The notes under the pieces: model-generated | Told to the model about the DNA's origin: nothing | The model's input: only the letters and a program-made list of their open reading frames with translations | The model's database searches: none | Made by a program: the position numbers and the translations under genes | Part shown: positions 1-64,000 of the stretch, piece after piece | How the letters are laid out: each line of letters begins with the position of its first letter | Numbering within the stretch: position 1 is the stretch's first letter | Assembly: GCF_900100255.1 (NCBI RefSeq) | Contig: NZ_FMTS01000001.1 | Coordinates: 930,001 to 994,000 of the forward strand | Length of the DNA: 64,000 nt | Source of the DNA: Asticcacaulis taihuensis | GTDB taxonomy: Bacteria > Pseudomonadota > Alphaproteobacteria > Caulobacterales > Caulobacteraceae | Direction: 5' to 3'

Positions 1-1293
1 ACCCTGTTCTGCGATGCCGACGGCCGATACCGCGGCATGGACAAGCAGGTACACCAGCTTGAACCGGGCAAGGCCAATTTCAGCACCTACAGCCTGTGGG
101 ACACCTACCGCGCTCTGCACCCCCTGCTGACGATCATCGATCCGCCACACGCCGCCGCCTTCGCGCAGAACCTGATCGAACAGGGCGAACAAAGCCCGTC
201 CGGCCCGGTGATCTGGCCCCTGCAAGGTGTGGAGACCTTCTGCATGATCGGCTGGCATTCGGCCGTGGTCATCGCCGAGGCTATTCACAAGGGTCTGCCC
301 GTCGATGCCAAACGCGCCTGGGCGCTTTATCGCCAGTTGGCTTTTGGCCGCAATACACCCGGCCTGAACGCCTACCGCGGCTTTGGCTACATCCCGTGCG
401 ACCTTGAGGGTGAATCCGTCTCCAAGACGCTGGAATATGCCTATGACGACTGGGCCATGTCGCACATGGCCCAGGCCGCCGGCGACTATATGAGCGCGGC
501 TATTTTAAGGGAACGCTCGCGCAATTACCGCAATGTCTTCGACTCGAAAACGCAGTTCTGCCGCCCGCGCCTGATGAGTGGCCAGTGGGCCCTGCCCTTC
601 GATCCGCGCAGCATGGGCCACGACTCCAAGCGCTGGTGGGACTATACCGAAAGCAATGCCTGGCAGGCGACCTTCCTGAACCAGCACGATCTCTACGGCC
701 ATATCGGCCTGTTCGGTGGAGACGCGGCCTTCGAGGCCAAGCTCGATGCCCTGTTCAACGCGCCCTCCGACCTGCCGCCCGACGCCCCGCCCGATATGAC
801 CGGCATGATAGGGCAATATGTCCATGGCAATGAACCCAGTCACCACATCGCCTATCTTTATGCCTATTGCGGCGCGCATTACAAAACCCAGGCACGCATC
901 CGCGAGATTCTGAAAACCCAGTATCGCGCCGCGCCGGACGGCATGGCTGGCAATGAGGACTGCGGCCAGATGAGCGCCTGGTATATCCTGTCTGCGCTGG
1001 GCTTTTATCCGGTCGATCCGGTCGGCGGAGTCTATGTGTTTGGCTCGCCGCTGTTTCCACAGGCGCGCGTTCACCTGCCGGCGGGGCGCACGCTGACCAT
1101 TCGCGCCGAGGGCACGGAAACGAAACCCTATATCGAAAGCGTCACCTGGCAGGGCCGTCCCTGGTCGCGGTCATGGATCAGCCATGCCGAGTTGATGCAG
1201 GGCGGCGAACTGGTATTCGTGATGTCGGATAAGCCCAATCCAGCCTTCGGGTTCGATATCACCGACCGGCCACCGTCATTTCAGTTTAGTTGA
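1..1293 (+). CDS. GH92 family alpha-mannosidase, C-terminal part (5' truncated by window edge)
   Basis: The reading frame is already open at base 1, so the gene begins upstream; about 430 C-terminal residues are present. Family signatures seen are the stretch with SLWDTYRALHPLL, the HGNEPSHHIAYLY motif, and the closing DCGQMSAWYILSALGFYPV segment with its following GSPLF, all typical of GH92 exo-acting alpha-mannosidases. These are calcium-dependent inverting enzymes that trim mannose from N-glycan-type substrates, normally in the periplasm or at the surface. The placement beside a GH20 hexosaminidase, a TonB receptor and a GlcNAc catabolic operon fits degradation of host- or fungal-type glycans. 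The linkage specificity cannot be read from this fragment. Confidence 0.93.
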   Translation, partial: TLFCDADGRYRGMDKQVHQLEPGKANFSTYSLWDTYRALHPLLTIIDPPHAAAFAQNLIEQGEQSPSGPVIWPLQGVETFCMIGWHSAVVIAEAIHKGLPVDAKRAWALYRQLAFGRNTPGLNAYRGFGYIPCDLEGESVSKTLEYAYDDWAMSHMAQAAGDYMSAAILRERSRNYRNVFDSKTQFCRPRLMSGQWALPFDPRSMGHDSKRWWDYTESNAWQATFLNQHDLYGHIGLFGGDAAFEAKLDALFNAPSDLPPDAPPDMTGMIGQYVHGNEPSHHIAYLYAYCGAHYKTQARIREILKTQYRAAPDGMAGNEDCGQMSAWYILSALGFYPVDPVGGVYVFGSPLFPQARVHLPAGRTLTIRAEGTETKPYIESVTWQGRPWSRSWISHAELMQGGELVFVMSDKPNPAFGFDITDRPPSFQFS

Positions 1294-1341
1294 GCCGGAA
1301 TACCTTTACATCTCAAACTAAAAGGGAATGGCGAGCCGCCC

Positions 1342-3120
1342 TTGAGAAAAAAGGAGAATCTGCCTACAGGTTGCAGGCTAGTGCCGCATGGAGTTCTCTT
1401 GACCGCATCGCCCCATCCGCTTGTGCTAAAGGGCCGACAGGCATTTCAGGCCGGTGATTTTTCCGGTGCGCTCAGTCTGTGCGGGATGCGTCTGAATGAA
1501 GCGCCAGACGATGGCGACGCACTGGAGCTAAAGGCGGTTATCCAGTCCGCCCGCAAGGATTTTCGAGCCGCCGAAACCACCATGCGGCAGGCTATCGCTT
1601 ACGATCCGGCCAGCGAGTGGGCACTGAATGACCTGACGCACCTGTTGCATTCTCAGGGACGAAAAGCCGAGACCGAGACCGCCGCCCGCGCCGCCCTGAT
1701 CGCCCGGCCTGAAGACCCGCAGGCACACTTGCAACTGGCTGTTATTCTCGGTGAAAAGGACGACCTGCCCGCCGCCGAATATCACAATCGCCGCGCTCTC
1801 GAACTGGCCGGCCCACATCCGCAGATCCTCGTTAATCTCGGCCTGTCCTTTTACAACCAGGGCCGGATTGATGAAGCCTTGCTGGCGCTCATGGAGGCCC
1901 ATCGCCTTCAGCCGGATTCAGCGCAGATCATGGCGCATATTTCCCGCGCCCATGAGGCCAGACGCGACATGGCCGATGCCTATATCTGGCTGGAGCGCGC
2001 CGAAGCACTGGGAAAAAAGACCGGTGAAGATTTCACTCTTTTGCGCGCGCTCTACCTGCGCAATGCCGACCAGCCGCAGCAGGCGCTGGAACTGATTGAC
2101 CTGTCGAACGATAAGCCAGGCGCCCCGGCCCTGCTGGAACGCGCGGTATTACTCGACAAGCTGGGCCGCCATGATGAAGCCATGCAGGGTTTTGTCATAG
2201 CTAAGGCACGTCTGGCCCAGGACATGGGCGTGCGTTATGACGCGGCGAAAGTAACGGCTGAATTTGCCGCGCTGAAAACCACCTTCACGGCAGATACGAT
2301 GCTGCGGCTTCCGAAAGCGACCGTGCGGCCGGACCGGCCGCAACCAATCTTCATTCTCGGCTTCCCCCGCTCAGGCACCACCCTGATCGAGCAGATGCTC
2401 AGCAGCCATCCCGATGTGAGCGCAGGCGGGGAACTGCCATTTGTCCATGAATGGCAGAAACTGGTTGCCGGCCTGCTGCCCGGCGACCAGTCGTTTCCGC
2501 AAGCCCTGGCGCAGACCGTTGCCGCCGACTTCCGCCATATTCCCGGCCTGCTGCGTGACTATTATCTCGGCCGTGCGGAAACCTACGGCCTCCTGGACGA
2601 AAACAAGCGTTTCTTCACCGACAAGATGCCGCTTAATGACGTCCACCTGCCACTGATCCGGCTGGCCTTCCCGCAGGCGACCGTCATCCGCGTGATACGC
2701 CATCCGCTTGATGTTGCCATCTCCATGCTCTCGCATAACCTCACGCATGGCTACAATTCAGGTTACCGGCTGGAGACGATCATCACCCATATGGTGGCGA
2801 TGCACGATCTCAATACGCACTATGACACCGCTCTGGGGCAACCGACGCTCGACCTGAAATACGAGGATTTCATCGCCGACCAGAAAGGCCATACCCTGCG
2901 TGTGCTGGGCCATATCGGCCTTGGCTTCCATGAAGCGACCCTGCGCTTCCATGCCAACCCGCGTCACGCCCCCACGCCTTCCTATGCGCAGGTGTCAAAA
3001 CCGCTCAATGACCGTTCGATAGGTCGCTGGAAGCCTTATGCCCGCTATTTCGCCCCCTACATGGATCGGATCGGACCTGTGATTGAAGCGCTGGGATATG
3101 AGGCGCCTATTTCGGGCTGA
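1342..3120 (+). CDS. TPR-repeat sulfotransferase family protein
   Basis: The N-terminal ~300 residues are a chain of tetratricopeptide-like helical repeats (for example around residues 85-200). The C-terminal ~270 residues are a Sulfotransfer_3-type domain: the PAPS 5'-phosphosulfate loop FPRSGTTLIEQML lies near residue 341 and the 3'-phosphate motif RVIRHPLDVAISML near 450. Proteins of this build are common in Caulobacterales and Sphingomonads next to TonB receptors; acceptor substrates are mostly unknown. The start is uncertain. The frame opens at TTG 1342, with in-frame GTG 1381 and TTG 1399 as alternatives; the AAGGAG at 1350-1355 does not fit any of them well. It lies 48 bp after the GH92 gene and converges on the GH20 gene. 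A link to sulfated glycans is only inferred from context. Confidence 0.85.
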   Translation: MRKKENLPTGCRLVPHGVLLTASPHPLVLKGRQAFQAGDFSGALSLCGMRLNEAPDDGDALELKAVIQSARKDFRAAETTMRQAIAYDPASEWALNDLTHLLHSQGRKAETETAARAALIARPEDPQAHLQLAVILGEKDDLPAAEYHNRRALELAGPHPQILVNLGLSFYNQGRIDEALLALMEAHRLQPDSAQIMAHISRAHEARRDMADAYIWLERAEALGKKTGEDFTLLRALYLRNADQPQQALELIDLSNDKPGAPALLERAVLLDKLGRHDEAMQGFVIAKARLAQDMGVRYDAAKVTAEFAALKTTFTADTMLRLPKATVRPDRPQPIFILGFPRSGTTLIEQMLSSHPDVSAGGELPFVHEWQKLVAGLLPGDQSFPQALAQTVAADFRHIPGLLRDYYLGRAETYGLLDENKRFFTDKMPLNDVHLPLIRLAFPQATVIRVIRHPLDVAISMLSHNLTHGYNSGYRLETIITHMVAMHDLNTHYDTALGQPTLDLKYEDFIADQKGHTLRVLGHIGLGFHEATLRFHANPRHAPTPSYAQVSKPLNDRSIGRWKPYARYFAPYMDRIGPVIEALGYEAPISG

Positions 3121-5410
3121 AGCGGATATCCTTCAATGCCCACTGAACCGGCGGCGCCTTTTGCGCGAAGGTCAGGCAGAGATCGTGTAAACCTGCCACG
3201 GCTGGCACTTGCCCACGCAATTCCACAAGCCCGCCGTGTCTGATAGCCTTACCAATCGGCAGGGCTGCCACAAGCGGACCTTCGCAGGTGTCGAGATGGA
3301 TATTGAACTCGCCCTCCAGCGTGGTCGGTGTATCCACCTTCACCGGATCGGGATGATTGCCAAGCTGGAAGTTGAACGGGAAATCGGCGATATGGACTAT
3401 GATTTCAAAGCCCTTTGAAGTATCGGCCTTGCGCCATATCCAGCAGGGATTGAGGATATCCATCAGGATCATTGCCCGGTCGCCCTTGAAATCCGTGCTG
3501 TCGTCTTCGAGATTTAGCACCAGCTTGCCGGCACAGGTTTCCAGTTGCTGACTGACGCGTGTTTCCAGCAACGGCCGGGTCAGCAGATAGCTCTTGGGCT
3601 GTCCCAGCGGCTGGCCGTTCAGAAAGGTCTGGGTCGTCAGTTTCGTGCCGAGCGGCAGGTTAAGCGGTTCAGTATAAACCGGGGATTTGGCCGTGGGCGC
3701 ATCACCGCCGGTGGCGTAATGCACCTCGCCCAGCTCCAGAACCTTGTTCAAGGTAGCCGTCACTTTCGCCGCCCCCGCCGAAGTCAGCGACAATTGCGCA
3801 TCGAATGGCGCCTGATCGTAGCGAATGCCCAATGCGGCCAACCGGTTGAGGTCAGCCGGCAAACGCTCCGTGAAGCCCTGCCACGACCGCACATCAGGCG
3901 CACTCCAGCCGATTTCAGCGAAGGCCACCATGCGCGGAAACACCTGGCGCTCGACGCGCTCATCGGTGCGGGCGTGTTCGGTCCAGATATTGCCCTGGAG
4001 GCCGAGAATATGCCTTCGTGCTTCAGGTGCGATCTCGTCCGGCGCCGGATTGAACTCATAGGCATCTTTCAGGGTAATGATCTGGCCACGCCCTGGCGGC
4101 TCGTCAGATGATCCGCTCTGACGGTGATTGAGATAGAGCACCGGCGCCGGCGACAGTACCGTATCATGGCCGAGCTTCGCCGCCGCCACGGCGCCATCGA
4201 TACCGCGCCAGCTCATGACCGTGGCATCTGGCGCGATGCCGCCTTCAAGGATCTCATCCCAGCCGATCAGGCGGCGGCCCTTTTCCGTCAGGTGCTGGCC
4301 CACCCGGCCAATGAACCAGCTTTGCAATTCCATCTCATTCTTCAGGCCAAGCGCTTTCATCTTCGCCTGAATTTCTGGACTGGCCTCCCATTGCGGCTTG
4401 ATCGCTTCATCACCGCCGACATGGATATATTCACTGGGGAAGATATCCATCACCTCGTCAAGCACCGTATCGATAAAGGTAAAGGTGCTGTCCTTGACGT
4501 TATACAGATTGGGATAGACGCCCCAGTCCGACAGGCCCTGCTTTGGTGGCGTGCCTTCCGTTCCCAGTTCCGGATAAGCGGTGATGGCGGCTGTGGCATG
4601 GCCCGGCACGTCGATTTCCGGCACCACGGTGATATTGCGTGCTAGCGCATAGGCCACGATATCGCGCGCCTGATCCTGCGTATAGAAGCCGCCATACATC
4701 AAAGGCTTGCCCTGCCTGTCCATACCCGCCGCACCGGCTTCCTGACGGAAGGCGGTTTTGCCCGTCAGATCGGGATAGGCCCTGATCTCCAGCCGCCAGC
4801 CCTGATCATCAGTCAGGTGCCATTGCAGGACGTTCAACTTCTGCGAAGCCATGCCGTCGATAATCCGTTTGATCTCTTCCACCGATTGGAAATGGCGAAC
4901 GGAATCGATCATCAGACCGCGCCACCTGAAACGCGGCGTGTCGAAAATACTGACGGCGGGTAAGGTCACTGCCCCTTTGGCGGCATCAGGCGTCGCCAGT
5001 TGCCACAGGGTCACCGCGCCGTAGAAAGCACCGGCGCGATTGACGGCACCGATCGTCACGCCCTCATTTGAGACGCTCAGATGATAGGCTTCATTGTCTT
5101 CCGCCACCAGGGTCTGGATACGGTTGAGCCGGATGGCTTGTTCGCCTTGGGCCGGCGCGGCTTCACTGATTTCCAGTGTCAGGCCTCGTGTTTCTTTCAA
5201 GGTATCGCGCAGCCAGGTGGCGACACTCATCAGTTCGGCATCGCCCGCCGGGACATGGATTTTCGTCGCATCGCTGAGCGAAAAAGCTCCTTCCCCCAAG
5301 GTCATCTGCGCTGGCATTGGTGTCAGGGCCGGCGTCGCCCAGGTGGGCGCGGCGGCCAATGCCGCGAAACAGGCCGAAATGATCAGTCCCTTGCGAAAAG
5401 CGAATGGCAT
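3107..5410 (-). CDS. GH20 beta-N-acetylhexosaminidase, secreted
   Basis: This is a 767-residue beta-hexosaminidase that removes terminal GlcNAc or GalNAc from glycans or chitooligosaccharides. I chose the ATG at 5410 because it is preceded by GGAGAAAACC and starts a clean signal peptide (basic MPFAFRKG, hydrophobic core, AAAPTWA). A small GH20b domain precedes the catalytic barrel. The substrate-assisted catalytic pair is in HVGGDEA, Asp334-Glu335, and the LQWHLTDDQGWRLEI stretch is also typical. The ~200 C-terminal residues form an extra beta-rich region of unknown role. It is downstream of the TonB receptor on the same strand with a terminator between them, so it may be expressed partly independently. 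Its 3' end overlaps the convergent sulfotransferase gene by 14 bp. Confidence 0.95.
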   Translation of the reverse strand: MPFAFRKGLIISACFAALAAAPTWATPALTPMPAQMTLGEGAFSLSDATKIHVPAGDAELMSVATWLRDTLKETRGLTLEISEAAPAQGEQAIRLNRIQTLVAEDNEAYHLSVSNEGVTIGAVNRAGAFYGAVTLWQLATPDAAKGAVTLPAVSIFDTPRFRWRGLMIDSVRHFQSVEEIKRIIDGMASQKLNVLQWHLTDDQGWRLEIRAYPDLTGKTAFRQEAGAAGMDRQGKPLMYGGFYTQDQARDIVAYALARNITVVPEIDVPGHATAAITAYPELGTEGTPPKQGLSDWGVYPNLYNVKDSTFTFIDTVLDEVMDIFPSEYIHVGGDEAIKPQWEASPEIQAKMKALGLKNEMELQSWFIGRVGQHLTEKGRRLIGWDEILEGGIAPDATVMSWRGIDGAVAAAKLGHDTVLSPAPVLYLNHRQSGSSDEPPGRGQIITLKDAYEFNPAPDEIAPEARRHILGLQGNIWTEHARTDERVERQVFPRMVAFAEIGWSAPDVRSWQGFTERLPADLNRLAALGIRYDQAPFDAQLSLTSAGAAKVTATLNKVLELGEVHYATGGDAPTAKSPVYTEPLNLPLGTKLTTQTFLNGQPLGQPKSYLLTRPLLETRVSQQLETCAGKLVLNLEDDSTDFKGDRAMILMDILNPCWIWRKADTSKGFEIIVHIADFPFNFQLGNHPDPVKVDTPTTLEGEFNIHLDTCEGPLVAALPIGKAIRHGGLVELRGQVPAVAGLHDLCLTFAQKAPPVQWALKDIRFSPK

Positions 5411-5449
5411 GGTTTTCTCCTGATGTATCGCGCAGGTTGCCTGCTTCAT

Positions 5450-5484
5450 AAAAAAGAGCAAGCCCCGCTAAGGAAGCTTGCTCT
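5450..5484 (-). terminator. Rho-independent terminator between TonB receptor and GH20 genes
   Basis: Read on the minus strand, a 9-bp perfect stem (AGAGCAAGC at 5455-5463 with GCTTGCTCT at 5476-5484) is followed directly by a run of six T (5450-5455). It lies 50 bp after the TonB receptor stop codon and 40 bp before the GH20 start, so it should end or attenuate receptor transcripts. Confidence 0.85.
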
Positions 5485-5533
5485 CAGGAGGAAACAGGTG
5501 CGGGAGCAGCGTGAACCGCTCCCGCTTGGCTTC

Positions 5534-8164
5534 TTAGTACTTGATGCGCGCGCCAACGTACCAGGACTGGCCGTTGTCATAGTAGGCGCGCGGGATGCTC
5601 GGATCGCCGACGAAGTAGTAGAGCTTTTCGTGGGCGATATTCTGGGCATCCAGGGTCAGGGCGACATTCTCGGTCAGGTTATAGCTGAAAGAACCATCGA
5701 GCGTGCCGTAATCGTCCTGCCACATGGCCGAACCGCGATCGATACCGGACTTGAACTTCGAGCGGAAGTTATAGGCCAGGCGGCCGCTGAACTTCTCGTT
5801 TTCGTAGTAGACGGTGGCGTTATAGGTATGCTTGGAGCTGCCATCAATCGCCTGGCCGCTCTTGTCCTTGGAATCGGCATAGGTGTAGTTGAAGATGAAG
5901 CCGGCGCCGGTATCGGCCAGCGGCTGTTGCCAGCTAAACTCATACCCCTTGCTGGTTGCCTTGCCGCCGTTGGCGGGGCCGGTCATCAGGAAGTCATGTC
6001 CCTGAGGCGTCTGCTGCGTGGTATAGAACTGCGTGAACTGCTCCTGGGTGATGTAGTTGCCGATATCCAGATCGAAGACACCGAATGACACCAGAGAATC
6101 CGCGCCGTAATAATATTCCGCCGCCAGATTGTATTGCCAGGCGCGGTACGGATCGAGGTTCGGATTGCCGCCGGCGCCGCCGGTATAGGTGGCATCGACC
6201 AGGTAGAAGTAGCCGGCCAGTTGCGAATAGGCCGGACGCGTCATGACCTTTGCGGCACCGGCACGCAACAACAGATTATCGCTGACGTGGTAGGTGAAGT
6301 TGGCGCTGGGCAGGATGTCGGTATAGTCGTTTTCGGTGACCACCGCGCCCCAGTTTCCGAAGATGTTGGAGACAGTAATCGTCGGGGCATTGGCCGAATA
6401 CTGGGTCGATTCTTCCTTGGTCTCGACCGCACGGACGCCGACATCAGCCCGCCACTTTTCACCGCCGAGCTTGGCCATCACATAGGCCGCGCTCGTCTTT
6501 TCGCTGACCGCGAAGCTTTGCGGCGCATAGAAGGCGAAGGTACGGCCGCCATTGTGCGTGTCGAGGTAGTTATAAACGGCATCGGCGCTGGCGTAGGAGT
6601 AACCGGGAATTGGGCCGAGGTCATGCGCGTAGTTCGAAGGCGTAACACCGCCGTCGAAGACCGAGGCGAGATTGGCCGTGCCGGCGCTGTTACCGGGCCA
6701 GGCATAGGCCAGGTAGTTCAGTTCGCGGGTATGGTCGGTGGCGCGAACACCGAACTTCAGGGTCTTCAGCACGCCATCGGCAAAGTCATACTCGGCATCG
6801 AGCTTGGCGTATGATTCTTCATCCGGCGCCGAGATGGTGCCGCCCCAGGACCAGCTATACTTATTGTTCAGATAGGCGGCCGAGGTCGGATCGGACGGCA
6901 GGCCGTAGTGAACGGTCGTGACCGGGTTGCCGAGCTGGTAGCTGACGGCGGTATTGTCCCAATAGGTTTCCCAGGCGGCGGTATCGTCGGTCACGCCTTC
7001 GCCGTGGGTGTAGCCGGCCTGACCGGTGATGGTCAGGGCGTCGGTCGCCTTGTAGGTGAAGTCGACATTCAGGTCATAGGTGCTGGAGTGCGCCTTGCGG
7101 AAGATATCATCCTGCACAATGGCGTTCAGGCCCGGCGCGGCCGCCCAGCTTGCCGAGGTAACGTAATCGCCGCTGACGGTATAGGCGTCAGGGGTCACGG
7201 CCGAAAGCTTGGAGCCCCACATCATGAAGTTGTGGTTTTCGTTATCGGCCTGCAATTTGGTGTAGAGGCCCGAAAAGTCGATTTCGAGTTTGTCGGACGG
7301 CTTCCACTGAGCCATGAAGTTCCCGCCCTGGCGGATACGTTCCTGGGTGAAATAGGCCGAACCGATCAGGGACGGAATATATTTGGTCTGACCCGTGCCG
7401 GCGAAGTTCGGCGTGGCTGTAAAGCCGAGGATTTCCTGGCCGTCACGACGGAAAGCGCGCTTTTCATAGAAGGCGCCAAACAGAATGCCGAAGGTACGGG
7501 AATCGTTCTTCCAGCTATACATGCCCGAAACATTCGGGTTCCACTTGTCGGCCAGTGTCGAATACATACCCTGCGCCGAGGCGGCAATGGTATTGGCCGG
7601 CAGGTCCAGCGGCTTGCGCACATGGACATCGACCGTGCCGCCGATGCCGCCTTCGATCACGTCCGCCGACGAGGCCTTGATCACTTCAATGGTGCCGACC
7701 ACTTCCGAGGGCAGCATGGTGTAGTTGAACGAACGGCTGCCGGACGTCTGGTCGAGCACGAACCAGTCACCGGTCGCCATGTTATGGCCGTCGAGCAGGG
7801 TCAGGTTCAGGTTCGGATCGGTACCGCGGATCGAGATGTGCTCGTTTTCGCCGAAACCGCCGGCGGCCGCCGTACCGGTGACGACATTGACGCCCGTGGC
7901 GCGCGACAGTGAGTCGGCGACGTTCTTGTCCGGGAACTTGCCGATGTCTTCAGCCGTGATGATTTCCGACACGCGATCGGCATTGCGCTTCTGCTTGAGC
8001 GCCGATTGCAGCGACTTGCGGATACCGGTGACGACGACGGTTGTATCATCAGCCGGCGTGGCGCCATCCGCCGAATCCTGGGCATAGGCATGGACGCCCA
8101 TGGAAAGACCAATCGCCAGCGTAGCCGCCGCGCTGGTCATGAGAATATGACGTTTGAATTTCAT
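5534..8164 (-). CDS. TonB-dependent receptor (Xanthomonas/Caulobacter type), probable aminosugar-oligosaccharide importer
   Basis: An 877-residue outer-membrane receptor. The ATG at 8164 is preceded by AGGGAAG and begins a signal peptide (MKFKRHILMTSAAATLAIGL...AYAQ). After it come a TonB-box-like TTVVVTGIR segment, the plug domain (VSEIITAEDIGKFPDKNVA, SIRGTDPNLNLTLLDG), and a long beta barrel ending in YVGARIKY. The FPDKNVADSL signature is characteristic of the TIGR01782-type subfamily. It would import ligands across the outer membrane using TonB-ExbBD energy. The divergent GlcNAc permease operon and the downstream GH20 gene make GlcNAc oligosaccharides the likely cargo (inference). Inverted TTGGTATT elements in the shared promoter region suggest joint control with the nag operon. 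Confidence 0.95.
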   Translation of the reverse strand: MKFKRHILMTSAAATLAIGLSMGVHAYAQDSADGATPADDTTVVVTGIRKSLQSALKQKRNADRVSEIITAEDIGKFPDKNVADSLSRATGVNVVTGTAAAGGFGENEHISIRGTDPNLNLTLLDGHNMATGDWFVLDQTSGSRSFNYTMLPSEVVGTIEVIKASSADVIEGGIGGTVDVHVRKPLDLPANTIAASAQGMYSTLADKWNPNVSGMYSWKNDSRTFGILFGAFYEKRAFRRDGQEILGFTATPNFAGTGQTKYIPSLIGSAYFTQERIRQGGNFMAQWKPSDKLEIDFSGLYTKLQADNENHNFMMWGSKLSAVTPDAYTVSGDYVTSASWAAAPGLNAIVQDDIFRKAHSSTYDLNVDFTYKATDALTITGQAGYTHGEGVTDDTAAWETYWDNTAVSYQLGNPVTTVHYGLPSDPTSAAYLNNKYSWSWGGTISAPDEESYAKLDAEYDFADGVLKTLKFGVRATDHTRELNYLAYAWPGNSAGTANLASVFDGGVTPSNYAHDLGPIPGYSYASADAVYNYLDTHNGGRTFAFYAPQSFAVSEKTSAAYVMAKLGGEKWRADVGVRAVETKEESTQYSANAPTITVSNIFGNWGAVVTENDYTDILPSANFTYHVSDNLLLRAGAAKVMTRPAYSQLAGYFYLVDATYTGGAGGNPNLDPYRAWQYNLAAEYYYGADSLVSFGVFDLDIGNYITQEQFTQFYTTQQTPQGHDFLMTGPANGGKATSKGYEFSWQQPLADTGAGFIFNYTYADSKDKSGQAIDGSSKHTYNATVYYENEKFSGRLAYNFRSKFKSGIDRGSAMWQDDYGTLDGSFSYNLTENVALTLDAQNIAHEKLYYFVGDPSIPRAYYDNGQSWYVGARIKY

Positions 8165-8549
8165 CTGTGTAGCTTCCCTATTATGCAGTGTGCCGCCCGC
8201 GGCAGGGCGAACCCCTAAATTCTGATACTGCCGCATTTCTCATTGGACAGGCCCGAATTGGAAGCCATTACAATACCAAATGACACCAATAAAATACCTG
8301 ACGCTGCACAAGTGCTATCTCCGGTCCCTCAAAACTGTCAACTTAGAATCGCACAGATATTAAATTGGGCTGCGCTTGCGTCGGAAATGTTACAAATTTA
8401 TCGCATATTTTGTATTATAATTTTTGAAAAATCGCACATTTTCCGTATAATTTACGAGTTATGGCAAATTTTTGTGAAGACCGATTGCATTTTGGATTCA
8501 ATTCAGCCATACCACTTAAAGGAATTGGTATTATAGGGGAGACAACATC
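8165..8549. promoter_or_regulatory. Divergent nag regulatory region with candidate GntR operators
   Basis: This 385-bp AT-rich gap separates the start codons of the TonB receptor and the GlcNAc permease. AATACCAA at 8272-8279 and its reverse complement TTGGTATT at 8525-8532 lie near the two gene starts. A closer pair, ATACCA (8509-8514) and TGGTAT (8526-8531), flanks an 11-bp spacer just upstream of the permease ribosome site. Further partial matches (ACCAAT, AATACC) lie at 8284-8300. They are plausible binding sites for the GntR-family regulator encoded in the operon. I see no convincing gene in the gap. Confidence 0.5.
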
Positions 8550-9854
8550 ATGCCGACATCGGGAAGCCCATCCGCCGCAAACGTACCTGAGAAAACCCCC
8601 TGGGGCGCGGTGCTGATGTTCTGCGGTCTGTTTGCCATCTTCGGCTTCGTCACCTGGCTGAACGGCCCGTTGATCACCTTCTCCAAGCTGGCCTTCTCCT
8701 TGAGCGATGTCGAAGCCTTCCTGGTGCCGTCGGTCTTCTATCTCTCCTATTTCTTTCTCGCCCTGCCCTCGGCCTTTATCCTGCGCAAGACCGGCATGAA
8801 GGCCGGTATGGCGCTCGGCCTTCTGCTGATGGCGGTGGGCGCCGCCGGCTTCGGCCAGTTCGCCTCCATGCGGATGTTCCCGCCGACGCTCGTTTCTCTG
8901 TTCATCATCGGTGCCGGCCTCTCCCTGCTGCAAACGGCGTCGAACCCCTATATCTCGGTGCTTGGCCCCATTGAATCGGGCGCGCAGCGCATCGCACTCC
9001 TGGGCATCTTCAACAAGCTGGCTGGCGCCGCCGCGCCCTTCGTCATCGGCACCCTGATCCTCAACGGCATCGGCCAGATGCAGGCCCAGGTGGATGCCGC
9101 CCCCACCACGGCCGCCCGCGAACTGCTGCTCAATGCCTTCGCTGCCCGCATCCATCTGCCCTATCTGGTCATGGGCGCTTTCCTGGCGGTGATCGCCTTA
9201 CTTGTCTACAAATCGCCCCTGCCCAATATCAGCGACGACGCCAATCCCGGCACCGGCAAGGGCTTCTGGGCCGCGCTGCCGCAGATGTTCTTCGGTTTCC
9301 TGGCCATATTCTTCTATGTCGGCGTCGAGGTCATGGCCGGTGATGCCGTCGGCACCTATGGCAACGGCTTCCATCTGCCGATCGACAAGACCATCTTCTT
9401 CACCAGCTACACCATGGTCGGCATGTTGATCGGCTATATCTGCGGACTGATCGCCATTCCGCGCTTTGTCAGCCAGGAACGCTACCTAACCTTCTCGGCC
9501 GTGCTCGGCATCCTGTTCAGCATCGGCGCGTACCTTACGAAGGACTATGTCTCCGTCGCCTTCGTCTTTGCACTCGGCTTCGCCAACGCCATGATGTGGC
9601 CGGCCATCTTCCCGTTAGGCATCCGCGGCCTGGGCAAACTCACCGAGTTCGGAGCCGCCTTCCTGGTCATGGGCATTATCGGCGGTGCGGTCATTCCGCA
9701 GCTCTTCGCCCATCTCAAGGACCAGTACGGCTTCCAGCTCGTCTTCCTGTGTCTGATGGTCCCTTGTTATGTCTATATCCTGATATTTGGCGTCATTGCC
9801 GGGCGCAAGGGCAAGGCCACGGCAATACCTGTGGACGCACCGACGGACGTCTGA
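8550..9854 (+). CDS. nagP: N-acetylglucosamine permease, MFS (FHS/fucose-permease-like) family
   Basis: A 434-residue inner-membrane sugar transporter with about twelve hydrophobic segments. It begins with the FHS-type stretch MFCGLFAIFGFVTWLNGPL and carries the conserved SLLQTASNPYISVLGP segment in the first half and FALGFANAMMWPAIFPLG in the second. NagP proteins import GlcNAc by proton symport in bacteria lacking a GlcNAc PTS, which matches the presence here of a separate kinase. It is preceded by AGGGGAGA and is the first gene of the nag operon; the kinase follows after 51 bp. Specificity for GlcNAc is inferred from context. Confidence 0.93.
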   Translation: MPTSGSPSAANVPEKTPWGAVLMFCGLFAIFGFVTWLNGPLITFSKLAFSLSDVEAFLVPSVFYLSYFFLALPSAFILRKTGMKAGMALGLLLMAVGAAGFGQFASMRMFPPTLVSLFIIGAGLSLLQTASNPYISVLGPIESGAQRIALLGIFNKLAGAAAPFVIGTLILNGIGQMQAQVDAAPTTAARELLLNAFAARIHLPYLVMGAFLAVIALLVYKSPLPNISDDANPGTGKGFWAALPQMFFGFLAIFFYVGVEVMAGDAVGTYGNGFHLPIDKTIFFTSYTMVGMLIGYICGLIAIPRFVSQERYLTFSAVLGILFSIGAYLTKDYVSVAFVFALGFANAMMWPAIFPLGIRGLGKLTEFGAAFLVMGIIGGAVIPQLFAHLKDQYGFQLVFLCLMVPCYVYILIFGVIAGRKGKATAIPVDAPTDV

Positions 9855-9905
9855 AAAGCCGCCCCCTCACCAAAACCTGACGAGTCTCTCAACGCCAGTC
9901 ATGCT

Positions 9906-10826
9906 ATGTTGCCTCTTATGACAAATTCTGATCCCCGCTTGCAGCTTTTCGCCGGTGTTGACGGCGGCGGCACCAAATGCCGCGTCCGTGTGCGCAACGC
10001 CGCCGGCGATCTGCTGGGCGAGGCCGAGGGCGGTCCCGCCAATATTCGCCTGGGACTGAACATGGTATGGGCCAACATACTGGGTACGCTCGACCATGTG
10101 CTGGTCCAGGCCGGACGCACCTCCGGTGACTGGGACAAGATCAGCATCGGTCTCGGCCTCGCCGGCATTGCCTCCGCCGAAGATGCCGAGCGCACGATCA
10201 AGGCCGGCCCGCGCTTCGGCCGCTGTGACGCCTCCTCTGACGCCCATACCGCTTGCCTTGGCGCCTTTTCCGGTCGTGATGGCGGCATTCTGATTTCCGG
10301 CACCGGCAGCAATGCCTATGCCTGGGTCGGGCAAAAGGGCACCCAGATCGGCGGCTGGGGCTTTGAGGTCTGCGATAACGGTTCCGCTGCCGATCTCGGC
10401 CGCTCAGCCATCCGCGCCGCGCTCGAAGGCCAAGATGGCCTGGCGCCCGATACCGATTTCACCCGCGCCGTGATCCGGCATTTCGGTGGTCACGCTTCTG
10501 AAATTGTCCATTGGGTCACAACCGCCAAGCCGCGCGACTACGGCACGCTGGCACCTATGGTCATGTCGTTCGCCAATGCCGGCGATCCCGTGGCCACCGC
10601 TCTGGTGCAACATTCGGCGGATGACCTGGCGCGTTATATCAACCGCCTGCACGCCATTGGCGCGACAAAGGTCTGCCTGGTCGGCGGCATGGCGCCTATT
10701 CTCCAGCCATGGATTAATCCGCAGGCCCGCGCCCTGCTGGCCGAAGCGGAGCACGATGCCCTGGAAGGCGGGCTCCTGATGGCCCACGGCGTCAGCAACG
10801 GGCTGCCCCAAACGGTGACTGCATAA
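9906..10826 (+). CDS. nagK: N-acetylglucosamine kinase, BadF/BadG/BcrA/BcrD ATPase family
   Basis: A 306-residue ASKHA-fold sugar kinase. The phosphate-1 loop is seen in FAGVDGGGTKCRVRV near residue 16, the phosphate-2 loop in LISGTGSNAYAW near 122, and the adenosine motif in VCLVGGMAP near 256. It should phosphorylate imported GlcNAc to GlcNAc-6-phosphate in the cytoplasm, supplying NagA. The frame starts at ATG 9906, with a second possible ATG at 9918; neither has a strong ribosome site. Its stop codon overlaps the cutC start by one base, which implies translational coupling. Confidence 0.9.
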   Translation: MLPLMTNSDPRLQLFAGVDGGGTKCRVRVRNAAGDLLGEAEGGPANIRLGLNMVWANILGTLDHVLVQAGRTSGDWDKISIGLGLAGIASAEDAERTIKAGPRFGRCDASSDAHTACLGAFSGRDGGILISGTGSNAYAWVGQKGTQIGGWGFEVCDNGSAADLGRSAIRAALEGQDGLAPDTDFTRAVIRHFGGHASEIVHWVTTAKPRDYGTLAPMVMSFANAGDPVATALVQHSADDLARYINRLHAIGATKVCLVGGMAPILQPWINPQARALLAEAEHDALEGGLLMAHGVSNGLPQTVTA

Positions 10827-11584
10827 TGCACGACATGTCTCACTCCGTTACCAACCGTCTCCTGGAAGTCGTGGTCGATACGGCAGCGGGCCTGCGCACG
10901 GCCGTCGATAGCGGCGCCGATCGTGTCGAACTGGTGGCCGCCCTTTCCGAAGGCGGCCTGACACCTTCGGTTGGCCTCATGAAACTGGGGGGCGAATGCG
11001 GCTGCCCGACGCGGGCCATGATCCGGCCGCGCGCCGGTGATTTTACCTATACGGCGGAAGAACTGCACATCATGCACAGTGATATCGTGGCCGCTGCCTC
11101 ATGCGGGCTTGAAGGGGTTGTACTCGGCGCCAACCTGACCTCCGGCGCGCTCGATGAAGCAGCCCTCAAGGGCCTGGTGGTTCATGCCAAGGCGCACGGC
11201 CTGGCCGTCGCCATGCATCGCGGTTTCGATCTGGTGCCGGACCTGTCCGCCGCGCTGGAAATCGCCATATCTCTGGGCATCGACACCCTCCTGACCTCCG
11301 GCGGCGGCCAGACGGCCGCAGAGGGCGTGGAAGGTCTGGCGGCACTTGTTGCGCAGGCGGCGGGCCGGATAGAGATTCTCGCTGGCAAGGGTATTACGGC
11401 GGAGAACGTCGGCCCCATCCTCGATGCCGGTGTCTCCGCTATCCATGCCTCGTGCAATGCCCCGATCCCGCCGCACGACAGCCGCGCCTTCGCGCTCGGC
11501 TATGTCAGTGCCAATATGCGCGATACCGATGCCCGGTCAGTGGCGCACCTGAAATCTATCCTGACCACCAGGGGGAATGCCTGA
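10826..11584 (+). CDS. cutC: CutC family TIM-barrel protein
   Basis: A 252-residue protein with the CutC signatures GADRVELVAALSEGGLTPS and RAMIRPRAGDFTYT near the N terminus, and LLTSGGGQTAAEG further on. CutC proteins are named for a proposed role in copper homeostasis, but their biochemical activity is unsettled. Here the gene is coupled by one-base overlaps to the GlcNAc kinase upstream and the GntR regulator downstream, in the middle of an aminosugar operon with no other copper gene. A function in aminosugar handling is therefore more likely than copper tolerance (inference). Confidence 0.9.
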   Translation: MHDMSHSVTNRLLEVVVDTAAGLRTAVDSGADRVELVAALSEGGLTPSVGLMKLGGECGCPTRAMIRPRAGDFTYTAEELHIMHSDIVAAASCGLEGVVLGANLTSGALDEAALKGLVVHAKAHGLAVAMHRGFDLVPDLSAALEIAISLGIDTLLTSGGGQTAAEGVEGLAALVAQAAGRIEILAGKGITAENVGPILDAGVSAIHASCNAPIPPHDSRAFALGYVSANMRDTDARSVAHLKSILTTRGNA

Positions 11585-12375
11585 TGAACGCGCCTTCCCG
11601 CTCCAAAACCTACGCAGCCGCGAAAGTGCCTGACATGTCGTTTGCCGAAACCATAGGCCGCCTGGCCAAGGATGACCCCGCACCCTTGTACCTGCAATTG
11701 CAGCGCGCCCTGCGAGACGCCATCCAGAGCCGGCAACTGCATCAGGATGACGCCATTCCGCCGGAACGCGACCTGGCCGAGGAATTCGATGTGTCACGCA
11801 TCACCGTGCGCAAGGCGATCGACGGCCTGGTATCCGAAGGGCTGCTGACCCGCCGTCGCGGCGCCGGTACCTTTGTGGCCTCACGCGTCGAAAAGAGCTT
11901 CTCCAAGCTCAGCTCCTTTTCGGAAGACATGATCTCGCGCGGCCGCAAGCCGCATTCGGAATGGGTGTCGAAATCCGCCGGCGCGGTGACTCCGGAAGAA
12001 TCCCTTTCGCTGGGCCTGTCGCCCGGCGCCCTTGTCTACCGCTTCCACCGTGTCCGCTATGCCGACAACACCACCATGGCGCTCGAATACTCGACCATCC
12101 CCGGCTATTGCCTGGCCTCGCCGGAAGCCGTCACCAGTTCGCTCTATGACGCGCTGGAAAAGACCGGCCACCGCCCGGTGCGCGCCCTGCAACGCCTGCG
12201 CGCCGTCGCCTTCCTGCCGGAACAGGCCGAGCGCCTCGGCGTCAAGCCCGGCGATCCGGGCCTCTTCATCGAACGCCGCGGCTTCCTGCAGGATGGCCGC
12301 GCCGCCGAATTCACCCAGTCCTATTATCGCGGAGACGCCTACGACGTGGTCGCGGAACTCAACGATATAAGCTGA
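11584..12375 (+). CDS. nagR: GntR/HutC-family transcriptional regulator of GlcNAc utilisation
   Basis: A 263-residue repressor. The N-terminal winged helix-turn-helix (residues ~25-95) contains PAPLYLQLQRALRDAI, IPPERDLAEEFDVSRITVRK and GLLTRRRGAGTFVAS. The C-terminal UTRA effector domain follows (LSSFSEDMISRGRKP through YRGDAYDVVAEL), which in NagR/NagQ/DasR relatives senses phosphorylated aminosugars. The ATG at 11584 overlaps the cutC stop by one base. It probably binds the ATTGGTATT-like sites in the TonB receptor/nagP promoter region, forming a feedback loop within its own operon. The exact subgroup (NagR or NagQ type) is not certain. Confidence 0.92.
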   Translation: MNAPSRSKTYAAAKVPDMSFAETIGRLAKDDPAPLYLQLQRALRDAIQSRQLHQDDAIPPERDLAEEFDVSRITVRKAIDGLVSEGLLTRRRGAGTFVASRVEKSFSKLSSFSEDMISRGRKPHSEWVSKSAGAVTPEESLSLGLSPGALVYRFHRVRYADNTTMALEYSTIPGYCLASPEAVTSSLYDALEKTGHRPVRALQRLRAVAFLPEQAERLGVKPGDPGLFIERRGFLQDGRAAEFTQSYYRGDAYDVVAELNDIS

Positions 12376-12389
12376 TACCCCAAGGAATA

Positions 12390-13454
12390 ATGATGCCCTC
12401 CCCACCCCTTGCCCATGCACCGCTCGACGCCAAAAAGACGTTGATGTTCTCCGAAGCCGCCGAAGGCGGCGCGGCCGTCCAGCGTTTCCTGTCCCACAAC
12501 AAGGCCGCGCTCGCCCGCCTCGGCGCGCACCTGAAGGCCAATGCGCCGCGCTCGGTCACCACCGTGGCGCGCGGCTCCTCCGATCACGCCGCGACCTACG
12601 GCAAGTACCTGATCGAGACTTATCTGGGCGTCCCGACCTCCACCGCCGCCATGTCGGTTTCCTCTATTTATGCCGCACCGGTCGTGGCCGAAGACTCGCT
12701 GTGCATCGCCATTTCTCAGTCAGGCCGTTCGCCGGACCTGCTGGCGACTGTGGAAGCCCACCGCAAGGCCGGCGCCTATGTCGTGGCCCTGGTCAATGAC
12801 GAGACCTCGCCGCTGGCCGCCTTGGCCGACGAATTGCTGCCGCTGTGCGCCGGACCGGAAAAATCGGTGGCCGCCACCAAGTCCTATATCGCCTCGCTCG
12901 GTGGCCTGGCCGCCATCGTCGCCGCCTGGTCGGGTGATGAAGCCCTGACCGACGGTCTGCGTGATCTGCCGGCGCAACTGAATGCCGCCTGGTCGCTCGA
13001 CTGGTCCCCCGCCCTGCCGGTTCTGCAATCGGCGCGCAATCTGTTCGTCATCGGCCGTGGTTACGGCTTCGCCGTTGCCCAGGAAGCGGCGCTCAAGCTA
13101 AAGGAAACCTGCGCCCTGCACGCCGAGGCCTTCTCATCGGCCGAGGTCAAGCACGGCCCGATGGCCATTATTAATGACGGCTTCCCGATCATCGGCTTCG
13201 CCACCTCGGACGTGGCCGGCGACGGCGTGCGTGAAGCCGCGCAGGAATTCGCATCGCGCGGCGCCTCGGTCCTGCTGGCCAATGTCGAAGCCGTTAGCGG
13301 CACCACGCCCCTGCCCGCCCTGGCCAGCCATCCGGCGCTCGAACCGATCCTGCAAATCCAGAGCTTCTACTGCCTGGCCAATAGCCTGTCCGTGGCCCGC
13401 GGCCTCGATCCCGACACCCCACCTCACCTCAACAAGGTCACGAAAACCGTATGA
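12390..13454 (+). CDS. nagB2: SIS-domain glucosamine-6-phosphate deaminase (NagB-II type)
   Basis: A 354-residue protein with two tandem SIS sugar-isomerase domains. The first holds ARGSSDHAATYGKYLIE and AISQSGRSPDLLAT, the second GRGYGFAVAQEAALKLKE and SAEVKHGPMAII; it ends with the GlmS-like LNKVTKTV. It resembles the isomerase half of GlmS but has no N-terminal glutaminase domain, which is the pattern of NagB-II deaminases that convert glucosamine-6-P to fructose-6-P and ammonia. AAGGA lies just upstream of ATG 12390; a second ATG follows at 12393. Its stop codon overlaps the nagA start (ATGA). Confidence 0.93.
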   Translation: MMPSPPLAHAPLDAKKTLMFSEAAEGGAAVQRFLSHNKAALARLGAHLKANAPRSVTTVARGSSDHAATYGKYLIETYLGVPTSTAAMSVSSIYAAPVVAEDSLCIAISQSGRSPDLLATVEAHRKAGAYVVALVNDETSPLAALADELLPLCAGPEKSVAATKSYIASLGGLAAIVAAWSGDEALTDGLRDLPAQLNAAWSLDWSPALPVLQSARNLFVIGRGYGFAVAQEAALKLKETCALHAEAFSSAEVKHGPMAIINDGFPIIGFATSDVAGDGVREAAQEFASRGASVLLANVEAVSGTTPLPALASHPALEPILQIQSFYCLANSLSVARGLDPDTPPHLNKVTKTV

Positions 13455-14596
13455 GCCAGACCAGCTTTATCAATGCCCGGATCGCCACGCCAGATGCTCG
13501 GCTGATCACCGGCACCCTGACCTGTGAAGGCGAAACCATCACGGCGATCGGCGATCATGCGCCCGCCGGAGAGATCATCGATGCCGGCGGCGGCTATCTG
13601 CTGCCGGGCTTTATCGACACCCAGGTCAATGGCGGCGGTGGCGTCCTGTTCAATGACGAGACCAATGCCGCCGGTATCGCCGCTATCGGCAGGGCGCATC
13701 GCACTTACGGCACCACCGCCTTCATGCCCACCCTGATCAGCGACGAACTGAGCGTGATCGATGCCGCCATGCGCGCCACCGAAGACGCCATCGCCCAGGG
13801 TGTGCCCGGCGTACTCGGCATCCATATCGAGGGGCCGTTTATCTCGACACAGCGCAAGGGCATCCATAATCCGGAGATGTTCCGTACACTCGACGCCGAG
13901 TCGAAGGCTCTGCTCAAGAGCCTGAAGCGCGGCAAGACGATGGTGACGCTTGCGCCGGAAAACTGCACGCCGGAAGATATCGCCGAACTGGCGCAGGCGG
14001 GTGTTATCCTGGCCGCCGGCCATACCAACGCCACCTATGAAACCACGGTCGAGGCGCTGAAAGCCGGGATCACCGGCTTTACCCACCTGTTCAATGCCAT
14101 GTCGCCCTTTACGCATCGCGCGCCGGGCGTGGTCGGTGCCGCGCTGGAAGACCAGACCAGCTATACCGGCATCATTGCTGATGGCCACCACGTCGACTGG
14201 GCCGCCCTGCGCATCGCCATGCGCACCCGACCGCTCGACCGCTTCATGCTGGTGACCGATGCCATGCCGACGGTCGGTTCGGATACCAAGACCTTCGTGC
14301 TCAACGGCCAGACCATCATCGTGCGCGATGGCGTCTGCGTCGGCCCTGACGGGACGCTCGCCGGGTCGGATCTCGATATGGCCACGGCCGTGCGCAACAC
14401 GGTCAACCATCTGGGCCGCACGCCAGGTGAGGCCGCTATTATGGCCGCCACGGCGCCAGCGCATTTCCTGGGTCTGGGCACTTCGCGCGGTTCACTGGTG
14501 ATCGGCCAGCGCGCCGATATCGTCTGGATGGACAGCGATCTGCAAATGAAGGGCACCTTTATCGGCGCCAAATCGGAAGAAGCCTTGGCGGCTTAA
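13451..14596 (+). CDS. nagA: N-acetylglucosamine-6-phosphate deacetylase
   Basis: A 381-residue amidohydrolase that removes the acetyl group from GlcNAc-6-P, giving glucosamine-6-P for the deaminase encoded just upstream. Visible signatures are LLPGFIDTQVNGGGG, the metal-binding HIEGPF segment, LAAGHTNATYE, FTHLFNAMSPFTHR and the catalytic-region LVTDAMPTVG. It is the last gene of the nag operon, overlapping nagB2 by four bases, and is followed by a hairpin terminator. Length is normal for the family. Confidence 0.97.
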   Translation: MSQTSFINARIATPDARLITGTLTCEGETITAIGDHAPAGEIIDAGGGYLLPGFIDTQVNGGGGVLFNDETNAAGIAAIGRAHRTYGTTAFMPTLISDELSVIDAAMRATEDAIAQGVPGVLGIHIEGPFISTQRKGIHNPEMFRTLDAESKALLKSLKRGKTMVTLAPENCTPEDIAELAQAGVILAAGHTNATYETTVEALKAGITGFTHLFNAMSPFTHRAPGVVGAALEDQTSYTGIIADGHHVDWAALRIAMRTRPLDRFMLVTDAMPTVGSDTKTFVLNGQTIIVRDGVCVGPDGTLAGSDLDMATAVRNTVNHLGRTPGEAAIMAATAPAHFLGLGTSRGSLVIGQRADIVWMDSDLQMKGTFIGAKSEEALAA

Positions 14597-14621
14597 AGGT
14601 CACCTGCAAATACACACAGAG

Positions 14622-14645
14622 AAGCTCCTCTGCGGGGCTTTTCCT
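14622..14645 (+). terminator. Probable terminator of the nag operon
   Basis: AAGCTCC at 14622-14628 pairs with GGGGCTT at 14634-14640 (one G-T pair, five-base loop), followed by the T-rich TTCCTTTA. It lies 25 bp after the nagA stop codon. The stem is short, so strength is uncertain. Confidence 0.55.
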
Positions 14646-14648
14646 TTA

Positions 14649-15065
14649 TCAGGCGATAATATCCGGACGAATCTTGTCTTCGATCTTGGCGATCTGGTCG
14701 CGCAGGGCCAGTTTCTTGCGCTTGAGGCGCGCAATCAATATCTGATCCGGCAGGGGCACGATTTCCAGTGCGCTGATCGAGTCATCCAGATCCTTGTGTT
14801 CCTGCTTCAGCAGGGCGCATTCGTTACGCAGGGCTACAACCTCGCCATCGATCGGCAGTTCGCGCACGCGCGGTTCCAGATCATCGGCTTGAGCCCGTGC
14901 CTCTTCCGGCACGAGGCCGATATAGCTGTGCTCGCCTTCCAGGCGTTGCGCAATCCGGCGCTCGATGTCTTTGTCCGAATCGCCTTTGCCAGTCTGCTCA
15001 TCCGATTTGACCAGATGCAGATTGTCTTTTCCGCGCAAGGTCCGGATATTGCTGTCGTCGTGCAT
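14649..15065 (-). CDS. DUF465 (YdcH-like) domain protein, N-terminally extended
   Basis: A 138-residue charged, helical protein. The C-terminal ~60 residues (LRNECALLKQEHKDLDDSI then LIARLKRKKLALRDQI) match the short DUF465/YdcH coiled-coil family, whose members are usually 60-80 residues. The N-terminal ~75 residues are acidic and polar, with no domain that I recognise. The function of the family is unknown. It lies downstream of the TIGR02444 and ubiX genes on the same strand, and a second, standard-length DUF465 gene lies at 16384 on the other strand. Confidence 0.8.
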   Translation of the reverse strand: MHDDSNIRTLRGKDNLHLVKSDEQTGKGDSDKDIERRIAQRLEGEHSYIGLVPEEARAQADDLEPRVRELPIDGEVVALRNECALLKQEHKDLDDSISALEIVPLPDQILIARLKRKKLALRDQIAKIEDKIRPDIIA

Positions 15066-15137
15066 GAGCCGCCGACTCCTCTCAGGCTTAAGGGGTTGAA
15101 GCTAAAGGACAAAAGAGGGCATAAAAAGCCGCCGCTT

Positions 15138-15644
15138 TCAGTCTTTATAGCGCAATTTTTGCCAGTCTGAAAGGGTCTGCGTCAATCGCGCCAGCTTTTC
15201 CGCCGGATAGTCGTCCGACCAGGCTGAGGCGACATTAAGCAAGGCATCCAGCATGACAGCCGGCATAAGATCATCCGACCGGCGATCGCCCGCACCACTC
15301 AAGGCCGCCAACTGCTCCAGCAGAACCTTCTCCGCCTGTAATTCCATCGCCTTCGCCTGCTCCCGCAGGGCAAGACGAGACCCCGTATCCCCATCCGAAA
15401 GAGGCTGCTTCAACCGTCGCCGCACACGGCGCAGAGGCACAATGACCTCTTCGGACCACGCCCGCGCCATCCCGGCAGCTTGAGACGCCATGACATCACT
15501 GACGGGGCCATGCGTGGCGGCCCAGGCGGCCCATAGCAGCAACGGGACATTCTGGTCATGCGCATCCTGCAATTCCAGGCACTGTTCGGCCACGCCCGGC
15601 GCGCCATATGCGGCCACAACCCATGACCACACATCTTCAGTCAT
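15138..15644 (-). CDS. TIGR02444 family protein
   Basis: A 168-residue predicted cytoplasmic helical protein. The N-terminal pattern WSWVVAAYGAPGVAEQCLELQD and the following NVPLLLWAAWAA are the hallmark of the TIGR02444 family, found widely in proteobacteria without a known function. It overlaps the ubiX reading frame by 8 bp (start at 15644, ubiX stop at 15637), so the two are probably translationally coupled. No catalytic residues are apparent. Confidence 0.85.
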   Translation of the reverse strand: MTEDVWSWVVAAYGAPGVAEQCLELQDAHDQNVPLLLWAAWAATHGPVSDVMASQAAGMARAWSEEVIVPLRRVRRRLKQPLSDGDTGSRLALREQAKAMELQAEKVLLEQLAALSGAGDRRSDDLMPAVMLDALLNVASAWSDDYPAEKLARLTQTLSDWQKLRYKD

Positions 15645-16233
15645 TGAGGCTGATATCCTCGCCCCAGCGCGTCATCGGCACATCGATATCGAACAGGGCC
15701 AGGCTGCGCGCCACGCTTTGACGCACCATGTCATCGAGGCTTTTCGGTTTGGTATAGAAGGCCGGCATGGGCGGCGCGACAATGGCGCCCATCTCGGTTA
15801 CCGCCGCCATTGACCGCAGATGGCCGAGATGCAGCGGGCTTTCCCGCACCATCAGCACCAGCCGGCGGCGCTCTTTCAGGCAGACATCGGCCGCCCGGCT
15901 GACCAGGGAAGAGGTGACCCCCGTGGTAATCTCGCCTAGCGTTTTCACCGAACACGGCGCAATCAACATGCCGAGCGTACGGAAAGACCCCGAAGCGATG
16001 GCTGCCCCGATATCCGCCGGCTTGTAGACCACATCCGCCAACGCCTGCACATCGCCCAGCGAAAGATCGGTTTCGGCCTCCAGCGACAGGGCCGCCGCCT
16101 TGGACACCACCAGGTGCGACTCTATGCCCGCGGCTTTCAGCATTTCCAGCGCGCGGATACCGTAAACCGCTCCGGAAGCGCCGCTTATGGCGACAATAAG
16201 ACGTTGATTGGGTTTCATTTTATCATTTGTCAT
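15637..16233 (-). CDS. ubiX: Flavin prenyltransferase UbiX
   Basis: A 198-residue flavoprotein that prenylates reduced FMN to make the prenyl-FMN cofactor of UbiD-type decarboxylases, as used in ubiquinone synthesis. The nucleotide-binding SGASGAVYGIRALEML lies at the N terminus, followed by the family segments LIAPCSVKTLGEI and RRRLVLMVRESPLHLGHL. The start may be at 16233 or at the internal Met five codons on (16218). A ubiD partner is not in this window. Confidence 0.95.
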   Translation of the reverse strand: MTNDKMKPNQRLIVAISGASGAVYGIRALEMLKAAGIESHLVVSKAAALSLEAETDLSLGDVQALADVVYKPADIGAAIASGSFRTLGMLIAPCSVKTLGEITTGVTSSLVSRAADVCLKERRRLVLMVRESPLHLGHLRSMAAVTEMGAIVAPPMPAFYTKPKSLDDMVRQSVARSLALFDIDVPMTRWGEDISLND

Positions 16234-16340
16234 GCGTAAAACTGCTTAACACATCCTATACTATAATTCTCTCATTACCGTGATCGGATGTAACGGATTG
16301 TGATTCCACATTGCCGGCATACGGGTGTTCCCTGAGTAGC

Positions 16341-16357
16341 CCGGACATGGGGTCCGG
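16341..16357 (+). other. Small hairpin in the leader of the DUF465 gene
   Basis: CCGGAC at 16341-16346 and GTCCGG at 16352-16357 form a perfect 6-bp stem with a five-base loop, 27 bp before the ATG at 16384. It is not followed by a T-run, so it is more likely a leader structure than a terminator. Confidence 0.4.
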
Positions 16358-16383
16358 ACAGAGAGACTGAAGGATACTGCCGT

Positions 16384-16581
16384 ATGAGCATTGAAGCGAG
16401 AGTTCGTGAACTCGACCACCGTCATCAATCCCTCAAATCCATCATTGCCCGCGAAGAACGAAGCCCCTCCGTGGACTCTCTATACCTAAAGGAACTCAAG
16501 CGAAAGAAGCTCAAGCTGAAAGAGGAAATTGAACGCATCAAGACCCTCCAGCGACAGGACGTGATGGAAACCGTCCAGTAG
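16384..16581 (+). CDS. DUF465 (YdcH-like) small coiled-coil protein
   Basis: A 65-residue, highly charged helical protein of standard DUF465 size. VRELDHRHQSLKSII and YLKELKRKKLKLKEEIERI are the typical two-helix pattern. Members are abundant small cytoplasmic proteins of unknown function. It is transcribed alone, divergent from ubiX, and is followed by a strong terminator. Confidence 0.9.
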   Translation: MSIEARVRELDHRHQSLKSIIAREERSPSVDSLYLKELKRKKLKLKEEIERIKTLQRQDVMETVQ

Positions 16582-16630
16582 ACTTTAAACAGAAGAATTC
16601 TGAAGGCGCCAGGTTCGAGCGGCACCGCAG

Positions 16631-16670
16631 AAAAAACCTCCGGGATCAGGCATCCCGGAGGTTTTTCTTT
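16631..16670 (+). terminator. Strong rho-independent terminator after the DUF465 gene
   Basis: AACCTCCGGGAT pairs perfectly with ATCCCGGAGGTT around a five-base loop (16646-16652 centre). The stem is followed by a T-rich tail and preceded by A6, so it could act in both directions. It ends the DUF465 transcript 50 bp after its stop codon. Confidence 0.93.
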
Positions 16671-16773
16671 GCCGAATGACCAACGCAGGATTCTGCTCCC
16701 GCTTCTCGTATCAGTGTACGGAAGCTTGAACAGATGGAGAGACAGGCGTAGAGCGGTGAGAGTTTTTCTCGAC

Positions 16774-17349
16774 ATGGCGGATGGCGGGCCGTTTACGATA
16801 CAGATGACGACCCTCCTGACAGACGAACAACTGATGACCCAGGTGGCGCGTGCCGACAGCGCGGCCTTTCGTCAGTTGGCTGGCCGTCACCTGACGCGTG
16901 CCTATGCCATCGCCTTCCGCCTGCTGCACAGCCGCGAGGACGCCGAAGAGGTGGCCCAGGAAGCGATTTCCAAGGTCTGGCAGAAAGCCGCCGCCTTCGA
17001 TCCCGCCCGCAGCGCTTTCGGCACCTGGTTCTATCGCATCGTCACCAATGCCGCGCTCGATCGCCTGCGCCGCCGCAAAACCCCGGCGGAAAACCTCGAT
17101 GACCATGCCGAAGCCCTGCGTGACACGGCCCCGACCGGCGAGGACCTGCGCATCAAGGCCGACGAAACCCGCCGCATCAGACAGGCCATGTCCGCCCTGC
17201 CGGCCACGCAGCAGATGGCGCTCACCCTCGTCTATTACGAAGAGTTCTCGCAGGCCGAAGCCGCCCGCATCATGAACATCACCACCAGCGCCCTCGAAGC
17301 CCTTCTCTTCCGCGGAAAGAAGGGCCTGAAGCAGAGACTGACCCCATGA
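16774..17349 (+). CDS. ECF-type RNA polymerase sigma factor
   Basis: About 191 residues from ATG 16774, or 181 from the equally possible ATG 16804. Region 2 is seen in YAIAFRLLHSREDAEEVAQE and FGTWFYRIVTNAALDRLRRR. Region 4 is in LPATQQMALTLVYYEEFSQ followed by a helix-turn-helix with TTSALEALLFRGKKGLKQ. Such sigma factors direct RNA polymerase to a small stress or metal regulon. It overlaps the next gene (99 aa membrane protein) by four bases, and a CnrX-like periplasmic sensor follows, so the three act as one signalling unit. I found no clear ECF promoter motif upstream. Confidence 0.93.
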   Translation: MADGGPFTIQMTTLLTDEQLMTQVARADSAAFRQLAGRHLTRAYAIAFRLLHSREDAEEVAQEAISKVWQKAAAFDPARSAFGTWFYRIVTNAALDRLRRRKTPAENLDDHAEALRDTAPTGEDLRIKADETRRIRQAMSALPATQQMALTLVYYEEFSQAEAARIMNITTSALEALLFRGKKGLKQRLTP

Positions 17350-17645
17350 CAGACCCGCTTGACCCCGAACTGAAATCCCTGCTGCAAAAGTGGGAAATCG
17401 ATCCGCCCGCACCGGATATGCCCGCCCGCCTGATCCAGACCGCTCTGAGCCATCCGCAGGAAAAGCCCTGGCATATCGTGGCCATGGAAAACCTGCGGCG
17501 CGCCTTTACCGACTGGCAATACGCCATTGGCTACAAGCTGGCCGCCCTGGCCGGATGCGCGGCGCTGGGTCTGGGCATCGGCATTGCCGCCGGCGAGTCG
17601 CTCGATGTCGCGGGCGTCGCCCTGATGGCCGGACTGGGAGGCTAG
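17346..17645 (+). CDS. Small membrane protein, putative anti-sigma-like partner of the ECF factor
   Basis: A 99-residue protein. The first ~65 residues are soluble and end in LRRAFTDWQYAIGYK. A hydrophobic segment, LAALAGCAALGLGIGIAAG, follows near the C terminus. No zinc-binding anti-sigma motif (HxxxCxxC) is present. The four-base ATGA overlap with the sigma gene and the sensor gene next door make a role in holding or relaying the sigma factor at the inner membrane plausible, but this is inference from position and topology. Confidence 0.75.
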   Translation: MTDPLDPELKSLLQKWEIDPPAPDMPARLIQTALSHPQEKPWHIVAMENLRRAFTDWQYAIGYKLAALAGCAALGLGIGIAAGESLDVAGVALMAGLGG

Positions 17646-17646
17646 G

Positions 17647-18087
17647 ATGAAAAACTGGAAAACCGGCGCCCTGATCGCTGTTTTGCTCGCCTTAAATGTC
17701 CTTCAGGGCGCGGTTCTGGCCGGCCTGTTCATCAAGTCGCGCATGGCCCGGCATGAGGCCGCACCCGTCATCCTGACTGAGGAAAAGATCGCGCAAATGC
17801 CGCCCCAGACCCAGGCCGCCGTCAAGGCCAGCCTAGCGGAGGCCCGGCCGGTGCTGCGTGCCCGCCTGACCGAGGTGCGCAAGGCGCGGCGCGAGTTGAA
17901 ACACTATATTGCCAGCCCGCATTATAACCGCGCCGAGGCCCAGAAGCGCTTCGAGGCCCTGCGTGAAAAGAGCAACCAGGCCCAGATGGTGGCGCAGGAC
18001 ATGCTGCTGAATGCCGCCGACAAAATCCCGCCGGCAGACCGCGCCGACGTGGTTCAGGCGATCAGCGAGGATGACGCGTCAAATTAG
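17647..18087 (+). CDS. Periplasmic heavy-metal-sensor domain protein (CnrX-like)
   Basis: A 146-residue protein with one N-terminal membrane anchor (TGALIAVLLALNVLQGAVLAG) and a periplasmic helical hairpin domain (residues ~45-140) rich in Arg, Ala and Glu. The pattern RARLTEVRKARRELKHYI and RAEAQKRFEALREKSN matches the heavy-metal-resistance/CnrX-CpxP-like family. Such proteins sense metals or envelope stress and control an ECF sigma through an anti-sigma. GGGAGG lies upstream of the ATG. Few His or Met metal ligands are apparent, so the actual signal is unclear. Confidence 0.8.
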   Translation: MKNWKTGALIAVLLALNVLQGAVLAGLFIKSRMARHEAAPVILTEEKIAQMPPQTQAAVKASLAEARPVLRARLTEVRKARRELKHYIASPHYNRAEAQKRFEALREKSNQAQMVAQDMLLNAADKIPPADRADVVQAISEDDASN

Positions 18088-18548
18088 CCCATCTTCACGG
18101 TGCGGATGGAGAAGCTGGAGGCCAGCTTGGACACGCCCGGCATGATCGAAAGCACATCGCGGTGGACATCCTCATAGCTCAAGGATTCCCGCAGCACGAT
18201 TTTCAGCAGATAATCGGCCTCGCCCGACATCAGGTGGCATTCCTCGATGGCGGCGCAGGCCAGGGCCGCGCGCTCGAACTTTTCGAAGGTCTCGCGGCGC
18301 TGGTCAGTGAGCGTGACATGCACGAACACGGTCCCCTGCTTGCCCTGGACGTTTTCGGCGATCACGGCGCGATAGCCGGTGATGACGCCTTTCTGTTCCA
18401 GGATCTTCACCCGGCGGTGGGCGGCTGAGGGGGAAAGCCCTACCGCTTCGCCCAGATCGGCGGAGGTGGCGCGGGCATCGTTGCGCAGGACCTTGATCAG
18501 TTCGCGGTCGAAGGAATCAAGATCGGAAAATTTATCGCTGTTGGCCAT
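18084..18548 (-). CDS. Lrp/AsnC family transcriptional regulator
   Basis: A 154-residue regulator starting at the ATG at 18548 (MANSDKFSDLDSFDRELIKV). The N-terminal winged helix-turn-helix (LRNDARATSADLGEAVGLSPSAAHRRVK) is followed by the RAM effector domain with GKQGTVFVHVTL and the IEECHLMSGEADYLLKIV motif. It is divergent from alanine dehydrogenase with 128 bp between start codons. In several alphaproteobacteria such AldR-type regulators control ald in response to alanine, so that role is likely here. Its 3' end overlaps the metal-sensor gene by four bases. Confidence 0.93.
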   Translation of the reverse strand: MANSDKFSDLDSFDRELIKVLRNDARATSADLGEAVGLSPSAAHRRVKILEQKGVITGYRAVIAENVQGKQGTVFVHVTLTDQRRETFEKFERAALACAAIEECHLMSGEADYLLKIVLRESLSYEDVHRDVLSIMPGVSKLASSFSIRTVKMG

Positions 18549-18676
18549 GAAATTGAGAATATATCCTCTAACTTGCCAGATCAACGTACAAAATTTCAAA
18601 AAAATGCCGTTTCAACAGGATCATAATAGACGACAAGTGAAACTAAAATAAGACCACAGGAACCGGGAGCGAAAGC

Positions 18677-19774
18677 ATGAAGATCAGTGTCCCCAGAGAA
18701 ATCAAGAACCACGAATACCGCGTCGGGCTCGTCCCCGGTTCGGTGGCCGAACTGACCCACCAGAGCCATGAGGTGTTTGTCGAAACGCAAGCCGGGGCCG
18801 GCATCGGCTTTTCCGACGAAGACTATCGCGCAGCGGGGGCAAAGATCGTCATGACCGCCGAAGAGGCGTTTGACGTCGCCGAACTCATCGTCAAGGTCAA
18901 GGAACCGCAACTGAACGAATGCAAGCGTCTGAGAGCCGATCAGACGCTTTTTACATATCTGCACCTGGCTGCCGACAAGCCCCAGGCCGAGGCCCTGATG
19001 GCTTCCGGCGCCACCTGCATCGCCTATGAGACCGTGACCGAACCACAAGGCGGCCTGCCCCTGTTGCGCCCCATGTCAGAGGTCGCCGGACGGATTTCGG
19101 TCCATGTCGGCGCCACCTATCTGCACAAGGCTTTTGGCGGCCGTGGCGTCCTGCTGGGTGGTGTGCCCGGCGTGGCGCCGGCGAAGGTCGTGATCATCGG
19201 CGGCGGCGTTTCCGGCGTCAATGCGGCGCAGATGGCGGTGGGGCTGTCGGCGGATGTGACGATTTTCGATATCAACGCCCACAAGCTGATTGAGATCGAT
19301 CAGATGTTCCACGGCCGGGTCAAGACGGCCTATTCCTCGAAAGCCGCGCTGGCCGAGGCGCTGAAAGAAGCCGACCTGGTGATCGGGGCGGTGCTGATCC
19401 CCGGTGCGGCCGCGCCCAAGCTGGTGTCAAAGGCTCAGCTCAAGACCATGAAGCCCGGCGCGGTGCTGGTCGATATCGCCATCGATCAGGGCGGCTGTTT
19501 CGAGACCTCGCACCCGACCACGCACCAGGACCCGATCTTCATGGTCGACGGTATTGTCCATTATTGCGTCGCCAACATGCCGGGCGCCGTGGCGCGTACC
19601 TCGACGCTGGCGCTCAACAACGCCACCCTGCCCTTTGTGGTGAAGATGGCGCGCATGGGTATTTCGGCCGCCCTGGCCGCCGATCCGCACCTCAAGGCGG
19701 GTCTGAATATCGCCGGCGGTCGCATCACCTACCAGGCGGTGGCCGAGGCGCTCAACCTGCCGTTTGCCGCCTGA
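18677..19774 (+). CDS. ald: Alanine dehydrogenase
   Basis: A 365-residue NAD-dependent enzyme that interconverts alanine with pyruvate and ammonia. Signatures are the N-terminal MKISVPREIKNHEYRVGL, the lysine-containing IVKVKEPQ, and the Rossmann loop VVIIGGGVSGVNAAQMAVG near residue 172. HYCVANMPGAVARTST near residue 295 is diagnostic of the family. GGGAGC lies upstream of the start. It is monocistronic with a strong terminator at 19839 and is probably controlled by the divergent Lrp-type regulator. Confidence 0.97.
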   Translation: MKISVPREIKNHEYRVGLVPGSVAELTHQSHEVFVETQAGAGIGFSDEDYRAAGAKIVMTAEEAFDVAELIVKVKEPQLNECKRLRADQTLFTYLHLAADKPQAEALMASGATCIAYETVTEPQGGLPLLRPMSEVAGRISVHVGATYLHKAFGGRGVLLGGVPGVAPAKVVIIGGGVSGVNAAQMAVGLSADVTIFDINAHKLIEIDQMFHGRVKTAYSSKAALAEALKEADLVIGAVLIPGAAAPKLVSKAQLKTMKPGAVLVDIAIDQGGCFETSHPTTHQDPIFMVDGIVHYCVANMPGAVARTSTLALNNATLPFVVKMARMGISAALAADPHLKAGLNIAGGRITYQAVAEALNLPFAA

Positions 19775-19838
19775 TCCGGCCGCACCCCTGGCGCGTATAA
19801 GATCATTCGGTGCCGCTTCGCCCTATGGCGGCGCCCTT

Positions 19839-19878
19839 AAGCGTCCGGGAAATGCCCTCCCTCCCGGACGCTTTTTTT
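19839..19878 (+). terminator. Rho-independent terminator of ald
   Basis: AAGCGTCCGGGA (19839-19850) pairs perfectly with TCCCGGACGCTT (19862-19873) around an 11-base loop, followed by a T-run to 19878. It lies 65 bp after the ald stop codon. Confidence 0.93.
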
Positions 19879-19956
19879 GGCTACCAGAGGACTTTCCACA
19901 TCAAAGTGTCACGGTTACGGTTCTATGACGCGGTAGCGTTTTATGAGGAGCCCGCC

Positions 19957-21816
19957 ATGATTAAGTCCCGCCGTTTTGCCCGCAATGTCTGCCTGGCTGT
20001 TCTTGGCTTCATCGCAATCAGCAGCATGGCTCACGCCGCCGACAAGCCGCGCAATGTGATCATCTTTGTGGCCGATGGCCTGCGCTACGGCATCGTCAAT
20101 CACGATACGGCCCCGACCCTGGCCAATATCCAGAAAAACGGCGTCGATTTCCGCAATTCGCATTCGCTCTACCCCACCGTCACCACCACCAATGCCTCGG
20201 CCATCGCCACCGGCCACGGCATAGGCGATACCGGCGAATGGTCGAATTCCCTGCGCCTGCCGGCATTGAAATACGAGCCCGGCGCCGTTCACTTCATGGA
20301 AAACGACGCGATCCTCAAGGAAGCCAATGGCCTTTATGACGGTAACAACTATCTCAATGAGATGAGCCTGCTGGCCCTGGCCCGTCAGAACCATTGCCAG
20401 ACGGCGGCCATCGGCAAGGAAGGCCCGGTCCTGATCCAGGATATCAGCGCCGCCGATGGCGCCAGCACCATCTTTATCGACGACTCGACCGGTACGCGCT
20501 GGGAGAAGGGGCACCCCATTCCGGTCGCACCTGAGATCATGCAGGCGATCAAGGATGCCGGGCTGGAAACCGAGGCGCGCGACCGCGGCCTCAACCAGTC
20601 CCCCGGTGCCTATAACCTGCCCGGCGTACAGGTGGCCAATATCTATCAGCAGCAATGGTTCGTCGACGTGACCACCAAGGTCGTCCTGCCGCGCTTTGTG
20701 GCCAGTGGTCAGCCCTTCGCCCTGGTTTACTGGTCGCGCGACCCGGACGGCACCCAGCACAATACCGGCGATAGCCTGAACAAACTCTCGCCCGGCATCA
20801 ACGGCCCGACCTCACTGGCCGCCGTGCGCAATGCGTCCGATAACCTGCAAGCTTTGATCGACAAGCTGAAAGAACTCGGTGTCTACGACAATACCGACAT
20901 CTTCGTCACCGCCGATCATGGTTTCTCGACCATAGCCCGCCAGTCGAAGACCTCCTGGGCGGTGAAGCAATCCTATCCGGACGATACAGTGAAGGGCTTC
21001 CTGCCGGAGGGCTTCCTGGCCATCGACCTGAGCCGGGCGCTGAACCTGCCACTGATCGATGCCTACAAGTCGCCAATCCGACTGGAAAACGGTGAGCATC
21101 CGCACAATTACTCGGCACTGGGCGGCGATCTCGATCATCCTGACGTGCTGGCGGTCGGCTCCGGCGGTTCGGAACTGCTCTATCTCGATCCGGCCAAGGC
21201 GAAGGCCCTGGCGCCGAAGATCATAGCCGCCCTGACGCAGCAGGACTATGTGGCGGCCTTGTTCGTCGATGACGAATTGGGCCCGATCCCCGGCGCTCTA
21301 CCCATGAGCGCGGTGGGCCTGCGCGGATCGGCCCTGACGCCGCGCCCAGCCATCTATGTCGGTTTCGCTGATTACGTCCTGCCCTCATGCCTGAAAACTT
21401 GGAAGCAGCCCGAACTGTGCTCGGTCATGATCAATGACACCAATCTCCAGCAGGGCCAGGGCAATCACGGCGGCTTCACCCGCGCCAATACGCGCAACTT
21501 CATGGCCGCCATCGGTCCGGACTTCAAGGCCGGTTATGCCGATGCGGCCCCGATCTCCAATGCCGATATCACCCCGACACTGGCCCACATCCTGGGTTTT
21601 AACCTGCCCTCCAAAGGCCCGCTCAAGGGCCGCGTCATCGATGAAGCGCTGGTCAACGGTCCTCAGACCATCGGCAGCACGCCGCAGGTGACCCGCTCTG
21701 CGCCGGCCGCCAATGGTTTTGTTACCATTCTGGAAGGCCAGAATGTGGGCGATGAACATTATTTCGACGCTGCCGGAATGCCGGGCCGCGTGGTGGGCTT
21801 AAAGTCCACGAAATAG
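19957..21816 (+). CDS. Alkaline phosphatase superfamily protein (type I phosphodiesterase/nucleotide pyrophosphatase-like), exported
   Basis: A 619-residue protein from ATG 19957, which has GAGGAG upstream and opens a signal peptide ending AHAA. Metal and nucleophile motifs of the superfamily are visible: VIIFVADGLRYG near the mature N terminus, YPTVTTTNASAIATGHG with the probable Thr nucleophile, VTADHGFSTIA, and NHGGFTRANTRNFM near the C terminus. It should hydrolyse phosphate esters in the periplasm; the substrate cannot be told. It is not linked to an obvious operon. A weak hairpin follows its stop codon. Confidence 0.9.
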   Translation: MIKSRRFARNVCLAVLGFIAISSMAHAADKPRNVIIFVADGLRYGIVNHDTAPTLANIQKNGVDFRNSHSLYPTVTTTNASAIATGHGIGDTGEWSNSLRLPALKYEPGAVHFMENDAILKEANGLYDGNNYLNEMSLLALARQNHCQTAAIGKEGPVLIQDISAADGASTIFIDDSTGTRWEKGHPIPVAPEIMQAIKDAGLETEARDRGLNQSPGAYNLPGVQVANIYQQQWFVDVTTKVVLPRFVASGQPFALVYWSRDPDGTQHNTGDSLNKLSPGINGPTSLAAVRNASDNLQALIDKLKELGVYDNTDIFVTADHGFSTIARQSKTSWAVKQSYPDDTVKGFLPEGFLAIDLSRALNLPLIDAYKSPIRLENGEHPHNYSALGGDLDHPDVLAVGSGGSELLYLDPAKAKALAPKIIAALTQQDYVAALFVDDELGPIPGALPMSAVGLRGSALTPRPAIYVGFADYVLPSCLKTWKQPELCSVMINDTNLQQGQGNHGGFTRANTRNFMAAIGPDFKAGYADAAPISNADITPTLAHILGFNLPSKGPLKGRVIDEALVNGPQTIGSTPQVTRSAPAANGFVTILEGQNVGDEHYFDAAGMPGRVVGLKSTK

Positions 21817-21842
21817 ACTGTTTGATTACAGTATTATTTTTC
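21817..21842 (+). terminator. Weak candidate terminator after the phosphodiesterase gene
   Basis: ACTGT (21817-21821) and ACAGT (21828-21832) form a 5-bp stem directly after the stop codon, followed by ATTATTTTTCTT. The T-rich tail is good but the stem is short and AT-rich. Confidence 0.4.
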
Positions 21843-21916
21843 TTGGTGTTTCTGGAATTGTGCCACATAGTCTCTGCCTAAGGGCTGGAAATGCCTTGGA
21901 TTTTGTGGGGAAAACT

Positions 21917-22405
21917 ATGGCCCGGACCGTCCGGATACGTCGCATTGACGTGGATGAACTGGAAATCGTACGCGAACTGGCCCTGATCATCTGGCCGAAA
22001 TGTTACCGTAACATCATCGGTCCCGATCGGGTCGATGCCATGCTGGCCGTACTTTACGCAACCGACAATCTCGAACGGGAAATGGTTGAGCACGGGCACG
22101 TCTTCTGGATCGTGCGCGTCAATGAGATGGATGTGGGCTATGCCTCTGCCTATGTTGATGGCGACCGCCTGTGGCTGAAAAAGCTGTATGTCCGTGATGA
22201 GTTTCGCGGGCTGGGTCTCGGCAAGGCCCTGATCGAGGCGGCGCTTGATCATTTCACGGCGAACGAACTGGCGCTCTATGTCAACAAGGACAATACACCG
22301 GCGATAAACTATTACCTGCGTTCGGGCTTTCAGGTTGAAGCGGAAGTGCCTGTGCAGATGGGACCGTACGAATTTACCGATTATGTGATGCAGCGCACGC
22401 TTTAA
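21917..22405 (+). CDS. GNAT family N-acetyltransferase
   Basis: A 162-residue acetyltransferase from ATG 21917 (MARTVRIRRIDVDELEIV). The acetyl-CoA binding motif A is LYVRDEFRGLGLGKALIEAA near residue 95-115, followed by the YVNKDNTPAINYYLRSGF segment typical of the family. It is a clear paralogue of the next gene: both share an IVR-WPK-YR block near the N terminus, a GHVF block, and the FRGxGLGKALI motif. The substrate is unknown. Confidence 0.9.
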   Translation: MARTVRIRRIDVDELEIVRELALIIWPKCYRNIIGPDRVDAMLAVLYATDNLEREMVEHGHVFWIVRVNEMDVGYASAYVDGDRLWLKKLYVRDEFRGLGLGKALIEAALDHFTANELALYVNKDNTPAINYYLRSGFQVEAEVPVQMGPYEFTDYVMQRTL

Positions 22406-22734
22406 TATTCGCAGAAGAATGACAGCGCTGGTCACACGCTAATCTTTACCCTTTATTATCTATACCCGCAAAAAAAGAGAATTTTTTCGTTGTAACAAGC
22501 CTGTTACCACTCATTTAACAACTTACGCGGGCGAATCATCTGTGTTAACCTCTCCTAACGCTTTATTAAGGCGAGCGCCCGGTCAGTGTTAAAACAGAAA
22601 AAGACACATAAAACCGAGACGTAATAATACCTGCCCTATTTCTGCAAGAATTACCGAGTAAACCGACAATCGATCTGAGGACGAGCCATCCGCTCATAAT
22701 ATTGCTCTCACCCTGATAGCCATGGAGCCACACC
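22406..22734. other. 329-bp AT-rich intergenic region between acetyltransferase paralogues
   Basis: The stretch is much richer in A and T than the flanks and has no convincing reading frame. A run of seven A and a run of six T around GAGAA near 22470-22488 could form a weak hairpin after the first gene. TTAACCTCTCCTAAC near 22544 is only a loose palindrome. The second gene's promoter probably lies here. Confidence 0.5.
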
Positions 22735-23244
22735 ATGACCCTCACGCCGCAAACCCGCCCTATCTCCGTTTCCGAACTCGATATCGTGCGCGATATCGCC
22801 ATGCAGGTCTGGCCGAAATCCTACCGCGCCAGCATTCCACCTGATCAGATCGATTCCATGGTCAGTCAGGCTTTCGACCCGGACAAGCTGGAAGACGACA
22901 TCATGCAGCGCGGCCACGTCTTCTTCGTGATCCGCGCCGGCCGCGTCGATGTCGGCTTCTGCTCCGCCCACCTCGAAGGCACCCGCATCTGGATCACCAA
23001 GCTGTGCGTCCTGCCCGATTTTCGCGGCTTCGGCCTCGGCAAAGCCCTGATCCGCGCAGCCCAGGCGCACTTTGCCCCGGCGCATGACATCGTCATGTGC
23101 ATTCACAAGGACCACGATCCGGCGGTCAATTTCTGCCTGCGCAGCGGCTTCAAGATTGCCCGCGAGATCCCCTCCGAACTGGATGGGCTGACCGACTATG
23201 TCATGCTGATGCCCATGTCGCAGATGGAGATGTGCGCGGCTTAA
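22735..23244 (+). CDS. GNAT family N-acetyltransferase (paralogue of the upstream gene)
   Basis: A 169-residue acetyltransferase with motif A LPDFRGFGLGKALIRAAQ near residue 95 and the downstream HKDHDPAVNFCLRSGFKI segment. It aligns along its whole length with the gene at 21917, sharing WPKSYR, GHVFF, and the ending TDYVM, so the pair looks like an old tandem duplication. A ribosome site is not obvious (ATGGAGCC upstream). Function unknown. Confidence 0.9.
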   Translation: MTLTPQTRPISVSELDIVRDIAMQVWPKSYRASIPPDQIDSMVSQAFDPDKLEDDIMQRGHVFFVIRAGRVDVGFCSAHLEGTRIWITKLCVLPDFRGFGLGKALIRAAQAHFAPAHDIVMCIHKDHDPAVNFCLRSGFKIAREIPSELDGLTDYVMLMPMSQMEMCAA

Positions 23245-23744
23245 GCCAGTAACTGTCGGATATCCGGCCCGCCGAATCCCACCTGCCAGGCCCAGACCAA
23301 CAGGCAATGCAGGATGACGGCGGGCCATATCGATCCGGTACGGTAACGCATCAACGCGCATCCCAGGCCGAGCACGCCCGCGCAGGTCAGAAATGCCGGC
23401 TTCAGGAACAGATGCGCGCCCGGCAAGATGAAAAGCGCTTCAATCACATGCCACGCTACAAAGATGAGCACGGCCGCCCCGATCCACAGGGCCGGCCGCC
23501 TTGTTTCCCCCTGATCGGGCACCAGCAGACCCCGGAAAACCACTTCCTCGCTGAAAGCTGGCACCAGCAAAACGCTCAGCAAACGCAGGGGCCAGCCGGT
23601 CGTGCGCGGCTGCCAGTGAAGCAAGCCGGTGAGACCGGCCACCACAGAGATGAAGGCCAGGGTCAGGCCGCCTATCAGCAGGCATAACCCCCAGCCTTTG
23701 AAGTCGGGCCATGTCAGAAGCGAACGGATCAGGCGGCGGATCAT
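23241..23744 (-). CDS. CPBP family intramembrane protease-like protein
   Basis: A 167-residue integral membrane protein with about four hydrophobic segments. The CPBP/Abi signature appears as PAFSEEVVFRGLLVP (Glu-Glu-x3-Arg) near residue 67, with later conserved His residues in VAWHVIEAL and WPAVILHCLL. These are CAAX-protease-like metalloenzymes or scaffolds. The gene follows the 340-residue membrane protein after 9 bp, so they form an operon. It overlaps the end of the convergent acetyltransferase by four bases. Confidence 0.85.
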   Translation of the reverse strand: MIRRLIRSLLTWPDFKGWGLCLLIGGLTLAFISVVAGLTGLLHWQPRTTGWPLRLLSVLLVPAFSEEVVFRGLLVPDQGETRRPALWIGAAVLIFVAWHVIEALFILPGAHLFLKPAFLTCAGVLGLGCALMRYRTGSIWPAVILHCLLVWAWQVGFGGPDIRQLLA

Positions 23745-23753
23745 TCCACCAGC

Positions 23754-24776
23754 CTATACCTTTTTGCGCAAGGCGTGAATGGCCAGCCAGATCATCAGCA
23801 AGACACCAATCATATCGAGAGCGATCTTGCCATAGAGATCGACGCCGCCGCCGAAACCTATGAACAGGAAAGCGAAATTCCCCCAGGTGATCGAAAAGGT
23901 CATGGCGATCAGGTGCGCCATCGTCCATTTCGGCGAAGCCATCCAGCGCGGCACCAGGGCCATGATCAGCAATCCCAGACCGATGCCCACCGCGACCGGC
24001 ACAAAGGTCGGCACTTGCGGCGCGGCGCCAAAGGCCAGCACCTCGATGGCGAAGATGCCCCCCGCCGTGGCCGCACCGAGCGCGGCCAGCAACAGCGGAT
24101 GCGGCGGGTTCGCCGGTTTTGCCGGCGCTGCCAGTACGCGCCGCAACGGTCCGATCGCCAGGCCGATCAGGACAAGGATCGCCGCCGCCGAAATAATCGC
24201 CAGGTTTTGCGGCAGGTAATAGGGCGGCAAGTGGAAGCTGTTGGCCCGCGCGATGATATTCCAGCCGTACCAGGCGGCAAATGACGCCGGCACAAACAGG
24301 ATCACCAGCGGAATTATGCCCCACATGTTGAGCCATGGCTCATCCTTGCGGGTCGGATACAGCATCTCGCACAGCGCCACCGGTACGCAGACCACAAAAA
24401 TCGCCTCATACAACATGGCCCAGGTGAAATAGACATAGTTGAAGCCAAACGCCCGGCCATATTCCACGCCCTTGATCTGCACCACCAGGGAGGCGAAGGA
24501 GGTCTGCTGGATCAGGCACTCTTCCGCCACCGCCAGGGCCAGGGCGAGCAGGATCAGGTTGACCCAGCCCAGCCGGAACCGGCGCACGCAGTAACGCGCC
24601 AGCACCGCGCCCGTGCCCCAGATGAGCACTTCCATGAGGAAGATAGCCGGAAAACCCATCAGCGCGCTCACCCGCGTGGCGCCCGGCAGCACCTCCGCGA
24701 TCAAGGGCGCCATCAGCATAAGCGTTATCGCCGGCAAGGCTTTATGGAACCACGATTTTTTCGCTGCATCAGGCAT
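23754..24776 (-). CDS. Polytopic membrane protein of unknown function
   Basis: A 340-residue protein with roughly nine or ten hydrophobic segments. I do not recognise a family. A notable acidic pair inside a membrane segment, LALAVAEECLIQQTS near residue 85, is reminiscent of the EE motif of its CPBP neighbour but lacks the following Arg. YVYFTWAMLYEAIFVV and HLIAMTFSITWGNFAFLF are other polar-in-membrane patches. It is divergent from a MarR regulator across a 44-bp promoter region containing a perfect palindrome, so it is the likely target of that regulator. Confidence 0.75.
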   Translation of the reverse strand: MPDAAKKSWFHKALPAITLMLMAPLIAEVLPGATRVSALMGFPAIFLMEVLIWGTGAVLARYCVRRFRLGWVNLILLALALAVAEECLIQQTSFASLVVQIKGVEYGRAFGFNYVYFTWAMLYEAIFVVCVPVALCEMLYPTRKDEPWLNMWGIIPLVILFVPASFAAWYGWNIIARANSFHLPPYYLPQNLAIISAAAILVLIGLAIGPLRRVLAAPAKPANPPHPLLLAALGAATAGGIFAIEVLAFGAAPQVPTFVPVAVGIGLGLLIMALVPRWMASPKWTMAHLIAMTFSITWGNFAFLFIGFGGGVDLYGKIALDMIGVLLMIWLAIHALRKKV

Positions 24777-24814
24777 GTTTTTGCCTTTCCCTTATCATTT
24801 ATCTCATATATAAA

Positions 24815-24832
24815 TATCTTATGTCTAAGATA
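24815..24832. promoter_or_regulatory. Palindrome spanning the marR start codon, candidate operator
   Basis: TATCTTA (24815-24821) and TAAGATA (24826-24832) are a perfect 7-bp inverted repeat with a 4-bp centre. The ATG of the marR gene begins at 24821, so a bound regulator would block its own translation start region as well as the short promoter region shared with the divergent membrane protein gene. Confidence 0.6.
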
Positions 24833-25273
24833 AATGCAAACCGCAATCTGGGGCGCGAGCTGGCCACGGCCGTCATCACCTTCCATGAAACCGTGGCCCG
24901 CCGCCTCAATATGAGCGCGGCCGAAAGCCGCTGCCTGGGGGTGCTGAATGATCTGGAAGTGGCGACACCTGGCCAACTGGCGCAGGCCACGGGTCTCACC
25001 ACGGGCGCCATTACCGGCATAGTCGATCGGCTGGAAAAAGCCGGTTACGCCCGCCGCGAGGCCAATCCGGACGACCGCCGCAGCCTGCTGGTCCGTATTC
25101 GCCAGCCGGAAAAGATCGGCGAAATTCTGGGGCCGATCTATGGCTCGCTCAGCGCTGCCATGAAGCAAATGTCCGGCGAGTATACGCCTGAGCAACTGGA
25201 AATCATCGATCGTTATCTGACCCAGACCATCGAGGTGCTAAAGGGCGAGACGGAAAAACTGAAAAACCGCTAG
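24821..25273 (+). CDS. MarR family transcriptional regulator
   Basis: A 150-residue regulator with the family's winged helix-turn-helix: LNMSAAESRCLGVLNDLE, then the recognition region GLTTGAITGIVDRLEKAG, then the wing ANPDDRRSLLVRI. It is divergent from the membrane-protein/CPBP pair with only 44 bp between start codons, which suggests that it controls them and itself. The inducing ligand is unknown. Its stop overlaps the end of the convergent Sel1 gene. Confidence 0.93.
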   Translation: MSKINANRNLGRELATAVITFHETVARRLNMSAAESRCLGVLNDLEVATPGQLAQATGLTTGAITGIVDRLEKAGYARREANPDDRRSLLVRIRQPEKIGEILGPIYGSLSAAMKQMSGEYTPEQLEIIDRYLTQTIEVLKGETEKLKNR

Positions 25274-26589
25274 TCGGTCTTTACGGACTTGAAATCCGCC
25301 GCCATGGCTTGCGCGGCGCGCACATCGGATCCCGACATCTGCGTTTTCAGGCTATCCGCCGCCTTTTTGGCGTCTTCATTCTCCTGCCCCGCTGACAGTA
25401 GATACCACATCAGGGCCGTCTTGCGGTCCATGGGTACGCCAAAGGCATTTTCATACATGACGCCAAGCTGGTACTCTCCTTCGTCATCGCCCTGCGCCGC
25501 CGAGAGTCTGAGCCACTTCAGCGCCTGGGTGTAGTCCGCGGTGACACCATAACCCTTGGCGTACATGTAACCGATCTTGTACTGCCCCGGCGCATAAGCC
25601 TGGTCCGCTGCCATCTGATACCACTTAAACGCCTGACCATAGTCACGCGGCAGGAAATCGCCATAGAAGTAGCTGCTGCCCAGTTTCAACTGGCCGATAC
25701 TGTTGCCCTGCATGGCGGCAAGCGCATAATATTTAAAAGCCTCCCCCGCATCACTTTCCATACCGATGCCTTCGTCATAGAAGCGGCCGATCGCCAATTG
25801 GCCATATTCGCAGGTCTTGTCGGCCGCCTTCTGATACCACTGACGCGCCTGAGCCAGATCCTGCGCCTGACCGTTCAGGCCTTTTTCAAAAACACGCCCC
25901 ATGGCGTAAAGCCCGCTGCAATTGCCAAGCTCGGCGGCCTTTTTATAGTTGTCCAGCGCCTTGGCGGGGTCCTTCGCCACGCCCTGCCCGTCATCGTACA
26001 TATCGCCGAGCGCATCATAGCCATAACCGCTGCCGAGATCGGCGGATTTCTGATAAAGCGCCATGGCTTCGGCATAGTCCTGCTTCACGCCACGCCCGCC
26101 ATAGTAGAGGTCTCCCAGATTATTGATGGCGAAGATGAAGTTCTGGTCCGCCGCCAGTTTGTACCAGCGCGCCGCTTCGGTCTCGTCCTTTGCGACGCTC
26201 TTGCCGTTTTCGTACATCCAGCCGACGCTGTATTGCCCATCGGCGTTGTTCAGCGCGGCCGCCTGCCGGTAGAGCTTCATCGCCATGTCAGCGTCTTCGG
26301 GTACGCCGCTGCCCGTGACATAGAGATCGCCCAGATCGACCTGCGCCTGAGCGTCACCGGTCGCCGCGGCCTTGTCCAGCCACTTGAAGGCCAGGTCATA
26401 ATCCGCCTGCACGCCCGTGCCGCGATAATAGGCTTCCCCCAGTTCATCCATGGCCCGTATATCGCCGGCCTCGGCTTTTTTGGTCAGGTCGTCGATTTTC
26501 GCTGACTGGGCATCGCCGGCAAGCGCGTGCAGCGGCACGCCTCCCAGCACAAACAGAGCACAGGCTGCGGATAAGATTACAGATTTCAT
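25270..26589 (-). CDS. Secreted Sel1-repeat protein (ten repeats)
   Basis: A 439-residue protein from ATG 26589, preceded by GAGGGGGAC. A signal peptide (MKSVILSAACALFVLGG...HALA) is followed by ten consecutive 36-residue Sel1-like repeats, each with the LG-xY-xGxGV...A--WY--AA pattern, and a short charged tail. Sel1 repeats are alpha-solenoid scaffolds for protein-protein contacts, here probably in the periplasm. No enzymatic domain is seen. The next gene upstream (LemA) is divergent. Confidence 0.93.
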   Translation of the reverse strand: MKSVILSAACALFVLGGVPLHALAGDAQSAKIDDLTKKAEAGDIRAMDELGEAYYRGTGVQADYDLAFKWLDKAAATGDAQAQVDLGDLYVTGSGVPEDADMAMKLYRQAAALNNADGQYSVGWMYENGKSVAKDETEAARWYKLAADQNFIFAINNLGDLYYGGRGVKQDYAEAMALYQKSADLGSGYGYDALGDMYDDGQGVAKDPAKALDNYKKAAELGNCSGLYAMGRVFEKGLNGQAQDLAQARQWYQKAADKTCEYGQLAIGRFYDEGIGMESDAGEAFKYYALAAMQGNSIGQLKLGSSYFYGDFLPRDYGQAFKWYQMAADQAYAPGQYKIGYMYAKGYGVTADYTQALKWLRLSAAQGDDEGEYQLGVMYENAFGVPMDRKTALMWYLLSAGQENEDAKKAADSLKTQMSGSDVRAAQAMAADFKSVKTD

Positions 26590-26788
26590 GATAGTCCCCC
26601 TCGGTAACCGGATAAGGATAGATGAGATTTTGCCGGTTGTCTCGCCCGCTCTGCGATCGGAAGTGTGCGGCATTTTCCACGCCCTCTTCCAGCCCCCTTT
26701 AAATTGGGTTAAGAAGAACCACATAAGGACGGCGTTGGGGGCGCGTTTGGCTGCTCCCCGCGCATAGGGCAACAAAGGAGCGCCTTCT

Positions 26789-27418
26789 ATGAAATTTTCG
26801 CGTATTTTCGGTCTTGTCGCGGCTGCCGGTCTTGCGCTGAGCCTGGTGGGCTGTGGGGTCAATAATATCCCCACCAAGGAAGAGCAGGCCAAGCAATCCT
26901 GGGCCGATGTCCAGAACGCCTATCAGAACCGCGCCGACCTGATCCCCAACCTCGTCGCCACCGTCAAGGGTGCCGCCGCCCACGAAGAAGGCACGCTCAC
27001 CGCCGTGGTCGAGGCCCGCGCCAAGGCAACCTCGGTGACAGTCGATGCCTCGACAATCAATGATCCGGCCAAGTTCAAACAGTTCCAGCAGTCGCAGGAC
27101 GGTCTGTCCTCGGCGCTCGGCCGCCTGATGGTCATTCAGGAGCAGTATCCGAACCTGAAGGCCAATGAGAACTTCCTGACCCTGCAAAGCCAGATCGAGG
27201 GCGTCAACAACCGCATCACCGTGGCCCGCCGCGACTATAATGCCGCCGCAACGGCTTATAACCTGAGCCTCCGCACCTTCCCGAGCGTGATCTGGGCGAA
27301 GACCCTATATGGCTCCAGCAAGCCGATGGAACTCTTCACCGCTCAGGCCGGCGCCGAAACCGCCCCGGTCGTCAGCTTCGACAAGCCGGCCGCGCCCGCT
27401 GCCTCAGCCTCGAACTAA
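26789..27418 (+). CDS. lemA: LemA family lipoprotein
   Basis: A 209-residue protein with a lipobox (LSLVGCGVNN, Cys near residue 22) followed by the conserved LemA helical domain, with WADVQNAYQNRADLIPNLVATVKG and VARRDYNAAATAYNL. LemA proteins are membrane-attached helical bundles of uncertain function. They are typically encoded beside TPM-domain proteins, as here, where two follow directly (gap 21 bp). The ~25-residue C-terminal tail is Ala/Pro-rich. Confidence 0.93.
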   Translation: MKFSRIFGLVAAAGLALSLVGCGVNNIPTKEEQAKQSWADVQNAYQNRADLIPNLVATVKGAAAHEEGTLTAVVEARAKATSVTVDASTINDPAKFKQFQQSQDGLSSALGRLMVIQEQYPNLKANENFLTLQSQIEGVNNRITVARRDYNAAATAYNLSLRTFPSVIWAKTLYGSSKPMELFTAQAGAETAPVVSFDKPAAPAASASN

Positions 27419-27439
27419 CCGCCAGCAAGGCCATCCGGA

Positions 27440-28243
27440 ATGAACCGTTTACTGAAACCCTTCTGGGTGGCCTTTATTGCGCTCACTCTGGCGGTGTTTG
27501 GCACCTCGGCCTTTGCCGAACCCAAATATCCCGACCTGAACAATCAGCGCGTCGTCGATGACGCCCATCTGCTCTCCGACGCCACCAAGGCCGACCTGAC
27601 CGCCAAGCTCAAGGGGCTGGAAGACGCCACCACCGACCAGGTTGTTATCGTCACCGTGCCGGATCTGCAGGGCTATGACATCGCCGATTATGGCTATCAG
27701 CTTGGCCGGCACTGGGGTATCGGCCAGAAGGCGGGTGGCCCCGCGGCCAGCAACGGCCAGACCTACAAGGACAACGGTATCCTGCTGATCGTGGCGCCCA
27801 ATGAGCGCAAGGTCCGCATCGAGGTCGGCTACGGCCTCGAACCGGTGATGACCGACGCCCTGTCGTCGCTGATCATCCAGCGCGCCATCCTGCCGCAGTT
27901 CAAGGCGGGTAACTACGAGGCCGGCATTGTGGCCGGCACCGACCAGATCATTGCCCAACTGGCGCAGGATCGCCAGGTCGCCATCCAGAAGGCACAAGAG
28001 GCCCAGACGGCGGCCGATACCGGCAATGACCGCAGGGGTGGCATTCCCTTCCCCCTGATTATCTTCATTATCATCATCGTCATCATGTTCTCGCGCGGCT
28101 GGCTACCGTGGTTCCTGCTCGGCAATATCCTGGGCGGCGGCTTCGGCGGCGGTCGTGGCGGCGGCGACTGGGGCGGTGGCGGCGGTGGTTTCAGCGGTGG
28201 CGGCGGCTCCTTCGGCGGCGGCGGCAGTTCGGGAAGCTGGTAA
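27440..28243 (+). CDS. TPM domain membrane protein with Gly-rich tail (YgcG-like)
   Basis: A 267-residue protein: signal peptide (ending SAFA), TPM domain (residues ~30-170, with RVVDDAHLLSDATKADL and YKDNGILLIVAPNERKVRIEV), a linker, one membrane helix (FPLIIFIIIIVIMFS), and a C-terminal glycine-rich tail with many GGGG blocks. This is the YgcG architecture. The TPM domain was first described as a phosphatase-like domain in plant TLP18.3; in bacteria it is found with LemA and its role is unsettled. The next TPM gene starts 1 bp after its stop codon. Confidence 0.92.
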   Translation: MNRLLKPFWVAFIALTLAVFGTSAFAEPKYPDLNNQRVVDDAHLLSDATKADLTAKLKGLEDATTDQVVIVTVPDLQGYDIADYGYQLGRHWGIGQKAGGPAASNGQTYKDNGILLIVAPNERKVRIEVGYGLEPVMTDALSSLIIQRAILPQFKAGNYEAGIVAGTDQIIAQLAQDRQVAIQKAQEAQTAADTGNDRRGGIPFPLIIFIIIIVIMFSRGWLPWFLLGNILGGGFGGGRGGGDWGGGGGGFSGGGGSFGGGGSSGSW

Positions 28244-28244
28244 C

Positions 28245-28937
28245 ATGACCTTGAAAATCGACCATGCCCGCATCAATGCGGCTATCTCAAAGGCCGAGGA
28301 AAAAACCTCCGGCGAAATCACCTGCGTCATCAAGTCCAAGGCGCTCGATTACGGCGAAACCCCGCTCGGCTGGGCGGCCGTCGCGGCCTTTATCGCCCCC
28401 CTGCTGCTGGCCACTTTCGGCACCTTGCCGCATGAATGGCTGGAGCCTTTGCTGACCCGCATCTTCGGCTGGAACGGCCTTGGCGTCAGCGGCGATTTCG
28501 CCGACTGGGAAGTCCTGATCAGCTACGGCTTCCTTCAGGTCATCGTCTTCGCCGTCATCTATTCGCTGATCCGATTTACCGGCCTGAAGCTGATTCTGAC
28601 ACCTAAAGCCACGCGCAACCGCAAGGCCCACCAGAAGGCGATGGAACAGTTCTATGCCCGCGGCCTGCACCTCACCCAGGCGCAAACCGGCGTTATGATC
28701 TTCTGCGCACTGGAAGAACATTTCGTCGATGTCATCGCCGATGCCGGCATCTATGCCAAGGTCGACAAGACCCTGTGGAATGAGACCGTTGCCACCCTGC
28801 TTAAGCATGTGAAAGACGGCGACCTGACCGGCGGCTTCGAGGCCGCGGTGGAGAAATGCGGCACGGCCCTGGCGGCACACTTTCCCCCGGGTGAGGATAA
28901 TCCGAATGAACTGCCTGACGTGCTGATCGAGATTTAA
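28245..28937 (+). CDS. Second TPM domain membrane protein
   Basis: A 230-residue protein from ATG 28245, which lies one base after the previous stop codon, so the two are coupled. It begins ARINAAISKAEEKTSGEITCVI, then has two or three hydrophobic segments (residues ~45-115), then conserved LTQAQTGVMIFCALEEHFVDVI and DGDLTGGFEAAVEKCGTAL. This matches the cytosolic/inner-membrane TPM paralogue often encoded after YgcG. With LemA it forms a three-gene envelope module. Confidence 0.88.
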   Translation: MTLKIDHARINAAISKAEEKTSGEITCVIKSKALDYGETPLGWAAVAAFIAPLLLATFGTLPHEWLEPLLTRIFGWNGLGVSGDFADWEVLISYGFLQVIVFAVIYSLIRFTGLKLILTPKATRNRKAHQKAMEQFYARGLHLTQAQTGVMIFCALEEHFVDVIADAGIYAKVDKTLWNETVATLLKHVKDGDLTGGFEAAVEKCGTALAAHFPPGEDNPNELPDVLIEI

Positions 28938-28949
28938 CCGCCTCTCTTA

Positions 28950-29015
28950 TACCTCCCCAGTTTGACTGGGGAGGGGGACCGCGCCGCTCTTGCGGCGTGG
29001 TGGTGGGATTTCTTG
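28950..29015 (+). repeat. Interspersed hairpin repeat, copy 1
   Basis: The first stem is CCTCCCC...GGGGAGG, then GGGGACC, then a second stem (CGCCGC...GCGGCG), then GTGGTGGGATTTCTT. The same bipartite structure recurs at 31268, 32235, 32323, 33716, 33798, 47491, 47576, 61209 and 61292. Confidence 0.85.
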
Positions 29016-29092
29016 ATTTCTTAAACTTCCCTATGGCCTTTATCACCAAGGGCGTTTAAACAGCCCGGCCCTTCTCCCCAAAGGTCGCGCCC

Positions 29093-30328
29093 ATGTCCAT
29101 CTATTGCGGTATCGATTTCGGTACGTCCAATTCTGCTGTCTGCGTTGGCAAAGGCGACCGGCTGCAACTGGTCCCGATCGAGGGCGAGGCGGTCACCCTG
29201 CCCTCGGCCATCTTCTTCAATTTCGAGACCGACCAGACGACTATTGGCCGCGAGGCGATCGCGCAATATCTCGATGGTTACGAAGGCCGGCTGATGCGGG
29301 CGCTGAAATCGATCCTCGGCTCGCGCCTGATTGGCGAGACCACGCAGATCGGCACCGGCCGCAAGGATTTCCGCGCCATCATCGGCCTCTACATCGCCGA
29401 ACTGAAACAGCGCGCCGAAGCCTTTGCCGGCGAGACCATTGAGGATGTGGTACTCGGCCGTCCGGTCCATTTTGTCGATGGCGATCCGGAGGCCGATGCC
29501 CGTGCCGAGGCCGAATTGCGCGGCATTGCCGAAGCGCGAGGGTTCAAAAACATCAGCTTTGAATACGAACCCCTGGCGGCGGCACGCGACTATGCGCAAG
29601 AGTTGATGGGCGAAGAGATCGTGCTGGTGGTCGATATCGGCGGCGGCACGTCCGATTTCTCGGTGCTGCGGCTGGGCGCGGGCAAGCGGGATATTTTGGC
29701 CAATGCCGGCGTTCACATCGGCGGCACCGATTTCGATACCCGCCTCAGCCTCGATACCGCCATGCGCGACCTCGGCTATCGCGGGCGCTTAAAGAACGGC
29801 AATGAGATGTCGAGCCAGCCCTATGTGCAACTGGCCACCTGGCACCTGATCAACTTCCTCTATACACAGAAGGCCATGACGAGCCTGCGCCAGACTCACT
29901 ATCTCTCAGGCGAACGCGAAAAAACGGCGCGCCTGCTGGAGGTCATCGAGCGGCAGGCCGGACACGATATCGCCAACCGGATTGAGAAGGCCAAGATCGC
30001 ATTATCCGATGCCGAGATGACGACCGTTTTTTTCACTGCTATCGATCCCGAGTGGCAACTGGAGATCAGCCGCGACACCCTAGCGGCCAGCGTTGAAAAG
30101 GAAGTCAGTAAGGTGGTAGCCATGGCGCTGGAAACCGTCATCGAACGAGGCGGTCTGGCGCCAGAGGCGATCCAGACCCTGTTCATGACCGGCGGCTCGA
30201 CCGCCCTGCCCGGCTTTGAAGCGGCTATGCAGGCCGCGTTCCCGGCGGCGCAGATGAACTATGGCGACCGCTTCTCCTCCGTCGCCAGCGGTTTGGGATT
30301 GGCAGCGAAGGAACGGTTTAGCGATTGA
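29093..30328 (+). CDS. Hsp70-family chaperone-like protein (YegD-like)
   Basis: A 411-residue protein with the Hsp70/actin ATPase fold only. Phosphate 1 is YCGIDFGTSNSAVCVG at residue ~3, phosphate 2 is [17 protein letters not shown] near 180, and the adenosine motif is LFMTGGSTALPGFEA near 363. It is far shorter than DnaK and lacks a normal substrate-binding domain, as in E. coli YegD. Client and function are unknown. It lies downstream of the LemA/TPM module, with a repeat element between. Confidence 0.92.
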   Translation: MSIYCGIDFGTSNSAVCVGKGDRLQLVPIEGEAVTLPSAIFFNFETDQTTIGREAIAQYLDGYEGRLMRALKSILGSRLIGETTQIGTGRKDFRAIIGLYIAELKQRAEAFAGETIEDVVLGRPVHFVDGDPEADARAEAELRGIAEARGFKNISFEYEPLAAARDYAQELMGEEIVLVVDIGGGTSDFSVLRLGAGKRDILANAGVHIGGTDFDTRLSLDTAMRDLGYRGRLKNGNEMSSQPYVQLATWHLINFLYTQKAMTSLRQTHYLSGEREKTARLLEVIERQAGHDIANRIEKAKIALSDAEMTTVFFTAIDPEWQLEISRDTLAASVEKEVSKVVAMALETVIERGGLAPEAIQTLFMTGGSTALPGFEAAMQAAFPAAQMNYGDRFSSVASGLGLAAKERFSD

Positions 30329-30359
30329 CGCAGACACGACATCATCGCAGAACTGCGAC

Positions 30360-30884
30360 ATGAGCAATGATAATCTGACGATCACTGGTTACCGTATTTC
30401 AGCAGCCACATATAACAGCTTCTTTGCGGTATATTTACGCCGCAACCTTCTCAGGCTGCCTCGCTTTCTATGGACCTGCGCTTATACTCTGCTGCTCATG
30501 CTGATAACAGCTTCAATGCACCACTTCAAAGTGGATGTGTGGGACATAATCACAATGTCCATTTTTTCATTTGTTACTATTTACGTGCTGATTCCGTTCG
30601 GAGCCTATTTTGTCGGCATCATACAGTTCACAACAGGCAAAATGCCAAAAGTCAGCCATGCCTTAAGCATAACCGAAGAAGCCGTAACCAAATCTTCTCC
30701 ACTGGCGATTGTAACCGTACCTTGGTCTGCCCTCCACGCTGTTGACCAGAGCAAACGCACGATTTTCTTTTTCACAAATCGTAGTTGCGCAATTATGATC
30801 CCAAAATCAGCATTCGCCTCACAGCAAGCCGCTCAGGACTTTTTATCAGCGGCTAAAGCTTACTGGCAGCAAGCTCGCGTTTAA
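30360..30884 (+). CDS. YcxB-like membrane protein
   Basis: A 174-residue protein from ATG 30360. Two hydrophobic segments (LWTCAYTLLLMLITASM and IITMSIFSFVTIYVLIPFG) lie in the first half. A cytoplasmic C-terminal domain has ITEEAVTKSSPLAIVTVPWSALHAVDQSKR and FLSAAKAYWQ, which resembles the YcxB C-terminal domain. The third-position bases are less GC-biased than in neighbouring genes, so recent transfer is possible. It sits between the Hsp70-like gene and the his operon and may be a single-gene unit. Function unknown. Confidence 0.7.
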   Translation: MSNDNLTITGYRISAATYNSFFAVYLRRNLLRLPRFLWTCAYTLLLMLITASMHHFKVDVWDIITMSIFSFVTIYVLIPFGAYFVGIIQFTTGKMPKVSHALSITEEAVTKSSPLAIVTVPWSALHAVDQSKRTIFFFTNRSCAIMIPKSAFASQQAAQDFLSAAKAYWQQARV

Positions 30885-30931
30885 ATAACAACAAATTCTC
30901 GCATTTCCGCTTGCGTCCCTATCTGCCTTGT

Positions 30932-30951
30932 TGTATTAGCACGCTAACACA
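30932..30951. promoter_or_regulatory. 20-bp palindrome upstream of the TrpR-like gene, candidate his-operon operator
   Basis: TGTATTAGC (30932-30940) and GCTAACACA (30943-30951) form an inverted repeat with one mismatch and a two-base centre. It ends 17 bp before the ATG of the TrpR-family gene that heads the his operon. Size and symmetry suit a TrpR-type dimer, so autoregulation and his-operon control are plausible. Confidence 0.55.
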
Positions 30952-30968
30952 CTACCACAGTGATACAG

Positions 30969-31271
30969 ATGGCTATCGATACCAAAATCAGCAAGCAGGA
31001 CTCCGATGCGCTCGCCGAAGCGCTGCTTGGCCTGGAAACGATCGAGGAGGTGAAAGCCTTTCTCGATGACCTGTGCACGCCTTCCGAAATGCGGGCCTTC
31101 GCCGAGCGCTTCAAGGTGGCGCGCCTGCTCGATGAAGGCCAGTTGTCGTACCGCGAGATTTCCGAGCGCACCGGCGCCAGCACCACCACCGTCACCCGTG
31201 TGGCGCGGTTCCTCCGAGAAATGCCGCATCAGGGTTACCGGCGCGTGCTGGACCGGATGAAGACGAAGTAA
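30969..31271 (+). CDS. TrpR-family regulator (YerC/YecD type), probable histidine operon regulator
   Basis: A 100-residue protein from ATG 30969 (a GTG nine bases earlier is also possible). ALLGLETIEEVKAFLDDLCTPSEMRAFAERFKVA and the helix-turn-helix YREISERTGASTTTVTRVARF define the YerC/YecD branch of the TrpR superfamily. It is the first gene of the his cluster; hisG starts 77 bp after its stop codon. YerC-like proteins have been proposed as HisR repressors of histidine synthesis in Firmicutes. The location here supports the same job (inference). A palindrome upstream is a candidate binding site. Confidence 0.88.
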   Translation: MAIDTKISKQDSDALAEALLGLETIEEVKAFLDDLCTPSEMRAFAERFKVARLLDEGQLSYREISERTGASTTTVTRVARFLREMPHQGYRRVLDRMKTK

Positions 31272-31340
31272 GAACCCCACCACCCCGCCGCAAGCGCGGG
31301 GCAGTCCCCCTCCCCATCAAGATGGGGAGGTATAAGAAGA
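31268..31340 (-). repeat. Interspersed hairpin repeat, copy 2 (inverse orientation)
   Basis: This copy begins at the stop codon of the TrpR-like gene and ends close to the hisG start: AGAACCCCACCACC, then a stem CCGC...GCGG, then CCCCCTCCCC...GGGGAGG TATAAG. It therefore fills the regulator-hisG junction. Confidence 0.85.
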
Positions 31341-31348
31341 AGACCATT

Positions 31349-32230
31349 ATGACTGATCGTCGTTTACGCATTGCTGTTCAAAAATCCGGCCGTTTGGCGG
31401 ATCGCTCCGGCGAGCTGATTTCCGGCGCGGGCCTGCGCATCCTCAAGGGCGCCAACGAACTGCTGTATCGCATTGAGAACCAGCCAATCGACCTGCTGCG
31501 CGTGCGTGATGATGACATCCCCACCTTCGTGGCCGATGGCGTCGCCGAACTGGGCATCGTCGGCTACAATGTCCTGGCCGAGCACTTTCCGGACCGCGAT
31601 CTGGAAGAGATGATCGTCCAGCGCCTGGGCTTTGGTTCCTGCACGCTGAAAGTCGCTGTGCCGAACGATGTCGATTACACCGGTCCGCAATGGCTGGAAG
31701 GCAAGCGTATCGCTACCTCCTACCCCAATATTCTGGGCAAATGGTTGAAGGATAATGGCGTCACGGCCGAGATAGTTGAAATGCGCGGCGCCGTCGAAGT
31801 GGCCCCGCGCATGAAGATCGCTCACGCCATCTGCGATCTGGTCTCGACCGGCGCGACCCTCGAAGCCAACGGCATGAAGGCGACCGATCTGGTGCTGAAA
31901 TCCGAGGCCGTGCTGATCAAGGCGCCACATGCCCCGCCCTCGGAACTGGCCCATACCTATGACATGCTGCTGCGCCGCTTCGATGGCGTGACCGCCTCCA
32001 CCGGCGCCAAGTACGTCATGATGAACGCCCCGAAGACGCATCTTGACGAGATCATCCGCATGATCCCCGGCGCCGATGCCCCGACGATCATGCAACTGGC
32101 CGGACGCGAGGACACGGTCGCCGTCCATGCGGTCTGCCAGGAAAACGTGTTCTGGGACACCCTGGACAAGCTGAAAGCGGCCGGCGCCTCGGCGATCCTG
32201 GTCCTGCCTATTGAAAAGATGATGAAATAG
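31349..32230 (+). CDS. hisG: ATP phosphoribosyltransferase, long form
   Basis: A 293-residue enzyme that joins ATP and PRPP in the first step of histidine synthesis. The N-terminal RLRIAVQKSGRLADRS and IDLLRVRDDDIP, the GKRIATSYPNIL segment, and the PRPP loop ICDLVSTGATLEANG near residue 170 are clear. The ~75-residue C-terminal regulatory domain is present, so this is the long, HisZ-independent form, as in enterics. Many alphaproteobacteria instead have a short HisG plus HisZ. The start at ATG 31349 was chosen by alignment of TDRRLRIAVQKSGRL with family N termini. Confidence 0.97.
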   Translation: MTDRRLRIAVQKSGRLADRSGELISGAGLRILKGANELLYRIENQPIDLLRVRDDDIPTFVADGVAELGIVGYNVLAEHFPDRDLEEMIVQRLGFGSCTLKVAVPNDVDYTGPQWLEGKRIATSYPNILGKWLKDNGVTAEIVEMRGAVEVAPRMKIAHAICDLVSTGATLEANGMKATDLVLKSEAVLIKAPHAPPSELAHTYDMLLRRFDGVTASTGAKYVMMNAPKTHLDEIIRMIPGADAPTIMQLAGREDTVAVHAVCQENVFWDTLDKLKAAGASAILVLPIEKMMK

Positions 32231-32234
32231 AAAA

Positions 32235-32305
32235 GTAAGAAACCCCACCACCACGCCGCAAGAGCGGCGCGGTCCCCCTCCCCATCGAAGATGGGGAGGT
32301 ATAAA
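32235..32305 (-). repeat. Interspersed hairpin repeat, copy 3
   Basis: This copy is in inverse orientation, directly after the hisG stop codon: AGTAAGAAACCCCACC, stem CGCCGC...GCGGCG, CCCCCTCCCC...GGGGAGG TATAA. It is paired back-to-back with copy 4. Confidence 0.88.
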
Positions 32306-32322
32306 AAGAGGCAATTCTCTTG

Positions 32323-32396
32323 TACCTCCCCGACTTGTTCGGGGAGGGGGACCATCGAACGCAGTGAAGATGGTGGTGGGGTTTCTTGCTTTCTTT
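32323..32396 (+). repeat. Interspersed hairpin repeat, copy 4
   Basis: TACCTCCCC...GGGGAGG, GGGGACCATC, then a second stem (CATC...GATG) and GGTGGTGGGGTTTCTTGC, ending 10 bp before the hisD ATG. Together with copy 3 it forms a large inverted structure filling the hisG-hisD gap. Confidence 0.88.
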
Positions 32397-32406
32397 GGTG
32401 AAAAAC

Positions 32407-33705
32407 ATGAAGACCTTTGTCTGGAAAAATCTGAACGCCGCCGAACGCAAGGCAGCCCTGGCCCGGCCGGAAAACCGCCGCGATGCGCGCGTGGTCGAGA
32501 CCGTGCGCACTATCTTTGACGACGTAGATGCGCGCGGCTTCGCCGCCGTCTCCGACTGGTCGGTCAAGCTCGATGGCCACGCCCCGCGTTATGTGAAGCT
32601 CGACAGCGCCACGGTCGATGCCGCACGCTCAAGCCTGGCCGCCGAAGACCTGGCCGCCATGGAGCTGGCGGTCGAAAACGTCCGCGCCTTCCAGCAAGCC
32701 GAACTGCCGACCAATGGCCCCCTGATTGCGCCAAAGCCGGGCTTAAGCCTGCAACGCGTCTATCGCCCGATCACCACCGCCGGTCTCTATATTCCGGGCG
32801 GCACCGCGCCACTGTTCTCGACCCTGATCATGACCGCCGTGCCCGCGCTCGTGGCCGGTGTGCCCAACCGCGTCTGCGTCATGCCGCCGGCGCGCGATGG
32901 CTCAATCCACCCCATGATGATCGCCACGGCGGCCGCTTCCGGATTAGCAGACATGTGGCTGGTTGGTGGCGCGCACGCCATTGCCGGTCTGGCGCTCGGC
33001 GCTTTTGATAATAGCCCCCCTGCCGACAAGCTGTTCGGCCCTGGCAACAAATATGTCGCCGAGGCCAAGCGCCTGGCCACCGAACGCGTCTCCGGCCTCG
33101 CCATCGACATGCCGGCCGGCCCTTCGGAACTGCTGGTCATCGCCGACGACACCGCCCATGTGAAACTGGTGGCTGCCGACCTGTTATCACAGGCCGAGCA
33201 CGACGCTGATGCCCAGGTCATCCTCGTCGCCCTGTCCGCCGATATCACCGCGAAGATCGATGCCGAAGTCGAGGTGCAGGTGTCGCGCCTGCCGCGCGAA
33301 ACCATTGCCCGCGCCTCGCTGGAACAGGCCCGCCTGTTCGTCGTGTCATCGCTCGAAGAAGCCGCCGAGGTTTCCAATCTCTACGGCCCGGAACACCTGG
33401 CGATCCAGGTCGCCGATGTCGACGCCCTGATCCCGCAACTGACCGCCGCCGGCACCATCTTCGCCGGCACCTATGCGGCGGAAACCTTCGGCGACTATGC
33501 CGCCGGCCCCAGCCACGTCCTGCCGACCGATGGCGCCGCCCGCGCCTGGGATGGCATCACCGTCCGGTCTTTCCTGACCAGCTTTGTCGTCCAGAAGGCG
33601 ACCCGCGAAGGCGCCGCCGCCATCGCGCCCGCCGCCGCCCGCCTCGCCCGCCTCGAAGGTCTCGAAGCCCACGCACTTGCGGCGGATTTCAGGCTGGAGA
33701 TTTGA
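32407..33705 (+). CDS. hisD: Histidinol dehydrogenase
   Basis: A 432-residue zinc enzyme that oxidises histidinol to histidine in the last two steps of the pathway. Clear signatures are RVYRPITTAGLYIPGGTAPL, WLVGGAHAIAGLALG, KLFGPGNKYVAEAK, AIDMPAGPSELLVIAD, the catalytic region LLSQAEHDADAQ and LYGPEHLAIQ. ATG 32407 matches usual family N termini. The ribosome site is poor because the repeat element ends just upstream. Confidence 0.97.
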   Translation: MKTFVWKNLNAAERKAALARPENRRDARVVETVRTIFDDVDARGFAAVSDWSVKLDGHAPRYVKLDSATVDAARSSLAAEDLAAMELAVENVRAFQQAELPTNGPLIAPKPGLSLQRVYRPITTAGLYIPGGTAPLFSTLIMTAVPALVAGVPNRVCVMPPARDGSIHPMMIATAAASGLADMWLVGGAHAIAGLALGAFDNSPPADKLFGPGNKYVAEAKRLATERVSGLAIDMPAGPSELLVIADDTAHVKLVAADLLSQAEHDADAQVILVALSADITAKIDAEVEVQVSRLPRETIARASLEQARLFVVSSLEEAAEVSNLYGPEHLAIQVADVDALIPQLTAAGTIFAGTYAAETFGDYAAGPSHVLPTDGAARAWDGITVRSFLTSFVVQKATREGAAAIAPAAARLARLEGLEAHALAADFRLEI

Positions 33706-33715
33706 GATGTTTAAA

Positions 33716-33785
33716 GTAAGAACCCCCACCACCATTTCGCTACGCTCATGGTCCCCCTCCCCGACAAGTCGGGGAGGTATAAGAA
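33716..33785 (-). repeat. Interspersed hairpin repeat, copy 5
   Basis: This copy starts ten bases after the hisD stop codon: AGTAAGAACCCCCACCACC, a second-stem region, then CCCCCTCCCCGAC...GTCGGGGAGG TATAAG. It is paired back-to-back with copy 6. Confidence 0.88.
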
Positions 33786-33797
33786 AATATATCCTAT

Positions 33798-33870
33798 CAT
33801 ACCTCCCCATCTCCGATGGGGAGGGGGACCGCGCGCCTCTTAGCGCGGGGTGGTGGGGCATCTTACTTTC
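33798..33870 (+). repeat. Interspersed hairpin repeat, copy 6
   Basis: TACCTCCCCATC...GATGGGGAGG, GGGGACC, second stem GCGC...GCGC, then GGGTGGTGGGGCATCTTAC. It ends 30 bp before the hisC*-hisB start and, with copy 5, fills the hisD-hisC*B gap. Confidence 0.88.
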
Positions 33871-33899
33871 CGGCCAAGCCCCAAAAAAGGCATTGTCCC

Positions 33900-35384
33900 A
33901 TGTTTAATTCGCCCTTCTCTTCCCTGAACGCTTCCGGTTCCGGACTGGAATCCCTGCCGCCGTCGCTGGAACCGTTGCGCGAACGCATGGCCGATTATTA
34001 CGGCGTCGAGGCGCACCAATTGATGGTGACGCGTGGCGCCTCGCACGGCATGGAAATTCTGATGCGTCGCCTACGCGTCCACGGCCACGAGTTCCTGTGG
34101 GCCGGTGCCGACCATTATCTCGAAGACCTGTGCGGGGTCTACAATCTGACCATCCGCAAGCCGCCGGAAAACGGTCCCTATGCCAAGGGGGGCGGCTTCT
34201 GCCTGGTCCACAATCCGCGTCAGACCGATGGCAAGGCGTGGGATATTACCGCCGCGCGCGCCCTGGCGGTCGATCTTTTCCCCACTCTGCTGGTGATCGA
34301 CGAAAGCTATTTCGACGCCTGCACGGCCACCTCCATGGTCGAACTGGCCACCGTCGAGCCCAATGTGGTGGTGCTGAAAAGCCTGTCCTATCTCTTCGGC
34401 ATGGCCGGTGCCCGCGTCGGCGCTCTGATCGCCAATACCAAGACCCTTCAGGGCCTGCTGAAATTCTGCGAACCGCACCCCCTGCCGACGCCAAGCGTGC
34501 GCGCCGCCGAGGCAGCTCTTTCGCCATCGCGGGCGCTGACCCTGCAATCGCGCGTCGATCTGATCCGAACCGAACAGGCCCGCGTGCGCGAAGCGCTGTC
34601 ACGATCGAAGCAACTTGAGAGTTTCGACCTCAATGATGGCCCCTTCATGCTGTTGCGTCCCAAGGCCCTGCTGCAAACCCAGACGGCGCTCAAACGACTG
34701 GGCCTGAGCCCGCAAGTGACGCCAACCGGCCTGCTGTTGGCCCTTGGGGATGTTGCCACCAATAACCGCATCCTGCGCGCGCTCGATGTGGCCCCGGCGG
34801 ACAAGGCCCCGCGCGTCGGCGAAATCCTGCGCGACACCAAAGAAACCAAGATCTCGGTGCAGGTCAATCTCGACCAGCCCAAGCCGGTCAAGGTCCATAC
34901 CGGCGTCGGTTTCTTCGATCACATGCTCGACCAGGTGGCGACGCACGGCGGCTTCTCGCTGCAACTGGCCTGCGAGGGCGACCTTGAAATCGACGCTCAC
35001 CACACGGTGGAAGACTGTATGCTGGCCTTCGGTCAGGCGCTGAAAATCGCCCTCGGTGATCGCGTCGGCATGGCGCGCTTCGGCTTTGTGCTGCCGATGG
35101 ATGAAACGGAGGCCAAGGTCTCGATTGATCTGGGCGGCCGGCCATTCTGCGTCTTCAAGGGCGAGTTCCAGTCCACCCATATCGGTGATTATCAGACTGA
35201 GATGACGGCGCACGCCTTCCGCTCGCTGTCGGAAACCCTGGGGGCATCAATCCATGTCGAAGTCAGTGGCGGCAATGATCACCACAAGACGGAAGCTTGT
35301 TTCAAGGCGCTCGGTCGTGCCCTGCGCCAGGCGACGCGCATCGAAGGCGATGCCCTGCCCTCCACCAAGGGGATGCTCGCTTGA
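33900..35384 (+). CDS. hisB: Degenerate HisC-like aminotransferase domain fused to imidazoleglycerol-phosphate dehydratase (HisB)
   Basis: A 494-residue fusion. Residues ~302-494 are a complete HisB dehydratase: RDTKETKISVQVNLD, GVGFFDHMLDQVATHGGF, DAHHTVEDC and GGNDHHKTEACFKALGRAL carry the expected metal-binding His and Glu residues. Residues 1-~300 align with E. coli-type HisC (VTRGASHGMEILMRR for RGADEGIE; VIDESYF; FGMAGARVGALIAN; PLPTPSVRAAEAALSP). At the PLP-lysine position LSKAF reads LSYLF (Tyr164), the NPNNPTG loop reads NPRQTDG, the C-terminal substrate Arg is missing, and the first ~50 residues of HisC are absent. The aminotransferase half is therefore probably inactive. Start: ATG 33900; the frame upstream is repeat sequence. 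Confidence 0.92.
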   Translation: MFNSPFSSLNASGSGLESLPPSLEPLRERMADYYGVEAHQLMVTRGASHGMEILMRRLRVHGHEFLWAGADHYLEDLCGVYNLTIRKPPENGPYAKGGGFCLVHNPRQTDGKAWDITAARALAVDLFPTLLVIDESYFDACTATSMVELATVEPNVVVLKSLSYLFGMAGARVGALIANTKTLQGLLKFCEPHPLPTPSVRAAEAALSPSRALTLQSRVDLIRTEQARVREALSRSKQLESFDLNDGPFMLLRPKALLQTQTALKRLGLSPQVTPTGLLLALGDVATNNRILRALDVAPADKAPRVGEILRDTKETKISVQVNLDQPKPVKVHTGVGFFDHMLDQVATHGGFSLQLACEGDLEIDAHHTVEDCMLAFGQALKIALGDRVGMARFGFVLPMDETEAKVSIDLGGRPFCVFKGEFQSTHIGDYQTEMTAHAFRSLSETLGASIHVEVSGGNDHHKTEACFKALGRALRQATRIEGDALPSTKGMLA

Positions 35385-35428
35385 CCAGGGTCACGGACCC
35401 TGGACCCATTAGTTTGTTGGATTTTGAA

Positions 35429-36034
35429 ATGACCGGCAACGGCACTGAAATCATTGTTATAGAAATAGGCTGCGCGAACACCGCCTCCGTTCTCTTCGCG
35501 CTGGAACGTCTGGGCGCAGAAGCCCGCCTCAGTTCCGATCCGGCGGAGATCGCGGCCGCCAGCAAGGTCGTCCTGCCCGGCGTCGGCGCGGCGGGCTTTG
35601 CCATGGCGCGCATCCATGAGCTGGGTCTGTTCGATACCATTCGCGGCCTGAAAGTGCCCCTGCTCGGCGTCTGCCTCGGCCAGCAACTGCTGTTTGAAGG
35701 TTCCGAAGAAGGCGATGTCTCGTGCCTCGGCCTGATCCCCGGTCGCGTGACCAAAATGACCGCCACGCCGGATATGGTCGTACCGCATATGGGCTGGAAC
35801 CAATTGGAAGTTCTTAAAGCCGATCCGCTGACCGCTGGCGTGACAAATGGGGACTTCGCTTATTTCGTCCACAGCTATGTCTGTCCGGTCAATAAGTACA
35901 CACTGGCGACCAGCACCTATGGCCAACCGTTTGCCGCCATGGTGCGCAAGGGCAATGTGTTCGGCTGCCAGTTTCACCCCGAACGCTCCTCCGCCGTCGG
36001 CGCCCAGATTTTGAAGAATTTTGTAAGCCTATGA
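35429..36034 (+). CDS. hisH: Imidazole glycerol phosphate synthase, glutamine amidotransferase subunit
   Basis: A 201-residue class I amidotransferase that supplies ammonia to HisF. The nucleophile is in LLGVCLGQQLLFEGSEEG, and the His-Glu pair in GCQFHPERSSAVGAQILKNF. The N-terminal loop reads IEIGCANTASV, like the enteric DTGCANLNSV, rather than the DYGxGN loop usual in alphaproteobacteria; PHMGWN and FVHSYVCPVN are also enteric-like. ATG 35429 gives a normal length. An in-frame TTG at 35381 overlapping the hisB stop is an alternative that would add 16 residues. Confidence 0.95.
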   Translation: MTGNGTEIIVIEIGCANTASVLFALERLGAEARLSSDPAEIAAASKVVLPGVGAAGFAMARIHELGLFDTIRGLKVPLLGVCLGQQLLFEGSEEGDVSCLGLIPGRVTKMTATPDMVVPHMGWNQLEVLKADPLTAGVTNGDFAYFVHSYVCPVNKYTLATSTYGQPFAAMVRKGNVFGCQFHPERSSAVGAQILKNFVSL

Positions 36035-36762
36035 TCCTTTACCCCGCCATCGACCTGATCAACGGTGAATGCGTCCGTCTGGCGCAGGGCCGCTTCGACG
36101 CCGTGACGAAATACGATTCCGACCCGTTCAAGCGCCTGGCCCTGTTCAATGAAGAATTCGCGCAATGGGTCCATATCGTCGATCTCGACGGCGCCAAGGC
36201 CGGCTCCCCGCAACAACATGAACTGATCGGTCAACTGGCCAAGGCTTCGCGCGCTAAGATCCAGACTGGCGGCGGCGTACGTACCCGCGAACACGTCCAA
36301 ACCCTGCTTGACCAGGGCGTTTCGGCCGTCGTGGTCGGCTCGGCGGCAGTAAAAAATCCGGAAGAGGTGCGCGGCTGGCTGCGCGATTTCGGCAAGGACC
36401 GCATTACGCTGGCGCTCGATGTGCTCCCAACGAAAGATGGCGATTTCGATGCCGCCCTGCATGGCTGGGTCGAAGGTTCCGGCATTTCGCTGTGGGACGT
36501 GCTCGACTATTATCCCTTCGGCGTGGCCCAGCGCATTCTGGTTACTGATGTATCGCGCGACGGGATGCTGATGGGCCCGAACATGGACCTGATGAAGGCC
36601 CTGCGCAAAAAGCGCCCCGATCTCGAAATACAGGCCTCCGGCGGCGTGAAATCCGTGGAAGACCTTTATGATTTGAAGGCCCTGGGTGTCCATGGCGCCA
36701 TTGTCGGCAAAGCCATCTACGAAGGTATCATCGACTTAAAGGCTGCTCTAAATGTTGGCTAG
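36031..36762 (+). CDS. hisA: ProFAR isomerase (phosphoribosylformimino-AICAR-P isomerase)
   Basis: A 243-residue beta/alpha barrel. Phosphate-binding and catalytic signatures are [20 protein letters not shown] with the catalytic Asp near residue 8, [30 protein letters not shown] with the second catalytic Asp, and [12 protein letters not shown]. It overlaps hisH by four bases and hisF by 11 bases, so translation is coupled through this part of the operon. Confidence 0.96.
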
Positions 36763-37519
36763 ACGCATTATCCCCTGCCTCGATGTCAAGGACGGCAAGG
36801 TCGTCAAGGGCGTGCAGTTTGTCGGCCATGAAATCCTCGGTGACGCCGTCGACATGGCCCTGCGTTATCGTGACGAAGGCGCCGATGAACTGGTGCTGTA
36901 TGACATAACCGCCTCCGCTGAAGGCCGCACAGTTGATTACAACTGGGTGCGTGATATCGCCCGTGCGCTCGATATTCCGTTCTGCGTGGCGGGTGGCATC
37001 CGTTCAGCCGAACAGGCGGTGATGTGCCTGAACAGCGGCGCCGACAAGGTGTCGATCAATTCGCCCGCCCTGGAGCGTCCGGACCTGATCAACGAACTGG
37101 CCGAAATGGCCGGCTCGCAGTGCGTGGTCGTCGGCATCGACAGCCGCGAAATGGACAACGATTACTATGTCCACCAGTATTCCGGCGATCCGGACAAAAT
37201 TCGTCAGGTGGGTCGCCGCACGCTTGACTGGGTCGTCGAAGCGAAGACCCGCGGTGCTGGCGAAATCGTTCTTAACTGCATGAATCAGGACGGCGTGCGT
37301 AAGGGCTATGATATCAAACAGTTACGGCTGGTTCGTGATCTGATAGATATACCGCTGGTGGCGTCCGGCGGCGCCGGTGCGCCCGAGCATTTCGAGGCCG
37401 TCTTCGAGCAGGCCGATGTGTCCGGAGCGCTTGCCGCCAGCGTGTTCCACAAGAAAATCATTGCCATACCGGACCTGAAGCGTGATCTTCGCGCCGCCGG
37501 AATTGCCGTACGGATCTGA
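36752..37519 (+). CDS. hisF: Imidazole glycerol phosphate synthase, cyclase subunit
   Basis: A 255-residue barrel enzyme that, with HisH, makes imidazole glycerol phosphate and [25 protein letters not shown] with catalytic Asp11, [32 protein letters not shown] with the following [12 protein letters not shown], and [17 protein letters not shown] are all clear. The [12 protein letters not shown] stretch resembles enteric GVQFRNHEIIGD rather than the GVNFxxLRDAGD form of most alphaproteobacteria. The start lies inside the last codons of hisA. Confidence 0.97.
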
Positions 37520-37520
37520 T

Positions 37521-38165
37521 ATGCCCGAAGCCCACAAACTGCCCAATCCGCTCACCGTCGCCGATATCGACCAAATCGACTTCGCCAAGGGCGGCGGCCT
37601 CGTGCCTGCTGTAGTGCAGGACGCTGACACCCTCCAGGTGCTTCTGCTCGGCTATATGAACGTCGAAGCCCTGAAAGCCACCCTGCAGGGCGGGCTCGTC
37701 ACCTTCTGGTCGCGCTCGAAGAACCGCCTGTGGAAGAAGGGCGAGACCTCCGGCGACACGCTAGAACTCGACCGCATCCTGACCGATTGCGACGAGGACG
37801 CCCTGCTCGTCTATGCCCGTCCGAACGGACCGACCTGCCACACGAAAACGACCTCCTGCTTCGGCCACGAAGACGCGCCCGGCATCGGCTTCATGGGCCA
37901 CCTGGCGCATGTGGTGCAGGACCGCGCCAAGGCGCCGCCGGCCGACAGCTACACCGCCCGCCTGATGCACAAAGGCGTGGCCAAGATTGCCCAGAAGGTT
38001 GGCGAGGAAGGTCTGGAAACAGCACTTGCCGGACGCGCCGGCGATCTTGATGAACTGCACAATGAAGCCGCCGACCTGCTTTATCACCTGTCGGTGCTGC
38101 TGATGGCGCGCGACACCAAGCTTGAAAACGTTTTGGATATCCTGCGGGAGCGTCACAAAGGCTGA
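37521..38165 (+). CDS. hisI: Bifunctional phosphoribosyl-AMP cyclohydrolase/phosphoribosyl-ATP pyrophosphatase
   Basis: A 214-residue HisI-HisE fusion catalysing the second and third steps of histidine synthesis. The HisI half (residues ~25-120) has LLGYMNVEALKATL, FWSRSKNRLWKKGETSGD and the metal-binding GPTCHTKTTSCF. The HisE half (~125-214) has GVAKIAQKVGEEGLETALA and NEAADLLYHLSVLL. ATG 37521 is one base after the hisF stop. Alphaproteobacteria usually encode the two activities separately. A 6-bp perfect hairpin (GATCAC/GTGATC, 38172-38190) lies just after the stop and may help end the operon, though no T-run follows. Confidence 0.96.
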   Translation: MPEAHKLPNPLTVADIDQIDFAKGGGLVPAVVQDADTLQVLLLGYMNVEALKATLQGGLVTFWSRSKNRLWKKGETSGDTLELDRILTDCDEDALLVYARPNGPTCHTKTTSCFGHEDAPGIGFMGHLAHVVQDRAKAPPADSYTARLMHKGVAKIAQKVGEEGLETALAGRAGDLDELHNEAADLLYHLSVLLMARDTKLENVLDILRERHKG

Positions 38166-38221
38166 TTTACAGATCACGCCTTTTGTGATCATTTACGGCG
38201 TGTAATCGGGGCTACGCCTTT

Positions 38222-38707
38222 ATGGCCAAACATCATATTCTTGTCGGCGCCAACGCCATGTTCTCGCCGCGCGGCCGTATTAACCGCCTGCAATTCGTGC
38301 TGAACTTCTGGGCCTGCCAGGTATTGATCTTCGTCATCTGGTTCGGTATCGCCATTTTGCCGGATGCCCTGAGCGACGAATGGGCCGCCAGACTGGACCA
38401 GCCGCTGAACTGGCTGACCATGGTGCTGACGGTCCTTCTTTATTTTGCCCTTTTCTGTCTGTGCGCCACACGCCTGCATGATGTCGGCCTGTCGGCCTGG
38501 CTGGGCCTGATCCTGTTCGCCGGTTTTATCCCTGGCCTGATCAGCAGCATCGGCAGCGACGCCATCGAAGCCGCCGGCCTGACCGATATGGTCAACTTCA
38601 TCGCCTTTCTCGGCAATCTGGCAGTCCTGATACTGGGCATTGCCCTGTCGGTCTGGCCTGGGCAGCCAGAGGAAAACATCTATGGTCCTTCGCCGGACCA
38701 AACCTAA
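38222..38707 (+). CDS. DUF805 membrane protein
   Basis: A 161-residue inner-membrane protein with four hydrophobic segments. The family's N-terminal SPRGRINRLQFVLNFW and the mid-protein CATRLHDVGLSAWLGLILF (R-LHD-G-S-W signature) are present, and it ends with the usual EENIYGPSP. DUF805 proteins are widespread and of unknown function. It is the first of three DUF805 genes in 2.6 kb (next at 38733 and 40344). Confidence 0.92.
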   Translation: MAKHHILVGANAMFSPRGRINRLQFVLNFWACQVLIFVIWFGIAILPDALSDEWAARLDQPLNWLTMVLTVLLYFALFCLCATRLHDVGLSAWLGLILFAGFIPGLISSIGSDAIEAAGLTDMVNFIAFLGNLAVLILGIALSVWPGQPEENIYGPSPDQT

Positions 38708-38732
38708 AACCGCAATAATCAGGGGGGCTGAC

Positions 38733-39245
38733 ATGCAAAAACCAAAATTTTTTATACCCATCCAGCAATGGCTTTCGCCTAAGGGGCGGATCAGTCGTCT
38801 GCAATACTTCGTTTACGGCCTGATCCTGGCTGCCGTCTTCATGGGCGTTTTCCTCGGCCTTATCATCGGTGACGAACTTAAAATCGACGAGGAAGGGCAT
38901 GTCGCCACTCTCTTTGATTTCGGTATTAATGCCGCTCTGCAACTGGCACTGATCTACACTCTTTTCTGTCTGGCCTCCAAAAGGCTTCATGACCTGAGTT
39001 GGCCGGCCTGGCTGGCCTTATTGCTCATCATCGACATCCCGGTCGATCTGGCGGCTGACCTGGCGCGGCTCTATATGACCCTGCCGGAAGGTGCGGAAAC
39101 AACGGTCAAAATCATCGACGGCCTGGTTAAGATTGCCAGTCTGGGCATAGGCTTGAATTTGACGTTTCGTCCCGGTGACAAAGGGGCGAACAAGCATGGC
39201 CCTGATCCCCTTCGGCCGCCGCCTGCGCCGATCGATGTTTTTTAA
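38733..39245 (+). CDS. DUF805 membrane protein
   Basis: A 170-residue protein from ATG 38733, preceded by AGGGGGG. It has the family motif SPKGRISRLQYFVYGL, then FCLASKRLHDLSWPAWLALLL, four hydrophobic segments, and the ending GANKHGPDPL. It is in tandem with the gene at 38222 (25 bp gap) and divergent in sequence from it, so the duplication is old. Function unknown. Confidence 0.92.
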   Translation: MQKPKFFIPIQQWLSPKGRISRLQYFVYGLILAAVFMGVFLGLIIGDELKIDEEGHVATLFDFGINAALQLALIYTLFCLASKRLHDLSWPAWLALLLIIDIPVDLAADLARLYMTLPEGAETTVKIIDGLVKIASLGIGLNLTFRPGDKGANKHGPDPLRPPPAPIDVF

Positions 39246-40237
39246 TCCTGCAAATTGCGGCCGATAGCGCGGCGGATCATCAGGCGCTGGTCCGGCGCCA
39301 TATCGCCCAGAATGCCACGCATCTCCGGTGGCAGGTGCCCGCCTGCCTCCCCGCTGAAAACCAGATGATCGAACATCGCCTGCCATGCTTTGTTCTGGTC
39401 CGCCGGCAAGTCGCGCAGGCCCAGCATGGCCAGCATCAGCACCAGCATCGGCGCGCCCATTTCCGCGCCCGCCGTATTCCACCAGTAATTGACCTGAACA
39501 TTCAGGTCCTCGCTGGAAGAGACATGATGCCACCACATATAGGGCACATAGAGACCATCCCCCGGCTCCAGGTTGGCGACCATAGCGTTGGCCAGCGCTT
39601 CGCGGAAACGCGGATGGGCGTCAAAATCCGGTTTTTCCAGCGACGCCATCGAGGTCGGCACGCCTGAAATCGTTGCTTCCAGTGGCCCCATATAGAGGTT
39701 CTTCGTCTGGTCAGGCGGAAACAGCACAAAGCGCTTACGTCCGGCCACCATGCAGACCAGGTTGTAGTTGATATCGAAATGGGTCTGGGTCACGGCGCGA
39801 TTGCCAACCCAGATGCGCGGCTCCGCCCCCGGTATATTCAATGGATTCTCTGCCTTGAAACGCGGCATGTAATCCTTCAGCGGCGCCGACTGGATATAGA
39901 TGCGCTCCGCGCCCGCCTGCCCCCTCAGCTCATTCAGGCGGTCAAGCGTCATTTTCAGGGGAATGGCCGCGCGCTGGAAATTGAAGCCGGCAGAACCCTC
40001 ATCATAGAAATATTTGCCGTCGCCGCCCGGCGCCTGGCGAAAGGTTTCGGCGAGCCTGCCGGCATCGCACGCCTTCAGGTAGTCGATCATTTCTCCCGGC
40101 GATCGTCGTGCCCGTTCCACGGCCGGCCACGCACTGACCAATCCCTTGAGGATAACCGGCACATCACGCCCGGCCAGGTGTGCCGCCACCTCATCGGGAC
40201 CAATATCGTGCCTGATTTCGACGGATGGAAAATCCAT
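39242..40237 (-). CDS. Cupin-like (JmjC/FIH-type) Fe(II)/2-oxoglutarate oxygenase domain protein
   Basis: A 331-residue protein from ATG 40237, chosen because CGGAGG lies five bases upstream. Residues ~15-240 form a Cupin_8/JmjC-like fold: PVILKGLVSAWPAVERA at the N terminus, the HxD metal pair in TQTHFDINYNLVCMVAGRKRFVLFPP, and the distal His in GLYVPYMWWHHVSS. The residual ~90 residues are helical. Family members are hydroxylases of proteins or small molecules. Its 3' end overlaps the second DUF805 gene by four bases. Confidence 0.88.
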   Translation of the reverse strand: MDFPSVEIRHDIGPDEVAAHLAGRDVPVILKGLVSAWPAVERARRSPGEMIDYLKACDAGRLAETFRQAPGGDGKYFYDEGSAGFNFQRAAIPLKMTLDRLNELRGQAGAERIYIQSAPLKDYMPRFKAENPLNIPGAEPRIWVGNRAVTQTHFDINYNLVCMVAGRKRFVLFPPDQTKNLYMGPLEATISGVPTSMASLEKPDFDAHPRFREALANAMVANLEPGDGLYVPYMWWHHVSSSEDLNVQVNYWWNTAGAEMGAPMLVLMLAMLGLRDLPADQNKAWQAMFDHLVFSGEAGGHLPPEMRGILGDMAPDQRLMIRRAIGRNLQD

Positions 40238-40343
40238 TAAGCCTCCGGAAGATGCGCAGGTGTAGAATAAACGCGGATCAGCGACAACCACTTTACAGGT
40301 CGTTCTGCCGGGCATAGCCTGCCCCGTACGCCGGGAATCCGCC

Positions 40344-40781
40344 ATGATCCAATTCCTCCTTTCGCCAAAGGGCCGCATCAGCGGCACGCAATTCTTCTCT
40401 GGTATCGCCATCGCCATGCTGGTCATGGTGGTTATAGGCTTTGCGCTCGGCACTGTGCCTTCGCTTGACGGGCCGATAATCCTGAGCCTCTGCTGGCTCT
40501 TGCTCGCCTGGCCGCTCGTGTGCCTGCTGGTCAAGCGGCTGCATGATACCGGACGCGGGGCACGGTGGCTGTGGGGACTGGCACCGCAGGCCATCCTGGC
40601 CGTTCTTTCGCTCGCTATGGGCGGTTTCATCCCCGTCATCATGCTGTGGCTGATGACCCTGCTTGGCGTACTGGCCAATCTTGCCTGCTGGAGCCTGCTG
40701 TTCTTCCTGGCCCTGAAACCGGGCGATGAAGGCGAAAATGCCTATGGCCCTGATCCTCATCTCAAGGACCAGGCGGCGTGA
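40344..40781 (+). CDS. DUF805 membrane protein (third copy)
   Basis: A 145-residue protein with SPKGRISGTQFFSGIAIAM at the start, LLVKRLHDTGRGARWLWGL in the middle and DEGENAYGPDPH at the end: the same three landmarks as the two DUF805 genes upstream. It is divergent from the cupin gene with 106 bp between start codons. Confidence 0.9.
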   Translation: MIQFLLSPKGRISGTQFFSGIAIAMLVMVVIGFALGTVPSLDGPIILSLCWLLLAWPLVCLLVKRLHDTGRGARWLWGLAPQAILAVLSLAMGGFIPVIMLWLMTLLGVLANLACWSLLFFLALKPGDEGENAYGPDPHLKDQAA

Positions 40782-40937
40782 CCCGTTTACCGCAGGCGGG
40801 GATAATTGCCGCCGCCTGATTGCTCGCCTGATTGCCCTCTGGCGCGTTTCACGTCATGGTTACTGCCAATAATTTGTCTGCCCGCCGTCTAAAGGCATAT
40901 GCGTTACCGGCTACTATAAATCCGAAGGTCTCCTCCC

Positions 40938-41117
40938 GTGTCCTGGTTGTTTAATCTGCTGAGCGGACTGGTCGCCGTACTGATATCGGCGGCGCTTCTG
41001 CACTTTGGCGGCTCGGCCGGAGCCCCGCCACATGACCCGCCTTCCGCGGCGGCGCCCAATAATACCGGACTGCCGGATAGCACGCCCGCAAAAGACGACG
41101 CTTCCCGTCAAAGCTGA
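40938..41117 (+). CDS. Possible small single-pass membrane protein (59 aa)
   Basis: A GTG-initiated frame encodes a short protein: N-terminal SWLFNLLSGLVAVLISAALL is a good membrane helix, and the remaining ~35 residues are a polar Pro/Ala/Asp-rich tail ending DASRQS. The ribosome site is weak (GAAGG ~10 bases upstream). The composition is protein-like and it lies in an otherwise empty 480-bp gap, but there is no homology that I recognise. Confidence 0.4.
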   Translation: MSWLFNLLSGLVAVLISAALLHFGGSAGAPPHDPPSAAAPNNTGLPDSTPAKDDASRQS

Positions 41118-41262
41118 TTCGGCGCAAACGTGACAAAAAGCTTTGCGAAAAGCGTAAGTTGACGTAGCTTTCTCCTGCCGGGAGAACCCGCCTCTCTCCT
41201 GGAAATGCGCCGCATGGCTGAAGAAGATCGGTTCATGTAAAACTGGCCTCAGGATACTGTGA

Positions 41263-43992
41263 ATGAAACCACCCCGCTCCCCGCTTCCCCCCTCCGAGCC
41301 GAAAACCATTTTCGGCCGTTCCAAATTGCGGCCGCTTTTCGATGAGCCGGAAGCCGTGGCCGGACCGGCGGAGCTTGTGGCGAAAAGCTCCGAGGCTGGA
41401 GAGGTGGGAGAGATGAACGATATTCTCGAAGCGCCCTTCGATAACCCGACGCATGTGGCGACCGATACCCGTCCTGAACCTATTCCGGAGGCCAGCCCGG
41501 AAGCCATGCCAGCGCCAGAGCCGGAATTAAGCGCCGAAGACAAACCCACGCCGGAACCGGCACCTATCAGAGCCATTCTGGATATTCCCGAACTCAGGGC
41601 CGAACTGAAACCGCCCCCCGAAACCACGCCGCCGGTCAGGATGCACAAGACACCCGCGCAATCCAGCCGTTCCGTCAGCGCACAGAAGGTCAAGCCGGAA
41701 AGCGTGGCCCGAAAAGCGGCGCCTTCGTCCATTCTGCTGTGGGGGCTGGCCACCTTCGCCAGCCTGCTGTGGGCCTGCGGCCTGGCCGCCTTCGCCCTGG
41801 GCGCCCAGACCGACCTGGCGGCCCTGGCCTATGAACCTTTCAAGATCGTTGTGCTGGTTTTCCTGGCCCTCTTCCCCACCGGCCTGATCTTCGCCACTGC
41901 CTTTGCCCTGCGCAATGCCGCCATCCTGTCGCGCCAGGCCGACCGCGCCGCGCAACTGGCCGATACCCTGATGGCGCCGGCTGCTTCCGCCGCCGCCCAA
42001 ACCGGTGATCTGGTGGCCGCCCTGCGTGAACAGGTCGATCATGCCGTTCGCGCCGTCCGTCTCGCCCATGCCGATGTCACCGAACTGAGCGCGCAACTGA
42101 AGGCCGAAACCGACCGCCTGACCGAGGCCGCGACCAATGCCCGCGCGGCGGCACAAAACGTTACCCAATCCCTGGCCCATGAACGCGAATCCATGGGCGC
42201 GCTCAGCCAGTCGCTGAGCGTACAGTCGAGCGGCATTATCGAAGCCGTTGACCGTCAGGCGCGCATGGTGGCCGATGCCTCCGACCTGGCCCAGACGCAG
42301 TTGCGCGAAGCCGAGGCCAGCCTGGCCGCTTCCACCAGCGCCGTGGTCACGGCCTCGGCCGATGTGGCCGATATCGCCCGCACCGCCGCCGAAGACCTCG
42401 ATCGCCAGACCGTGCGCCTGGAAACCGCCGGTTCAGGCGTCGTCGACCAGGTGCGCAGTGTCGAGGAGGGGCTGTCCCAGCAACGCGCCGAACTGGTTTC
42501 GGCTGCCCTTTCCCTGCGTGCCGATCAGGAGGATTTCGCCGTCCATATCGAAAACCAACGCGCCCAACTGACCGAGGCGCTTTCGATCACCCGTGTCGCC
42601 ACGATCGATCTGGGCGAAACCTCGGCACGCGGCATCGACGTGCTGCGCGATATTGTTGTTTCGGCCCAGGAGCATTTCCAGGCCGTTCAGGGTGCCGCCG
42701 AGAACGAGCGCACGGCCTTCGAGACCCGCATCCACGCCACCCTCTCCAATATCTCGCTGATGGCGGCCGACGCCCGTGACGATCTGGTCGAGGAGACCCG
42801 CAAGGCGCTGGAACAGCTCAACACCTCGGCCGAAGACGCCAAACGCGCCGCCGATCAGGCGTCGCAAACTGCGCAGATGCGTGTGGATCGGCTCAATGAA
42901 TCGATCTTCGAGGCCAGCAAGAAGGCCGACGAGGTCTTTGATACGCGCTTCGCCGCCGCTCGTCGCCTGATCGAGGAATCGGCTGACCTGATCGGTGAGG
43001 CCGGTGACCAGACGGCACAAAAACTGGATGCCAGCTTCGCCCACACCCGCCAGACCATTGCCGAGGTCAATGAGGCGCTGAACGACCTGGCCACCGGCGC
43101 CGACCAGTTGCCCACCATTGCCCAGGCGCGCATCGTCGAAATTCGTCAGAGTGTCGAAGACGGCATCAATGCCATGCTGGAAGCCGCCCGCAAGGCGTCA
43201 CAGGAAACCGAGGCTGTCGACAATGCCTTCCAGGAACGGGTCAAGCGCAATTACGACATGCTGACCGAGGCCGTGCGTTTGATGGGCGTCATATCCGGCG
43301 ATCAGTCCCAGAGCAACGAACCGGTCGCACGCGAACGCGATTTTGGTCGCCCGGCCGCGCCCCGCAGATCACCCGAACCACCTGCCCCGGCACCAGCGCC
43401 TGCCCCAGTGCAACCTTCCGTTACCCGCGCGCGTCTCCTGCCGTTGAGTGTGCCGGCGTCGGAACGGGCGGCGGCCGCGCCTGCGCCGCAACGTGAAGCC
43501 CGCCCGGCCCGCGCCGTTCAGGATGGCTGGTCCTGGCGTGAACTGCTCGGCGGTATGGAAGGCCGCGACAAGACGCCGGAGCCAGCGGCAACCGCACCCC
43601 AGGCAGCGGTAGAACCCCCGCCCGATCCGGAATTCGACAGCCTGGATGATGTGATGGTCGCCGAGGTCAGCGCCATGGGAATAGATGCCGCGGCACTGCT
43701 CGGCCGCGCCCGGATCGAAGAAGTCATCGGCGCCATTATGGCCGAGGACAATGAAGGGGCTCGCCTAGTCGTCCGCCGTGTCGCCCCCGCCGCTATCCGC
43801 CGCCTCAGTCGGCGGCTGCTGGCCGATGCGCCCCTGCGGCAACAGGCCAATGATTTCGCCACCGCCTATGACCAGCAGATCAATATGGGCTTGCTTGCCA
43901 AGGATGCGATCCGAGAACTGAACGAGGTTCTGGGCAGCGATTCCGGCCGTGCCTATCTGCTGCTTGATGCCGCGCTCAGCGATTTGATATGA
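41263..43992 (+). CDS. Large membrane-anchored coiled-coil protein, TipN-like polarity factor candidate
   Basis: A 909-residue protein in four parts. Residues 1-155 are an acidic Pro/Glu-rich cytoplasmic region. Two membrane helices follow (~157-180 and ~190-212). Residues ~220-690 are a continuous Ala/Glu/Gln-rich coiled coil with heptad patterning. A Pro/Ala linker (~700-790) leads to a conserved-looking globular end (MGIDAAALLGRARIEEVIGA... to LLLDAALSDLI). Caulobacter TipN, which marks the new pole, has similar size and two N-terminal membrane segments before a long coiled coil. The identity is suggested by architecture only. It overlaps the epimerase gene by four bases. Confidence 0.6.
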   Translation: MKPPRSPLPPSEPKTIFGRSKLRPLFDEPEAVAGPAELVAKSSEAGEVGEMNDILEAPFDNPTHVATDTRPEPIPEASPEAMPAPEPELSAEDKPTPEPAPIRAILDIPELRAELKPPPETTPPVRMHKTPAQSSRSVSAQKVKPESVARKAAPSSILLWGLATFASLLWACGLAAFALGAQTDLAALAYEPFKIVVLVFLALFPTGLIFATAFALRNAAILSRQADRAAQLADTLMAPAASAAAQTGDLVAALREQVDHAVRAVRLAHADVTELSAQLKAETDRLTEAATNARAAAQNVTQSLAHERESMGALSQSLSVQSSGIIEAVDRQARMVADASDLAQTQLREAEASLAASTSAVVTASADVADIARTAAEDLDRQTVRLETAGSGVVDQVRSVEEGLSQQRAELVSAALSLRADQEDFAVHIENQRAQLTEALSITRVATIDLGETSARGIDVLRDIVVSAQEHFQAVQGAAENERTAFETRIHATLSNISLMAADARDDLVEETRKALEQLNTSAEDAKRAADQASQTAQMRVDRLNESIFEASKKADEVFDTRFAAARRLIEESADLIGEAGDQTAQKLDASFAHTRQTIAEVNEALNDLATGADQLPTIAQARIVEIRQSVEDGINAMLEAARKASQETEAVDNAFQERVKRNYDMLTEAVRLMGVISGDQSQSNEPVARERDFGRPAAPRRSPEPPAPAPAPAPVQPSVTRARLLPLSVPASERAAAAPAPQREARPARAVQDGWSWRELLGGMEGRDKTPEPAATAPQAAVEPPPDPEFDSLDDVMVAEVSAMGIDAAALLGRARIEEVIGAIMAEDNEGARLVVRRVAPAAIRRLSRRLLADAPLRQQANDFATAYDQQINMGLLAKDAIRELNEVLGSDSGRAYLLLDAALSDLI

Positions 43993-44966
43993 GACTTGTT
44001 CTCCGCGAAGAGACCTTCCCGATCGCCGGGCGGTTCACCATTGCGCGCGGCTCGAAGACCGAAGCGCAAGTCCTCTATGTCGAACTGGAAGACCAGGGCT
44101 GTGTCGGCCGCGGCGAGGCCGTGCCCTATGCCCGTTATGGCGAAAGTATCGCGCAATCCGTGGCCGATATCGAGGCTGTGCGCAGTCGTATTGAGGCCGG
44201 TTTAAGTTTCAGCGACCTGCATGACCTTCTCCCGGCCGGCGCGGCGCGCAATGTCATAGATTGCGCCCTGTGGGATCTGAACGCCAAACTGACCGGCATT
44301 CCGGCCTGGCGCGCCGCCGGTCTGAAACGCCTCGATCCGCTGAAAACCGCCTATACCTTAAGCCTCGACACGCCCGAAGCCATGGGAGTGCAGGCCGCCG
44401 CCAATGCCCGCCGTCCCCTGCTCAAGCTCAAGATCGGCGGGCCGGACGATCTCGACCGCATCGAGGCGGTACGGGCCAACGCGCCGAAATCGCGCCTTAT
44501 CGTCGATGGCAATGAGGGTTTGAATTTCGATGACCTTGTGCGCATGGCGCCGGAGATGCAGAAGCTAGATGTCAAACTGATCGAACAGCCACTGAAAGTT
44601 TCGGAAGACGAGCAGTTGCTGGGCTATTCATCTCCCGTGCCCTTGTGCGCCGATGAGAGCCTGCATACCCGCGCCGAACTGGACCGCTGCGCGCGGCTCT
44701 ACAGCCATATCAATATCAAGCTCGACAAGACCGGCGGTCTGACCGAGGCCCTGGCGCTCAAAACCGCGGCCATCGAGGCCGGGCTTGGCCTCATGGTCGG
44801 CTGCATGGTGGCGACCTCACTTTCGATGGCCCCGGCCATGCTGGTGGCGCAAGGGGCCGAATTCGTCGATCTCGACGGCCCGCTTCTGCTGGCGCGCGAC
44901 CGAGAGCACGGGCTGGAGATAACCGGCTCCATCCTGCATCCGCCCAGGCCGGAATTGTGGGGCTAA
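43989..44966 (+). CDS. ycjG: Dipeptide (L-Ala-D/L-Glu) epimerase, enolase superfamily
   Basis: A 325-residue enzyme with the enolase-superfamily catalytic set: the acid/base Lys pair in LLKLKIGG near residue 140, metal ligands in LIVDGNEG, LIEQPL and LCADESLH, and the second Lys in INIKLDKTGGLTEAL. This matches muropeptide epimerases that convert L-Ala-D-Glu to L-Ala-L-Glu in peptidoglycan recycling. Its ATG overlaps the stop of the coiled-coil protein gene. Its own stop codon overlaps the stop of the convergent MFS gene. Confidence 0.9.
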   Translation: MRLVLREETFPIAGRFTIARGSKTEAQVLYVELEDQGCVGRGEAVPYARYGESIAQSVADIEAVRSRIEAGLSFSDLHDLLPAGAARNVIDCALWDLNAKLTGIPAWRAAGLKRLDPLKTAYTLSLDTPEAMGVQAAANARRPLLKLKIGGPDDLDRIEAVRANAPKSRLIVDGNEGLNFDDLVRMAPEMQKLDVKLIEQPLKVSEDEQLLGYSSPVPLCADESLHTRAELDRCARLYSHINIKLDKTGGLTEALALKTAAIEAGLGLMVGCMVATSLSMAPAMLVAQGAEFVDLDGPLLLARDREHGLEITGSILHPPRPELWG

Positions 44967-46177
44967 TCCCTCACCGCCATCAGCCGCGCCCGCTGGCTGT
45001 AAAGCCACGCGGCGGCACATAATCCCAACCCGGCCACGCCCGCCATTACGCCGTAACCTTTAGCGGCAAAGGCCACGTAAATGGCACCGGAAACGATCGT
45101 GCCCAGCCCCATCATGACACCATTGGCATAGGCGGCATTGACCGTCTGGCCCAGGCTTTCATAGCCTTTCGGGCTCAGGCGCTGCACCAGTTCCAGACCG
45201 GCTAGATAGGTTGCGGCGAACGACAGGGCGTGCAGGCATTGCAACGGATAAAGCGCCCACAACGGCGGCGAAAAGGCCATCAGCCCCCAGCGCGCCACCG
45301 CGAAAATCCCGGCGACGACCAGCATCCGCCACGGACCAGCCTTTCGCCTGATCCCCTCGCCCCGCCACATGAAGACCACCTCAGCCACCACACCGACCGC
45401 CCACAGATAGCCGCAGGTGCTTGATGAGAAACCGCGTTCCTTCCAGATGATGGTCGAAAAGGCGTAGTAGAAACTGTGCGACGCCTGCAGGCAGCCGATA
45501 GCCGCCAGCAGCCACAGGAAGCCTTCATCGCGCATCAGGACTTTCAGACGCGCGAATCCGTCCCCAGCAGACTCCAGCGGCGCATGTCCGGGGCGTTCAA
45601 GACCGGCCAGCAGATAACGGCCGCCCAGCGCTGTCAGAATGGCCGCCACCACCAGCCAGACAAGGATCAGGTCTGTCGGCCAGATCACCAGCAGGAAACC
45701 CAGAACGATATTGGTGACGATAAATGAACTGGAGCCGACCGCGCGCGGAATGGCGTAGGCGAAATTTTCCAGCCGTGACAATTGCATGGTCATGGCATCA
45801 TTGAGCGGTGCCAGGCTGGTCATGCAACTGAACGCCAGGGTGTAGAGCGCCAGATAAAGCGGAAAGCGCAGTCCCGGCAGCCATCCGCCCGTCGCCATCA
45901 GGGCGTAGAACAGCGCCCCCAAACAGGCCAGCCACACCAGCGGTGTGCGGTAGAGCCTGAAACCGTCGGCCCACAGGCCACTGACCGGCCCGGTCAGCGC
46001 TCGCAGCAGCAAAGGCGCGGCCAGTATGATGCCAATCTGCCCGGCCGTCATGCCATGAGTCTTCAGCCACAGCGGCATGAAAGGCAGGGACGCGCCAGTG
46101 CCGGCATAGGCCAGGGCGTAGAATATGGCCTGCCGGCGCAGTGTCGTCAGAGGGAAAGGGGTTGTGAGCGCGGGCAT
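44963..46177 (-). CDS. MFS transporter, 3-phenylpropionate-permease (HcaT)-like
   Basis: A 404-residue membrane protein from ATG 46177 with about twelve hydrophobic segments. The opening FYALAYAGTGASLPFMPLWLKTHGMTAGQIGII and the ending QCLHALSFAATYLAGLELVQRL are characteristic of the PPP/HcaT-like branch of the MFS (MFS_1_like). The substrate is unknown. Next to a muropeptide epimerase a role in peptide or aromatic uptake can only be guessed. It is divergent from the iminopeptidase gene with 48 bp between starts. Confidence 0.88.
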   Translation of the reverse strand: MPALTTPFPLTTLRRQAIFYALAYAGTGASLPFMPLWLKTHGMTAGQIGIILAAPLLLRALTGPVSGLWADGFRLYRTPLVWLACLGALFYALMATGGWLPGLRFPLYLALYTLAFSCMTSLAPLNDAMTMQLSRLENFAYAIPRAVGSSSFIVTNIVLGFLLVIWPTDLILVWLVVAAILTALGGRYLLAGLERPGHAPLESAGDGFARLKVLMRDEGFLWLLAAIGCLQASHSFYYAFSTIIWKERGFSSSTCGYLWAVGVVAEVVFMWRGEGIRRKAGPWRMLVVAGIFAVARWGLMAFSPPLWALYPLQCLHALSFAATYLAGLELVQRLSPKGYESLGQTVNAAYANGVMMGLGTIVSGAIYVAFAAKGYGVMAGVAGLGLCAAAWLYSQRARLMAVRD

Positions 46178-46225
46178 TTTACGTCTTAGTGATATCCAAC
46201 AATTTGCCCATTTAAACTCAAGATT

Positions 46226-47227
46226 ATGACTGACTCTGTGATTCCCAAGAAAAGCGCGCCGGTGCGCGGCCTTTATCCTGATATCGAGCCCTATGACAGC
46301 GGTCATATGCCGACCGGCGGCAAACACAAGATATATTATGAGCAGAGCGGCAATCCCCAGGGCCTGCCGGTCGTGGTGGTGCATGGCGGTCCCGGCGGCG
46401 GCACCTCGCCCAACCTGCGCGGCTACTTCAATCCGGACGGCTACCGCATTATCCTGTTCGATCAGCGCGGCTGCGGAAAATCGACGCCGCACGCTTCGGA
46501 AGACATTTCGCTCGAAGACAACACCACCTGGCATCTGGTCGCCGACATGGAAGCCCTGCGCCAGAAGCTGGGCATCGAGAAATGGGTCGTCTTCGGCGGT
46601 TCCTGGGGCTCAACCCTCTCTCTCGCCTATGCCCTCACCCATCCGGAACGTGTCAGCGGCCTGATCCTGCGCGGCATCTTCCTGGTGCGCAAATCGGAAC
46701 TGGACTGGTTCTATCAGGAAGGCGCCAGCCATCTCTATCCGGATATATGGGAAAAATTCGTCGCGCCCATCCCCGAGGGCGAACGCGGTGACCTGCTCTC
46801 CGCCTATATCAAGCGGCTGAATGGCCCGGATCGCGCCGAAAGCGTGCGCTGCGCCCTGGCCTGGAGCGGCTGGGAAGGCGACACCCTCTCCATCGACGGG
46901 CCGTCCGAAGTGGCGTCGAAATTCTCCGATCCGGCCTTCGCGCTCGCCTTTGCGCGGATCGAAAGCTGGTATTTCAAAAATGGCGGTTTTTTCGAGAATG
47001 AGAACTGGGTGCTGGAGAATATCGGTCGCATCCGCCATATCCCCGGCTGGATCGTACAGGGCCGCTACGATGTGGTGACGCCTATGGCCACCGCCTGGGA
47101 CCTGAAAAAAGCCTGGCCCGAAGCCCGCTTCAACCTGGTGAAAAAGGCCGGTCACTCGTCGAGTGACCCTGGTATCCTCGAAGGTCTGGTGGCGGCCGCC
47201 GATGAGGCTTTGGTCGCTTTAAGCTAA
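46226..47227 (+). CDS. pip: Proline iminopeptidase
   Basis: A 333-residue alpha/beta hydrolase that removes N-terminal proline from peptides. The oxyanion loop HGGPGGGTSPNLRGYF, FDQRGCGKSTPHAS, the nucleophile elbow VFGGSWGSTLSLAYALTHP (Ser near residue 126), the GAW-like LAWSGWEGDT segment, and the C-terminal catalytic His in KKAGHSSSDP are all typical of the S33 family. Length is normal. Confidence 0.95.
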   Translation: MTDSVIPKKSAPVRGLYPDIEPYDSGHMPTGGKHKIYYEQSGNPQGLPVVVVHGGPGGGTSPNLRGYFNPDGYRIILFDQRGCGKSTPHASEDISLEDNTTWHLVADMEALRQKLGIEKWVVFGGSWGSTLSLAYALTHPERVSGLILRGIFLVRKSELDWFYQEGASHLYPDIWEKFVAPIPEGERGDLLSAYIKRLNGPDRAESVRCALAWSGWEGDTLSIDGPSEVASKFSDPAFALAFARIESWYFKNGGFFENENWVLENIGRIRHIPGWIVQGRYDVVTPMATAWDLKKAWPEARFNLVKKAGHSSSDPGILEGLVAAADEALVALS

Positions 47228-47445
47228 GGAACGACCGGCGTTGTCCGGCCGGTCATGGCGCCGTTGGCCGTGGGGTCGGCGGCGGCCGGTTTGTTGTTAT
47301 TATCCGCGCCGGGTTTGTCATGCGATCCTGACGGCGCGATCAGGATAACGGCGATCACCAGACCGATAATCACGAACAGCACGATCGCCACCCACAGCGA
47401 GCGTCGGCTTTCCGTTTTCGTGACTGGAGGTTCGTTCGTCGTCAT
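47224..47445 (-). CDS. Small single-pass membrane protein of unknown function
   Basis: A 73-residue protein from ATG 47445 (GGAGG upstream is not close). A polar, basic N terminus precedes one membrane helix (LWVAIVLFVIIGLVIAVIL, residues ~17-35), followed by a polar Asn/Pro/Ala-rich tail. The stop codon overlaps the end of the convergent iminopeptidase gene. I do not recognise a family. Confidence 0.6.
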   Translation of the reverse strand: MTTNEPPVTKTESRRSLWVAIVLFVIIGLVIAVILIAPSGSHDKPGADNNNKPAAADPTANGAMTGRTTPVVP

Positions 47446-47490
47446 GAGTGCAGGATAGAGCGCACGGCATAAGAAATCAGCGTGGAGTGA

Positions 47491-47559
47491 AGTAAGACAC
47501 CCCACCACCATCTTCGCTTCGCTTTATGGTCCCCCCTCCCCGACAAGCGGGGAGGAACA
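47491..47559 (-). repeat. Interspersed hairpin repeat, copy 7
   Basis: AGTAAGACACCCCACCACC, a second-stem region, then CCCCCCTCCCC...GGGGAGG. It is in inverse orientation, paired back-to-back with copy 8, between the small membrane protein gene and rodA. Confidence 0.85.
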
Positions 47560-47575
47560 AGAACAAAGGCGCTTC

Positions 47576-47660
47576 ACCTGCTCCTCCCCGCTTGTCGGGG
47601 AGGGGGACCGCACGAGCCCGCGCAGCGGCGAGATGTGGTAGTGGGGTTTCTGACTTGTTA
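47576..47660 (+). repeat. Interspersed hairpin repeat, copy 8
   Basis: CTCCTCCCCGC...GCGGGGAGG-like stem (CCCCGCTTGTCGGGG), GGGGACCGC, second stem, then GTAGTGGGGTTTCTGAC. It lies just downstream of the minus-strand rodA stop, where it may also act as a transcript end. Confidence 0.85.
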
Positions 47661-47681
47661 AAGCGGTGCTTTGGTCAACGC

Positions 47682-48845
47682 CTATTCAAACCTTTGAAAA
47701 ATAGACGCCTGCCTCGGCAGTTCCTGATAACGGTGGACCTTGACGCCCAGCACCAGGCCGAAGCCGGTCATCACCATCAGCATGGCAGAGCCGCCATAGG
47801 AGACCAGTGGCATGGGCACGCCGACCACCGGGAACAGGCCCATGACCATGGCGCCATTGATCAGCACATAGAGCGCGAAGGTGGCCGTGGCCCCTGCCGC
47901 CGCCAGCCGCCCGAAGTGCGAGTGCGACAGCGAGGCCATGCGCAGGGCCATCAGGATGATCAGGGCATAGAGCAGGAAGATAACGAAGCCACCCGCAAAG
48001 CCCAGTTCCTCGCAGACCGCCGCCATGATGAAGTCCGTGTGCTTTTCCGGCAAAAAGTTGAGCTGGCTTTGCGAGCCGAGGCCCAGCCCCTTGCCCAGCA
48101 GGCCGCCGGAGCCCATGGCGATTTTCGATTGCAGGATATGGTAACCGTCACCGGACGGATCGCCTTCGGGATTGAGGAAGGTCAGGATGCGTTTCTTCTG
48201 GTAATCATGCAGCACGTACTGGAAGGCCAGCGGTACGGTAATCACCGCGCCCACGGCCGCCGCCGCGATGATCTTCCAGTTCAGGCCGGCCAGGATCATC
48301 ACCGACGCGCCGGTCAGTGAGATCAGCACGGCGGTGCCGAGATCGGGCTGGTGCATGACGAGCGTTGCCGGCACGCCGATCATGGCGGCGGGGATCAGCA
48401 GCTTCCAGGAGAGATTAGCGTCCTTGGCCGAGCATTCGTGATAAAAGCGCGCCAGGGCGAGCACAATGGCCAGTTTCATGAATTCGGACGGCTGGAAAGA
48501 AAGCGGCCCCAGGCTAAGCCAGCGCTGGGCCCCCATGCGCACATCACCCACCGCCTCGACCGCGATCAGCAGCAGCAGCGAGCCCCCGTAAAACCAGTAG
48601 GCCCCCATCAGCCAGATGCGCAGGTCGACCAGTGCCAAAGCGCACATCATCACCAGGCAGACGCAGAAGAAGATCAGTTGCTTATAGGCCCACGGATCCC
48701 ACTTCATGCCGCCGACGCTATAAAGCAGCAGGATGCCGATGCCGGTCAGACAGCATAGAAGTCCGACGAACAGCCAGTCGATCTGGGCGATCTTGCTTTC
48801 ATAACGATCGCGTTGTCCGGGACGTGAGAGGGCGGAATCGACCAT
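47682..48845 (-). CDS. mrdB: Rod shape-determining peptidoglycan glycosyltransferase RodA
   Basis: A 387-residue SEDS-family polymerase with about ten membrane helices. It adds lipid II to glycan strands during elongation, working with PBP2 encoded just upstream (8 bp gap). Signatures are QRWLSLGPLSFQPSEFMKLA, HQPDLGTAVLI, and YHILQSKIAMGSGGLLGKGLG (family GSGGLxGKG), with TDFIMAAVCEELGF near residue 285. It is the last gene of the mreB-mreC-mreD-mrdA-mrdB cluster. Confidence 0.97.
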   Translation of the reverse strand: MVDSALSRPGQRDRYESKIAQIDWLFVGLLCCLTGIGILLLYSVGGMKWDPWAYKQLIFFCVCLVMMCALALVDLRIWLMGAYWFYGGSLLLLIAVEAVGDVRMGAQRWLSLGPLSFQPSEFMKLAIVLALARFYHECSAKDANLSWKLLIPAAMIGVPATLVMHQPDLGTAVLISLTGASVMILAGLNWKIIAAAAVGAVITVPLAFQYVLHDYQKKRILTFLNPEGDPSGDGYHILQSKIAMGSGGLLGKGLGLGSQSQLNFLPEKHTDFIMAAVCEELGFAGGFVIFLLYALIILMALRMASLSHSHFGRLAAAGATATFALYVLINGAMVMGLFPVVGVPMPLVSYGGSAMLMVMTGFGLVLGVKVHRYQELPRQASIFQRFE

Positions 48846-48853
48846 GGAATGAC

Positions 48854-50848
48854 CTAAGTGCTTGTCGGCAAGGTATCGGGTGGCGGGGGAGCTGCGCCAG
48901 CATCGTCTTCAGGCAGCGGCACATCGCTGAGGGGTTTGTCGACCAGGTCCGCCGGGTTGACCCCGATAATGCGTTTCTGGATTTCAGGGTCTTTCAGCAA
49001 GGCCATGCGCATGATTTCGCGCGCCTTGGGTGCGGCCGACGAAGACCCCCAGCCACCGTGCTGCACGATAACGCTCATCGCGTATTTGGGCGCATCGGCC
49101 GGGGCGAAGGCCACGAACCAGGCGTGGTCGCGCTTTTCCCATTCCAGATGCAGGGTCGCCCGCGAACCGGATTTGATGGTATGCGATTGCGCCGTGCCGG
49201 TCTTGCCCGCCATCATGATCGGCCCCAGGTCGAGCTTGGCAAAGCCCGCGGCCGTACCGCTGGTCACCACATCAGCCATGGCGGCCCGGACGAAGGCAAT
49301 GTGATTCGGATCGGCGGCCAGGTCTTCAAATTCGGTTTCTTTATAGGGCTTCCCCCCCACGGACTTGACCAGGCGCGGCAGGACGGCCTTGCGCCCATTC
49401 GCCAGCCGTGACACCGCCACGCAGTTTTGCAGGGCATTCACATTGGTAAAGCCCTGCCCGATGCCCATGGAAGGTGTTTCGCCCGGCTGCCATTTAGGAT
49501 CCTTGGGACGCCAGGGCTTGCTGCCATCGAAATAGGCCCGTTTCCAGGCCGTATCGGGAACAACCCCCGCCTTTTGCCCTTCTATGCCGATATCGAAAAT
49601 CTGCCCCAGGCCGAATTTCCGCGCCAGGGCAGCGATCTTATCCGGCCCCACCGACAGGGCGCACTGATAGAAATAGACATCGCACGAGGTGACGATAGCG
49701 CCGTGCAGGTCCAGCGTGCCGTGATGCGAGTCACAGTGGAAAACGTGATTGCCGAACGGAAACACACCATTGCAGGTGTGGGTCGTCTTGGGATCGTAGC
49801 CGTTTTCGAGTGCCGCCAACGCCACCAGGGTCTTGAAGGTCGAACCCGGCGGATAGGTGCCGGACAGCGCCTTGTCGAGCAGGGGCACGCGATCATAATC
49901 GTGCAGAAGCTTGTAGGCGTCGCTGGAAATACCCGAAACGAACAGGTTGGGATCGAAACCGGGGCTTGAGGTCATGCACAGGACCTCGCCGGTATGGATA
50001 TCCATCATGACGCAGGAACCGGAATCCTGGCCGAAGACCTCGATGGCGCGCTGCTGGATATCCGCATCGAGCGTCAGGACGATGTCCTTGCCGGGAACGG
50101 GTTCGATCGAGCCTTCGTCGTCCTGAGCCACCACCTTGCCGCGTGCATCGACCTCGACCTTTTTGCCGCCGGCCACGCCGCGCAGGTCCTTGTCGAAGGC
50201 CCGTTCGATGCCGGTCTTGCCGATGCGGAAACTGGGGTGGTGCAGGAGGTTAAAATCGGTTTCCGAGGCGTTCTTTTCGTTGTCGAGATCCTTCTGGTTC
50301 ACCTTCGAGACATAGCCGACGACATGCGAGAAGGCACCGCCGTAATAATAGGCGCGCATTTCATCCATATCGGCCACGACGCCGGGAATATCGTTGGCGT
50401 AAAGACTGACCTTGGAGAAATCCTCCCAGCTCAGGTCGCCGGCGATAATGGTCGGCACCGAGCGCTGGTTCTGATTAATGTCGCGCAAAATACGGCGGCG
50501 GCTGGCAAGGGTCTGCGGCAGGACGTAGGAGACCTGATCGAGCGTGTCGTCAATGTTCTTGACCTCGTTGGTCTCGATCATGACACGGAAGGACGGCCGA
50601 TTGCCGGCTATCAGCTTGCCGTTGCGGTCATAGATATTGCCGCGCGGTGGCGTTATCAACCGGAAATTGTACTGATTGGCGGCCGACAGCTTCTTGTACT
50701 TGCCGCCCTGTACGATCTGTAAGTGCGCCAGCCGACCGGTGAGCGCAAACATGCCGAACGCCACCAGCCCGCCCATCAGGAAGATGCGCCGGGTGAACAT
50801 GCCCTGGCGTTCATTTACATCGGTAAAGACAAGTGAAGGTTCAGCCAT
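48854..50848 (-). CDS. mrdA: Penicillin-binding protein 2, peptidoglycan transpeptidase
   Basis: A 664-residue inner-membrane transpeptidase for elongation. One N-terminal membrane anchor (residues ~18-40) precedes the dimerisation/pedestal domain (LITPPRGNIYDRNGKLIAGN) and the transpeptidase domain. The SxxK nucleophile is in YPPGSTFKTLVALAAL near residue 337, and the third motif is AGKTGTAQSHTI near 549. The C-terminal ~30 residues are acidic/Pro-rich. It lies 12 bp after mreD and 8 bp before rodA. Confidence 0.97.
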   Translation of the reverse strand: MAEPSLVFTDVNERQGMFTRRIFLMGGLVAFGMFALTGRLAHLQIVQGGKYKKLSAANQYNFRLITPPRGNIYDRNGKLIAGNRPSFRVMIETNEVKNIDDTLDQVSYVLPQTLASRRRILRDINQNQRSVPTIIAGDLSWEDFSKVSLYANDIPGVVADMDEMRAYYYGGAFSHVVGYVSKVNQKDLDNEKNASETDFNLLHHPSFRIGKTGIERAFDKDLRGVAGGKKVEVDARGKVVAQDDEGSIEPVPGKDIVLTLDADIQQRAIEVFGQDSGSCVMMDIHTGEVLCMTSSPGFDPNLFVSGISSDAYKLLHDYDRVPLLDKALSGTYPPGSTFKTLVALAALENGYDPKTTHTCNGVFPFGNHVFHCDSHHGTLDLHGAIVTSCDVYFYQCALSVGPDKIAALARKFGLGQIFDIGIEGQKAGVVPDTAWKRAYFDGSKPWRPKDPKWQPGETPSMGIGQGFTNVNALQNCVAVSRLANGRKAVLPRLVKSVGGKPYKETEFEDLAADPNHIAFVRAAMADVVTSGTAAGFAKLDLGPIMMAGKTGTAQSHTIKSGSRATLHLEWEKRDHAWFVAFAPADAPKYAMSVIVQHGGWGSSSAAPKAREIMRMALLKDPEIQKRIIGVNPADLVDKPLSDVPLPEDDAGAAPPPPDTLPTST

Positions 50849-50860
50849 CTTTCACCCCGC

Positions 50861-51445
50861 TCACATGAACCGGACGTCGGAATGGAGGTACTTTTCCAGC
50901 AGGATCAGTACGAACGGAAACATCAATGTGGTGGCGAATGCCTGCTCGACCACGCCCCACAGGCGGGCCACCGCACCGGTATCGATAAAGGTCAGCAGGA
51001 CGCACAGGCTGAAAAAGATGAATTCCGTCAGGAGGAACAGACCGAACAGTACAATCCATTCCTGGCCGATCAGGTAGGTCCGCGCAAGGGCCAGCACGCC
51101 ATAAACCAGCACGAGGCTGAACGTCCAGAAGCCGAGCGGCGCCCCCCAGAAGAAGTCGAGAAAGAAACCAAGCCCACCCAGGACAAAGGGGGCGATGTAA
51201 GAGGGCCGGATCAGCGGCCAGGCGAAGGCCAGGATGAAGGGCGACACCGGCTCAGGCAAATAGAAGCCAAAAGGCTGGAAGGCCGTGGCGAGGACAATGG
51301 TCAGGGCCACGCTCATCAGGGCCGGTGCCAGAATCCAGTCCCAGGGCGTAATAACCTTGGAAGCCATGCTGGCCCGGACGCCGCGATTGATCACCGTGCC
51401 GCCGAACGGACGCTTTCTGGGCCCCAACATGCCCGGCATCTTCAT
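50861..51445 (-). CDS. mreD: Rod shape-determining protein MreD
   Basis: A 194-residue membrane protein with about five or six hydrophobic segments. The family-typical FGFYLPEPVSPFILAFAWPLIRPSYIAPFVLGGLGFFLDFFWGAPLG region is seen in pieces near residues 65-105. MreD joins MreC, RodA and PBP2 in the elongasome. Its ATG overlaps the mreC stop by one base (TGATG); an internal Met two codons later is an alternative start. Confidence 0.93.
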   Translation of the reverse strand: MKMPGMLGPRKRPFGGTVINRGVRASMASKVITPWDWILAPALMSVALTIVLATAFQPFGFYLPEPVSPFILAFAWPLIRPSYIAPFVLGGLGFFLDFFWGAPLGFWTFSLVLVYGVLALARTYLIGQEWIVLFGLFLLTEFIFFSLCVLLTFIDTGAVARLWGVVEQAFATTLMFPFVLILLEKYLHSDVRFM

Positions 51446-52647
51446 CAGTTTTGTCCTGAGGGATCGGCCGCCGGCGTCGAGGGCGGCACATAGGGTTTCA
51501 ATTCCGGCGTTACTGGCGCGGCTGCGGAGGAAGCCGCCGGCCGGGAAGCGGCTGCAGACGACGAGGCGGTCGCTGCCGGCTTAGGAATGACCGGTTTCGG
51601 CTTCGGTTTCGCTACGACCGATGTAGCGGCAGCGCTGGTAGTCGCCCCGATCACCGGCTTTACAGTCGTGGCGCTGCTGGCTGCGGCGGAGGACGACGTG
51701 GCCGTTGCCGAAGAGGACGCGGACTGCACCGCCGGCAGGGCGGGCGGCGGCAGCACATCACTGACCGGCGGCGCGCGCAGGATGGTATCGGCATTGGGCA
51801 ATTGCGAGAAGTCCTTGAACAGCAGCACCTTCACGAAATCGATCGCCGAGCGGTTGGAATAGAGCCGGACGCGCCAGACGTTATCGACGCCCTTGACCGC
51901 CTCGCCGACCGGCAGACCGCGCGGGAAGACCCCGCCATCGCCCGATGACAGGATCTGGTCACCGACCTTGACACTGTCCTTGCCGCGAACAAAATCGAGC
52001 TTGGGATAGCCGCCGCCGTCACCGCTCATCATGGCGCGGGCGTCGGACCGCAGGATCATCACCGGCACATGGCTTGTCACGTCGGTCACCATCAGGACGC
52101 GGCTGACATCGGGCGACACGCCGACTACACGGCCCACAAGCCCCTGATCGGTAATGACCGGATTGCCAAAGGAAATCTTCTTGTTGGAGCCGGCATCGAT
52201 CAGGCGGTTATTGGCGAAAGGGCCGCGCGATACGGCGACCGAGCGCGCCGTCACCGTCTCGACCGGCGGCTCCGTGCGCAGGTTGAGCAGGCGTTCATAA
52301 CGGGTATTGATGTCTTTTTCTTCGATATACAGGTCGCGGTACTGCGTCAGCTCGGCGACCTTCATCTTGAGCTTGCGGTTTTCGCGGATGGCGAAGAAAT
52401 AATCATCGAACCAGTTGGTGCCGTCGCCGATCTTGTGAACCGGATAGGCCAGAACCTTATCTGGGAAGCCGGCCACGGTGTCGAAACCGGCGCGGTTGGC
52501 ATAACCAGAGGAATCGACCTCTTCGCGGCGGTCTCCCAGGAACAGCAGGGCCGCTACGACGCACACCAGCGCGACCACACCCATGACTGCCCAGGTCATA
52601 GGCAGTTTCAGATGTTCGAAGTGTCCCGTCTTGTCCCCGTAGGCCAC
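51445..52647 (-). CDS. mreC: Rod shape-determining protein MreC with long Ala/Ser/Pro tail
   Basis: A 400-residue bitopic protein. A single membrane helix (WAVMGVVALVCVVAALLFLG) is followed by a coiled coil (RENRKLKMKVAELTQYRDLY) and the MreC beta domains (LLNLRTEPPVETVTARSVA, TDQGLVGRVVGVSPDVSRVLMVTD). The last ~110 residues are a low-complexity Ala/Ser/Thr/Pro/Lys tail, longer than in enteric MreC. MreC links MreB filaments to the periplasmic wall synthases. It lies 72 bp downstream of mreB. Confidence 0.95.
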   Translation of the reverse strand: MAYGDKTGHFEHLKLPMTWAVMGVVALVCVVAALLFLGDRREEVDSSGYANRAGFDTVAGFPDKVLAYPVHKIGDGTNWFDDYFFAIRENRKLKMKVAELTQYRDLYIEEKDINTRYERLLNLRTEPPVETVTARSVAVSRGPFANNRLIDAGSNKKISFGNPVITDQGLVGRVVGVSPDVSRVLMVTDVTSHVPVMILRSDARAMMSGDGGGYPKLDFVRGKDSVKVGDQILSSGDGGVFPRGLPVGEAVKGVDNVWRVRLYSNRSAIDFVKVLLFKDFSQLPNADTILRAPPVSDVLPPPALPAVQSASSSATATSSSAAASSATTVKPVIGATTSAAATSVVAKPKPKPVIPKPAATASSSAAASRPAASSAAAPVTPELKPYVPPSTPAADPSGQN

Positions 52648-52719
52648 GCTACAAAATTCCTTAAAGCCGAAGCGGCAATATATTTATCAAGAGATCGCCG
52701 CCAAATTATGACGCTGTCC

Positions 52720-54152
<1,433 letters not shown>

Positions 54153-54893
54153 TCAGTCCGTGGCCTGCTGGCGGTTCTTGGCCGCCTCATACACCTTGCG
54201 CGCCACCAGCATGAGGCCGAGCCAGGCGATTGCAATAACAGCCATCAGAAGCGCCATCTTCCAGTCGCCGCCCTTCACAGATGCGAAGGACGATCCAAAC
54301 ATGGCCACCAAAGCGGTCTTCGGAATAATGCCGAGCGCGCACCCGGTAATAAAGGGCAGGAATGGTGCCCGCGAGGTGCCAAAGGCCATATTGACAACGA
54401 TGAAGGGCGCCGAGGGAATATTGCGGACGATGAAGGAAGCCGAAAAGGCATTGCGGCCGATATATTCCGACAGGCGGCCGACATGGTTGCCGCCCAGCCG
54501 CTTCATGACGCCGGCGCCGGCGAACCGCCCCATGTAGAAGGTCATGACCGCCGAAAGCACCGTGGCAATCCAGCTATAAAACCCGCCCCACCAGGGGCCG
54601 AAGGCCACCACGCAGGCGGCGATCAGCACGAACTGCGGCGCGCCGAACAGGGCGGACACGCAGAAGACCACAATGACAATGACCACGGCCATCGGTGAAT
54701 TGCGGTACTGCTCCATCCACATTTCGAGGCTCTTGAGAATTTCCTGGCCCCACGCCGATTTGCCGATCAGGAAAACCGCCACGACCAGGGCGAGCAGGAC
54801 CAGGCTGCCCCACAGGGCGCGCACGGCCTTGGCGTCCATATGAAGGAACAGACCTGTAACGCGTCGCCATAAATGTTGTAGTCGAGTGTGCAT
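54153..54893 (-). CDS. VTT-domain (TVP38/TMEM64/DedA-like) membrane protein
   Basis: A 246-residue protein from ATG 54893 with about six hydrophobic segments. The family core runs from CVSALFGAPQFVLIAACVVAFGP through GRFAGAGVMKRLGG, RNAFSASFIVRNIPSAPFIVVNMAFG and FLPFITGCALGIIPKT, matching the SNARE-associated/VTT superfamily, whose members are thought to be lipid scramblases or transporters. A later start at Met (54840) is possible. It is transcribed alone, divergent from the aspartate aminotransferase gene. Confidence 0.88.
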   Translation of the reverse strand: MHTRLQHLWRRVTGLFLHMDAKAVRALWGSLVLLALVVAVFLIGKSAWGQEILKSLEMWMEQYRNSPMAVVIVIVVFCVSALFGAPQFVLIAACVVAFGPWWGGFYSWIATVLSAVMTFYMGRFAGAGVMKRLGGNHVGRLSEYIGRNAFSASFIVRNIPSAPFIVVNMAFGTSRAPFLPFITGCALGIIPKTALVAMFGSSFASVKGGDWKMALLMAVIAIAWLGLMLVARKVYEAAKNRQQATD

Positions 54894-54934
54894 TGCACGC
54901 TGTATGTCTGCAAAGCTATGCTTCGGGCAAGTAA

Positions 54935-56353
<1,419 letters not shown>

Positions 56354-56375
56354 GCTGGCCTGAATTGAAAACCCG

Positions 56376-56409
56376 AAGGCGCGGCTGGATATCCGGCCGC
56401 GCCTTTTCT
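56376..56409 (+). terminator. Rho-independent terminator of aspC
   Basis: AAGGCGCGGC (56376-56385) pairs perfectly with GCCGCGCCTT (56396-56405) around a ten-base loop, followed by TTCTG. It lies 22 bp after the aspC stop codon. A small palindrome, TTATAC-C-GTATAA (56412-56424), follows and may belong to the promoter of the next gene. Confidence 0.88.
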
Positions 56410-56495
56410 GTTTATACCGTATAAGATGTGTGCAAGCCGGCGCAAAATAAACTTGCGCTTGCCCTGCCCAGAAAAACAAGGCAAGCAAGGCGCAA

Positions 56496-57626
56496 ATGAC
56501 GGGTTTCTGGCAGATAACATGGCTGATTCCGCCGGGACTGCTGCTGGGCGCCCTGGCCGCTTCGGCATTTGTCAGCGCCCTGCTCAGCATCCTGGTGATG
56601 AAGGGCGGTCCGGTCGATCTTCCGCGCGAACGCGGCGCCCATTCCGATCCCACCCCCACCAGCGGCGGCCTGGCTATTATGGCGGCCTCGGCCCTGGTCA
56701 TCGGCCTCACCATCAGTTTTTATGGCCATGCCATTCCGGGAAGCTGGCGCGATGGTCTGATTCTCTTCGGTTTCGCCAGCCTGATGGGCATTTGCGGCGC
56801 GGTTGACGATGTCGCCGACCTGCCGGCGAGCTGGCGGCTGGCCTTCCAGATTGGCCTGTGCCTGGTTTTTGCGTACTTTTATCGGGTGACGGCGCTTGAT
56901 TTCGGTCCCGGTGTGATTGTGCAGGTGCCGCCCGTGATCGGCCTTTTGGGTAGTGCCACCTGGCTGATCCTGACGCTCAACACGATCAATTTCATGGACG
57001 GCTCCAATGGTCTGGCGATCGGCGCCCAGACCATCGCCATGCTGGTCTTCGCCGGCCTGATCCTGCTGATGGCCCCTTTAAGCCTCTTCGGCGCCTATCT
57101 CGGTGTGGTGCTGCTGATCTGCGTATGCGTGGCCGGCGCGCATCTCGGCTTTGCCCCGTTCAACCTGCCGCCAGGTAAGCCGCAAAAGGCCAAAGCCTTC
57201 CAGGGCGACGCCGGTTCGATGTTTGCCGGCGCGCTGATCGGCGGGGCGACACTTGTTGTCAAGGCTTACGGCGTGGGATCGGTGTGGTTCGGCGGCTTCC
57301 TGCTGGCGCCCTTGCTGGTCGATGTGGTCCTGACCCTGATCGTACGGACACGCAAGGGGCAAAACGTCCTCAAGCCGCACAAGGAGCACCTGTACCAGAT
57401 CTGGCTCCAACGCCGCGACAGTTCTCACTGGCGGCTGGCCCTTCGCGTCTGGGCGCTATGCCTGTTTTCCAGTCTGGTTGGTGTCGGCGCGCGTCTGATA
57501 GACCGCATCTATCACACCGACATCCGCTTTCTGGTGCTTGTGGCGCTGATCGCCGTCTATACAGTCGGCTGGCTGGTCCTGCGCAAACAATTACTTATGC
57601 GTCCGCTGTTAAATAAAGCGCCATAA
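56496..57626 (+). CDS. Undecaprenyl-phosphate glycosyl-1-phosphate transferase (WecA/MraY family)
   Basis: A 376-residue membrane enzyme with about ten helices that transfers a sugar-phosphate, commonly GlcNAc-1-P, to undecaprenyl phosphate to start a surface polysaccharide. Active-site landmarks are SDPTPTSGGLAIM, ICGAVDDVADLP, TINFMDGSNGLAIG, AFQGDAGSMFAG and the ending loop LKPHKEHLYQIWLQR. AAGGCGCAA lies before the ATG. Other polysaccharide genes are not nearby. Its 3' end overlaps the convergent GNAT gene by 32 bp. Confidence 0.92.
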   Translation: MTGFWQITWLIPPGLLLGALAASAFVSALLSILVMKGGPVDLPRERGAHSDPTPTSGGLAIMAASALVIGLTISFYGHAIPGSWRDGLILFGFASLMGICGAVDDVADLPASWRLAFQIGLCLVFAYFYRVTALDFGPGVIVQVPPVIGLLGSATWLILTLNTINFMDGSNGLAIGAQTIAMLVFAGLILLMAPLSLFGAYLGVVLLICVCVAGAHLGFAPFNLPPGKPQKAKAFQGDAGSMFAGALIGGATLVVKAYGVGSVWFGGFLLAPLLVDVVLTLIVRTRKGQNVLKPHKEHLYQIWLQRRDSSHWRLALRVWALCLFSSLVGVGARLIDRIYHTDIRFLVLVALIAVYTVGWLVLRKQLLMRPLLNKAP

Positions 57627-58113
57627 GCAGGTCATCGAGATAGGGCCTGCCATCGCCCTGCCAGACCCTGCCCCTCAGCCGTCCTTCGAAGACAAAGCCC
57701 ATCGACTGGTAAAGTTCGATCGCCCGCCGGTTATCCTCGCGGCAGTACAGCTCGATGATGCGGAATTTAGGATTGGCCTTCGCAGACGCGATCAGATGCA
57801 CGAACAGAGCCCGCCCGATGCCGCGCCCCTGGGCAGCGGGGTCAACCGCCACGGTCAGGTTGGTCAGGCAGTGGCCCAGTTGGCGGGTTTCAGATGGCCA
57901 GGCGTGGATTTCCGCCAGTATGCGGCCATCATCGGCTTGCGCCACCAGCGAAAGGCCGATGCGCAGGCTGTTTTCGAGATTGTGCCGTATGTAGCCATTC
58001 GTAATCTCATCCTCGCGGCGCAGAAGCCCACCGCCCTGACGAGCCGCCGCGCGATAGACCGCGCGAATGCCCGCTTCATCGGCCAGGGTGGAGGCGCGAA
58101 TGCTATAACTCAT
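57595..58113 (-). CDS. GNAT family N-acetyltransferase
   Basis: A 172-residue protein with acetyl-CoA motif A in VAVDPAAQGRGIGRALFVHLI near residue 92 and the downstream LYCREDNRRAIELYQSMGFVFEGRLRG region, in two pieces typical of GNAT enzymes acting on proteins or small amines. Its start lies 11 bp inside the end of the arfB gene, so the two are coupled. Substrate unknown. Confidence 0.9.
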   Translation of the reverse strand: MSYSIRASTLADEAGIRAVYRAAARQGGGLLRREDEITNGYIRHNLENSLRIGLSLVAQADDGRILAEIHAWPSETRQLGHCLTNLTVAVDPAAQGRGIGRALFVHLIASAKANPKFRIIELYCREDNRRAIELYQSMGFVFEGRLRGRVWQGDGRPYLDDLLMALYLTADA

Positions 58114-58534
58114 CGGTGTCTTCCGGCCGTTTGCGATTGGATTTGACGGTGGAGCGAATGGCCTTGCCCTCCAGGCGTCGCCGCACCGCCCCCTTGGTCG
58201 GTTTGGTGGCGATACGCGGCGGCGGTGGCGGCGCGGCGGCCTTCTGCACCAGTTCGACGAAGCGCGCCAGGGCCGCCTTGCGGTTCATCTCCTGGGTGCG
58301 GTGCGTCTGGACAAACAGCACCAGTTCGCCCTCCTGCGTCACCCGCCGGCCGCCAAGCTTTGTCAGCCTCTGCTTGACGTCATATGGCAGGGTCCAGTTA
58401 TTGGTGATCGAGAAGCGCAGTTCGACGGCGGTGGCCACCTTGTTGACATTCTGCCCACCAGCGCCCGACGACCGCACGAAGCTTTCGTGCAGTTCCTCGT
58501 CAGGCACGGAAAGGCGGGGCGTGATAAAAACCAT
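58103..58534 (-). CDS. arfB: Alternative ribosome-rescue factor/peptidyl-tRNA hydrolase ArfB (YaeJ)
   Basis: A 143-residue class I release-factor-like protein. The catalytic loop is SSGAGGQNVNKVATAVELRF (GGQ near residue 26-28), followed by the TQEGELVLFVQTHRTQEMNR segment. The basic C-terminal tail (RRRLEGKAIRSTVKSNRKR) is the part that enters the empty mRNA channel of stalled ribosomes. It releases peptides from ribosomes lacking a stop codon. Confidence 0.95.
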   Translation of the reverse strand: MVFITPRLSVPDEELHESFVRSSGAGGQNVNKVATAVELRFSITNNWTLPYDVKQRLTKLGGRRVTQEGELVLFVQTHRTQEMNRKAALARFVELVQKAAAPPPPPRIATKPTKGAVRRRLEGKAIRSTVKSNRKRPEDTDEL

Positions 58535-58597
58535 GCCGTCTTGTGGGCGAAAATACCGACAGCTTCAAGAGTTTCCCCGCCTGTTTCTTACAAGCAT

Positions 58598-59299
58598 TCA
58601 ATCAGCCGGATGAATACCGGCGCGCAACTTCAGGTCCAGGCCCAGCAAAATCGCGTTGCCATCCAGCAGGGGCGCAGTCGGCAGCCCCGCCGCCGCCAGT
58701 TGATCGGCGGTCCAGTTGTTGCACACACGGAGAATAGAGAAATGCTCCCGGCTGACAAAGAAGACGTCATCCGCCGACAAGGCGGCCACGACCGGGGCGC
58801 CATTTTCCACCACGAAAGATGCCTCCATATGGCGCACCATGGCTTCAAAGCCTTCAGGTGTCAGCACGGCACGCGAGGCGATGTTTTCAACGAAGGCCTG
58901 GTCGGGTCGCGCGGAGACGCCAAAAATACGAATGACAGACGGATTACCAGGCCTGAACAGGGCTCGCAGGCCGTCAAGCGCGCGACCGACAGACAGCCCC
59001 TGCGCAGTAAAGAAGCCGGCATCTCCCCATCCATAGACCAGCCATTTGCCTTCCCTGACATCCGCGCCCGATTGCCTGGCGGCATCGGCGAGGAGCCCGC
59101 CCCTGGACATGACCGCCCCGGCCGGCAGGGCGATATCCGTGTGGAAACCATTGTTGACGATATAGATGGGTACAGCATCTGTTCGCGCCGGATAAAGCGC
59201 GCCGTCTCCGCCCTTCAGGGTCAGGAGGGCCGCAAACAGATAGAGAAACACCAACAGGCATACGCTCTTACACCACGGATGTTTGATAGAAAAAGCCAT
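58598..59299 (-). CDS. DUF2459 (TIGR02117) family protein
   Basis: A 233-residue protein from ATG 59299, with GGGGGA upstream. One N-terminal hydrophobic segment (SVCLLVFLYLFAALLTL) acts as signal or anchor. The remainder has the family features IYIVNNGFHTDIALPAG, WLVYGWGDAGFFTAQG and the Cys-Asn-Trp segment VCNNWTADQLAAAGLPT. The Cys and conserved His residues hint at an enzymatic, perhaps NlpC-like, fold, but the family's function is unknown. Exported or periplasmic location is likely. Confidence 0.85.
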   Translation of the reverse strand: MAFSIKHPWCKSVCLLVFLYLFAALLTLKGGDGALYPARTDAVPIYIVNNGFHTDIALPAGAVMSRGGLLADAARQSGADVREGKWLVYGWGDAGFFTAQGLSVGRALDGLRALFRPGNPSVIRIFGVSARPDQAFVENIASRAVLTPEGFEAMVRHMEASFVVENGAPVVAALSADDVFFVSREHFSILRVCNNWTADQLAAAGLPTAPLLDGNAILLGLDLKLRAGIHPAD

Positions 59300-59381
59300 G
59301 TCATTCCCCCTTTGAACGGAAGAACACCATGACTTTTGAACATTGTCCAATCAAATTATCACGAAACCGTGATCGATGATG

Positions 59382-59843
59382 CTAACCCTGAAGCGATGCC
59401 TTGATCATCCACAGGTGCTTTTCATGCGCCGTCAGCCGCGTGGTGCAGAGATCGGCGGTCGAAACATCGCCGGCATCCTCGGACGCTTTCACCGCCGCTT
59501 TCAGCGTGGCGACGACCGTGGCGTGATCCTTGGCGAGGTCTTTCAGCATGTCCTGAGCCGAAGCCGCCGGATCGCCATCCTTGATCGAGGTCAGGTTGCC
59601 GAAGGCGTCGGACCCCATCGGCGCGGTCTGCCCCAAGGCACGGATACGCTCGGCAATCTCGTCGATCGATGTCCAGATCTCGTTATATTGCTCTTCCAGC
59701 AGCAGGTGCAGGCCGCGGAAATTCGGACCGACCACATTCCAGTGATACCCGTGGGTCTTCTGGTAAATCGTGAAGGTATCAGCCAGAACCTTGGACAGTT
59801 CCAGACCCACTTTTTTGCTGTTATCAACGCCGGCTTCGCTCAT
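59382..59843 (-). CDS. dps: Dps family DNA-protection ferritin
   Basis: A 153-residue four-helix ferritin-like protein. The inter-subunit ferroxidase residues are seen in YQKTHGYHWNVVGPNFRGLH and in WTSIDEIAERIRALGQ (Asp and Glu ligands). It stores iron and shields DNA from peroxide. The N-terminal lysine-rich DNA-binding tail of E. coli Dps is not evident (MSEAGVDNSKK). It is transcribed alone. Confidence 0.95.
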   Translation of the reverse strand: MSEAGVDNSKKVGLELSKVLADTFTIYQKTHGYHWNVVGPNFRGLHLLLEEQYNEIWTSIDEIAERIRALGQTAPMGSDAFGNLTSIKDGDPAASAQDMLKDLAKDHATVVATLKAAVKASEDAGDVSTADLCTTRLTAHEKHLWMIKASLQG

Positions 59844-60052
59844 GATTTATCTCCTCAGATAGGGCTTTGATGTGATGGCTCACATATGAGAATACCGCCA
59901 TAAAGATACAATGAGGGAAAGGCGTCTAGTCGTATTTTCCCCAGAAAGCATATTTCACTGGCCTCTGGCAAAAGTGGAATTGTCATAAAACGTGATAGCC
60001 CGTATACGCAAACAGGTTGCAATATGCGGCGATCGGACTATTTTATGCATAC

Positions 60053-60075
60053 CTTATGCTGAAAATGAGCATAAG
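60053..60075. promoter_or_regulatory. Perfect 8+8 palindrome upstream of nadA, candidate NadQ-type operator
   Basis: CTTATGCT (60053-60060) and AGCATAAG (60068-60075) form a perfect inverted repeat with a 7-bp spacer (GAAAATG), ending 17 bp before the nadA ATG. A further TTATGCATA lies at 60042-60050. Position and symmetry fit a repressor of NAD synthesis; alphaproteobacterial nad operons are known to be controlled by such regulators (NadQ). Confidence 0.6.
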
Positions 60076-60092
60076 TCATCTGGAGAGAAACG

Positions 60093-61181
60093 ATGGCCGA
60101 CACGGCTGCCCATCTGGAATTCACACCGGCGATCGAAGCCGAGACCGCGGATATCTATGCCCGTCTGAAGGATAAGGTCTCGCCGCTTGAGTGGCAGTTG
60201 CAGGCCCCGCTGATCCACGCGATCAACCGCCTCAAGGCTGAAATGAATGCGGTCATCCTGGCGCACAACTACATGACGCCGGATATTTTCCATGGCGTGG
60301 GTGATTATGTCGGTGACAGTCTCGGCCTTGCGCGCGAAGCCGCCAAATCCTCGGCCGATATCATCGTCCAGGGCGGTGTTCACTTCATGGCCGAGACTTC
60401 CAAGATCCTGGCGCCGCAAAAGACCGTGCTGATCCCCGACCTGCGGGCCGGCTGCTCACTGGCCTCTTCGATCACCGGCGAGCAGGTGCGCCTGATAAAG
60501 CAGAAATATCCCGGCCTGCCGGTCGTCACCTATGTCAACACCACGGCCGATGTGAAGGCCGAAACCGACATCTGCTGCACTTCGGCCAATGCCGTGCAGG
60601 TCGTCGAGCATATCGCCGCCGAGTGGGGCGTCGATACGGTCATCATGCTGCCGGACCAGTTCCTGGCGAGGAATGTGGCGCGCCAGACGCACATCAAGAT
60701 CATCGCCTGGGCCGGCGCCTGTGAAGTCCATGAGCGCTTTGATGCGCAGGATATCGCCGATGTCCGCGCCGCCCATCCCGGCGTCGTCGTGCTGGCGCAT
60801 CCGGAATGCCCGCCGGAGGTTATCGCCGCCTCGGATTTCACAGGCTCGACCACGGCCATGGCCGATTACGTTACGCACAACAAGCCGAAGCAGGTGGTGC
60901 TGATCACCGAATGCTCTATGGCCGATAATGTCACCGCCGAGGCGCCAGGCGTCGAATTCCTGCGCCCCTGCAACCTGTGCCCGCATATGAAGCGCATCAC
61001 ACTGCAGGGTATCTATGACAGCCTGCGCTATCACCAGTACGAGGTGACCGTCGATCCCGAATTGATCCCGCGCGCGGCGCTGGCCGTTCAGCGCATGATC
61101 GACATGCCGCCGCTGAAAACACCCGCCCGCTATGACATGGTCAAGGCCAGGCACCACGTCGATGTCGAGATGATCAGTTAG
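60093..61181 (+). CDS. nadA: Quinolinate synthase
   Basis: A 362-residue iron-sulfur enzyme that condenses iminoaspartate with dihydroxyacetone phosphate to quinolinate. [24 protein letters not shown] and the following [14 protein letters not shown] are family signatures. Candidate cluster cysteines are in [10 protein letters not shown], the ECSMADNV segment and [20 protein letters not shown] precedes the ATG. It is the first gene of nadA-nadB-nadC; a repeat pair separates it from nadB. Confidence 0.97.
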
Positions 61182-61208
61182 GGCGTAATGATATGAGTGC
61201 TGCTTTTC

Positions 61209-61272
61209 AGTTCCTCCCCTCTTGGAGGGGAGGTGCCGAGCAAGCGAAGCGCGTCAAGGCGGAGGGGTAAAG
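61209..61272 (+). repeat. Interspersed hairpin repeat, copy 9 (variant)
   Basis: CCTCCCCTC...GAGGGGAGG stem followed by GTGCCGAGC, a second stem, and GCGGAGGGGTAAAGA. The layout matches the other copies but the sequence is a variant. It is paired back-to-back with copy 10. Confidence 0.75.
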
Positions 61273-61291
61273 ACCAAATACGCTAATGCCG

Positions 61292-61345
61292 GTATTTACC
61301 CCTCCACCGCTACGCGGTCCCCCTCCCCTCCAAGAGGGGAGGATT
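61292..61345 (-). repeat. Interspersed hairpin repeat, copy 10 (variant)
   Basis: TTTACCCCTCCACCGC, TACGCGG, then CCCCCTCCCCTC...GAGGGGAGG: the inverse of copy 9. With it, this copy fills the nadA-nadB gap. Confidence 0.75.
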
Positions 61346-61388
61346 TAGATTTATCACCGACTTTACGCCCCATCATAAAGGCGCTTAA

Positions 61389-62957
61389 ATGCCTACTGAA
61401 ACCTATATCCATAACGGTCCGCTGGTCATCGGTGCCGGACTGGCCGGCCTGAGCGTGGCGCTAAATACCGCCCCCCGTAAGACACTGGTGCTGGCGCCCG
61501 TGGCGCTTGGTGTGGCCTGTTCGTCGGCCTGGGCGCAGGGCGGAATTGCCGCCGCCCTTTCTCCTGAAGACTCCCCAAAAGCCCACGCGCTCGACACCAT
61601 CAATGCCGGCGCAGGCATCGTGGATGAACTGGCCGCCAAAACCCTGACCGAAGCCGGCCCGCAAACCGTACATCGCCTGAAAGCGATGGGCGCGCCCTTC
61701 GATCACAAGACGGACGGCTCCTTCGTACTCAACCGCGAAGCCGCCCACGGCCTGGCCCGCGTAGCCCGCGTCGGTGGCGATCTCGCTGGCAAGGCCATAC
61801 TCGAGGCCGTCGTACACCGGGCGCTCAATGCCTCGCATATCGACATCTGGGAACGCGCCCACGCGCTCGGCCTGATCAAGTCAGCGAACGGCGTGGTGAT
61901 CGGCGCCCTGGTGCAGCACACCGACAGGCTGGTTGAGGTCTTCGCACCGGTCGTGATCCTGGCCAGCGGCGGCTCCGGCGGCCTGTTCGCCGTCACCACC
62001 AATCCGGCCAACCTGCGCGGCGAAGGCATCGCCATGGCGGCACTGGCCGGCGCCGAAATCGCCGATCCGGAATTCGTCCAGTTCCACCCGACCGCCCTGA
62101 AATTCGGCCTCGACCCGGCGCCTTTGGCCACCGAAGCTCTACGCGGCGAAGGCGCCACCCTGATCGACCAGAACGGCCATCGTTTCGTTTTCGATGACCA
62201 CCCGGACGGCGAACTGGCCCCGCGCGATATCGTCGCCCGCGCCGTTCACAAGGCAGACCAAAGCGGCGGCGCCTTCCTTGATGCGCGTACGGCTATCGGC
62301 GAACACTTCCCGGCCGAGTTCCCGACCGTATTTGCCTCGTGCATGAGCCAAGGCGTCGATCCGCGCATTCAGCCGATGCCGGTGGCCCCCGCCGCGCACT
62401 ATCATATGGGCGGCATCAAAACCGATATCTTTGGCCAGACCACACTGCCCGGCCTTTTTGCTGTTGGCGAATGCGCCTGCACCGGCGTTCATGGCGCCAA
62501 TCGCCTGGCCTCGAACAGCCTGCTCGAAGCCGCCGCCTTTGGTGAGCGTGTCGGCAAGGCAGCCATTGCCGGACTGGGCGGTGATTTCACGCCGGATACG
62601 GCTCATGCCCTTGTCCCTGTCCTGCCACCAAGTCTGACTGAATCCGATCTGAAAGCCTTGCGTGACGGTATGGCGCGGGATGCCGGCGTGGTACGCAATG
62701 AGGCTGGCCTAATCCGGTTGCTCGACCTGATCACTGACCTCGACAAACGCGCCCACGGCGCCCTGGCTCTGGTCAGCGCGCGCCTGATTGCAACTTGCGC
62801 CTTGCATCGGCGCGAGAGTCGCGGTTCTCATTACCGCAGCGACTATCCGCAAACCGAAGCGGTCGGCGCACGGACCTTCACAAACTGGGCCAAAGTCCAG
62901 AATAAGACACATGGGGAGTTGAGTACATGTACCTCACCGGATTGCCTGACCTCCTGA
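61389..62957 (+). CDS. nadB: L-aspartate oxidase
   Basis: A 522-residue flavoenzyme that oxidises aspartate to iminoaspartate for NadA. The FAD-binding loop LVIGAGLAGLSVALN is near the N terminus; SSAWAQGGIAAALSPED, FVQFHPTALKFG, the active-site ALRGEGATLIDQNGHRF, the substrate segment HYHMGGIKTD and HGANRLASNSLLEAAAFG follow. The C-terminal helical domain ends with RRESRGSHYRSDYPQT. Its 3' end overlaps nadC by 31 bp. Confidence 0.97.
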   Translation: MPTETYIHNGPLVIGAGLAGLSVALNTAPRKTLVLAPVALGVACSSAWAQGGIAAALSPEDSPKAHALDTINAGAGIVDELAAKTLTEAGPQTVHRLKAMGAPFDHKTDGSFVLNREAAHGLARVARVGGDLAGKAILEAVVHRALNASHIDIWERAHALGLIKSANGVVIGALVQHTDRLVEVFAPVVILASGGSGGLFAVTTNPANLRGEGIAMAALAGAEIADPEFVQFHPTALKFGLDPAPLATEALRGEGATLIDQNGHRFVFDDHPDGELAPRDIVARAVHKADQSGGAFLDARTAIGEHFPAEFPTVFASCMSQGVDPRIQPMPVAPAAHYHMGGIKTDIFGQTTLPGLFAVGECACTGVHGANRLASNSLLEAAAFGERVGKAAIAGLGGDFTPDTAHALVPVLPPSLTESDLKALRDGMARDAGVVRNEAGLIRLLDLITDLDKRAHGALALVSARLIATCALHRRESRGSHYRSDYPQTEAVGARTFTNWAKVQNKTHGELSTCTSPDCLTS

Positions 62958-63775
62958 TCGAGCCGATCATCCGCGACGCCCTGAAGGAAGACTTAGGATT
63001 AGCCGGCGATGTTACGGCCTCGGCGGTCATACCGCCCAAGGCACGCTTCAAGGCCGAATTCCGCGCGCGCGGCGCCGGCATTTCCGCCGGCATAGACTGC
63101 GCGCGCCTGGCCATGAGCCTGATGGACCCGCAGGTCCGCTTCGAGACCGTGTTACCTGATGGCAGCGCCGTGAAAAAAGGTGATGTCATCGCCCGCATCG
63201 AAGGCAATGCCCGCGCCATTCTGGCCGGTGAGCGGGTGGCACTCAACCTGCTTTGCCACCTTTCCGGCGTCGCCTCGCTGACCGCGAAATACGTTGCCGC
63301 CATAGACGGCCTGAAAAGCCGTATCGTCTGCACCCGCAAGACCACGCCTGGCCTGCGCGGCCTGCAAAAGCACGCGGTGAAATGTGGCGGCGGCTACAGC
63401 CATCGCTACGGCCTGGATGACGCCATCCTGATCAAGGACAACCATATCGCCATCTGCGGCGGCGTCGGCCCGGCCATGGAGCGCGCCAAGGCCAGTGTCG
63501 GCCACACCATGAAGATCGAGATCGAAGTCGACAGCATCGCCCAGCTCAAACAGGCCCTGCCCTATGGCCCGGATGTATTGCTGCTCGATAATTTCTCACT
63601 CGACATGTATGCCGAGGCGGTAAAGCTGGCGGGCGGCAAAGCCATCCTGGAAGCCTCCGGCGGCGTCAATATGGAAACGGTACGCCAGATCGCCGAAACC
63701 GGCGTGGATGTCATTTCGGTGGGCGCCCTCACCCATTCGGTGCCGAATTTCGACATCGGCCTGGATGCTGTGTAA
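62927..63775 (+). CDS. nadC: Nicotinate-nucleotide pyrophosphorylase (quinolinate phosphoribosyltransferase)
   Basis: A 282-residue enzyme converting quinolinate and PRPP to nicotinate mononucleotide. EDLGLAGDVTASAVIP at the N terminus, LNLLCHLSGVASLTAKYV, the substrate-binding CTRKTTPGLRGLQKHAV, ILIKDNHIA, and the barrel-end LEASGGVNMETVRQIA and ISVGALTHS are all present. The start at 62927 lies within the last codons of nadB, with GGGGAG upstream, giving translational coupling and the family's normal length. Confidence 0.97.
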   Translation: MYLTGLPDLLIEPIIRDALKEDLGLAGDVTASAVIPPKARFKAEFRARGAGISAGIDCARLAMSLMDPQVRFETVLPDGSAVKKGDVIARIEGNARAILAGERVALNLLCHLSGVASLTAKYVAAIDGLKSRIVCTRKTTPGLRGLQKHAVKCGGGYSHRYGLDDAILIKDNHIAICGGVGPAMERAKASVGHTMKIEIEVDSIAQLKQALPYGPDVLLLDNFSLDMYAEAVKLAGGKAILEASGGVNMETVRQIAETGVDVISVGALTHSVPNFDIGLDAV

Positions 63776-63777
63776 CA

Positions 63778-64000
63778 TCAGCCGTATTGGCGTTTCAGCC
63801 AGCCTGCGATCTTGTCGGTAATCACCACAACCGGCCCGGTAATCAGAAACAGCACGACAATGCCGGTGATGCCGCTGATGAGTTCCTGCCGCGTCAGGGC
63901 CGGATCGAGGAACGGATACGGCACTTCATGCACGAAGGCCCAGCGGATATAGACAAAGACGAGATAGACCGCCGGCGGCAGCAGCCACCACAGCAGGGTC
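63778..64000 (-). CDS. Pr6Pr-family membrane protein, C-terminal part (truncated by window edge)
   Basis: The minus-strand frame is open from the window end to a TGA at 63778-63780 and encodes 74 C-terminal residues. LLPPAVYLVFVYIRWAFVHEV, then VPYPFLDPALTRQELI (the YPFLD motif), a membrane segment ITGIVVLFLITGPVVVI, and the end ITDKIAGWLKRQYG match Pr6Pr (FAR-17a/AIG1-like) membrane proteins of unknown function. It converges on nadC with a 2-bp gap. Confidence 0.75.
   Translation of the reverse strand, partial: TLLWWLLPPAVYLVFVYIRWAFVHEVPYPFLDPALTRQELISGITGIVVLFLITGPVVVITDKIAGWLKRQYG

Follow-up and report, generated by a model that had tools for sequence, protein, structure and literature searches.

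The his operon of Asticcacaulis taihuensis raises the question why its gene for imidazoleglycerol-phosphate dehydratase (HisB) encodes, in the same frame and ahead of the dehydratase, a HisC-like aminotransferase domain without the PLP-binding lysine. We analysed a window of 64,000 nucleotides around this gene, i.e. the whole stretch of DNA from positions 930,001 to 994,000 of contig NZ_FMTS01000001.1, and all positions given below are counted from its first letter. The window contains a compact operon in the order hisG-hisD-[hisC'-hisB]-hisH-hisA-hisF-hisIE, composed of the following features:

31322 to 32230, plus strand: hisG, long form with HisG_C
32407 to 33705, plus strand: hisD
33900 to 35384, plus strand: fusion gene (pseudo-HisC and HisB), open frame of 494 amino acids
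33900 to 34799, plus strand: pseudo-HisC domain, residues 1–300, predicted PLP aminotransferase fold that lacks both the lysine and the N-terminal arm
34800 to 35384, plus strand: HisB (imidazoleglycerol-phosphate dehydratase) domain, residues 301–494 and stop codon, with a full IGPD match at residues 334–475
35429 to 36034, plus strand: hisH
36031 to 36762, plus strand: hisA
36752 to 37519, plus strand: hisF
37524 to 38165, plus strand: hisIE (PRA-CH and PRA-PH domains)

The same his gene order is known from E. coli, according to the available part of Fani et al. 2007 (PMC1963479).

The initial annotation had described one continuous frame for a HisC-like domain and then HisB, and the frame from 33900 to 35384 is indeed open, with Pfam matches of its product to Aminotran_1_2 (60 bits, residues 101–257) and then to IGPD (190 bits, residues 334–475). 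An ATG is present at the place equivalent to the start codon at 33900 in all 24 Asticcacaulis relatives, and the frame extends upstream to a further ATG at 33816, which lies within an interspersed palindromic element. This element of about 160 bases was observed, whole or in half, ahead of hisG (31266–31340), in the gap between hisG and hisD (32232–32392), in the gap between hisD and the fusion gene (33713–33869) and at other places of the window (28940–29022 and 47490–47656).

The HisB half contains a complete IGPD domain. The IGPD match covers positions 1–144 of the 144 positions of PF00475, and the score against model NF002111 is 239.9 bits, above the cut-off of 231. The half contains HHTVED and DHHKTE, corresponding to the HHxxED and DHHKxE patterns which we take to be the metal-binding motifs of HisB, and their His and Glu columns show no variation across an alignment of 59 fusions. 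The fusion is also the only IGPD match of the genome. A HAD phosphatase domain ahead of IGPD was absent from the fusion protein, Pfam giving Aminotran_1_2 alone in that part.

The pseudo-HisC half reached only 95.6 bits against the HisC model TIGR01141, far below the cut-off of 276.55. Its predicted structure still has the fold of a type I PLP aminotransferase: the AlphaFold2 model of the fusion protein (mean pLDDT 85.4) gave a HisC as the top Foldseek match, with a TM score of 0.75 over the target for 1gew, and matches to IGPD structures in its second half. For the predicted structure of a Brevundimonas relative, the corresponding TM score to 1gew was 0.73 over the target. The alignments used with the structure comprised 59 (A2) and 44 (A3) of 77 fusions. 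The sites of the former active center are located as follows:

34032 to 34046, plus strand: R45-G-A-S-H49, phosphate-cup segment (RGADE in E. coli-type HisC)
34212 to 34232, plus strand: NPRQTDG, residues 105–111, altered NPNNPTG loop
34299 to 34310, plus strand: D134-E-S-Y137, cofactor Asp-Tyr pair
34380 to 34388, plus strand: S161-L-S163, directly ahead of the lost lysine
34389 to 34391, plus strand: TAT codon for Tyr164, which the alignment to 1fg3 puts at Lys214 of E. coli HisC
34413 to 34415, plus strand: R172, aligned to E. coli HisC Arg222
34734 to 34736, plus strand: Leu279, an arginine in Brevundimonas and in the active fusions checked

The predicted structure bore out the conserved fold core, and alignment to E. 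coli HisC (1fg3) the tyrosine claimed at the site of the PLP lysine. A gapless HMMER block places D134, Y137, S161, S163, Y164 and R172 at E. coli positions 184, 187, 211, 213, 214 and 222, and because this block puts residue 164 at 214, Tyr164 occupies the place of the Schiff-base lysine. The segments RGASHGME and NPRQTDG, residues D134, Y137 and R172 and the leucine at 279 were likewise found as annotated; positions 19, 107 and 279 were aligned by eye or by MAFFT. The extent of the N-terminal loss needed correction from about 50 to about 37 residues, since residue 26 aligns to residue 63 of E. coli HisC and an intact relative (L057) begins 36 residues earlier. The domain thus shares with HisC its fold and the equivalents of Asp184, Thr/Ser211, Ser213 and Arg222, but differs in lacking the lysine, the N-terminal arm and the equivalent of Asn157 and in its score below the cut-off. 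By sequence, a complete HisC active site is absent from the A. taihuensis fusion.

To follow the fusion through the family, we searched 249 genomes of Caulobacteraceae, 237 of them with a HisB match, and found it in 77 of these 237. Together with the match of the fold to HisC structures, this recurrence goes well beyond chance. It occurs in 24 of 25 Asticcacaulis genomes, the exception (G153, 87% complete) having no HisB match, and in 52 of 56 Brevundimonas genomes, where the remaining four lack a HisB match as well. The other genera of the family were surveyed for fused frames by a search with the N-terminal domain and gave weak matches (E about 1e-11 to 1e-12). The dead fusions number 76, with 24 from Asticcacaulis, 51 from Brevundimonas and one from another genus (G009); G009 and G092 were excluded from the per-genus counts. 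The lysine is absent from all 76. An error in the sequencing or assembly of a single strain can practically be dismissed as the cause, as the same loss is present in separate assemblies of 24 Asticcacaulis and 51 Brevundimonas genomes. The initial annotation had suggested surveying relatives for the same fusion and the same tyrosine, and the tyrosine recurs only in part: residue 164 is Tyr in 11 and Phe in 13 Asticcacaulis fusions, Leu in 49, Met in two and Lys in one of the Brevundimonas fusions, and Leu in G009. In the 76 dead fusions, the lysine is replaced by hydrophobic or aromatic residues (Leu, Phe, Tyr, Met), and the Asn loop is altered or gone. The sole Lys at this site is that of Brevundimonas G092, where a complete fused HisC (288.4 bits, above the cut-off) is accompanied by a separate HisC; this fusion (L057:2539-4182) lies in the same operon order. 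The four Brevundimonas genomes without a HisB match (G083, G135, G173 and G209, listed as 100% complete) have kept a HisC beside chorismate mutase and are likely histidine auxotrophs.

The initial annotation had proposed that the aminotransferase and the histidinol-phosphate phosphatase are both encoded elsewhere, and both were found in the genome of A. taihuensis. A separate true HisC (294.8 bits vs. a cut-off of 276.55) is located on another contig directly after a chorismate mutase gene, and a HisN-type phosphatase of the inositol-monophosphatase type scores 292.4 bits (cut-off 275.15). Each of the 75 dead-fusion genomes of Asticcacaulis and Brevundimonas contains a separate HisC above the cut-off. 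Such a HisC adjoins chorismate mutase in A. taihuensis and at 10 of the 11 further loci inspected, which include those of G009, G068 and G239 (with dead fusions) and the four Brevundimonas genomes without a HisB match; the one locus lacking the neighbor is that of the second HisC of G009. Because of this neighborhood, which persists even in genomes without a HisB match, the separate HisC seems to have a role beyond histidine synthesis, presumably in the transamination of aromatic compounds, as HisC enzymes are broad in specificity. With such a second enzyme at hand, the fused HisC would be dispensable. That the fused domain is still an enzyme, either with other chemistry or with a lysine supplied from elsewhere, would agree with the retained equivalents of Asp184, Thr/Ser211, Ser213 and Arg222, but we consider this highly improbable given the replacement of the lysine in every dead fusion, the changed or missing Asn loop, the missing N-terminal arm and the separate HisC in all 75 genomes.

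Fusions with an intact HisC half indicate that the fusion is old and that its ancestor had two working halves. A search of 385 alphaproteobacterial genomes resulted in 16 matches, eight of which are intact fusions outside Caulobacteraceae (G364, G469, G460, G380, G549, G466, G626 and G554). Not counted as intact were three dead fusions (G000, G002 and G024), G335, which looks like a fusion split across two contig ends, G333 (see below), and G267, G398 and G484, which match the HisC part only. A ninth intact fusion was found in another family of the same order (G960) and six further ones in Sphingomonas or Sphingosinicella, resulting in 16 intact fusions with that of G092 included. They have the same domain order as the dead fusions and, where the flanks were read, the same operon order, but differ in their complete HisC half. 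In 13 of the 16 genomes, no match to the HisC model besides the fused one was obtained at E <= 1e-40, whereas G092, G460 and G554 have a second HisC. In those 13 genomes the fused HisC is, as judged from its being alone, very likely the working enzyme.

The order of events was traced with trees of both halves, each including 7 of the 24 Asticcacaulis and 13 of the 51 dead Brevundimonas fusions. In the HisC-domain tree (53 rows, G009 excluded), the 20 dead domains cluster as a single clade (100/100) with the intact fusions of sphingomonads and G092 as neighbors (95/84), and the fused HisC domains group together with the HisC of G880 to the exclusion of the separate HisC (100/98); the dead clade sits on a long stem (0.99), and a program warning flagged long branches and unusual composition in other rows. 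The HisB tree (60 rows) separates the genera cleanly, but its deep forks are weakly supported (44/77), and the single origin therefore rests on the HisC-domain tree. Because the dead domains form one clade beside intact fusions, the loss occurred once in these two genera and after the fusion. The G092 fusion groups with sphingomonads in the HisC-domain tree (98/78) and outside the dead Brevundimonas clade in the HisB tree; it may be a retained ancestor or a horizontal replacement from a sphingomonad. The best HisB matches listed outside Caulobacterales belong to genomes of the same phylum but not of the same class, mostly as frames of about 360 residues, the size of HisNB, with 50–59% identity; these are presumably gammaproteobacterial HisNB proteins. 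Frames of the size of stand-alone HisB reach 42–51% identity among the matches listed. G880, one of the genomes with a frame of HisNB size, has a separate hisC and a hisB frame of 362 amino acids in the same operon order.

The initial annotation had argued from the intact frame that the dead domain is not decaying. The frame itself is no proof of function, because a stop or frameshift would also abolish the only HisB of the genome, which is read through it; the conclusion as such held when substitution rates were compared (pairwise Nei-Gojobori estimates from non-independent pairs). In 21 Asticcacaulis pairs with dS of 0.1–0.5, the dead domain showed a median dN/dS of 0.030 (maximum 0.090) and HisB one of 0.047, the dead domain being higher in 10 of the 21 pairs. 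In 175 Brevundimonas pairs, the medians were 0.167 for the dead domain vs. 0.041 for HisB, with the dead domain higher in 174. At larger dS, dN/dS increased in both domains, probably by saturation. The ratios indicate purifying selection on the dead domain, strong in Asticcacaulis and weaker yet clear in Brevundimonas. Plain pseudogene decay is rejected by these values together with the conserved residues. Between the two genera, the dead domain is only 33.5% identical, as opposed to 66% for HisB, while the active fused HisC of G092 and of six sphingomonads share 52–56% at 67–71% HisB identity. Judging from these comparisons, fast change in the dead domain preceded its present constraint.

Some fusions are eroded further. 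G009, from a third genus of Caulobacteraceae, contains a shortened dead domain (L085:2746-3993) in which about 70 residues of the large domain are gone and R172 is changed to Pro; one of its two separate HisC is encoded behind hisIE. In the dead fusion of L031, G46, H49, Y137 and R172 are all changed. G333, from another alphaproteobacterial family, carries a remnant of about 200 residues ahead of HisB (L268:6143-6706 and the preceding frame), whose end can still be matched to that of the L057 HisC half; the single HisC match of G333 scores 272.1 bits, just below the cut-off, and lies about 30 kb from the his operon. This remnant likely means that a fused HisC died a second time, independently. 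Since HisB is retained in G009, L031 and G333 alike, the whole domain is not always needed.

These data bear on the possibility that the dead half is useless to HisB, with selection preventing only its misfolding and in-frame deletions slowly eroding it. With HisB read through such a half, no simple stop or frameshift could eliminate it. The in-frame erosion in G009 and G333, each with a separate HisC, as well as the fast divergence between the genera speak for such a fate. However, the domain is as constrained as HisB in close Asticcacaulis pairs, and invariance in 74 to 76 of the 76 dead fusions extends beyond the core to polar residues of the former active site. We therefore regard a mere passenger as unlikely and rank it third among the explanations.

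The retained polar residues are those of the old cofactor cup. R45, D134, S161 and S163 are present in all 76 dead fusions and G46, H49 and R172 in 74; in HisC, such residues hold the phosphate and the ring nitrogen of PLP. His49 is derived in both genera, as the active fused relatives have Asp or Glu at this position. Beyond the cup, the genera differ. The annotated loss of the substrate arginine and retention of the Asp-Tyr pair hold for Asticcacaulis, which has also lost the Tyr55 equivalent, whereas Brevundimonas keeps the equivalents of Tyr55 (49/51) and of the substrate Arg335 (50/51) and has mostly lost the tyrosine of the pair (Tyr187). Of 12 hand-picked pocket sites, five do not vary in either genus or between them, compared with 53 of 299 sites overall, a weak result (permutation p 0.04).

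These residues make it conceivable that the domain serves as a ligand sensor, its phosphate cup binding histidinol phosphate, imidazole-acetol phosphate or PLP/PMP and thereby tuning HisB, in a manner resembling that of HisZ with HisG. The near-invariant cup with its derived His49 would suit such a role, as would the Tyr55 and Arg335 equivalents of Brevundimonas and the excess of invariant pocket sites. On the other hand, the parts of the pocket that are kept differ between the genera, the conserved residues may be structural, and HisB is kept although R172 is lost in L031 and G009 and most of the domain in G333. Such losses would not be expected of an indispensable sensor and point to gradual erosion in some lineages. 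We rank the sensor second and put it forward only tentatively; somewhat more speculative is its specific form, a fused allosteric sensor whose cup, with His49 and a hydrophobic plug replacing the lysine, would bind a late-pathway phosphate (histidinol phosphate or imidazole-acetol phosphate) or PLP and set the rate of HisB. A former enzyme would then sense the substrate or cofactor that it once used, as a receptor acting on HisB, the step just ahead of HisC.

We judge it most likely, at about even chances, that the protein is a former HisC-HisB enzyme whose dead half is kept as a non-catalytic structural module of HisB. It started from a bifunctional enzyme within a compact his operon, whose HisC half may have become redundant in the ancestor shared by Asticcacaulis and Brevundimonas, where a second HisC-type aminotransferase would have been present. 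The fused half then lost the lysine, the N-terminal arm and the Asn loop, as comparison with the intact proteins shows, and the folded remainder may have been retained as a built-in module on which HisB relies to fold, assemble or remain stable; the old cup may still hold a phosphorylated ligand. A structural module agrees with the lysine loss throughout a single clade, the low dN/dS in Asticcacaulis and the HisC fold predicted in both genera, and the redundancy is reflected by the fused HisC being alone in 13 of 16 intact cases vs. a separate HisC in 75 of 75 dead ones. Several points weigh against it: the N-terminal domain of Brevundimonas evolves faster than HisB, the domain is eroded or altered in G009, L031 and G333, the constraint may reflect mere avoidance of misfolding, and the near-invariant cup exceeds the needs of a pure scaffold. 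In either role, as module or as sensor, the conservation suggests that the dead HisC half probably helps or controls the working HisB half.

Dead relatives of enzymes are known as partner or regulatory subunits. Examples are HisZ, which is related to histidyl-tRNA synthetase but catalytically dead and serves HisG, and LCB1/SPTLC1, a subunit of serine palmitoyltransferase that has the PLP fold but lacks the lysine. These are separate subunits, whereas the dead domain described here is fused, has a different enzyme as its partner, and its role is putative. The bifunctional HisNB (E. coli HisB, PRK05446) carries its additional domain at the same end, and its HisB domain is nearest to ours among the matches listed, but that additional domain is a HAD phosphatase instead of a dead aminotransferase. 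The fusions thus represent a living series from two separate enzymes via an active HisC-HisB fusion and a dead, guarded domain to eroded remnants, in which the death of the fused half is tied to a second copy of its activity. They also offer a simple and harmless system for testing whether dead domains are scaffolds, sensors or simply unlosable, and caution that a HisC-like match in these operons does not indicate a working HisC.

A HisC-HisB fusion or a dead HisC domain was not described in the literature searched, although subscription journals or databases may contain one. The available part of Fani et al. 2007 (PMC1963479) lists five his fusions (hisA/hisF, hisIE, hisHF, hisNB and hisIED) without naming hisC, and hisC is not among the seven his genes with fusions in the accessible text of a 2023 review (PMC10138114). 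The accessible sections of PMC9045160 do not mention a HisC-HisB fusion, and "hisC-hisB" in those of PMC6432763 is operon notation. HisC-HisB fusions were also observed in two metagenome-assembled genomes of Actinomycetes (L175 and L185, outside the count of 16 intact fusions); they are distant from the alphaproteobacterial ones in both trees and perhaps arose independently.
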